DNA of 38,777 nucleotides, taken from assembly GCA_031265035.1 (NCBI GenBank), contig JAISDE010000142.1:1-38777 (forward strand), given 5' to 3'. Source of the DNA: Peptococcaceae bacterium. Its GTDB lineage: Bacteria > Bacillota > Peptococcia > DRI-13 > UBA5745. A program made the position numbers and the translations under genes. Positions 1 through 38,777 of the stretch are shown here, one piece after another (position 1 is the first letter of the stretch; each line of letters opens with the position of its first letter). The notes under the pieces were generated by a model that was given only the letters and a program-made list of their open reading frames with translations, had not been told where the DNA came from and did not search any database.

Positions 1-26
1 GGCTCTATGGCAAAACGATGGGCGGC

Positions 27-3000
27 TTAGCGAGAATTTTTCCTTAGCGCCCGCAGCTCGGCTAAAATTTTTTCCGGCGTGGCGGGCAAATCCCTGATCC
101 GCGCCCCTACAGCGTGATAAATCCCGTTTATGACCGCCGGCGTCATCGGCACCGTCCCCACCTCGGAAACGCCCTTGGCGCCCAAGGGGCCGGCCGGATC
201 GGGATTTTCCAGCAGCAGCGTCTCATAATATGGTGTCTCGCCGATCGTGGGCAAGCCCAACTGGCCAAAATATTTTTTTTGCGGCGCGCCGTCTTTTAAG
301 GGGAAAGTCTCTGAAAGAGCGTATCCTATGCCCATGGCGCAGCTGCCGGTCAACTGCCCCTCGACTACGTTGCTGTTGATCAGGCGCCCGATATCATGGG
401 CCGCGATCACATCCAGCACCCTTACCCGGCCATCGGCGGTATCCACCTCCACCACCGCGGCCTGGGTGGTGTAGGTATAAGCCGGGTAATTTCTGTATTC
501 CGCCTGAGAAACGCTGGCCCGACCCGCCGTATCGTAAAGAGCGAAAGTTTTAGGCGCGATATAGACATACTCGGCGAATAGCCGGTCGCCGCCGGCGAGA
601 AGAGCCAGTACCCGGGCCAGATTGCCCGGCGAGGCGGCCGGCAGCGCCTTGTAGGACTCGTCGTCAGGATCAAAGTGATAGCCCTGGGCGGCAGGCGTCG
701 GCAGCCCGGCGTTGGCGGCCCCCGCCTCAGCCCCGGCAACGGCGCCAGCTGTAGCGCCGGCATCCGGGCTAACGACAGCGCCCGCAACGGTGCCAGCGCC
801 AGCTACAGCGCCCGCGCCCACACCTGCGCCTGCTCCCGCCCCATCTCTTGCACCAGCACCCGCGCCTGCACCCGCCTCAGCGCCAGCGCCAGTTCCAGCG
901 CCGGCACCAGCACCTGTGCCAGCCTCGGCCTTAGCCCCCGCACCGTCAGCGCCTTCCCCGGCCAACAACGCGGCCAGCCTGGCGCGGAACTTTTTGGCCG
1001 CCCCTACCACGGCGCTGCCGCTGATCAGTGTCTGCCGCTCCCCCACGGCATTGCTGTGGGGCACGGTCAGCAACGTGTCGCCATTTACCGTATCCAAAAT
1101 CTCCGGCTCACAGCCCAAAACCTGCGCCGCCAGCTGGGTCATGGCCGTGCGAAAGCCCTGCCCCATGTCAATGCCGGAAACCGTCAGCAACAGCCGCCCG
1201 TCCGCCCGCAAAAGCAGCGAGGCGCCGGCGTCGTCAATCTTGCCCTTGCCGGCCCCGACATTTTTGAAGCCGCTGGCCATCCCCAGGCCCAGTCGCTTGG
1301 TGCCCTGGGGATAATCCGCCTGCCGCCGCTGGAAAACCTCCCTGGCGGCGTCCCGGCAAAGCATCAGTGTCTCCCGAATCCCCACGCTTTTTTGCAGGAT
1401 CTCGCCGGAAAACGTGGTGTCCGAAAGTCGAAAGGCGTTGCGCAAGCGCAGCTCAAAAGGATCCAGCCCCAGGGCCGTCGCCGCCTCGTCCAGCAGGGAT
1501 TCCATGGCGAAAGCGGCCTGATTGATACCAAAGCCCCGAAAAGCGCTGGCGGGGACATTATTGGTAAACACCGCCTGCCCGCTGACCCGACCGTTGGGCA
1601 TCCGGTAAGGGCCGACGGAAAAAATACACGCCTGATCAATAACCCTGGGGCTGAGGTTGGTATAAGGTCCCCCATCGGAAAGCAATTTAGCGTCAAAATA
1701 CCGCAACAGCCCTTCCCGATTCACGCCCAGCTCATAATCCAGCTCATAAGGATGCCGTTTGGTACTAAAGCCCAGGGATTCTTCCCGGGACAATACCAAG
1801 CGCACCGGCCTTTTCAGGCAATGAGCGGCCACCGCCACCGCCGGCTCGGTAGTGGCGTCAGCCTTGCTGCCAAAACCGCCGCCGGCCGGCGTCGCCCGGA
1901 TCCGCACCTTTTCCGGCGGCAGGGCCAGCACCGCGGCCAATTGGCGGCGCAGCTCGAAAGGAGACTGGGTCGGGCAATACACTGTCACACCCGCCGCCGG
2001 ATCCCAGCAGCCGACGCTGGCCTCCGGCTCCAGACAAGCGTGCTCTACCGCCGGCGTCGTAAAATGACCCCGGAAGTGGAGCAGACCCGGCTCCCGCCGG
2101 GCGGCGTCGGGATCGCCGGTCGTATGGCTGAGTTCCTTGATTACCAGCCCCTTCGCCGCCGCCTCCCGCATATCAAACACCGGCGGCAGCGGCTGATAAT
2201 CCACCCGCACCAAAGCGGCGGCAGCCCTGGCCTGAGCCTCGCTGTCCGCCACCACCAGGGTCACCATATCCCGGATAAAGCGTACCTCGTCGGCGCAAAA
2301 TACCGGCTGATCCGGCGTCAGCAGCCCAAAACCGTTTTGGCCGGGCACATCCCTGGCGGTCAGCACGGCGATCACGCCCGCCGCCGCCAGCGCCGGGCCG
2401 CTGTCGATGGCCAAAATCCTGGCGTGAGCCTGTCCCGACCAGACCGGGGCGGCATATACCATGCCCGGGAAATCCAGATCGGCGGCAAAGGGCAGCCTGC
2501 CGGCGGCTTTGTCCAGGCCGTCTTTGTCCCACAAGGGCCGGCCCAGCAAATCAGCCGCCCCGGCGGCGGCACTGGCGCCGTCCGGCCCCAAGCCAGCCAA
2601 AGCGCCGCCGCTATCGTCCCGCCCCGAGCCAATCAAGACGCCGCCGCTCGGCCCCCCGCCAGCCAAAGCGCCGCCGTTCAGCCCCGGCGCCACCTTTTCC
2701 CGATACTCCCCCTCGGCAATCTGGACATACAAACGCCCCCTGGACAAAGGCGGCTCCGCCGGCGCGGCGGCCGCTCCGCCCAGCGCCAGCGGCACCTCGC
2801 CGCTCCCGTCAGCCGCCGCCAGCGCGGCGGCCACTTCGCCCGCGGCCATCTCGTCGCTCCCAGCCACGGCCACAGCCGCCGTCTCGCCACTGCCTGCCAC
2901 GGCCACAGCCGCTTCACCGCTCCCGGCCTCCACGGCTGTATCGTCGCTCCCGGCCTCTGCCACCACAGCCGCCTCGCCGCTCCCGGCCTCTGCCGCCGCC

Positions 3001-3539
3001 TGCCTCATCCTGGCCGCCGCCAACTCCACCGCCTCAATGATTTTGACATAGCCGGTGCAGCGGCAATAATTGCGCCGCAATGCCTGAAAAATATCCGCCC
3101 GGCTGGGCGAGAGATTTCGATCCAGAAGACCCTTGGCGGCCATGATCATGCCGGGGCTGCAAAAGCCGCACTGGATCGCTCCCGCGTCTAAAAAAGCCTT
3201 TTGGATCGGATGGGGCCGCCCCGCCGCCGCCAGATGCTCAATCGTCTCGATCTCCTTGCCGGCGACGGCGGCCAGCTTGACGACACAAGCCCGGACGGCC
3301 TTGCCGTCCATCAGCACCGTACAAACGCCGCAATGACCGGTGCCACAGCCCTCCTTGGCTCCCTTCAGGCCCAGGACATCCCGCAGGCAGGCCAGCAAAG
3401 TCATCCCCGACCGCTCCGCCGGCAAAGTGACAATCTCCCCGTTGACGGAGAAAACCAGGGGCGAGCCCGCCGCCGAGCCGGCGCCGGCTTGGTTGGCGCC
3501 TGAGAAAGCGCCGGAGGGATCTGCCGCCGAAGAAAACAT
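27..3539 (-). CDS. Fused [2Fe-2S] + molybdopterin-binding oxidoreductase (xanthine dehydrogenase / aldehyde oxidoreductase family, no FAD domain)
   Basis: N-terminal ferredoxin motifs GCGTGHCGVCTVL and CGFCSPGMIMA...RRNYCRCTGYVKI; Mo-subunit motifs GGGFGSKAD, AFRGFGINQAAFAME, GAKGVSEVGTVP. ORF opens at 3605, but Met at 3539 (GLMFSSAAD) has a good SD (ggaaggag). Confidence 0.9.
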   Translation of the reverse strand: MFSSAADPSGAFSGANQAGAGSAAGSPLVFSVNGEIVTLPAERSGMTLLACLRDVLGLKGAKEGCGTGHCGVCTVLMDGKAVRACVVKLAAVAGKEIETIEHLAAAGRPHPIQKAFLDAGAIQCGFCSPGMIMAAKGLLDRNLSPSRADIFQALRRNYCRCTGYVKIIEAVELAAARMRQAAAEAGSGEAAVVAEAGSDDTAVEAGSGEAAVAVAGSGETAAVAVAGSDEMAAGEVAAALAAADGSGEVPLALGGAAAAPAEPPLSRGRLYVQIAEGEYREKVAPGLNGGALAGGGPSGGVLIGSGRDDSGGALAGLGPDGASAAAGAADLLGRPLWDKDGLDKAAGRLPFAADLDFPGMVYAAPVWSGQAHARILAIDSGPALAAAGVIAVLTARDVPGQNGFGLLTPDQPVFCADEVRFIRDMVTLVVADSEAQARAAAALVRVDYQPLPPVFDMREAAAKGLVIKELSHTTGDPDAARREPGLLHFRGHFTTPAVEHACLEPEASVGCWDPAAGVTVYCPTQSPFELRRQLAAVLALPPEKVRIRATPAGGGFGSKADATTEPAVAVAAHCLKRPVRLVLSREESLGFSTKRHPYELDYELGVNREGLLRYFDAKLLSDGGPYTNLSPRVIDQACIFSVGPYRMPNGRVSGQAVFTNNVPASAFRGFGINQAAFAMESLLDEAATALGLDPFELRLRNAFRLSDTTFSGEILQKSVGIRETLMLCRDAAREVFQRRQADYPQGTKRLGLGMASGFKNVGAGKGKIDDAGASLLLRADGRLLLTVSGIDMGQGFRTAMTQLAAQVLGCEPEILDTVNGDTLLTVPHSNAVGERQTLISGSAVVGAAKKFRARLAALLAGEGADGAGAKAEAGTGAGAGAGTGAGAEAGAGAGAGARDGAGAGAGVGAGAVAGAGTVAGAVVSPDAGATAGAVAGAEAGAANAGLPTPAAQGYHFDPDDESYKALPAASPGNLARVLALLAGGDRLFAEYVYIAPKTFALYDTAGRASVSQAEYRNYPAYTYTTQAAVVEVDTADGRVRVLDVIAAHDIGRLINSNVVEGQLTGSCAMGIGYALSETFPLKDGAPQKKYFGQLGLPTIGETPYYETLLLENPDPAGPLGAKGVSEVGTVPMTPAVINGIYHAVGARIRDLPATPEKILAELRALRKNSR

Positions 3540-3769
3540 AAGACCGCTCCTTCCTTCAAGGCAACGTATCGATGCCTTGAAAAAACTGATTTTTACGCGG
3601 CACATTATATCACGCGGCGATCCCCAATGAATTAACGCCTGTTAGCGTTTCGCGGAATTTCCCCGGTTACCCCGGTTAGATTTCCCGTCGATTTCCCGTC
3701 GGATACGGACTGGAACTCTGTATTGAATTCTGGTATAGTGGGGGTAGTCCAGAATGAAAGGTATACCGC

Positions 3770-4345
3770 ATGAAGTATTATAAAATCTTAATGGCTGACA
3801 AGTCAGAGAATGATATTGTTGGCCACTGCGCTAATGACTATGGAATAGGATATGACGCGCTATGCCAAGGAAAAGAGTTTCTCAACTGGAATGACGCCTT
3901 CATGTTTTATTACAACAAAAATGAAGGCGATATCCCGACTGACTATCTGGCAAATGACAAAGGCTGGTTTCTTATATCTGAGAATTTAAAAGAACTGTTA
4001 GAAGGAATGCGCGTCGCTTGTCAGTATTTTAATATACCAATAATAGAGGCGGTTACCAATACTCCACTTAACCCTTACTATGGGGCTAATATTCTTCAAA
4101 TGGTAGACGCGCTTTGCCTTGACGCGTCAGAATACTCGACAATGACGGTCAAAAAAAGCACCGATGTTTTCCACAATATAAAAAAATTCGCGGTTCACGC
4201 GTCGAAATTGAATGGCATAGACGTTTTTAAGTTAGCAACAGGAAGCGTATTCCCGATTTTTGTATCACAACGATTTAAGGATGAGGTAAGAAAGCGAAAT
4301 TTGACAGGAATGGATTTTCAGGAAATAAGAGTAGTTCCTTATTAG
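3770..4345 (+). CDS. Imm11/DUF1629-like immunity family protein
   Basis: 191 aa; pattern 'PTDYLANDKGWFLISENLKELLEG' and C-terminal 'DVFKLATGSVFPIFVSQRFKDEVRKRNLTGMDFQEI' resemble Imm11-type proteins. Extended -10-like tggtatagt just upstream. Confidence 0.6.
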   Translation: MKYYKILMADKSENDIVGHCANDYGIGYDALCQGKEFLNWNDAFMFYYNKNEGDIPTDYLANDKGWFLISENLKELLEGMRVACQYFNIPIIEAVTNTPLNPYYGANILQMVDALCLDASEYSTMTVKKSTDVFHNIKKFAVHASKLNGIDVFKLATGSVFPIFVSQRFKDEVRKRNLTGMDFQEIRVVPY

Positions 4346-4364
4346 GCGCTTCCGAGGAGGCAGG

Positions 4365-4889
4365 ATGATGGAAACATCAATTATTCAAGAATTCGCGTTA
4401 TTTATCAACGAAGTCAATAAATATACGGAAGGCGTTCACTTTCTCAATCCTGGCGCGGAATTATCCGTTATTGAAGGATTCGAAAAAAGTAATAATATCA
4501 GTCTTCCGAAGCAATATAAAAATTTTTTGCGATTACATAATGGTGGGGAACTATTCAGACCGGGAGTAGTATTAGCCGCGATCTACAATGGAAAAACAGG
4601 AGATAAAAAAATCGGCGTACCATACCTTGATGAATCGTTGTCGCGTCATAGGCGTTTACCCGGTATGCCGAATAACTTGCTTATCATCGCGGACATGAAT
4701 TATGGAGATCCAATCTGTATAGCGCTCAACCATAGTGACGACGAGTCAAAAGTTGTTCAATGGAGCATTGAGGACGGCAATATATCACGCGAATGGGATA
4801 GCTTTACCGAATGGCTGTCGAATACCATTGAAGAAGGTTCTATGTTAGTAAGCTATGATGGAAGTGAGAAAGAATTAGATTTTCTGTAG
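4365..4889 (+). CDS. SMI1/KNR4 (SUKH) family protein
   Basis: 'VIEGFEKSNNISLPKQYKNFLRLHNGGELF' is a typical SUKH N-terminal signature; 'aggaggcagg' SD. Confidence 0.8.
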   Translation: MMETSIIQEFALFINEVNKYTEGVHFLNPGAELSVIEGFEKSNNISLPKQYKNFLRLHNGGELFRPGVVLAAIYNGKTGDKKIGVPYLDESLSRHRRLPGMPNNLLIIADMNYGDPICIALNHSDDESKVVQWSIEDGNISREWDSFTEWLSNTIEEGSMLVSYDGSEKELDFL

Positions 4890-4935
4890 CCACTAAATGG
4901 CGCTTTCCCTACGCCTATCCCCGCGCTATCTATCA

Positions 4936-4991
4936 GTTCAGCTTTCCTTTTCCCTCAGCGTCTTTGTGTAATAAAACTTACCCCCACCACC
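4936..4991 (-). pseudogene. Partial copy of the 3' end of the gene at 7583-8104
   Basis: 56 nt aligning to 7581-7636 with about 4 mismatches (shared core cagcgtctttgtgtaataaaacttacccc). Confidence 0.8.
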
Positions 4992-5018
4992 TATTCAATA
5001 CCCATTCCTTTCATTATC

Positions 5019-5348
5019 TCACTCCAAGTCCTGAACGCTCATTTTTTCTAAATCTCGTCGCCTTTCGCGTTTCCCGCCGCAAGCCGCGTAGATGGCGAGT
5101 AAAACGGCTGTCGGTATGTTGACAAACAGAAAAGCGGATACCATCGCCGCGATCACTGTTGATACCTCGCCAACGCTCACCACATTAAGCGCGAAAATTA
5201 ACGAGACGCAAAATGAGATAATTGGCAATATAAGACCCGCCCATTTGCTTTCTTTTTTCGAGAGAAATATTTGTAACCATATCCCGCCCGCGCCAAAAAC
5301 CAAAAGAAGAATAAGACTGAGTATGATTGTTCTCGTAGCAATCGCCAC
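5019..5348 (-). CDS. Small membrane protein (about three TM segments) coupled to a DUF2089 gene
   Basis: Hydrophobic segments; start overlaps the stop of the upstream DUF2089-like gene. Confidence 0.65.
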   Translation of the reverse strand: MAIATRTIILSLILLLVFGAGGIWLQIFLSKKESKWAGLILPIISFCVSLIFALNVVSVGEVSTVIAAMVSAFLFVNIPTAVLLAIYAACGGKRERRRDLEKMSVQDLE

Positions 5349-5647
5349 TACGCTCTCACCCCCAACTTTTTATACTCCGCGATCAAGATTTTCGCGGTAT
5401 CGAAATCAACCTTTTCACTGACCGCCAAGCGCTTAATCAAGGCGATATACGGCTCATTGGCGGTATCCTCGCTGATTTGGATTTTCTGTATCAGCTTATC
5501 AAGCCGCAAACGCACCGTTGGATAAGTTACGCCGTATTGCCGCGCCATTTCTTTCAGTGAGCCGGAAGCCCGCAAAAATTTCTTGATAAATGTAACGTCT
5601 TCATCCTCAAAGTTCACCATCCATTCGGGGATAATCTCTAATGACAT
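5348..5647 (-). CDS. DUF2089 family putative transcriptional regulator
   Basis: 'PEWMVNFEDEDVTFIKKFLRASGSLKEMARQYGVTYPTVRLRLDKLIQKI' matches DUF2089-type HTH; SD ggagggg upstream. Confidence 0.8.
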   Translation of the reverse strand: MSLEIIPEWMVNFEDEDVTFIKKFLRASGSLKEMARQYGVTYPTVRLRLDKLIQKIQISEDTANEPYIALIKRLAVSEKVDFDTAKILIAEYKKLGVRA

Positions 5648-5709
5648 AGCCCCACCCCTCCTTTAACAATGTTGATTATAAACCTCAACAATGTTAAAGT
5701 CAATGCCAA

Positions 5710-5877
5710 AATCAAAAGCGTATTGCGGAACTCGACCGGCTTTTCAAGAAAACCTACGAGGACAATGCCGGCGGAAAATTGAGTGACAAGCGGTTTGAGC
5801 AGCTATCGGCGGACTATGAGCGGTTTTTGAGCGGGTCGAACGGTTCCATAGCGTACCACCTTGTCAGCAAGTTTTAA
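5710..5877 (+). pseudogene. C-terminal remnant of a large serine recombinase (DUF4368-type)
   Basis: Frame from 5710 reads QKRIAELDRLFKKTYEDNAGGKLSDKRFEQLSADYERFLSGSNGSIAYHLVSKF*, resembling the C-terminal region of Tn4451/ICE-type serine recombinases. No N-terminal catalytic domain nearby. Confidence 0.75.
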
Positions 5878-5930
5878 GCAAGATTAAGCAAGATTAAGCA
5901 AGATTAAGCAAGTTTTAAGCAAGTTGCTAG
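5878..5930. repeat. Short tandem repeat, unit about 10 bp (aagcaagatt)
   Basis: agcaagattaagcaagattaagcaagattaagcaagttttaagcaagtt, beginning at the recombinase-remnant stop codon. Confidence 0.9.
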
Positions 5931-5933
5931 TGA

Positions 5934-7586
5934 CTAATTTTGTTCGGTGCCTTCATGCCATTTCGCGGCAGATGTGCTGCCGCTGCTGTGAATCCGTCCC
6001 TCGTCACGCAATTCGCGGAGCAAATACTGGATTTGATTTTTTGAGTGGCTCGGAAGAACTTGCCGCAACTCTTTCAGCGGCGTTCCCTTGTCACCGCTTT
6101 CGCGAATATGTTTCAGCAATAATTCCTTATTTGTTTCGCGGTCTAAGCCAACGATGCGCGTGTGAACCCCCGTCTTACCCGTCGCTTCATAAAGGCTATG
6201 CGCCAAGACATATTTTCCGCGTCCGCTGTGTTCAACGATACCTAAATCGACGAGGCGTTTTATATGCTGACGCAGTTCGTCAGTAAGTTTCCATTCGTGG
6301 AATAATGTGTCGATGACGAGGAAGTCCACAGTCGATAAAACTTCCATTCGCTCATCGCCGATTTGTTTCAGCATTGATAACAGCCGCTTGTCGAGCACAA
6401 GTCCGTTTAAGGTCAGGAACACCCAGTATGCGTCCGTGCCACTGAAATCCGGCAGGGGCTTTGCTTCTTTTACGCTTAATTCGTAAATCAGATTCATTCC
6501 CTGCCCGGAGCGTTCAACCAAACCACATAACGCGAGTATGGACGCGATAAGTCGGTTGCGCGGCGACTGGCGGTTGAGGATATTGTCAACAGTGATGCCG
6601 GATGGAAATCCGCCGGGGCTTTCGACAACGAGCCTGTCCTTGTACTGGCGGACAAACACGCTCCCGCTCATCTGATAATCGCGGTGACTGACGGCATTTA
6701 GCACCGCCTCACGAACCACACGCTCATTGAAAGTCGGCACATCGAAAATGACAAAACCATCTTGATAATGTTGTTTGTCATTCCTCAGGTTCACAAGCTC
6801 CCAAATGCGGTCGAAGAATGAGAAAAATCCTTGCGTAAATTCTTCGCGTTGCGCGGCGGGACCGGACGCGTTTGACGAGCGGTACTCAAATATGACTTCC
6901 GCCTGCGAAAGATGTTTTGTAAGCGCGGCTTTAGTTCCGAATAATATCAGCGCGGCATAGGTTACGCCGTTCGCTTTTATTGCGCCGCAGTCCATTAGCG
7001 ACTGTTCTGCCGACAGCTTTTTTATGCGGTTGTTTCCGCTCTTTTCTGCCCAAAGATCGCGGAATATGGTTATGGCTTTTTCGTCTAAGTCTTTGAGCGA
7101 CGCGCCGAGACAGATGTCGCTTGAAAAATCGTGTCCCGTTTCTTCGTAGATGCCCCGTAAAACTTCCGGCGGCATCGTTACAAGGCTGTCGCCGTCGCGC
7201 CACCAAGCAACGCCGTCAACCTGTACAGGCAGACCTACCGGGCGGCTCGCCACCTCAAAAACGAGGACGGGCATACCGTCCTGCTCGAAAAGCTGAAACT
7301 CAACCTTGATATGGAGCTTATCTATCAGGTTCCTGCAGGCGCGTTCCGGCTGTTCAAAAGCGGTGCTGCCAACGACCTTACGAGGGCGTTTATCGGTAAC
7401 GCCGAGGACGAAGAACCCGCCGCCGCAGTTGGCTAAAGCGCAACAGTATTTCGTCGCTTTTTCAAAGTCGCCGTGGCGTTTCCATTCTTTGAACTCATAC
7501 CGCGACCCCTCGGGTGCGTTGAGCAGGTCAGTTAGGTTATTGGGCGGGTTGGTCATTGGGCGGCGTCCTTCCTTGTAGGCGTTCAC
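5934..7586 (-). CDS. AlbA_2 / Schlafen-like ATP-binding protein with C-terminal winged helix
   Basis: 'EGSRYEFKEWKRHGDFEKATKYCCALANCGGGFFVLGVTD' and 'REAVLNAVSHRDYQMSGSVFVRQYKDRLVVESPGGFPSGI'. Alternative start at 7556 (MTNPPNN) has an SD. Confidence 0.85.
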   Translation of the reverse strand: MNAYKEGRRPMTNPPNNLTDLLNAPEGSRYEFKEWKRHGDFEKATKYCCALANCGGGFFVLGVTDKRPRKVVGSTAFEQPERACRNLIDKLHIKVEFQLFEQDGMPVLVFEVASRPVGLPVQVDGVAWWRDGDSLVTMPPEVLRGIYEETGHDFSSDICLGASLKDLDEKAITIFRDLWAEKSGNNRIKKLSAEQSLMDCGAIKANGVTYAALILFGTKAALTKHLSQAEVIFEYRSSNASGPAAQREEFTQGFFSFFDRIWELVNLRNDKQHYQDGFVIFDVPTFNERVVREAVLNAVSHRDYQMSGSVFVRQYKDRLVVESPGGFPSGITVDNILNRQSPRNRLIASILALCGLVERSGQGMNLIYELSVKEAKPLPDFSGTDAYWVFLTLNGLVLDKRLLSMLKQIGDERMEVLSTVDFLVIDTLFHEWKLTDELRQHIKRLVDLGIVEHSGRGKYVLAHSLYEATGKTGVHTRIVGLDRETNKELLLKHIRESGDKGTPLKELRQVLPSHSKNQIQYLLRELRDEGRIHSSGSTSAAKWHEGTEQN

Positions 7587-8104
7587 TTTTCCTTTTCCCC
7601 CAGCGTCTTTGTGTAATAAAACTTACCCCAACCACCATCTAAAACTACTTCCTCAGCCTTGCCTGTGGTACCTGAGAAATATATGCCGACCCTGCTATTC
7701 CTGTTAGCGATGACGACCCACCAATTGACCTTTAAAACCAAATCCCGGGAAGGCTTGCCCAGCAGCTCAATCGCTTCCTCTTTGGTCGTTTCCGCTGTTA
7801 CCCGGGCTAAAACGGTATCAATATATATTTGTTCCTCCGCTGGGATATCATCGTTTCCCGGGTTTATCGCGCTGCCCAAAAAAACAACGGCGAAAAACAG
7901 CAAGGGCATCCACCCCGCTATTACCGCTATCTTTCTGACGACAGGATTCCTCGCCTTACTATTCTTGAAAAAGTATGGGGAGGTCAATAAAAACATAAAC
8001 AAGCTTATTGCCGCGGGGATGAGTCGCGAGGCAAAAAGATTGTATACCAGTATCATTAAATACAGCAGCGAAAACGCTACAGCAAGCTTTTTCCCCATGG
8101 CCAA
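7583..8104 (-). CDS. Hypothetical membrane protein
   Basis: 173 aa with N-terminal hydrophobic segments; stop overlaps the upstream end of the AlbA ORF. Confidence 0.65.
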   Translation of the reverse strand: MAMGKKLAVAFSLLYLMILVYNLFASRLIPAAISLFMFLLTSPYFFKNSKARNPVVRKIAVIAGWMPLLFFAVVFLGSAINPGNDDIPAEEQIYIDTVLARVTAETTKEEAIELLGKPSRDLVLKVNWWVVIANRNSRVGIYFSGTTGKAEEVVLDGGWGKFYYTKTLGEKEK

Positions 8105-8120
8105 CCGCCTCGTATCAATC

Positions 8121-8165
8121 TATTGCCGCGCCATTTCTTTCAGTGGCCGGAAGCCCGCGAAAATT
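8121..8165 (-). pseudogene. Fragment of a DUF2089 gene copy
   Basis: tattgccgcgccatttctttcagtggccggaagcccgcgaaaatt vs 5535-5580 tattgccgcgccatttctttcagtgagccggaagcccgcaaaaatt: one deletion, one substitution. Confidence 0.85.
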
Positions 8166-9174
8166 AAACATTGCCTTTCCAGGCGTTTGGCTCAGCGCCA
8201 TTGTTGAGCGACGCCCAATAGCTCGCTACAGGGTTCGGGTCATTTTTGTCGCGGTATGACAGCAACGTGTCATACCAACCCCGTTGTGACACCCCAAACC
8301 CATTGGCGAGGCCGATATCTGACAGACCATCGGCGCCAAGCTCTATTTTGAACACAGCGTCTTTTATATTGGCCAACCCTATTTTTTGGAGTTCCGTCAG
8401 TCCGTCCTTGATATAAGAAACTGTCGCCGCCGCCTCATTTAGCAGAGTTTGAGACATCAGCGAGCCGCTATATTCGGCGGATACCTTCTCGCCGATGACC
8501 TCAAATACATCGCGGCGGTCAGGTGTGAGAATAGCGTCGTCCTCAAACCGCAAATCAGCCAGTGAAAGCCCAGTCCATTGTCTGAGCGCGCTGTCTATTT
8601 GATATTTTTTCAACTGGTTTTTTGTGACTTGAACAGGGACATCGTTTGTTGAGTTTTTGATATGGGCGAACATCAGCCGACCAAGGCTGGTAGTATTCCA
8701 AGCTTTGGCCATCCCGTCGTTGGGGTCGACTCGCGCGGCATTGAGCGCGTTAGCTATCTGTTCCGCTTTCCCGGCATTTTCCCCTGAAACGTTGAACCTG
8801 TAGCTTGAGTCAACCGAAATCTCGAAATTCTCCCCAGCGACAATCTCAATCCCGTTTTCCCGCAACGCGCCGGCCACCGCGTCATTCATATAGTCGCGCT
8901 GCTGGATACGCCTTTGGGCAAGTTCTATTTGGATCATACGAATATTGCCGTTTTCGTCGCGGAGATACTGCTGCTCTCGCGGCAGGCTTGATTGAACTCT
9001 GGCGTTTACACTCAGGACAACCTCGTCCCTTATCACTGGCGCGCGCGCGGCAGGGCCAAGATCATTCACTTTTACGCGCCCGGTACGCGCCCCCGCCCGC
9101 TTTTGTGGCAACATAGAGTCAAGAAGCGCTTTTCTCTGCTGAAAAAGATAATCATTCATGTTGCTGATGTTCAT
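8164..9174 (-). CDS. Hypothetical protein, 336 aa
   Basis: Long ORF with SD (gaggtgggg) upstream; no family recognised. Confidence 0.65.
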   Translation of the reverse strand: MNISNMNDYLFQQRKALLDSMLPQKRAGARTGRVKVNDLGPAARAPVIRDEVVLSVNARVQSSLPREQQYLRDENGNIRMIQIELAQRRIQQRDYMNDAVAGALRENGIEIVAGENFEISVDSSYRFNVSGENAGKAEQIANALNAARVDPNDGMAKAWNTTSLGRLMFAHIKNSTNDVPVQVTKNQLKKYQIDSALRQWTGLSLADLRFEDDAILTPDRRDVFEVIGEKVSAEYSGSLMSQTLLNEAAATVSYIKDGLTELQKIGLANIKDAVFKIELGADGLSDIGLANGFGVSQRGWYDTLLSYRDKNDPNPVASYWASLNNGAEPNAWKGNV

Positions 9175-9578
9175 AACTCAACCCCACCTCGCCATCTATG
9201 GGAGTAAGCCAAATGCCAAAACTCTCCTGCCGGGTCGGCCCGGGCCGGCATACCCCTACTGTATTATTATCGAACGAAACGAGGAAAACTTAACCGTTCC
9301 CCGCCCCTTTTTTGCAGGCTGTTCAAAGGTGTCCGCGAACTGGATAGCAGTCAATAGCCTATATTTATCGCGATATGCCCGTTTGCTATAATGTAACAAG
9401 GATGTCTTCGATCTGCGAGAGGAGTTGAGAAAGGTAAATCAAACTCCGTTATCACCCCGCTCTTGGTTACTCGCCCAATCTTATTCCCTTGATTCTCGCT
9501 AAACCAAAGAGCGTTATAATTGCCAAAAACAATAAGACATCTTATTACAACAGGGCAGAATTATGCAAGCAGTATTGC

Positions 9579-9625
9579 GTATCTATGCTATTTGCTGTAT
9601 AATAGAATGCAAGAAAAAGGAGTTG
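9579..9625 (+). promoter_or_regulatory. Putative sigma70-like promoter and SD for the split antitoxin gene
   Basis: TTGCGT-17 nt-TATAAT, then aaaaggag before ATG at 9629. Confidence 0.6.
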
Positions 9626-9628
9626 ATT

Positions 9629-9742
9629 ATGTTGGCAAATAAAACATTGGCGGACAAAGCGATTACCGTCCGAGTGGACGGCGCGACAAAGGAACAGGCT
9701 GAAAAAATGCTGGACGAGATGGGCATTAACATGACAACGTAA
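9629..9742 (+). pseudogene. 5' part of a RelB/DinJ-family antitoxin gene, interrupted by an IS
   Basis: MLANKTLADKAITVRVDGATKEQAEKMLDEMGINMTT then a stop contributed by the IS end; continues at 11695. Confidence 0.85.
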
Positions 9743-9822
9743 ATCCCCTGAAATAATTATAAGTGTACCATCAGCCAAATGCGTAAAGCGCTTGAAATAA
9801 AGGAATTTCGCGTATTTGATAC

Positions 9823-9876
9823 TTGACAAACTATAGCCTATACACGTATAATATGGATATATTATACGTGTATAGG
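9823..9876 (+). promoter_or_regulatory. Transposase promoter overlapping a perfect 18-bp-arm palindrome
   Basis: TTGACA (9823-9828), 18-nt spacer, TATAAT (9847-9852); inverted repeat cctatacacgtataatat-ggat-atattatacgtgtatagg (9837-9876). Confidence 0.85.
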
Positions 9877-9886
9877 GCGGTTTGAG

Positions 9887-11665
9887 ATGCATATTATTGA
9901 GAACTACAACGCTAAAGCGGACAGAGTATATTGCTACGTCGGCGAATGCCAATGGGACAGGCTGGTCAAAAAATATATCAACACCAGGATCTCAATCGGG
10001 CACCTTGATGGCACGCCAACCTATTTCGTGCCAAACAGAAGATTTATGGCGCTCTTTTCCATGGAAGCGAGGGGCCAAGAGATACTTGAAAGATTAGACA
10101 GGGACATCCTTGATGTCATAAGGACGAAATATGGGAGCAGCATCCAATTAGCCGACCGCGACGCCGGCGAAGAGCAGACGCGGGTCGCGCGCGCGGTTTT
10201 CTCGGGGCCGTCAATCGTATTCGGCGGCATCACGTCGCGCTACCACATAGACGCGATGCTCAAACGAGCTTTTGGAGAGAGCGACGCGATGGAAATACTG
10301 GCGCTGGCGTGGTATCTGGTGTCCGAGGGGGACGCGCTCGTCAACAGCGACGTGTGGCTGAGTCATTTTGAGAACCCAGCCGGCGGGGAGATCAGCAGCC
10401 AGAATATAACAAAACTTTTGGATCGCGTTGGGCAGGACGGAATCATGTCGTTTTACAAGCAATGGCTGGAGGGGTTCGGAAAGACCGGCGACAAGACGCT
10501 CTACGACCTGACCTCAATATCCTGGTATGGTCGTGGCATCGACATGGCCGATTGGGGGCACAATCGAGACGGCGAGAATTTGCCCCAGGTTAATTTCGCG
10601 CTGCTTTGCGCGCGGAAGTCGGCGATGCCGCTTTTCGCCTGGCCGCTGAACGGCAGCGTGTCTGACGTGAGAACACTGGAGAACACTCTGGGATTCTTGC
10701 GCAAGCTCGACTGCAAACCGGACTGCCTTATGATGGATCGCGGCTTCGCGAGCATGGACAACATCTCCTTCATGCTGAAGAATGGCTATGTGTTCTTGCA
10801 AGCCGCGCGGCTGAACGCCGGATGGGTCCGCGACGCCATAGACGCGGGGAGGGGGATCAGGCTTCGCCCCGACTCCATGCTGAGGGTCGGGAACAGGACA
10901 TACTACGCCAGCACTACAAAATGCCAGTGGGTCGCGCTGAGAAAAACGGACAAGAAAGGGAATGTTTCCGAACCGGAGGTATTGGTGTATCAATGCGGAA
11001 CCGCTAAGGGGGAAAGATATATGGCTAAGGAAGGCGAGAAGATCATCAGCCAGCACCCATGTGTGGCGCATGTTCTTTTCTGCCAAGATCTCGTTGGCCC
11101 GCAGTGGGACTTGTTCATGGGGAAACTGAACGATGAGTATCGGCGGCTCATCAGCGATCCCAGCGCGGCGCCTGCCAACGAGCTAAAGACATACTTTATT
11201 ATTGAGAGGAAGAAATGGGCCAGGGTGCGGAGCGTGGATTTCAATATGGAACGGATCGAGCGGCACCGAGATAAATACGCCGGGCATATTTGCTTCATCA
11301 CAAACGATAAAACCATCAGTCTGGCTGCTGACGCTCTCGGAGAGTACTCAACACGGGACTATATTGAGAAAGACTTTGACGAGATGAAAAACGACCTGGA
11401 CATGCGCAGGATTCGGGTACACACCGATGAGAGGATGAAAGCGCGCCTGCTTATCCAGTTCATCGCCGAAATTTATATGAGGGAGATCAGGGTGCGCCTG
11501 CGGGACTCAGTTGAGTGCAGAAAGATGACAAGGAAGCAGATCGCCTCCCATATCAAGGGCATATACAAGATAAAGTTTACTGGAAAGTATAGGGACATCT
11601 GCCCTGAACTCTCAAAGTCACAACGGGCGATATTGGCGGCTTTGGGGCTGAACGATTCAAGATAA
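9887..11665 (+). CDS. IS4/IS1634-like transposase
   Basis: 592 aa; 'GHNRDGENLPQVNFALLCARKSAMPLFAWPLNGSVSDVRTLENTL' and 'MMDRGFASMDNISFML' resemble DDE motifs of IS1634-like transposases. Confidence 0.9.
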   Translation: MHIIENYNAKADRVYCYVGECQWDRLVKKYINTRISIGHLDGTPTYFVPNRRFMALFSMEARGQEILERLDRDILDVIRTKYGSSIQLADRDAGEEQTRVARAVFSGPSIVFGGITSRYHIDAMLKRAFGESDAMEILALAWYLVSEGDALVNSDVWLSHFENPAGGEISSQNITKLLDRVGQDGIMSFYKQWLEGFGKTGDKTLYDLTSISWYGRGIDMADWGHNRDGENLPQVNFALLCARKSAMPLFAWPLNGSVSDVRTLENTLGFLRKLDCKPDCLMMDRGFASMDNISFMLKNGYVFLQAARLNAGWVRDAIDAGRGIRLRPDSMLRVGNRTYYASTTKCQWVALRKTDKKGNVSEPEVLVYQCGTAKGERYMAKEGEKIISQHPCVAHVLFCQDLVGPQWDLFMGKLNDEYRRLISDPSAAPANELKTYFIIERKKWARVRSVDFNMERIERHRDKYAGHICFITNDKTISLAADALGEYSTRDYIEKDFDEMKNDLDMRRIRVHTDERMKARLLIQFIAEIYMREIRVRLRDSVECRKMTRKQIASHIKGIYKIKFTGKYRDICPELSKSQRAILAALGLNDSR

Positions 11666-11694
11666 TACACGTATAATTCTCTGGGGGATTTACG

Positions 11695-11904
11695 ATGACA
11701 ACCTACATCGCGTCAAGCCTTAAAGCCTTAGTCCGCGAGCGAAGAATCCCCTTTGATATGGTCACGCGAGAGTATCTAGCGGATCAAATCATTCTGGCAA
11801 AACTGGCCGAAGCCGAAAGAGAGATTGCCGACCCAAACACTGTGTTATTAGACCATGACGAAATTTTTGGCCCAATCAGGAAGCAATTCGGTTATGAAGT
11901 ATAG
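11695..11904 (+). pseudogene. 3' part of the RelB/DinJ-family antitoxin gene (still an open 69-aa ORF)
   Basis: MTTYIASSLKALVRERRIPFDMVTREYLADQIILAKLAEAEREIADPNTVLL...; joining with 9629-9730 gives a typical ~103-aa antitoxin. Confidence 0.85.
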
Positions 11905-12022
11905 GGTTCGGCATACGCCGCTATCCAACCGAGAAGTAGCCGCCATAGCCAAAGCCCTCGCGCGATATCCTAAAAAACTTATTCCGCGCGACGCCATTGA
12001 TTTTTTCCCTTCATTAACTTAA
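11894..12022 (+). pseudogene. Truncated RelE/YafQ-like toxin fragment
   Basis: MKYRVRHTPLSNREVAAIAKALARYPKKLIPRDAIDFFPSLT*; overlaps the antitoxin end by 11 nt as in TA operons, but only 42 aa. Confidence 0.5.
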
Positions 12023-12023
12023 A

Positions 12024-13379
12024 ATGGTAATGACGGGAGGGATCAATATAATTATCTTAAAACGCGGCCTGACTTATCTCTTGCTCCTGCTGTTTTGCAA
12101 CATCGTCCTCGTAGCGGGCGCCCTGCCCGGAGCCGCGGCCATATTGGCCGCTGTCGCGCTGGCCGTCTTTTATATTCGCTTCAACGTGATCCCCCGGGGG
12201 GACAAATCCCCCCAGCGCCGGCTCAGGATCCTGATCGGCGGCTATGAGTTGGCCCTGGCCGCTATCACCTGCTTTACTTTTGAGATTTTAGCTTACCTCT
12301 ATATCATCCTAGGCCCAACAAATATCGCGATACCCGCCCTCACCGTTAACGCCCTGATAAGCGCCGGCCTGATCTTTATTCTGCTCTTCAACGGCATAGC
12401 CCGCATATTTGTCTGCTCCGGCCAGTTGGGGATTATGCCCAGAGTACTTTTGGCGCTTTTCTGGTGGCTGCCGGTGGTGAACCTTCTCCTGCTCAGGCAA
12501 TTTCTCAGCGCGTCCAGCGGCGAATATGAGTTCACGCTTCAAAAGCGTCAACTCAACGCGGCGCGGCGGCAGGATGAGCTGTGCAAGACCCGTTACCCGC
12601 TCTTGCTGGTACACGGGATATTTTTTCGGGACTGGGAGAATTTCAATTACTGGGGCCGAATAGCTAGGGAATTGACGGACAACGGCGCCGCGATATATTA
12701 CGGCAAACATCAGTCCTCCGCCTCGGTGGAGCGATGCGCGGGCGAACTCAAACAATGCGTCTTGGATATCCTGCGGGAGACCGGCCAGGAAAAGGTCAAT
12801 ATCATAGCGCACTCCAAGGGCGGCCTCGACTCGCGGTACGCGATCAGCTGTCTCGGCCTGGGCGAGCGGGTAGCGTCCCTCACGACTATCAATACGCCGC
12901 ACCTGGGCTGCGAATATGTGCGCAAGCTATTGGACGCCATCCCGGCCAAGGCGGTATCGGCCATAGGTAAAGGGTATGAGTCAATCTATACCAAACTGGG
13001 CGACGACAACCCTGATTTTCTCAATGGGCTGAAGAACCTCACCGATCAGGAATGCGCCCGGCTGAACGGCGTCATGCCAGACCACCCCGCCGTTTTATAC
13101 CAAAGCGTCGGCTCGCGGATGCGGTCGGCCGCCAGCGCCGTCTTCCCGCTGAGTTTGGGCTATTCCATTATCAAGCTCTCCGGCGGCGGCGACAACGACG
13201 GTCTCGTCACCACGGCGTCAATGGTATGGGGCGATTTTCTCGGCGTCGTCAGCCCCAAAGGCCGGGATGGTATTTCCCACGGCGACATCATCGACCTGAC
13301 CCGCAAGAATATCAAGGGTTTCGACGTTTGCGAGTTTTATGTCGATCTGGTAAACAAGCTAAAGTTAAAGGGGCTGTGA
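12024..13379 (+). CDS. Membrane-anchored triacylglycerol lipase-like alpha/beta hydrolase
   Basis: N-terminal hydrophobic segments, then 'YPLLLVHGIFFRDWENFNYWGRI', 'VNIIAHSKGGLDSRYAIS', 'SLTTINTPHLG'. Confidence 0.8.
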   Translation: MVMTGGINIIILKRGLTYLLLLLFCNIVLVAGALPGAAAILAAVALAVFYIRFNVIPRGDKSPQRRLRILIGGYELALAAITCFTFEILAYLYIILGPTNIAIPALTVNALISAGLIFILLFNGIARIFVCSGQLGIMPRVLLALFWWLPVVNLLLLRQFLSASSGEYEFTLQKRQLNAARRQDELCKTRYPLLLVHGIFFRDWENFNYWGRIARELTDNGAAIYYGKHQSSASVERCAGELKQCVLDILRETGQEKVNIIAHSKGGLDSRYAISCLGLGERVASLTTINTPHLGCEYVRKLLDAIPAKAVSAIGKGYESIYTKLGDDNPDFLNGLKNLTDQECARLNGVMPDHPAVLYQSVGSRMRSAASAVFPLSLGYSIIKLSGGGDNDGLVTTASMVWGDFLGVVSPKGRDGISHGDIIDLTRKNIKGFDVCEFYVDLVNKLKLKGL

Positions 13380-13558
13380 TACCAGCATGTCAGCCTGGGC
13401 AATTAAGGTGGGCAATTAAACTTGCGATTTGCAAGGCCCTGTCAGCCTGTCAGATTTTCATGGAACTCGCTTAAAAAATATGATATACTACCTGTGACTT
13501 GTGAAAATCCCAAAGAAAAATCTGATCGCCCGTATAACTAGCGGCGCAGGGGGAAAAC

Positions 13559-15628
13559 ATGCGCAATCCGGCTCATCAGGATCAACAAGCTACCGCTCCG
13601 CCCGACCGTCACCCGCCAGCTGGCGCCCAGCCGGCCCTTGACTATCCCTCGTCGGCCAGCGCCCAACCGGCGCCGGGCCAGGGACTGGCGGAGTTGATCG
13701 CCCATCTGCCCGGTATGCTCTATCAATGCCTGAACGAGCCGCCGGATTACCCTTTTACTTTCGTCAGCGACGGCTGTCTGAGCCTGACCGGCTGCCGGCC
13801 GGCGGAGCTACTGGGACAACCCTTCGCCAAATTTCTCGCCCTGGCCCATCCCGAGGACGCCCCGACGCTAAACGCCTTATATGAAAAGGCCGTCGCCGGC
13901 GGGTCGCCTTGGGAGATCACTTTTCGCCTGAGCCATCCGGACGGCGGCGTCAGATGGGTCTGGGCCAAAAGCTGGACGGCGGCTGGCGCGCCCGCCGCCG
14001 CCCCCAACCTGTCGGCGGACACTCCCACCGGCGCCCCCAATCTGTCGGCTGGCGCGCCCGCTCCCCATATACTGGAGGGCTTTTGCGCCGATATCACCGG
14101 GCAGCGCCATTTGGAGGCGGCGGAACTGGCCAACCAAGCCAAAACAGAGTTTCTGGTCAACATGAGCCATGAGATCCGCACCCCCATGAACGCCATTTTG
14201 GGCATGACCGATCTGGCCCTCCGACAAACCCCGCCCGAGCCGACGGGGGAATATTTGCGCAATATTCGGACAGCCTCCAATTCCCTGCTGGCTATCATCA
14301 ATGACATTTTGGATTTCTCCAAAATCGAGGCCGGCGCGATTGAGATCATGCCGGAACGATACGATACTCAGCCCTTTATTCACGACCTGGCGACCATGAT
14401 CGACATGCGAATTGGCAAAAAGCCCCTAGAATTTATCATAGAGGACGACCCGGATTTGCCCAGTGAGATGATCGGCGACGTGAGCAGGATCAAGCAAATC
14501 GCCATCAATCTGCTGACCAACGCCGTAAAATTCACCAAGACCGGCCATGTTCGCCTGCGGATCAACGCGGATAACACGCCGGACCCGGAAAAGGTTCAGC
14601 TAAACGTCGAGGTGGAGGATACCGGCATCGGCATCAAAAAAGAGGATATCGATCGCCTTTTCGGTTATTTCTCCCAGGTGGACACGAAAAGAAACCGCAA
14701 TATCGAGGGCACGGGCCTGGGCTTGGCCATCTCCAAACGGCTGGTCAACCTGATGGGCGGGGAAATCAAGGTGGAGAGCGTTTACCGCAAAGGCTCCTGT
14801 TTTCGGTTTTCTGTGCTTCAGGGCGTGGCCGACCGGACGCCGGCGGTACGGATCGCCCCGGCGACGGGCTGCCGGGCGGCGATCTGGCTGGACAACCGGG
14901 CCAAGGCCAAAAGCCTGGCCGACAAGCTAGAACGCCTGGGCGCGAGAGCGGAGATCATCTATTATCCGGAAAAACTCGCCCAGTACACCCATTTATTTTT
15001 TGATTATTACCGTTTTGACCGTTTCACGCCGGAAGAAGGGATCGAAACCAAGCTGATCGCCCTGAGCGGCAATTTCATGGACGAGCAGGATTTGCCTGGC
15101 GATGTGATCACCGTCCGCTCCCCTTTGTATTCCGCGGCGGTGGCGGAATTGTTGGACGCGGGCTACCACCGGCCAGTCGACCATGAGGCGGAAAACGAGG
15201 AACCCACCGATTTGATCCTCAGCGATACCCGCTTGCTGGTAGTGGACGACAATGAGATCAATTTGCTGGTGGCGGAAAATATGCTGGCGGCCTACGGCGG
15301 GGAAGTGGAGAAGGTTCGCTCCGGCCAGGAGGCGCTGGACATGGTTTATTCCGGCGATTACGACCTGGTGTTTATGGATCATATGATGCCGGATATGGAC
15401 GGGGTGGAGACGACGGCGCTGATCCGGCAGTTGCCGGGAGACAGGTTCAAGAACTTGCCCATCGTGGCGCTGACGGCCAATGTGGTGGGCGATGTCAGGG
15501 AAATGTTTCTCCGCAGCGGCCTGAATGATTTCCTGTCCAAGCCCATTCGCCTGCGGGAGGTAGAGCGGGTGTTGCGGCAATGGCTGCCCCGGGATAAGTG
15601 GTCACAAAGCGGCTTCGACGGCAGATAA
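13559..15628 (+). CDS. Hybrid sensor histidine kinase/response regulator (PAS-HisKA-HATPase-REC)
   Basis: H-box [20 protein letters not shown]-box [26 protein letters not shown], receiver [15 protein letters not shown]...PIVALTAN. Confidence 0.95.
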
Positions 15629-15670
15629 ATTACCGCGGACAAATTTAGCGACGGAGGAACAAGCGACAAG

Positions 15671-16432
15671 ATGAAGGCGATTGTGCTCGCCGCGGGATAC
15701 GCCACCAGGCTCTACCCGCTAACCGAAAAACAGCCCAAGGCGCTGCTGCCCATCGGCGGCAAAGCGATTTTGGGTTACATCATGGAAAAATTGGACGTCT
15801 TGCCTGAGTGCGAGGAAATCCTGATCATCTCCAACCACAAATACATCCGGCATTTTACCGAGTGGCTGGGCCAATGGGCCGGCCGATTGCCGGTCGCCCT
15901 GCTAGACGACGGCAGCGAGGATGTGACCGACAGCCTGGGCGCTATCGGCGACATCGTCCACACCATTCGGGCCAGGGGCATCGACGAGGATGTCCTGATC
16001 GTGGCGGGCGACAATTTTTTTGACTTTCCCCTGGACGGCTTCCTGCTGGCCTGCCGGGAAAAAGGGCGGGACGGCGTTTGCGCCGGCAGGGTAACGGACA
16101 AAAACCGGCTGCGGCAAATGGGCGTGGTCTCGCTGGATCAGCGAGGCGATATCCTCCACATCGAGGAAAAGCCGGCGCTGCCCCGCTCAGATTTGGCTCT
16201 GTACGCTATTTATTATTATACCCGAGCAACACTCAGGCTCTTTGACTTGTATGCCCGGGAGGGTAATGTCATGGACGCGCCGGGCCATTTTCTGGTCTGG
16301 CTGCGCCGACAAAAACCGATTCTCGCTTATTTGTTCGAGGGTGAGTGCCATGATGTGGGCACACCCGAAAGTTATGGCGCCTTGCGGGAGAGATTTGACC
16401 GGTCGGCGACGGAAAATGAGGTGAAATCATGA
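15671..16432 (+). CDS. Nucleotidyltransferase (sugar-phosphate nucleotidylyltransferase family)
   Basis: N-terminal MKAIVLAAGYATRLYPLTEKQPKALLPIGGKAILGYI. Confidence 0.9.
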   Translation: MKAIVLAAGYATRLYPLTEKQPKALLPIGGKAILGYIMEKLDVLPECEEILIISNHKYIRHFTEWLGQWAGRLPVALLDDGSEDVTDSLGAIGDIVHTIRARGIDEDVLIVAGDNFFDFPLDGFLLACREKGRDGVCAGRVTDKNRLRQMGVVSLDQRGDILHIEEKPALPRSDLALYAIYYYTRATLRLFDLYAREGNVMDAPGHFLVWLRRQKPILAYLFEGECHDVGTPESYGALRERFDRSATENEVKS

Positions 16433-17640
16433 AGATAGCGCTGTTTACCGATACGTTCTATCCGCAGCTCAACGGCGTGGCCGCCTCTGTGTTGACGCTG
16501 CAAAATAATTTAGCCGCCCTGGGCCACCAGGTCTACGTGGTCACTACCACGGATCCCGAGGCGCCGCCGGGGGAAACGACGGTCGTCCGGCTGCCCAGCC
16601 TGCCTGTCCCCCACCTGCGGGAAAGGCGCATCGGCATGTTTTATCATCCCCGGCTGGCCCGGCTGATCAGGAGTTGGGAGTTGGATCTGATCCATACCCA
16701 CACGGAGTTTTGCCTGGGCAGCTTTGGGCGCTATCTGGCCCGGGATCTGCAAATTCCCCTGTTGCACAGCATGCACACGATCTATGAGGATTATACCCAT
16801 TACTTAGCGAAACTCGCCAAGCTGCGAATGTTGAGCGGCCTGGCGAAAGCGGCGGCCAGAAAGATCAGCGCCGATTTCTGCAATTCCGCCGATCACGTCA
16901 TCGTGCCCACCGACAAGGTGCGGGATTTGATGCGGTCTTATGGGGTCTGGCGGGAAATCGCCACTGTGCCCAGCGGTATATTGGTGGAGAAATTCGCCGG
17001 CGGCCAGGAGGATCCATCTGACCGGGAGGCCCTGCGGGCCGACCTGGGGATCAAAGCCGGCGAACGGGTTTTGCTCTACATCGGCCGGCTGGCGGAAGAA
17101 AAAAATCTGACGGAATTGCTGCGGGATCTGGCGACGTATCTGACCGCCCAGGATAATATCCGGCTGCTGCTCATCGGCGACGGCCCGGACAGGGGCCGGC
17201 TGGAAGACCTGGCGGCGTCTTTGGGCATCGGATCCCGGGCGATTTTCGCCGGGGCCAGGCCCTGGGATGAGATCGAGCGGTATTATCGTCTGGGTGATGT
17301 GTTTGTCAATACCTCCCAGAGCGAGAGCCAGGGCCTCACCTATATAGAGGCGATGGCCGCCGGGCTGCCGGTGGTGGCGAAAGCGGATCGCTGCCTGGAC
17401 GGCGTTTTGGAGGACGGCAAAAACGGCTACGCTTTCCAGGATCAGGCCGGCATGCTGACAGCCTTGGATCTAATCCTGGGGGATGATGCGGCGAGAGAGC
17501 TTTTGGCCCAGCGCGCCCGCCAAACCGCGAGGCGTTTCTCCGCCGCCGGCTACGGGGAGCGGGTGGCCGAGCTGTATCAGGCTGTGTTGGCCGCCGGCAA
17601 GGGTTATCAAGCCGCCAAGAGATATCAAAAAGTTTCCTGA
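16429..17640 (+). CDS. GT4-family glycosyltransferase (diacylglycerol glucosyltransferase-like)
   Basis: 'MKIALFTDTFYPQLNGVAASV', 'LLYIGRLAEEKNL', 'SESQGLTYIEAMAAGLPVVA'; ATGA overlap with the upstream gene. Confidence 0.9.
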   Translation: MKIALFTDTFYPQLNGVAASVLTLQNNLAALGHQVYVVTTTDPEAPPGETTVVRLPSLPVPHLRERRIGMFYHPRLARLIRSWELDLIHTHTEFCLGSFGRYLARDLQIPLLHSMHTIYEDYTHYLAKLAKLRMLSGLAKAAARKISADFCNSADHVIVPTDKVRDLMRSYGVWREIATVPSGILVEKFAGGQEDPSDREALRADLGIKAGERVLLYIGRLAEEKNLTELLRDLATYLTAQDNIRLLLIGDGPDRGRLEDLAASLGIGSRAIFAGARPWDEIERYYRLGDVFVNTSQSESQGLTYIEAMAAGLPVVAKADRCLDGVLEDGKNGYAFQDQAGMLTALDLILGDDAARELLAQRARQTARRFSAAGYGERVAELYQAVLAAGKGYQAAKRYQKVS

Positions 17641-17716
17641 GCGCCGACGCTCAGAGCACGCGCTCAGAGCGAGCGTCTGGCTCGGCGCTCTCAACACCGG
17701 CGCTCAACGCCGGCTC
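17641..17716. terminator. Hairpin-rich region between convergent genes
   Basis: CCGGCG-CTCAA-CGCCGG (17697-17713) plus repeated gctcagagc/cagagcgagcg; convergent gene ends on both sides. Confidence 0.45.
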
Positions 17717-18271
17717 TCAGAGCGAGCGCAGATAATCCGCCCGCCCAAGCCGGTAGAGATCGGCGCCCTGAGCGTCGATCACCACGGTGGCGGGAAAGTC
17801 CCTCACCGTCAGCCGTTGAACGGCCTCCGTCCCCAAATCCTCATAGCAAACCGGCTCCGCCGCGACGACACTGCCAGCGATCAGCGCCGCGCCGCCGCCC
17901 AAGGCGCCGAAATACACGGCGCCATATTTTTTCATGCTGTCAATCACCTGGGGGGAGCGCATCCCTTTGCCGATCATGCCCCGCAGCCCCGCCTCAATCA
18001 GCCTGGGGGCGTAAGCGTCCATGCGATAGCTGGTGGTGGGGCCGGCGGCGCCGATCACCCGCCCCGGCCGGGCGGGGCTTGGTCCAACGTAATAAATCAC
18101 GCTGTCCTGTAAATCAAAGGGGAAAGCCTCGCCTTTTTCCAGAACATCCGTCAGGCGGGCGTGAGCCGCGTCCCTGGCGGTATAAATGACGCCGTTGAGC
18201 AAGACCCTGTCCCCGGCCCGCAACTCAAGGGCGGCCTTTTTGGTCAGCGGCGCGCGCAGCCGAATATCCAT
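17717..18271 (-). CDS. Class I fumarate hydratase, beta subunit
   Basis: 'AGDRVLLNGVIYTARDAAH', 'VIYYVGPSPARPGRVIGAAGPTTSYRMDAY', 'GMIGKG', 'YGAVYFGALGGGAAL'. Confidence 0.92.
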   Translation of the reverse strand: MDIRLRAPLTKKAALELRAGDRVLLNGVIYTARDAAHARLTDVLEKGEAFPFDLQDSVIYYVGPSPARPGRVIGAAGPTTSYRMDAYAPRLIEAGLRGMIGKGMRSPQVIDSMKKYGAVYFGALGGGAALIAGSVVAAEPVCYEDLGTEAVQRLTVRDFPATVVIDAQGADLYRLGRADYLRSL

Positions 18272-18285
18272 ACCTCATTCTCCTT

Positions 18286-19128
18286 CTACAGAACTACACT
18301 AACCCGGCGGGTCGCGTGGCAGCTGATGTTGACCGCCACCGGCAGCCCGGCGATATGGGTGGGCAGCGTCTCAATGCTGACGCCCAAGGCCGTGGTTTGC
18401 CCGCCAAAGCCCTGGGGCCCGATGCCCAGGCGATTGATTTTTTCCCACAGCTCTAGCTCCATCTCCCGGTAATAGGGATCGGGATGGGGCTCGTCCAGGC
18501 CCCGCAGCAGGGCCTTTTTGGCCAGCAGCGCCACCTGATCAAAGGAGCCGCCGATCCCCACGCCCACGACGATGGGCGGGCAGGGATTGGGACCGGCCAA
18601 GCTGACAGTCTCCACCACAAAATCCTTGACGCCGGCCGCCCCGGCGGCGGGGGTCAGCATCGCCAGGCGGCTCATATTTTCCGAGCCAAAGCCTTTGGGG
18701 GACAAGGTGATGGTCAGCCTGTCCCCCGGCACAATATCCGTATGGATCAGCGCCGGCGTATTGTCGCCGGTATTTTTACGCCGCAGGGGATCCGCCACCA
18801 CCGAGCGGCGCAGATAGCCCTGGGCGTAGCCCTGCCTTATCCCCTCGTGTACCGCCTCGTAAAGATCGCCCCCCACAATACGCGCGTCCTGGCCCAAAGC
18901 CAAAAAAACGCAAGCCATGCCAGTATCCTGGCACAACGGTATGGCCTCCCGCCGGGCGATGTCCATATTTTGGCACAACTTATCCAGAGTATCCCTGGCC
19001 GCCGGCCACGGCTCCCGCTCCCGGCACTCCCTGATCCGGCCCGCTATATCCTCGGGCAAAACCATATTGGCGCCGGCGCACATTTGACAAACGCTGGCCG
19101 TGACAGCGCCGCTGCTGATTTCCCGCAA
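18286..19128 (-). CDS. Class I fumarate hydratase, alpha subunit
   Basis: 'IPLCQDTGMACVFLALGQ', 'GFGSENMSRLAMLTPAAG', 'NPCPPIVVGVGIGGSFDQVALLAKKALLR'. Confidence 0.93.
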   Translation of the reverse strand: MREISSGAVTASVCQMCAGANMVLPEDIAGRIRECREREPWPAARDTLDKLCQNMDIARREAIPLCQDTGMACVFLALGQDARIVGGDLYEAVHEGIRQGYAQGYLRRSVVADPLRRKNTGDNTPALIHTDIVPGDRLTITLSPKGFGSENMSRLAMLTPAAGAAGVKDFVVETVSLAGPNPCPPIVVGVGIGGSFDQVALLAKKALLRGLDEPHPDPYYREMELELWEKINRLGIGPQGFGGQTTALGVSIETLPTHIAGLPVAVNISCHATRRVSVVL

Positions 19129-19188
19129 AACCCGCTCCCCCTCTCTCGTTTATTACCCCTTAATTACCACATCAATTACCACTCAAAA

Positions 19189-19692
19189 TTACCACTCAAA
19201 CACCGACCCGTATGAGATATAAATGGATTTCAAAACGGATTTGCTCATCGCCGGTACCCGAAACTCTCTCACCCCGCAATTTAACGCCAGATAATTGAAT
19301 TCCGTCACAGTCACGGCAGTGTCGGAATCCCTCCTCAACCCAAACATGGGGAGAATGTCACTCATATATTTGTAGGGAAACTCCTCTAAGATAATTATCC
19401 GCTGAAGCGAGTCCTGATAATACTGATATAGATAAAGGACACCTTCATAACTCAGAGTTCGAATTGGGTATTTGCCGCCATTTTCCCCGCTGAAATCCCA
19501 TTCCACAATTTCCTGAGGCTCGCCAATTTTCGCTATCAATTCTTGCTCGGATAAAGTCTCGCCCGCCGCGTTTAAGAAATCTAAGGCGTCAAAGACCACC
19601 TCTACTTCCCTTTTCTCCAAGTACGTCGCCGCGTATACCCCGCAGGCGGACAGAATAGCCAGCCACAACAGAAAAATTTTGACAGGCCTCAT
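19189..19692 (-). CDS. Hypothetical secreted or membrane-anchored protein
   Basis: Met at 19692 (MRPVKIFLLWLAILSACGV) has an SD (aaaaggggc) and a signal-like N-terminus; ORF is open to 19740. Confidence 0.6.
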   Translation of the reverse strand: MRPVKIFLLWLAILSACGVYAATYLEKREVEVVFDALDFLNAAGETLSEQELIAKIGEPQEIVEWDFSGENGGKYPIRTLSYEGVLYLYQYYQDSLQRIIILEEFPYKYMSDILPMFGLRRDSDTAVTVTEFNYLALNCGVREFRVPAMSKSVLKSIYISYGSVFEW

Positions 19693-19794
19693 TTCTCGCC
19701 AGCCCCTTTTTAATGAATCCATTAACATTTCAGCTAACATTTCAGCGTTTCAGCGTTTCGAGTCAATACTAGCACATTAGTGATGCCGTGTCTA

Positions 19795-19831
19795 CGCCCG
19801 CCAAACCGCGAGGCGTTTCTCCGCCGCCGGC
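19795..19831 (+). repeat. Perfect 37-bp ectopic copy of part of the GT4 gene (17514-17550)
   Basis: cgcccgccaaaccgcgaggcgtttctccgccgccggc at both positions, same orientation. Confidence 0.95.
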
Positions 19832-19856
19832 CCGCGGCCATCCGGCTTAGGACCAT

Positions 19857-19946
19857 GATTATGATTTCTTGTGATTTCTTATGATTTCTTTATGATTATG
19901 ATTTATCTATGATTTATCTATGATTTACGCGCTGATTTATGCGCTG
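19857..19946. repeat. Nested short tandem repeats with 10-, 11- and 12-bp units
   Basis: atgatttctt/gtgatttctt/atgatttctt; atttatctatg x2; atttacgcgctg/atttatgcgctg. Confidence 0.9.
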
Positions 19947-20103
19947 TGGACAAAAGTGGATTTGTTTTTCGTATGAATAGGCAAATCATTCTTCCCCTCG
20001 TTCCCTTTACAAAAAAATCGGATAATGTTAAAATAAATTATCCTCGTAAAAGCGCGGGCTAACGCGCCGATCAGGAAATTTCAGGGGTGAGGCAGGTGAA
20101 AAT

Positions 20104-20418
20104 ATGTCCTTAGAAGCGATCAAGACCATAGCCGCGGCCGAGTCCGACGGGGATAAGCGTCGGGCGGAGGCGCTGGCGGAGGCCAAGCGGATCAGCGCGG
20201 CGGCGGACGCCGCCGGCCGAGAAGCGGCGCTGGCGGCCAAAGCGGCGGCTGAGGCCGAGGCGCGGCGGCTGTGGCAGGAGGCGGAAGCCCAAGGCGAGGC
20301 GGAGGCCGCCCAAGTCGCCCGGGAGGCCGAGGCCGCCAGCCAGGCGTTGGCTGACGCCGCTTTGGCTCGCATGGATCGGGCGGTGGCGATTATTGTGGAA
20401 AGGGTAGTGAGCGGCTAA
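20104..20418 (+). CDS. ntpF: V-type ATPase peripheral stalk subunit (NtpF/subunit H-like)
   Basis: Ala/Glu-rich coiled coil, first gene of the V-ATPase operon; overlaps next start. Confidence 0.75.
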   Translation: MSLEAIKTIAAAESDGDKRRAEALAEAKRISAAADAAGREAALAAKAAAEAEARRLWQEAEAQGEAEAAQVAREAEAASQALADAALARMDRAVAIIVERVVSG

Positions 20419-22376
20419 TGTCTATTGTTACTATGTCAAAACTGCGGGTCATCGCTCCCCTGCAAATCCGCCGCCCGCTATTGAAAGAGCTGACAGGCTT
20501 GGGCTGCGTTGAGTTGGGCGCTTCCGCCCAACGGCTCGCCGACCCGGAATGGGCGGGCAGTCTGGAAAAATTCAGCGAGGCCGGCGACGCGGATCGGCAG
20601 CTGGGCATTTTAGCCGCCGCCAGGGATTTGCTGGACAAGCACGCCCCCACCAAAAGCGGGTTTCTCTCCCCTCGTCGCCCGGTGACCGAGGCCGTTTTCT
20701 CGGACGACGCTTTGTGGGCGCAAGCCTTAGCCGGCGCCGGGCAAATCAACGACCTGGGCCGGCAGATCACCCTATGCTACGGCGAGGAAGGCCGGCTGAG
20801 CGTCAAAAGGGCCGCTCTCCTGCCTTGGCGGAGCTTGGAGGTTCCCCTGGATATCAAGGCGGGCAAGGCTTACCGGGCGCTGTTTGGGGTTTCCCCAGCC
20901 ACCGGCCCGCCGGCCCAGGAATTGATCGACGCCGCGGAGCAAAAGGCTTTCGCCGTTATGACCCTGCTCCACAGCGACCGGGAGCAAAATTATTACTTTC
21001 TCATCCTCCACAACGACGTCTACGACGAGGTAATGGATGAGCTCAAGGCTAAAGGTTTCACCCTCAGCGTCTTCAAGGATACGGAGGGCACCGCCGACAG
21101 CAATATCCTGCAACTGGAGCACCGGCTCAAGGAATTGGAGGATCAGCGCCAATCGCTGCTTGAGGGGATCAAGGCCCTGGCCGGCCAAAAACCTTTGATC
21201 GAGCAGGCTATGGACGCCCTGACCATCGAGAGCCAGCGGGATCAGGTCTTAAACAATCTGGCCGCCACCCGACAAACCCTGTTTTTGGAAGGCTGGACGC
21301 CCGCTCAAAGCGAGGGCGCTGTCAGTCAGGTGCTGGAGCGTTACGGCTGCGCTTACGGGTTCAGCCCGCCGGAGGAAGGCGACGATCCGCCGGTGTTGCT
21401 GGCGAACTCAAAGCTGGTCAGGCCCTTCGGCATGGTGACCGAGCTTTACGCCTTGCCGACCTACGAGAGCAAGCTGGATCCCAACCCCTTTATGGCGCCT
21501 TTTTTCTTTATCTTTTTCGGCCTCATGATGGGTGATATCGCCTATGGCGCCATTATCACGCTGGTTTGCTGGTACATACTGAAAAAAGCCAAGCCGCCGG
21601 AGGACGGCATGATGGGCCGCCTGATGAAGGTGGGGTTTTACTGCGGTATCTCCACGATCATCTGGGGGGCTTTTTTTGGCGGCTTTTTCGGCAATCTGAT
21701 CCCGTCTGTCTCAGGCGCTATGCTGGGCCATGAGGTATCCATTCGCCCGATTCTCTTTGACCCGATGGTGGATCCGATGAAGCTGTTCATTCTCGCGCTG
21801 GTTTTCGGCTTCATTCAGGTCATCCTGGGCCTGTGCCTCAACGCCTACAAGATGATCCTCCAAGGCGACCCCCTGGGCGCCGTCTTTGACGTGGGTTTTT
21901 GGCTCCTGATCCTGATCGGCGTGCCTCTGTGCCTGGTGGCTGTGCCGGTGGGCCTGGGCTTTATGGCCGCGGGCGCCCTGGGTGTGTTGTGTACCGCCGG
22001 TCGAGCCAAGCCCGGCCTTTTCGGCAAGATCACCGAGGGCTTGGGCGCCTTGTACGGCATCACCGGCTATCTGTCCGATATTTTGTCTTATTCCCGTCTG
22101 TTAGCCCTGAGCCTGGGCACCGCCGTCATCGCCCAGGTCATGAATACTATGGGCACACTGGCCGGCGGCACTTTGGTAGGCTGGCTGCTTTTCATCATTG
22201 TGTTTATTGTGGGCCATGTGTTTAACGTAGCGATCAATCTTATAGGCACTTACGTTCACACCAGCCGCCTGCAGTACATCGAGTTTTTCGGCAAATTTTT
22301 TGATTCCGGCGGGCGGCCTTTTTCCCCGCTGTTCAATAAAACAAAATATGTGGAGATTATTAAGGAGGGTAAATAA
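20418..22376 (+). CDS. ntpI: V-type ATP synthase subunit I
   Basis: 'PFFFIFFGLMMGDIAYG', 'YLSDILSYSRLLALSLGTAVIAQVMN', 'VGHVFNVAINLIGTYVHTSRLQYIEFFGKFF'. Confidence 0.95.
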   Translation: MSIVTMSKLRVIAPLQIRRPLLKELTGLGCVELGASAQRLADPEWAGSLEKFSEAGDADRQLGILAAARDLLDKHAPTKSGFLSPRRPVTEAVFSDDALWAQALAGAGQINDLGRQITLCYGEEGRLSVKRAALLPWRSLEVPLDIKAGKAYRALFGVSPATGPPAQELIDAAEQKAFAVMTLLHSDREQNYYFLILHNDVYDEVMDELKAKGFTLSVFKDTEGTADSNILQLEHRLKELEDQRQSLLEGIKALAGQKPLIEQAMDALTIESQRDQVLNNLAATRQTLFLEGWTPAQSEGAVSQVLERYGCAYGFSPPEEGDDPPVLLANSKLVRPFGMVTELYALPTYESKLDPNPFMAPFFFIFFGLMMGDIAYGAIITLVCWYILKKAKPPEDGMMGRLMKVGFYCGISTIIWGAFFGGFFGNLIPSVSGAMLGHEVSIRPILFDPMVDPMKLFILALVFGFIQVILGLCLNAYKMILQGDPLGAVFDVGFWLLILIGVPLCLVAVPVGLGFMAAGALGVLCTAGRAKPGLFGKITEGLGALYGITGYLSDILSYSRLLALSLGTAVIAQVMNTMGTLAGGTLVGWLLFIIVFIVGHVFNVAINLIGTYVHTSRLQYIEFFGKFFDSGGRPFSPLFNKTKYVEIIKEGK

Positions 22377-22378
22377 TT

Positions 22379-22870
22379 ATGGAATGGATCTCTAATCTTT
22401 TCAGTGGTACTGCTTTAGCTTTATTGGGCGCCGTATTAGCGACTTTTCTGGCCGGTACCGGTTCCGCCAAGGGCGTGGGTATCGCCGGTGAGGCCGCGGC
22501 CGGCGTATTGACTGAGGATCCCGGCAAGTTTGGCCAGACCCTGCTCTTACAGGCTCTCCCCGGTACCCAGGGCATCTACGGCTTTATCATCGCCTTTTTG
22601 ATTCTTCTAAAAATCGGTATTATTGGCGGCAATCCTGTGGCTATATCCACCGGCACCGGTTTCCAGCTTCTTCTTGCCTCCCTGCCCATAAGCATCGTCG
22701 GCCTGACCTCCGGTATCGCCCAGGGACGGGCTTCCGCCGCTTGCATGGGCGTTATAGCCAAGCGGCCCGAGGAAATCGGTAAAGCGATGATGTACCCCGC
22801 CATGGTAGAAACCTACGCCGTGCTCTCCCTGCTGATCTCCTTCCTGATGTGGATGGGTATCAACGTATGA
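22379..22870 (+). CDS. ntpK: V-type ATP synthase subunit K (rotor ring)
   Basis: Two-hairpin c-type subunit; 'LPGTQGIYGF' and 'AMVETYAVLSLL'. Confidence 0.95.
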   Translation: MEWISNLFSGTALALLGAVLATFLAGTGSAKGVGIAGEAAAGVLTEDPGKFGQTLLLQALPGTQGIYGFIIAFLILLKIGIIGGNPVAISTGTGFQLLLASLPISIVGLTSGIAQGRASAACMGVIAKRPEEIGKAMMYPAMVETYAVLSLLISFLMWMGINV

Positions 22871-22933
22871 CGGCAAGCAGGTTCCATTGGGGAACCCCAC
22901 AGGTAACCACGACGAAAGGGGGGATCACCGCGG

Positions 22934-23533
22934 ATGAACGGGATTGACGCCATCGCCGGCAAAATCACCGGCGACGCCCAGCGGGAGGCGGAGTCTATCT
23001 TAGCGGCGGCCAGGGACGAGGCCCGGGCCATCGGGGAGAAATACGAGGCGCAAGCCAGGGTCGAGGCGGAAAAGATCAAGATCGCCGGCGAGGAACAGGC
23101 CAAAGAGATCCGGCGTCGGGCCGCTTTCGCCGCCGAGCAGGATGCCAAGCGCCAGCTGCTGGGCGCCAAGCAGCGGCTGATCGCCCAGGCCTTTGACGGG
23201 GCTTTGGCGAAGCTGCTGGCCCTGCCGGAAAACGAGTACGTGAGCCTGTTGGCCCGTCTGGCCGCCCAGGCCGCCGACCGGGGCGACGAGGAAATCGTCA
23301 TGTCTCCCAAAGAAAAGGAGACCCGGGGCCGTCAGGTGACCGAGGAGGCCAATCGCCTGCTGGCCAAGGCCGGCAAGCGGGCTGGCCTGAAGCTGTCGTC
23401 GGAGAGCCGGGCCTTTGCCGGCGGGCTGGTGCTGAAGGCCGGCGATGTGGAAGTCAACTGCGCCCTGGATACTATTTTGCGCCTGTCTAAGGACGATCTG
23501 GCCCTGGACGTGGCGGCGGCGTTGTTCGCCTGA
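22934..23533 (+). CDS. ntpE: V-type ATP synthase subunit E
   Basis: Operon position, N-terminal coiled coil, C-terminal 'AGGLVLKAGDVEVNCALDTILR'. Confidence 0.9.
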   Translation: MNGIDAIAGKITGDAQREAESILAAARDEARAIGEKYEAQARVEAEKIKIAGEEQAKEIRRRAAFAAEQDAKRQLLGAKQRLIAQAFDGALAKLLALPENEYVSLLARLAAQAADRGDEEIVMSPKEKETRGRQVTEEANRLLAKAGKRAGLKLSSESRAFAGGLVLKAGDVEVNCALDTILRLSKDDLALDVAAALFA

Positions 23534-23553
23534 GCGGAAAGGAGGGGCGTAAT

Positions 23554-24558
23554 TTGACGGGAAGCAAAATCAAGGACACCGATTACCTTTATGCCAGCGC
23601 GCGGGTCAAGAGCCTGGAGCGGGGCCTCCTTTCCCGGGAGCGGCTGGAGCGAATGAGTGAGGCCAAGACCATCGAGGACGCCTTAAAGCTTCTGAGCGAG
23701 ACCGGCTGGCCGGAGATCGCGGCCCCCGGCATGGCCGGGGTGGAAGACGCCCTGAGCGGGCGCCGGGAGGAAGCCTTCACCCTGATCCGCTCTTTGGCGC
23801 CGGACAAACGGCTGCCGGACGTGTTTTTGATCAAATATGATTACCATAATCTCAAGACCCTGCTGAAAAGCGAGGCCACCGGGGAAAACCCCGACCCGCT
23901 GCTGATTGGGGCTGGGCGGTTGCCCTGCCCCGAGTTGAAGGCGGCATTGCGGGAAGAAGATTTTTCCGGCCTGGGCCAAATCATGGCCCAAAGCGCGGCC
24001 GAGGCCAGGGATGTGCTGGCCAGGACTCAGGATCCCCAGCTGCTTGATCTGATTTTGGACAGGGCCATGCATGAGGAAATGCTGGAGATGGCCGCGAGTC
24101 TGGGTTCCGACTATCTCCTGGGCTACGTTCGACTGCTGATCGACAGTGTCAATCTGCGGGTGGCCGTCCGCCTGCGGCGGATGGGCAAGGGCGCGGAAAT
24201 ATTACGTTATGCCGCGATCGGCGGCGGTACCGTGTCGATCACCCGCCTTTTGGGCGACCTTAGCCCGGACGTGATCGAGAGCGTCTTCAACACCTCGGCG
24301 CTGGCGCCCGCGGCCCAGGCCGGCGTCGCCGCCCTCCGGGGCGAGAGCGGCCTGGCGGCCATGGATCTGGCTTGTGACGATATCCTGCTGCGCTACCTGA
24401 AAAAGGCCAAATATGTAGCCTTTGGCGCCGAGCCGCTGATTGGCTATCTGGGCGCGGTAGAGGCGGAGTTGACAGCGGTGCGCACGGTGATGGCCGGCCG
24501 TTTGGCGGAGTTGAGCCCTGAGATGATTACGGAAAGGCTGAGGGAAACGTATGTATAA
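23554..24558 (+). CDS. ntpC: V-type ATP synthase subunit C (TTG start)
   Basis: 'DYLYASARVKSLE', 'FLIKYDYHNLKTLLKS'; aaaggagg SD before TTG. Confidence 0.9.
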   Translation: MTGSKIKDTDYLYASARVKSLERGLLSRERLERMSEAKTIEDALKLLSETGWPEIAAPGMAGVEDALSGRREEAFTLIRSLAPDKRLPDVFLIKYDYHNLKTLLKSEATGENPDPLLIGAGRLPCPELKAALREEDFSGLGQIMAQSAAEARDVLARTQDPQLLDLILDRAMHEEMLEMAASLGSDYLLGYVRLLIDSVNLRVAVRLRRMGKGAEILRYAAIGGGTVSITRLLGDLSPDVIESVFNTSALAPAAQAGVAALRGESGLAAMDLACDDILLRYLKKAKYVAFGAEPLIGYLGAVEAELTAVRTVMAGRLAELSPEMITERLRETYV

Positions 24559-24868
24559 GATTGCCGTCGTCGGCGACCGGGACAGCACCCTCGGCTTCAA
24601 AGCCCTGGGCCTGGACACGGTTTTCGCCGACAGCCCCGAGGAGGCCCGGGGAGCGATCCACCGCCTGGCGGCGGAGGACTGCGCCGTGATTTATCTGACG
24701 GAGCAGCTGGCCCAAAGCCTCACCCCGGAACTAGACCGTTACACCAACGCCCAGCGGCCGGCCATTATCCTCATCCCCGGCAAAGCCGGCTCTTTGGGCA
24801 TCGGGATAGAAAATATCAATAAGGCGGTAGAGAAAGCCGTCGGCTCCAATATCCTGAAAAATGAGTAA
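24551..24868 (+). CDS. ntpG: V-type ATP synthase subunit F (NtpG)
   Basis: 'MYKIAVVGDRDSTLGFKALGLDTVF'; overlaps ntpC end. Confidence 0.92.
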   Translation: MYKIAVVGDRDSTLGFKALGLDTVFADSPEEARGAIHRLAAEDCAVIYLTEQLAQSLTPELDRYTNAQRPAIILIPGKAGSLGIGIENINKAVEKAVGSNILKNE

Positions 24869-24916
24869 GGCGCCGTAACGCTTATTCTTAAACCATGAAA
24901 GCAGGTAGATGATATT

Positions 24917-26692
24917 ATGGAAACAGGCAAAATCTTGAAGGTCGCCGGTCCGCTGATCACTGCCACAGGGCTCAAGGACGCCAACATGTTTGACGTGGTG
25001 CATGTAGGCGGCCAAAAGCTGATCGGCGAGATCCTGGAGATGCGGGGCGATCAGGCTTCCATCCAGGTTTACGAGGAAACCGCCGGCGTCGGTCCGGGAG
25101 ACGTGGTGGTGACCACCGGGGCGCCTTTATCCGTGGAATTGGGTCCCGGCATGATTGAGACCATTTACGACGGCATCCAGCGCCCGCTGGAGGCTATCCG
25201 GGAATTGGTGGGTCCCAGCATCACCAGGGGCATTCAGGTGCCCCCCATCAGCTATACCAAGCAGTGGGATTTTCAGCCGGTGGTCAAAGCCGGCGACAAG
25301 GTAATCGGCGGCGACTTCCTGGGCGAGGTGCGGGAAACCCCCGTCGTACTCCACAAAATTATGGTGCCGCCGGGGATCGAGGGCGCGGTAAAAGAGATCA
25401 AGGCCGGCAGCTTCACCGTCAAGGATACGGTGGCGACGCTGACCCTGGCCGACGGCAGCGAGAAAGCGCTGACCATGGCGCAAAAATGGCCGGTGCGGCG
25501 GGGCAGGCCCTACAAGGAGAAGCTGCCCCCCAATACGCCCATGATGACCGGGCAGCGGATTATCGATACCTTATTCCCCATCGCCAAAGGCGGCACCGCC
25601 GCCGTGCCCGGCCCCTTCGGCTCCGGCAAGACCGTGGTGCAGCACCAGCTGGCCAAGTGGTCCGACGTGGAGATCGTGGTCTACATCGGCTGCGGCGAGC
25701 GGGGCAACGAGATGACTGACGTGCTGCGGGAATTTCCCGAGCTGAAAGACCCCCGCACCGGCGAGAGCCTGATGAAGCGCACCGTCCTGATCGCCAACAC
25801 CTCCGACATGCCGGTGGCCGCCCGGGAGGCTTCCGTTTATACCGGCATCACCATCGCCGAGTATTTCCGGGATATGGGTTACTCCGTGGCGGTTATCGCC
25901 GACTCCACCTCCCGTTGGGCCGAGGCGCTGCGGGAAATGTCCGGCCGCCTGGAGGAAATGCCCGGCGAGGAAGGTTATCCGGCTTATCTGGCCTCCCGTA
26001 TGGCCCAGTTTTACGAGCGAGCCGGCTATGTGCGCTGCCTGGGCAGCGATGATCGCCGGGCCGCCCTGTCCGCCATCGGCGCCGTCTCCCCGCCTGGCGG
26101 CGATATCTCGGAGCCGGTGTCTCAGGCCACCTTGCGGATCGTGAAGGTATTCTGGGGTCTGGACGCCAATTTGGCTTACGCCCGCCATTTTCCCGCCATC
26201 AACTGGCTCAATAGCTATTCCCTGTACGAGGATCGGCTGGCGGAGTGGCTCAACGAGAATATTCACCCGGATTTCATGGCCCAGCGGGGCGAGACGATGA
26301 ATATATTGCAGTTGGAAAGCGAACTGAACGAGATCGTCCGCCTGGTGGGTATCGACGCCCTGTCGGCCCAGGATCGGCTGACCATGGAGACGGCCCGGAT
26401 GATCCGGGAGGACTTCCTGCAACAAAACGCCTTTGTGGACACCGACGCCTACACCTCCTTCAACAAGCAATTCGCCTTGCTGCGAATGATCCTGACTTAT
26501 CAGAGCCTGGGCAAAGAGGCTTTGAGCGCCGGCGCCGCCATGGACAAGCTGTTCGCCGTAGCGGCCAGGGACAAGATCAGCCGGGCCAAGGACATCAGCC
26601 AGGAGGAGTATGAGGCGGCCTACGCGGCCATCACCGAGGAAATGACCGCCCAGATCAAGGCCATCACCGAAGAAGGAGGCGACCAGCAGTGA
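24917..26692 (+). CDS. ntpA: V-type ATP synthase subunit A (catalytic)
   Basis: P-loop [17 protein letters not shown], '[32 protein letters not shown]'. Confidence 0.97.
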
Positions 26693-28065
26693 TTAAAGAA
26701 TATCGTACCATCCAGGAAGTCGCCGGCCCGCTGATGCTGATCCGGGATGTGGACAATGTCACCTATGACGAGCTGGGCGAGATCCAGCTGCAAAACGGCG
26801 AGACCCGCCGCTGCAAGGTGCTGGAGATCAATGGCAGCAACGCCATGGTGCAGTTGTTTGAAAGTTCCGCCGGCATCAATCTGGCCGGCTCCAAAGTGCG
26901 CTTTTTAGGCCACGGCATCGAGTTGGCGGTATCCGCCGATATGCTGGGCCGGGTATTTGACGGCATGGGCAACCCCATCGACGGCGGCCCGGAGATTTTG
27001 GCGGAAAAAAAGCTGGACATCAACGGCTTGCCCACCAACCCGGCGGCCCGGGACTATCCCAACGAGTTTATCCAGACCGGTATCTCGGCTATCGACGGCC
27101 TCAATACCCTGGTGCGGGGCCAAAAGCTGCCGGTATTTTCCGGCTCCGGCCTGCCCCACGCCAACTTGGGCGCCCAAATCGCCCGCCAGTCTAAGGTGCT
27201 GACCGGCGACGCCAAATTCGCCGTGGTTTTCGCCGCCGTGGGCATCACCTTTGAGGAAGCGGACTTCTTTATCTCCGACTTCAAGCGCACCGGCGCCATC
27301 GAGCGCACCGTGCTCTTTATGAACCTGGCCAACGACCCGGCCATCGAGCGTATCGCCACCCCCCGCATGGCCCTGACCGCCGCCGAGTATCTGGCCTACG
27401 AAAAAGGGATGCAGGTGCTGGTAATCATCACCGATATCACCAATTACGCCGAGGCCCTGCGGGAGGTATCCGCCGCCCGCAAGGAAGTGCCCGGCCGCCG
27501 GGGCTACCCCGGCTATCTCTACACCGACCTGGCCACCATGTACGAGCGGGCCGGCCGCCGTCTGGGCAACGAGGGTTCCATCACCATGATCCCCATCCTG
27601 TCCATGCCGGAAGACGACAAGACCCACCCCATCCCCGACCTGACCGGCTATATCACCGAGGGCCAGATCATCCTGTCCCGGGAGCTGTACCGCAAGGGGC
27701 TGACGCCGCCCGTCGACGTGCTGCCCTCTCTCTCCCGCCTGAAGGACAAAGGCACCGGCGCCGGCAAGACCCGGGAGGATCACGCCAGCACCATGAACCA
27801 GCTGTTCGCCGCCTACGCCAAGGGCAAGGACGCCAAAGAGCTGATGACCATCCTGGGCGAGGCGGCCCTGACGGAAGTGGACAAAAAATACGCCCTTTTC
27901 TCGGACGAGTTTGAGAAAAGATACGTGTCCCAAGGCTATGAGACCAACCGCTCCATTGAGGAAACCCTGGATTTGGGCTGGGAATTGCTGACTATCCTGC
28001 CGAAAAACGAGTTGAAGCGGATCAAGCCGGATATGATCGAAAAATACTGGCCCATCAAAGAATAA
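26689..28065 (+). CDS. ntpB: V-type ATP synthase subunit B (GTG start)
   Basis: '[14 protein letters not shown]', '[23 protein letters not shown]'; overlaps ntpA end. Confidence 0.97.
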
Positions 28066-28077
28066 GGAGGGGTTGCT

Positions 28078-28767
28078 ATGGCGCGCCTGAATGTGAACCC
28101 CACCCGGATGGAGCAGACCAAGCTGAAAAGACGGTTGGTGACCGCCCGGCGGGGGCACAAATTGCTGAAAGACAAGCGGGACGAGTTGATGCGGCAGTTT
28201 CTGGAGATCGTCCGGCACAATCTCGCTTTGCGCAAAAAAGTAGAGGCCGCCCTGGGCAAGGCTCACCGCAGCTTTACCATCGCCAGCGCCGTGATGTCGC
28301 CGGAGATACTGGAGGAGGCCCTGATGTACCCCAAGCAAAGCGTCACCCTGGCCCTCTCCACCAAAAATATCATGTCCGTCAACGTGCCGGTATATAAGTT
28401 TCAGATGAAAAGCGACGATCCGGCGGAGATCTTCCCCTACGGCTTCGCCACCACCTCCGGCGAGTTGGACGACGCCGTGCGGGCCTTGTCCCAGACCCTC
28501 AACGATCTGCTGGAGCTGGCGCAATCGGAAAAAACGGCGCAGATGCTGGCCCAGGAGATCGAGAAGACCCGGCGGCGGGTCAACGCTCTGGAATATGTGA
28601 TGATCCCCCAGCTGGAGGAAACCATCAAGTATATCCGCATGAAGCTGGAGGAAAACGAGCGGGGCAATACCTCCCGCCTGATGAAGGTCAAGGACATGAT
28701 GCTGGAGCAGGCCCATCATTACGCCGAGCGGGAAAGCCTGCCCCTCAGCGAGGCGGTGCCGATTTAG
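28078..28767 (+). CDS. ntpD: V-type ATP synthase subunit D
   Basis: '[35 protein letters not shown]', '[22 protein letters not shown]'. Confidence 0.95.
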
Positions 28768-28828
28768 CGCGAGGCGCTAAAAGGCGCTAACGCGGCCGCC
28801 CGCCCGCGCCCCGGCCTGCCGGGGCCGC

Positions 28829-28886
28829 GAAGCGGTTTATCGCGAACCGGTTTATAAAGAACCGGTTTATGAAAGAAGCGGTTTAT
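28829..28886. repeat. Four copies of GAA(G/C)CGGTTTAT at 15-16 bp period
   Basis: Copies at 28829, 28844, 28859 and 28875. Confidence 0.9.
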
Positions 28887-28895
28887 GAAAGAAGC

Positions 28896-28945
28896 GAAAG
28901 AGAGGCGTTATCCAGCTGACGGATATCGCCTCTCTTTCTCATTTT
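28896..28945. terminator. Putative terminator at the end of the V-ATPase operon
   Basis: Perfect 12-bp stem GAAAGAGAGGCG (28896-28907) / CGCCTCTCTTTC (28927-28938), then tcatttt; lies between convergent genes. Confidence 0.8.
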
Positions 28946-29141
28946 ACACTTGCTTCCGCTCACTTAGCGCTTCTCTCGCGTTTGTGACGCGACGAAAACC
29001 GTACTTTCGCGCGGCCGCTTCCCCGGCTTGATTAAAATATGCCGTCCGCTCTGAGGGCGTCATATCTTTTATGGCCTCGTAGAGTTTACGACGGGTCGCG
29101 TGTATCTCGTCCAAGATGGTATCTGGTTTTCTCATCGTCAA
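28944..29141 (-). CDS. Small protein, putative antitoxin partner of the PIN-domain protein
   Basis: 65 aa; overlaps the end of the upstream PIN gene by 56 nt. Confidence 0.55.
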   Translation of the reverse strand: MTMRKPDTILDEIHATRRKLYEAIKDMTPSERTAYFNQAGEAAARKYGFRRVTNAREALSERKQV

Positions 29142-29598
29142 TCACCCCCATTGGTGTGTTGATCTCAACTGCCCTGTAACCTAAAAGCATATTGATTGCC
29201 GCCGTGTGTTTAATCGTTCTTTCTTTTACGATATGCCGGAAGTTGAGGCTGATAATCATATCAAGATCGTTGACCGTCGCGGCGGCGATATGGCTCGCGT
29301 CAGCGAGTGAGCCTCGCGGAAGCGCCCCCTCCGAAACATAGCGTCCCGCAAGGTTATCTGTTTCATCAGTGGTAGCGAGAATTGTAATATCATATTGCTT
29401 AATCAGGCCAAGCATTTTTTCGCGCTTAATTGCCGGAGCGTCCTCAATCTCTTTGATGACATAATCCGATGTAAACGGTTCAAATTTGCCGGACAAACAT
29501 TCCTCAAACAACGTAACCGTATCGGCGTGAGCGTCTCGATCCTCATCAAAATAGTAATTGAACAAGGTTGTTTCCAAGTATATTTTTTGCTTCCTCAT
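29086..29598 (-). CDS. PIN-domain protein (putative toxin)
   Basis: 'KIYLETTLFNYYFDEDRDAHADTVTLFEECLSGKFEPFTSDYVIKEIE', 'GSLADASHIAAATVNDLDMIISLNFRHI'. Confidence 0.8.
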   Translation of the reverse strand: MRKQKIYLETTLFNYYFDEDRDAHADTVTLFEECLSGKFEPFTSDYVIKEIEDAPAIKREKMLGLIKQYDITILATTDETDNLAGRYVSEGALPRGSLADASHIAAATVNDLDMIISLNFRHIVKERTIKHTAAINMLLGYRAVEINTPMGVIDDEKTRYHLGRDTRDPS

Positions 29599-29742
29599 AA
29601 ACGATTATCTCCCCGTCGGTTTCCTCGTTTTACCCGGCGCATACCATTGCTATCATCACTATTGTAATACAAAAGGGCCATCACAACAACAGATTTTTTA
29701 GTGTCTATACTGTTATTTGCACAACTTTTAGCGTCTTTAGTC

Positions 29743-30009
29743 TCAGTCGTCATAATGACCTTTGCATTGTGATATTTCAATTTTATCGTTATTTATACGG
29801 TACACCAGGCGGTTTGTATCATCAATACGACATGACCACCACCCTGATAAATTACCCCGCAAGGGTTCCGGTTTGCCTATCCCGCCATAGCCGATTCTCA
29901 CAATATCCCGTATGATCTCATTTATACGTTTTAGCGTTTTTCTGTCTTGCGTTTGCCAGTCAAGGTAGTCATTCCATGCCCGCTCTTGAAAATCAACGCT
30001 CTTACTCAT
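29743..30009 (-). CDS. Txe/YoeB-family toxin
   Basis: 'FQERAWNDYLDWQTQDRKTLKRINEIIRDI', 'GKPEPLRGNLSGWWSCRIDDTNRLVYRI', 'CKGHYDD'. Confidence 0.92.
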   Translation of the reverse strand: MSKSVDFQERAWNDYLDWQTQDRKTLKRINEIIRDIVRIGYGGIGKPEPLRGNLSGWWSCRIDDTNRLVYRINNDKIEISQCKGHYDD

Positions 30010-30277
30010 TTTCCATAGTCTCTAATTCCTCTAACGACTTGCGGACAATGCCCCGGCCAGCGTCCATATCGGCAATAGAGGCGCGCAAAACCCGCATGTT
30101 AGCCTCACTGTAAAAGGGGTCTGTTTTTGTCGTGATCTCAAACGGGATGCCGCCTTGCCGTAGCGTTTGCCGGACAAACATATTAAAGGCCGTCGTCATA
30201 TTCAAACCCAACTCATCAAAGAGCGCGTCAACGCGGTTTTTCAAATCATCATCAATGCGTATATTGACCTGTGCCAT
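30002..30277 (-). CDS. RelB/DinJ-family antitoxin
   Basis: 'MAQVNIRIDDDLKNRVDALFDELGLNMTTAFNMFVRQTLRQGGIPFEI'; overlaps the toxin start by 8 nt. Confidence 0.9.
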   Translation of the reverse strand: MAQVNIRIDDDLKNRVDALFDELGLNMTTAFNMFVRQTLRQGGIPFEITTKTDPFYSEANMRVLRASIADMDAGRGIVRKSLEELETMENE

Positions 30278-30400
30278 GAAGCAACACCCCTTTCTTAACT
30301 ATTATATAGCTTTTTCTATACCACGTCAACATATTTTAACATTATCTGTTTTAACATTATCACAACTTTTTGCGATTAAGATGTAAATGGGCAAACGCAG

Positions 30401-30444
30401 CATAATTACCATAATTACCATAATTACCATAATTACTTAATTAC
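30401..30444. repeat. Tandem 9-bp repeat (cataattac), four perfect copies plus a diverged one
   Basis: 30401-30436 perfect, then ttaattac. Confidence 0.95.
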
Positions 30445-30532
30445 TTAGAGTAATCGCTAATGATTCCGAGTATTTCAATATAAATTCCGGTGTGGTATAA
30501 TTGTCGGGAGCGCCATTACGAGGAGGAATACC

Positions 30533-31408
30533 ATGAGATACAAGGACACGCTGACAACCGAGCGACTGGTTTTGCGGCCCCTTACCTCGGCCGATTTCGC
30601 GGCCGCCCACTCGTGGGGGAGCGATCTCGCCAATACCCGTTATATGCTGTGGGGACCCAACTCGGAGGAGCAGACCCGGGATTTTCTAGCGACCGCGAGA
30701 CCCGGCAAGGATTTCGCCGTGGTCTTGAGGGATTCCGGCCAGGTGATAGGCAGCTGCGGTATCTATCCCGATCCGGCGGGGGATACGGGCGAGTTGGGCT
30801 GGATTCTCCATAAAGACCATTGGAAGCGGGGCTTTGGTACGGAGTTGGGCAGCGAGCTGCTGAGTTACGGCTTCAACGACTTGAGGCTACGCCGCGTCTG
30901 CGCCCCGTGCGCCGCAGTGAATTACGGCTCCTACAGGGTGATGGAGCGAAACGGTATGCGCCGCGAGGCAGTCCGCGTCAAGGCGTTTTGGGATCGGGTC
31001 GATAAGGAGTGGATTGACGAGGCGGAATACGCCCTGCTGGCGGAAGAATATTTTACGCCCAAGTGCCCGCCCGGGGGGCAGGCGGGCGGGGCTGAGGGCA
31101 GGTACGCCGTAATAACAACAGCATGCGCCGATACTGAGGAGGCCGGGAAAATAGCGACGATCCTTTTGGAGGGGGAACTGGCGGCTTGCGTCCAATTTTT
31201 CCCCGTCAGCAGCCGTTATGTTTGGCAAGGCGAGACCCGGGCGGACAATGAGACGCTGCTGTTCATCAAGTGCCGCCGGGACAAATATGCCGCTATTGAG
31301 AGGGCGATTCTGGCAAACCACAGCTACGAGCTGCCGGAAATCCTGCTGACGCCTGTCGCGGGCGGCCATCAGCGATATTTGGGCTGGATTGACAAAGACG
31401 ATAAGTGA
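30533..31408 (+). CDS. GNAT acetyltransferase fused to a CutA-like domain
   Basis: N-term 'LTTERLVLRPLTSADFAAAHSWGSD'...'YRVMERNGMRREA' (RimJ/RimL-like); C-term 'YAVITTACADTEEAGKIATILLEGELAACVQFFPVSSRYVWQGETRADNETLLFIKC...SYELPEILLTPVAGGHQRYLGWI' (CutA). gaggagg SD and tggtataat -10 upstream. Confidence 0.9.
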   Translation: MRYKDTLTTERLVLRPLTSADFAAAHSWGSDLANTRYMLWGPNSEEQTRDFLATARPGKDFAVVLRDSGQVIGSCGIYPDPAGDTGELGWILHKDHWKRGFGTELGSELLSYGFNDLRLRRVCAPCAAVNYGSYRVMERNGMRREAVRVKAFWDRVDKEWIDEAEYALLAEEYFTPKCPPGGQAGGAEGRYAVITTACADTEEAGKIATILLEGELAACVQFFPVSSRYVWQGETRADNETLLFIKCRRDKYAAIERAILANHSYELPEILLTPVAGGHQRYLGWIDKDDK

Positions 31409-31484
31409 AAGGGGTAAAATATATAGAGGTTATCAACGGTAATCCCTTTTGAATTGTACCGTCTGTTTTACTTCGTATAGTGTA

Positions 31485-31766
31485 TCACTCATCGGCATCT
31501 AAATCATCAAAAAGCGCGTTCATATCCCTATAGCCTTTTATATTCGGGTCATGGCTGATTCTCTCGGCCTCGGCCATAGCTGCTAAAGTTACGGCGTTCG
31601 GCTGTCTTGGACGTAGGTCAAACGGCAATCCGCCAACGTTACATGATTGATGGATAAAAACCGTCACAGCTTCGGCAAGGGACAACCCATAGTGTAAGTA
31701 TACGCTCTCGGCAGTTTTTTTAACTTCCGCGTCTAATCTAATATTCAGGCTTGCGGTCTTAACCAT
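31485..31766 (-). CDS. RelB/DinJ-family antitoxin, apparently orphan
   Basis: 'MVKTASLNIRLDAEVKKTAESVYLHYGLSLAEAVTVFIHQSCNVGGLPFDLR'; no toxin ORF adjacent. Confidence 0.85.
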   Translation of the reverse strand: MVKTASLNIRLDAEVKKTAESVYLHYGLSLAEAVTVFIHQSCNVGGLPFDLRPRQPNAVTLAAMAEAERISHDPNIKGYRDMNALFDDLDADE

Positions 31767-31862
31767 TCTGGATCACCTCTTTCACCAATCATCATACAGC
31801 ATTCCGTTCACAAATGCAACCGACGAGATAAAAATTTACACCTATCCCTAACAACGCTGTCC

Positions 31863-33239
31863 CTAACAACCTCCGTTTTCGGGTTTTACGATCCAGAGGC
31901 CGGTTTTCCTCGCGCCCTCGCGCTCGACCAGCCCGGCTTTTTTCAACGCTCGGATATGAGCTTCAACATTTTTTCTGTCAAGGCCCAAGTTATCCGCGAT
32001 CTGCCCCGTGGTCACGCTTGGAGTGGCTTTCATCAGAGCCACTATTTTTTGTCTGATCTCATTTATTCCGCTATTTATTCCGCTATTTATTCCGCTACCG
32101 TTAGCGGAATAAATATTGCGCTCCGCAATGGCCTTATTATTGTCGCGAATGTGAAAGCAGACCATAAAATCATTCGTGGAAATGCGAAATTCCGGCTCCG
32201 GCAAATCGTCCGCGGCGCAGGCCGCTTTGATTTTTTCGATACCGCGCCCCCAAGCCTCAATCTGCCCTGACCGGAAAAAGGTGTTGGCGATCAGCGGGTT
32301 ATAAGGCGCTGACTTATGAGCGAGCCGCAAATTTTCCTCCGTGGTGCCGGCAGGAAGCCGCGCGTCATTGAAGATAAACACCTTGTCGTCAAAAACCTTT
32401 ATCTGCACCGGATTCATTGTTTCGTAGGCGCGATGCACAACGGCGTTCAAGACGGCTTCCCTGAGCGCGTCGCGGGGCATGGGGTAGCGATCGATCCGCT
32501 GGATACCCTCGTAGTGAATCAACCCCTTGAAGTATTTTGTGTAGATGGTATCCATCACCCGGTCGGGAATCGTAAGGATCGGCCCGGTGATCTCATCCTG
32601 ATAGATTAAGTCCGCCGCGTTTTCAAAATAACCGATCTTCACATTGCAGCCAAGTCGTAACTTCTCTGGCGTTTGGTGGAACAGCAAAACAGCGGCGTTC
32701 AGCAGATAATCGCCCTCGGTCAGTTGCAGCGCCTGAAGCAACTCCGCGTCGCTGCCCTCCACATCCTCTTGTGTAAGCCTGCCGCTCGTCACCGCTTTCT
32801 TGCGGAACGCGTCAAAGGCGTCGCGATAGAAGTCTCCGGCCTTGATATGCGGGACAGGAACGGAGTCCCATGTCTTTCCGTATTTGCCAAGCAGAAACTC
32901 ATCGAGAGCGTAGCCTGTCAGCTCCTGCGTCGTGCTACCGGAACGGTAATAATATCTGCCGCGATAGCTGATGGCGTTATGGTGCGGCGCCACTTTAATA
33001 ACGATGTAATCCTTGTCCGATTCGTGAAAGAGGTTTACATCAGTAATGATGCCCATTGAGTTGCGAATTTTATTCGGCAGATCATCCATCAGCTTCTTCG
33101 CGTTGGTCAAGCCTGCAACCTCGCCTTTATCATCGCGACCGATCTCAAGCATGCCGCCCTGCGCGTTGGCGAAGCCGCATACCCACTCAAGATATTCATC
33201 GCGCCAGGACGCTTTCCACTCAGTGTTCTGATTTTCCAA
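31863..33239 (-). CDS. AlbA_2 / Schlafen-like ATP-binding protein with C-terminal winged helix
   Basis: 'ENQNTEWKASWRDEYLEWVCGFANAQGGMLEIGRDDKGEVAGL', 'DALREAVLNAVVHRAYE'; C-terminal NSGINSGINSGINE linker and HTH. Confidence 0.88.
   Translation of the reverse strand: MENQNTEWKASWRDEYLEWVCGFANAQGGMLEIGRDDKGEVAGLTNAKKLMDDLPNKIRNSMGIITDVNLFHESDKDYIVIKVAPHHNAISYRGRYYYRSGSTTQELTGYALDEFLLGKYGKTWDSVPVPHIKAGDFYRDAFDAFRKKAVTSGRLTQEDVEGSDAELLQALQLTEGDYLLNAAVLLFHQTPEKLRLGCNVKIGYFENAADLIYQDEITGPILTIPDRVMDTIYTKYFKGLIHYEGIQRIDRYPMPRDALREAVLNAVVHRAYETMNPVQIKVFDDKVFIFNDARLPAGTTEENLRLAHKSAPYNPLIANTFFRSGQIEAWGRGIEKIKAACAADDLPEPEFRISTNDFMVCFHIRDNNKAIAERNIYSANGSGINSGINSGINEIRQKIVALMKATPSVTTGQIADNLGLDRKNVEAHIRALKKAGLVEREGARKTGLWIVKPENGGC
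32062..32113. repeat. In-frame 12-bp tandem repeat x3 followed by an inverted copy
   Basis: tttattccgcta x3 (32062-32097), ccgt, then tagcggaataaa (32102-32113). Confidence 0.95.
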
Positions 33240-33431
33240 CGCGTTTCGCCTCCCGCCCGCTATTATGATCCCGTCAGCCGTCGCGACAACAATATCATAG
33301 TCGTTTACGCGACAGATTACAAGTAATTATTGAAAAGGCTCGCGTTGACTCGCGTTTGCCGCTAAGTAACTACCGCTAATTTTCGTCTAATTTTCGCAAT
33401 ATTCCGCTTTGTTTTTTCACTGCCTTTTGTC

Positions 33432-33460
33432 TTGCATTTTCCTTACCGTTTTGTTATACT
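33432..33460 (+). promoter_or_regulatory. Putative promoter for the hemerythrin gene
   Basis: TTGCAT-17 nt-TATACT; predicts a 5' UTR of about 175 nt. Confidence 0.6.
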
Positions 33461-33641
33461 GTTGCTGGAAAAATGAAGAAACAAGCAAGAAAGATCTGCC
33501 GGGTAGCAGGACAAAAGCCAATACCAAAACAAAGCAAAAATCGGAGCAGCGTTGGTAGCTGAATCTACGCGAAGAACTCGGGCTAGTCAAATAATAAATC
33601 GCCTAGCCCAAAGGTCAAAGAACTGGATGGAGGTTGGCAGT

Positions 33642-34046
33642 ATGGCTTACGCATGGAGCAAAGATCTGGAGACAGGCAACGCGTTGATCGACACGCAGCA
33701 CAAGCAGCTGGTTCAGGCAATCAATGATTTGCTGGACGCCTGCGCCAGCGGCAAGGGCCGCGCCGCGATCGAAAAGACACTGGACTTTCTGACCAATTAC
33801 ACCGTCAAGCATTTTGGGGATGAGGAAAAGCTGCAGCTGGCGCACAAATATCCCGACTACGCCAATCACAAGAAGCTGCACGACGCCTTTAAGGTCACGG
33901 TGGGCGACTTGTCGCGGCAGCTAAAGGCGGAAGGCCCTACCATCATCTTGGTGGGCAAGGTCAACAGCAGTATCGGCGGCTGGCTGATCAATCACATCAA
34001 ACGGGAAGACACAAAGGTAGCCGCGCATATCCGGGCTAATGGCTGA
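33642..34046 (+). CDS. Bacteriohemerythrin
   Basis: 'YAWSKDLETGNALIDTQHKQLVQAINDLL', 'HFGDEEKLQLAHKYPDYANHKKLHDAF'. Start at 33642 preferred (ggagg SD) over the ORF-track start at 33552. Confidence 0.93.
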   Translation: MAYAWSKDLETGNALIDTQHKQLVQAINDLLDACASGKGRAAIEKTLDFLTNYTVKHFGDEEKLQLAHKYPDYANHKKLHDAFKVTVGDLSRQLKAEGPTIILVGKVNSSIGGWLINHIKREDTKVAAHIRANG

Positions 34047-34180
34047 GGTATAAGGCGGGTAAGGAAAAGCCAAAAGAGGATTTTATACAGAAATGTCGAA
34101 TGATCATTAGTTGGTTTTACCAGTGATCTTGTTTGGTTTTACCAAGTTATCGCGGCTTCAACTATTAAGGAGGGTTACGA

Positions 34181-35893
34181 ATGAGGAAAAAATCTTTAGC
34201 CTTATTGCTGATTACATTTTTGACACTAATGTCCCTGGCCGCTTGCGGCGGCTCCACCGGCGGCGGCGCCGTCACTCCCCCGACCGGCGGGACGACCACC
34301 ACACCGACCGACACGCCCCCGGCGACCACCGCGCCCCCGGCGACACCGTCCAATGTAGCGCCCGGCTATGAGAATATCCTGCGCCGGGCCTGGGAGACAG
34401 AGCCAGAGCACAATGATCCCCAAATCACCACAGAGTATTACGGCGTCGGTTTTCAGATCTTTGACCGCCTGGTAGAGGCTGTCTCCCAAGGCGGCGGCGT
34501 GACGGAGATTGTTCCCGGCCTGGCGGAGAGTTGGGAGATCTCCGACGATGCCCTGACCTACACCTTCCACCTGCGCCAGGGCGTCAAATTTCACAATGGC
34601 GCCGATTTCACGGCGGAGGACGTGAAATACACCTTCGAGCGGATGCTCTGGCCGGAGACCGGGGCGAGGAATCAGGACTTTATCGACCCCATCAAAGGTT
34701 CCGCCGAGGTCATGGACGGCACCACCAAGGAACTGGCGGGCCTGGAGATCGTGGACGACTACACGGTCAAGATGACCCTCAGCTCTCCCTTCGGCCCCTT
34801 TCTGGCCTCCCTGGCCACGCCAGGCTGCGGCATCTTTGATAAAGACGCCACCGAGGCCGCCGGCACGGATTTCGGCCTGATACCGGAAAAAACCCCCGGC
34901 ACCGGCGCCTATTATTTCGACAAATGGACCCGGGGCGATGAGGTTCTCGTTCGCCGCAACGACAACTATTGGCAGACGCCGCCCGAGCTGGACGGTATCT
35001 CCTGGCGGATCGTCAGGGACAACGACACTATGCGTATGATGTTTGAGGCCGGCGAGTTGGATCTGATCGACTTGGATCAGGCCGTCTCCCAGACCCCTTA
35101 TTTTATGAACTCCCCTCAATACGCCGACAATATCGTCACCGGCACCCGGGTGGGTATTTACTACTTTACTTTCAATCAGAGGATCGCCCCCTTTGAGGAT
35201 GTCCGGGTGCGCAAGGCTCTGCAAATGGCCATCGATCGCCAGGGGATCGTGGACGCCCTATACGACGGCCGGGGCCAGGCGCTTTACGGTATCCTGCCGC
35301 CAGGCGTGTCCGGCTACAATCCCAATCTGCCGGAGATCCCCTATGATCCGGAGGCGGCCAGGGCTTTGCTGGCCGAGGCCGGTTACGCCGACGGCTTTGA
35401 CATGAGCATCACCATAGTCAACAACGCCGCCGCCGACGCCCTGGCCAGAAATGAGTTGGTGCAGGCCATGCTGGGGGAGATTGGCGTCAGGGTCTCCATT
35501 GATGTAATGGACGAGGCCGCCTGGTTCGCGGTGCGGGCCGACGGCGATCTGCCTACTTACGGTCAGGTCTGGTCCGCCGACTACAACGACCCCGACAACT
35601 TTATCTACACCTTCTTCGCCCCCGACAACAGTGTCAGGCGCTCCTTCAACTTTGGCAACCAGGCCCTGTCCGACCGGGTGGTGGCCGCTCGGGCTATCAC
35701 GGACAATGCCGCCCGGATGGCGGAATACCAGGCTCTGGAGAAAGAGATCATCCAGGACGAGGCGGGCTGGATCCCCCTGTACTGCCTGGAGCACAATTTC
35801 GTCACCAGCGATCGCCTCAAGGGCTTCCAGGTCTCCTGGAACGGCTGGAGCGACGGCTGGGAATATTACGACGGCCTGCGGATCGAGAACTGA
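34181..35893 (+). CDS. Peptide/nickel-type ABC transporter substrate-binding lipoprotein (SBP family 5)
   Basis: Lipobox LMSLAACGG, 'TFHLRQGVKFHNGADFTAEDVKYTFERM', 'VRVRKALQMAIDRQGI'. Confidence 0.95.
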   Translation: MRKKSLALLLITFLTLMSLAACGGSTGGGAVTPPTGGTTTTPTDTPPATTAPPATPSNVAPGYENILRRAWETEPEHNDPQITTEYYGVGFQIFDRLVEAVSQGGGVTEIVPGLAESWEISDDALTYTFHLRQGVKFHNGADFTAEDVKYTFERMLWPETGARNQDFIDPIKGSAEVMDGTTKELAGLEIVDDYTVKMTLSSPFGPFLASLATPGCGIFDKDATEAAGTDFGLIPEKTPGTGAYYFDKWTRGDEVLVRRNDNYWQTPPELDGISWRIVRDNDTMRMMFEAGELDLIDLDQAVSQTPYFMNSPQYADNIVTGTRVGIYYFTFNQRIAPFEDVRVRKALQMAIDRQGIVDALYDGRGQALYGILPPGVSGYNPNLPEIPYDPEAARALLAEAGYADGFDMSITIVNNAAADALARNELVQAMLGEIGVRVSIDVMDEAAWFAVRADGDLPTYGQVWSADYNDPDNFIYTFFAPDNSVRRSFNFGNQALSDRVVAARAITDNAARMAEYQALEKEIIQDEAGWIPLYCLEHNFVTSDRLKGFQVSWNGWSDGWEYYDGLRIEN

Positions 35894-35947
35894 CGCTGGC
35901 GTCGCTGGCGTCGCTGGCGTAGCCGACGTCGCTGGCGTCGCTGGCGT
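35894..35947. repeat. Six 9-bp units of cgctggcgt (one diverged)
   Basis: Starts at the nucleotide after the SBP stop codon. Confidence 0.95.
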
Positions 35948-35994
35948 CGCGAGTTGACAAAATTCACTACCGGCCCGGAGCCGCCGCAAACGCG

Positions 35995-36042
35995 CGGGAG
36001 GAAAGATGATCGAGGCGCCGTCCTTGCTTATCTTTCCTCCCG
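35995..36042. promoter_or_regulatory. Intercistronic hairpin with perfect 13-bp stem
   Basis: cgggaggaaagat (35995-36007) / atctttcctcccg (36030-36042), 22-nt loop. Confidence 0.85.
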
Positions 36043-36093
36043 TTATGCGGCCCCCGACCGGATGGATGAGGCCGCCAGGCTATAAAGGTATGG

Positions 36094-36114
36094 ATTCCGG
36101 GACAGGCCCGGAAT
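36094..36114. repeat. REP-like palindrome ATTCCGGG-ACAGG-CCCGGAAT
   Basis: Perfect 8-bp arms within tatggattccgggacaggcccggaatgacaaaagg. Confidence 0.7.
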
Positions 36115-36132
36115 GACAAAAGGAGGGGCGCG

Positions 36133-37053
36133 ATGGCCAGATATGTGCTGAAACGGGTATTGATCTCCATTCCCGTACTGGTCGGGGTAGCATTGATCTT
36201 ATTTTTACTGTTGAACGTCGTGCCGGGAGATCCGGTCACCATGATGATGCGGGAACACATCAAGCCCGATCTGATTGAGATCTTTCGGGAGCGCATGGGC
36301 CTCAATGACCCGGTGTTGGTTCGTTTCGGCAAGTACATGCTCAACGCCCTGCATGGGGATTTTGGTATGTCCTACAAATTGCGACGGGATATTTCCGAGC
36401 TGATTTTCCAAGCCTTCCCCCAGACCATCAAGCTGACAATCTACGCCGCCCTGGTGGCCTGGTGCATCGGCATCCCCGCCGGCATCATATCGGCGATCAA
36501 GCAAAACACCCTGATCGATCGCTCCTTCATGGCCTTTTCTCTCATGGGGGTCTCCCTGCCCGTCTTCTGGGCCGGCCTGCTGATGCAATATGTTTTCGCT
36601 TTTAAGCTGTCCCTTTTGCCGGTCAGCGGCTATTACAGTATCCGGCATTATATCATGCCGTCCATCGTCCTGGGCTGGAGTTCCGCCGGCAGCATCGCCC
36701 GGATGACCCGCTCCAATCTGCTGGAGATCATGAAGAACGATTTTATCCGCACCGCCCGGGCCAAGGGCCTGAAGGAGACGTCGGTGATCCTGGGCCACGC
36801 CCTGAAAAACGCCATGCTACCGGTGGTGACCATGATGGCCATCCAAGTATCCGGCCTCCTGGGAGGCGCCGTGATGACGGAAAGCATCTTCGGCGTCCCC
36901 GGCCTGGGGGTGCTGGCGATCGACGGCATCAGGTACCGGGATATGCCGCTGCTCCAGGGCACTATCTTGTTTACTACCGTCATAGTGATCGCCGGCAACC
37001 TGATCGCGGATCTGCTGTACTCCGTCCTCGATCCGCGCATCCGGTATGAGTAG
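36133..37053 (+). CDS. Dipeptide/oligopeptide ABC transporter permease (DppB/OppB family)
   Basis: 'RYVLKRVLISIPVLVGVALILFLLLNVVPGDPV', 'FIRTARAKGLKETSVILGHALKNAMLPVVT'. Confidence 0.95.
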   Translation: MARYVLKRVLISIPVLVGVALILFLLLNVVPGDPVTMMMREHIKPDLIEIFRERMGLNDPVLVRFGKYMLNALHGDFGMSYKLRRDISELIFQAFPQTIKLTIYAALVAWCIGIPAGIISAIKQNTLIDRSFMAFSLMGVSLPVFWAGLLMQYVFAFKLSLLPVSGYYSIRHYIMPSIVLGWSSAGSIARMTRSNLLEIMKNDFIRTARAKGLKETSVILGHALKNAMLPVVTMMAIQVSGLLGGAVMTESIFGVPGLGVLAIDGIRYRDMPLLQGTILFTTVIVIAGNLIADLLYSVLDPRIRYE

Positions 37054-37058
37054 GGGGG

Positions 37059-38030
37059 ATGAGGATGAAGCTGGACGACAATAAATTAACCCCGTCCGCC
37101 GCGGGCGCCGGCGCCGGTACCGGCGCTGAGGCGGTTCCTGACGCCGCCTTGTACGCCGACGAGGACGCCGACGCCGAGCTGCTGGACGACGATGGGATTT
37201 TTGATCACCTTAAAAGCATGTTGCGCAAAAATAAGCTGGCCGCCTTTTCCCTGCTGGTGATCCTGATTTTCGCCGGGGCGGCGGCCTTGGCGCCTTTGAT
37301 CGCGCCCTACAACCCCAATACCCCCGTACTCAGCGAGCGTTTCGCCCCACCCTCCCTCGCCCATTGGCTGGGCTGTGACGAGCTGGGCCGGGACGCTTTC
37401 AGCCGTTTACTCTACGGCACCCGGGTGTCCATGATGATCGGCCTGGTGCCTACTACTATCTCCATGGTTTTCGGTACCTTGCTGGGCTTGTTCGCCGGCT
37501 ATTACGGCGGCAAGGTGGATTTTACCATCATGCGTTTCGCCGATATCGTGCTGGCCTTCCCCTCCCTGCTACTGGCGATGGTGGTGATGTATACCCTGGG
37601 TGGCAGCCTGATGAACATCTTCATCGCCCTGAGCATCGTCAAATGGGCCGGCACCGCCCGGGTGATCCGCGCCCAGACCATGTCGCTAAAAGAGAAAGAA
37701 TTTGTGGAGGCCGCCCGCTCCATGGGGGTCAAGCGGTGGGTGATCATGTTTCGGCATATTCTGCCCAACTGTATCCCCAACCTGATTGTGTTATTCACCT
37801 TAAATATCCCGGAATCCATTCTCTCCGAGTCCAGCCTGAGTTTTTTGGGGATCGGCGCCCAACCTCCCTCCACCAGCTGGGGGCTAATGGTCTACCGCAG
37901 CAAATCCTATCTGTTTAGCCAGCCCTGGCTGGCCATCGCGCCGGGCGTCGTTATCCTGATTTTTGTTCTGGCCTTCAATTTCCTGGGGGACGGCGTGCGG
38001 GACGCTATGGATCCTTACCTGAAAGATTAA
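37059..38030 (+). CDS. Dipeptide/oligopeptide ABC transporter permease (DppC/OppC family)
   Basis: 'HWLGCDELGRDAFSRLLYGTRVSM', 'EFVEAARSMGVKRWVIMFRHILPNCIPNLIV'. Confidence 0.95.
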   Translation: MRMKLDDNKLTPSAAGAGAGTGAEAVPDAALYADEDADAELLDDDGIFDHLKSMLRKNKLAAFSLLVILIFAGAAALAPLIAPYNPNTPVLSERFAPPSLAHWLGCDELGRDAFSRLLYGTRVSMMIGLVPTTISMVFGTLLGLFAGYYGGKVDFTIMRFADIVLAFPSLLLAMVVMYTLGGSLMNIFIALSIVKWAGTARVIRAQTMSLKEKEFVEAARSMGVKRWVIMFRHILPNCIPNLIVLFTLNIPESILSESSLSFLGIGAQPPSTSWGLMVYRSKSYLFSQPWLAIAPGVVILIFVLAFNFLGDGVRDAMDPYLKD

Positions 38031-38054
38031 CCGTAATCATTAGGAGGAAATGAA

Positions 38055-38777
38055 ATGCTGCAAATCACCGACCTGAAAACCCACTTTTTCACCGATAAAG
38101 GCGTGGTGCCGGCGGTAGACGGCGTTACCCTCCGCGTCCCCAAGCAGAGCGTCGTCGGTGTGGTGGGCGAGTCGGGCTGCGGTAAAAGCGTCACCGCCAT
38201 GTCGGTTTTGCGCTTGGTCAGCCGGCCGGGCCGAATCGTCGCCGGCAGCGTCAAGCTGGAGGGGGAAGATCTGACCGCCAAAAAAACCGGGGAGATGCAC
38301 GATATCCGGGGCAACAAGATTTCCGTCATCTTTCAGGAGCCTATGACCTCCTTGAATCCGGTCTATACGGTAGGCAAACAGGTGGCGGAGGCCATCATCG
38401 TCCACCAAAAGGTAGGCCGGGCGGCGGCCCGGCGGCAGGTGGTGGATATCTTCAAGGCGGTAGGCATCCCGGAGGCGGAAAAGCGCCTGCGCTCCTTCCC
38501 CCATCAGCTTTCCGGCGGCCTGCGCCAGCGGGTGATGATCGCCATGGCCATGGTCTGTCAGCCCAAGCTGATGATCGCCGACGAGCCTACCACCGCCCTT
38601 GATGTCACCATTGAGGCTCAGATCCTGCATTTGATGAAAAATCTGGAAAAAGACCGGGGCACCTCCATTATGCTAATCACCCACAATATGGGCGTGGTGG
38701 CGGAAATCTGCGATTACGTCTATGTGATGTACGCCGGCAAGATCATGGAGCAGGCGGATATTTTCGATCTGTTTGAT
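38055..38777 (+). CDS. Dipeptide/oligopeptide ABC transporter ATP-binding protein (DppD/OppD family), truncated at window edge
   Basis: Walker [11 protein letters not shown], '[15 protein letters not shown]', Walker [14 protein letters not shown]; aggaggaaatgaaATG; open to the window end. Confidence 0.95.

Follow-up and report, generated by a model that had tools for sequence, protein, structure and literature searches.

CutA is a small, widespread protein of three subunits whose role is unsettled. One gene in the 38,777-nucleotide stretch of Peptococcaceae DNA analysed here (hereafter the window) places a CutA domain behind a GNAT acetyltransferase in a single reading frame, at 30533–31408 on the plus strand. 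This raises the questions of whether the gene is real and what CutA would contribute to the enzyme. The best explanation, to which we assign a probability of about 0.5, is that the gene is a genuine, lineage-specific in-frame fusion whose GNAT is trimerised by CutA and possibly modulated by a ligand.

Results

The fusion gene runs uninterrupted from an ATG start to a TGA stop over 291 codons, with no internal stop, and would yield a protein of 291 residues. Its start is preceded by AGGAGGAATACC-ATG, which includes a Shine-Dalgarno AGGAGG at 30521–30526 on the plus strand; only two perfect AGGAGG-N6-ATG matches, this one included, are found in the window. In-frame ATG, GTG and TTG codons are absent between codon 142, which lies within the GNAT, and codon 212, which lies within CutA, and this leaves CutA without a separate start. 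The GC content at the three codon positions is coding-like and similar in the two halves (0.60/0.47/0.75 and 0.60/0.42/0.67).

The core of the GNAT domain (residues 11–143; 30563–30961, plus strand) matched the whole Acetyltransf_3 profile (PF13302, positions 1–138 of 138; 2.1e-31) with a score of 109.9 bits where 25.4 is the cut-off, and the homology to stand-alone relatives extends to about residue 174. The solved GNAT 3fbu, the nearest solved structure, was matched by sequence (3.9e-24; 34% identity) and also by the predicted fold, with a TM-score of 0.92 over the target. All 15 columns that are invariant in a family alignment of 28 sequences are kept, and the acetyl-CoA loop KRGFGTE is present, with G100 and E104 invariant in the same alignment. 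The protein thus resembles RimJ/RimL-like GNATs in having a complete GNAT domain, but differs from them in carrying CutA. Every named acetyltransferase model in NCBIfam scored this half under its cut-off.

The CutA1 domain (residues 193–288; 31109–31396, plus strand) matched positions 2–98 of the 99 in PF03091 (6.9e-30). Its 103.2 bits against a cut-off of 22.4 identify the C-terminal region as CutA by profile HMM. The solved CutA1 of Shewanella (PDB 3ahp) was matched by sequence (5.2e-19), as were many other CutA1 entries, and the domain retains each of the 12 positions that do not vary among nine aligned CutA sequences, including A-C, W, E, K, H-x-Y, P and W. The domain is therefore complete and shares its invariant residues and predicted fold with the CutA1 family, whose members are normally stand-alone proteins of about 110 residues, whereas here it forms the C-terminal half of a 291-residue protein. 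Because of this position and a score of 79.5 bits against the 120-bit cut-off of the NCBIfam CutA equivalog, we file it as a CutA1 domain and not as an equivalog of CutA. The original prediction of one open reading frame holding a complete RimJ/RimL-like GNAT and a complete CutA is thus borne out by the single open frame, by full-length Pfam matches far beyond chance and by sequence matches to solved structures of both families.

A full-length AlphaFold model, built with an alignment of GNAT relatives that held no CutA rows, predicted the GNAT with confidence, the linker as disordered and a CutA-like fold with lower confidence. When the CutA half was modelled separately with three viral-contig CutA sequences, it gave a ferredoxin-like CutA fold with a pLDDT of 85, and the 50 best PDB matches shown were all CutA1 or CutA-based designs. 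The linker (residues 178–191; 31064–31105, plus strand) is rich in Gly, Pro and Ala and is predicted to be disordered, with pLDDT below 50. Its DNA contains a perfect 7-bp GC palindrome, GCCCGCC-N9-GGCGGGC (31065–31087), with a GGGGGG run, the spot where an indel error would matter. An origin of the linker from a dispersed repeat was rejected: the genome holds five copies of the palindrome with differing centres, and the linker DNA is without a convincing second copy. A hairpin was likewise rejected, its stability being no greater than that of shuffles (z 0.47).

The neighbours of the fusion gene belong to a stretch that looks like an accessory island. This stretch is flanked by a V-type ATPase operon and by a hemerythrin gene plus a peptide-transporter operon, and its GC content is lower than that of both flanking operons. 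Just upstream lie a RelB-YoeB toxin-antitoxin pair (29746–30277, minus strand) and, on the same strand, a gene whose product has a PIN-like match that is weak and under the cut-off. Downstream are a RelB antitoxin beside which no toxin gene was recognised (31488–31766, minus strand) and an SLFN_AlbA_2 plus HATPase_c_4 protein with a C-terminal HTH (31866–33239, minus strand). A second SLFN_AlbA_2 plus HATPase_c_4 protein is encoded elsewhere in the window (5937–7586, minus strand). No Rfam match or tRNA was found in the window and no long-repeat array around the gene, so that no mobile-element signature adjoins the fusion; nor did the fusion match a defence system in PADLOC. Upstream of the gene, CATAATTAC is repeated five times in tandem (30401–30444), a possible regulatory repeat. 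Far from the fusion gene, two immunity-like genes (Imm11 and SUKH; 3770–4886, plus strand) adjoin long, repeat-rich overlapping ORFs at 27–3605, and these may belong to a locus for contact-dependent competition.

The 18 nearest GNAT loci, 58–76% identical, come from metagenome-assembled genomes (MAGs), mostly of the gut; going by their sample codes, many appear to be termite-gut bins. Their labels (Oscillospiraceae, Lachnospiraceae, Defluviitaleaceae, Propionibacteriaceae, Accumulibacter and others) are scattered, which suggests horizontal transfer or binning error. None of the 18 has CutA beside the GNAT. Stand-alone relatives such as L001, L002 and L004 are 71–76% identical to the fusion over the GNAT domain but end a few residues past it, with no CutA.

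The CutA copy in the fusion is the only one in its own genome, which is 85% complete. In the class, the other 45 genomes yielded no CutA above the cut-off, one of them giving a weak partial match under it, while 31 of the 399 genomes in the phylum sample have a match above it. Of the 24 genomes that house the GNAT relatives, only one carries CutA, a stand-alone gene encoding 106 aa (L122) in another MAG that is 45% identical to the window's domain and is the closest found. Its start Met aligns two residues ahead of the window's RYAVI, indicating that essentially the whole of CutA was joined.

The window's match was the only one in the phylum sample to cover both domains, and sampling of genomes at the level of family, order, class and phylum turned up no second one with a GNAT-CutA fusion. 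A peptide-seeded scan of genome contigs, which could miss many cases, gave no further example. Neither did IMG/VR, queried with the fusion protein or its CutA half, and no plasmid record reached at least 80% coverage. Some CutA genes of the phylum lie in long open frames, in which no upstream partner was recognisable by eye, and Pfam found CutA alone in the three viral-contig CutA frames. The literature searched contained no paper describing a fusion of GNAT and CutA. The absence of other examples holds within the data searched. CutA was probably acquired and joined to the GNAT within the window's lineage, and the fusion seems to be a recent, one-off event unique to it.

Counting the window's own protein, six of the 19 nearest members of the GNAT clade are fusions, and their partners are of five kinds. 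A second GNAT stands at the C-terminus in L003 (1313–2269) and L014 (4010–5026), an arrangement also present in more distant members (seen in Pfam matches for L022 and L024 and by eye for L023 and L033). The partner is a NUDIX domain in L018 (4001–5077), TrmD followed in frame by the GNAT in L007 (3302–4525), and UPF0158, also in frame, in L010 (3557–4525). In L007, the GNAT could also be translated separately from TrmD, since an ATG/TTG and a weak ribosome site are found immediately ahead of it; close to the junctions of L003, L014 and L018, a GTG or ATG might serve as an internal start. Across a broader set of related GNATs, comparably long open frames were seen for about 3 of 47. The difference (6/19 versus 3/47; Fisher P = 0.013) is no more than indicative, as the counts were made differently, from checked fusions in one case and open-frame length in the other, and relatives are not independent. 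Members of this GNAT clade are readily fused, with CutA as one of several partners.

Discussion

Our analysis describes two known families in a new combination, seen once. The GNAT half very likely N-acetylates a substrate with acetyl-CoA, the use of which is expected from its family. The CutA half most likely brings three copies of the protein together, and a CutA-driven trimer may fairly be inferred from the solved members of the CutA family. The most likely product, by analogy with these proteins, is an active acetyltransferase trimerised by CutA, with three catalytic domains predicted to sit on flexible tethers. A small molecule bound in the inter-subunit clefts may, speculatively, modulate the GNAT. 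CutA-like domains within larger proteins have a precedent in the NIF3/DUF34 proteins, which carry an inserted CutA1-like/PII-like domain with a suggested regulatory role (PMC8469502), although the partner there is unrelated and the domain is an insertion, in contrast to the C-terminal fusion in the window.

The present reading frame could be an artefact of sequencing or assembly, in which an indel of one or two bases within the G-rich linker joined two adjacent, separate genes. The GGGGGG run sits inside the GC palindrome of the linker, and the fusion is known from one contig of one MAG. In simulation, deleting a G provides CutA with a GTG start at 31063 and ends the GNAT near 31109, while adding one ends the GNAT near 31094 and lets CutA start at TTG 31014. 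However, the GTG at 31063 is without a Shine-Dalgarno, the TTG at 31014 falls within the GNAT coding region and would add about 30 residues ahead of CutA, and either variant means that the genes overlap by tens of bases; the present frame, for its part, offers CutA no start whatever. Two overlapping genes are less natural than a fusion, and a frameshift joining two genes is unlikely. A more serious competitor, possible though still doubtful, is that adjacent accessory genes were joined passively when the GNAT lost its stop, the two domains working independently and their union having no regulatory meaning. The fusion-prone clade described above, with its higher count than in the wider sample, and the accessory neighbours of the gene (RelB/YoeB, the unpaired RelB and the SLFN_AlbA protein) favour this account. 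The occurrence of unrelated partners in the same clade makes a CutA-specific functional link less compelling, and coupling is not required. Against the passive account, both domains are fully intact, the CutA is the sole copy in the genome, and a trimeric partner imposes assembly on the GNAT, whether or not this was selected.

The remaining readings assign CutA a sensing role. The original prediction raised the possibility that the acetyltransferase is metal-responsive; in this reading, a divalent metal bound by CutA would switch the GNAT. It finds some footing in the historical tie between CutA and the copper tolerance of E. coli (PMC8469502, PMC7694984), but deletion of cutA in Synechococcus left metal tolerance unchanged, even under combined metal and nitrogen stress, and the role of CutA in metal tolerance has been challenged on this ground (PMC7694984). 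The neighbours of the fusion gene include no identified metal transporter or metal regulator, and the surrounding island offers no sign that metals are handled there. We therefore regard the metal response as highly improbable. That CutA is a true regulatory module, sensing a small molecule within the clefts of the trimer and controlling the acetyltransferase allosterically, is itself quite unlikely, but less so; a small-molecule carrying or signalling role for CutA is proposed in the title of reference 15 of PMC7694984. A genuine fusion in which CutA trimerises an active acetyltransferase remains our preferred reading.

There is a modest chance that the fusion is functionally informative. Its value as a readout is weakened by its having been seen once and by the ease with which this GNAT clade joins unrelated partners. 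Nevertheless, the natural fusion of CutA to an enzyme provides an assayable readout, in which changes in acetyl transfer could reveal ligands or metals affecting CutA. If the regulatory reading is true, the fusion would be a clue to the physiological ligand or partner of CutA.
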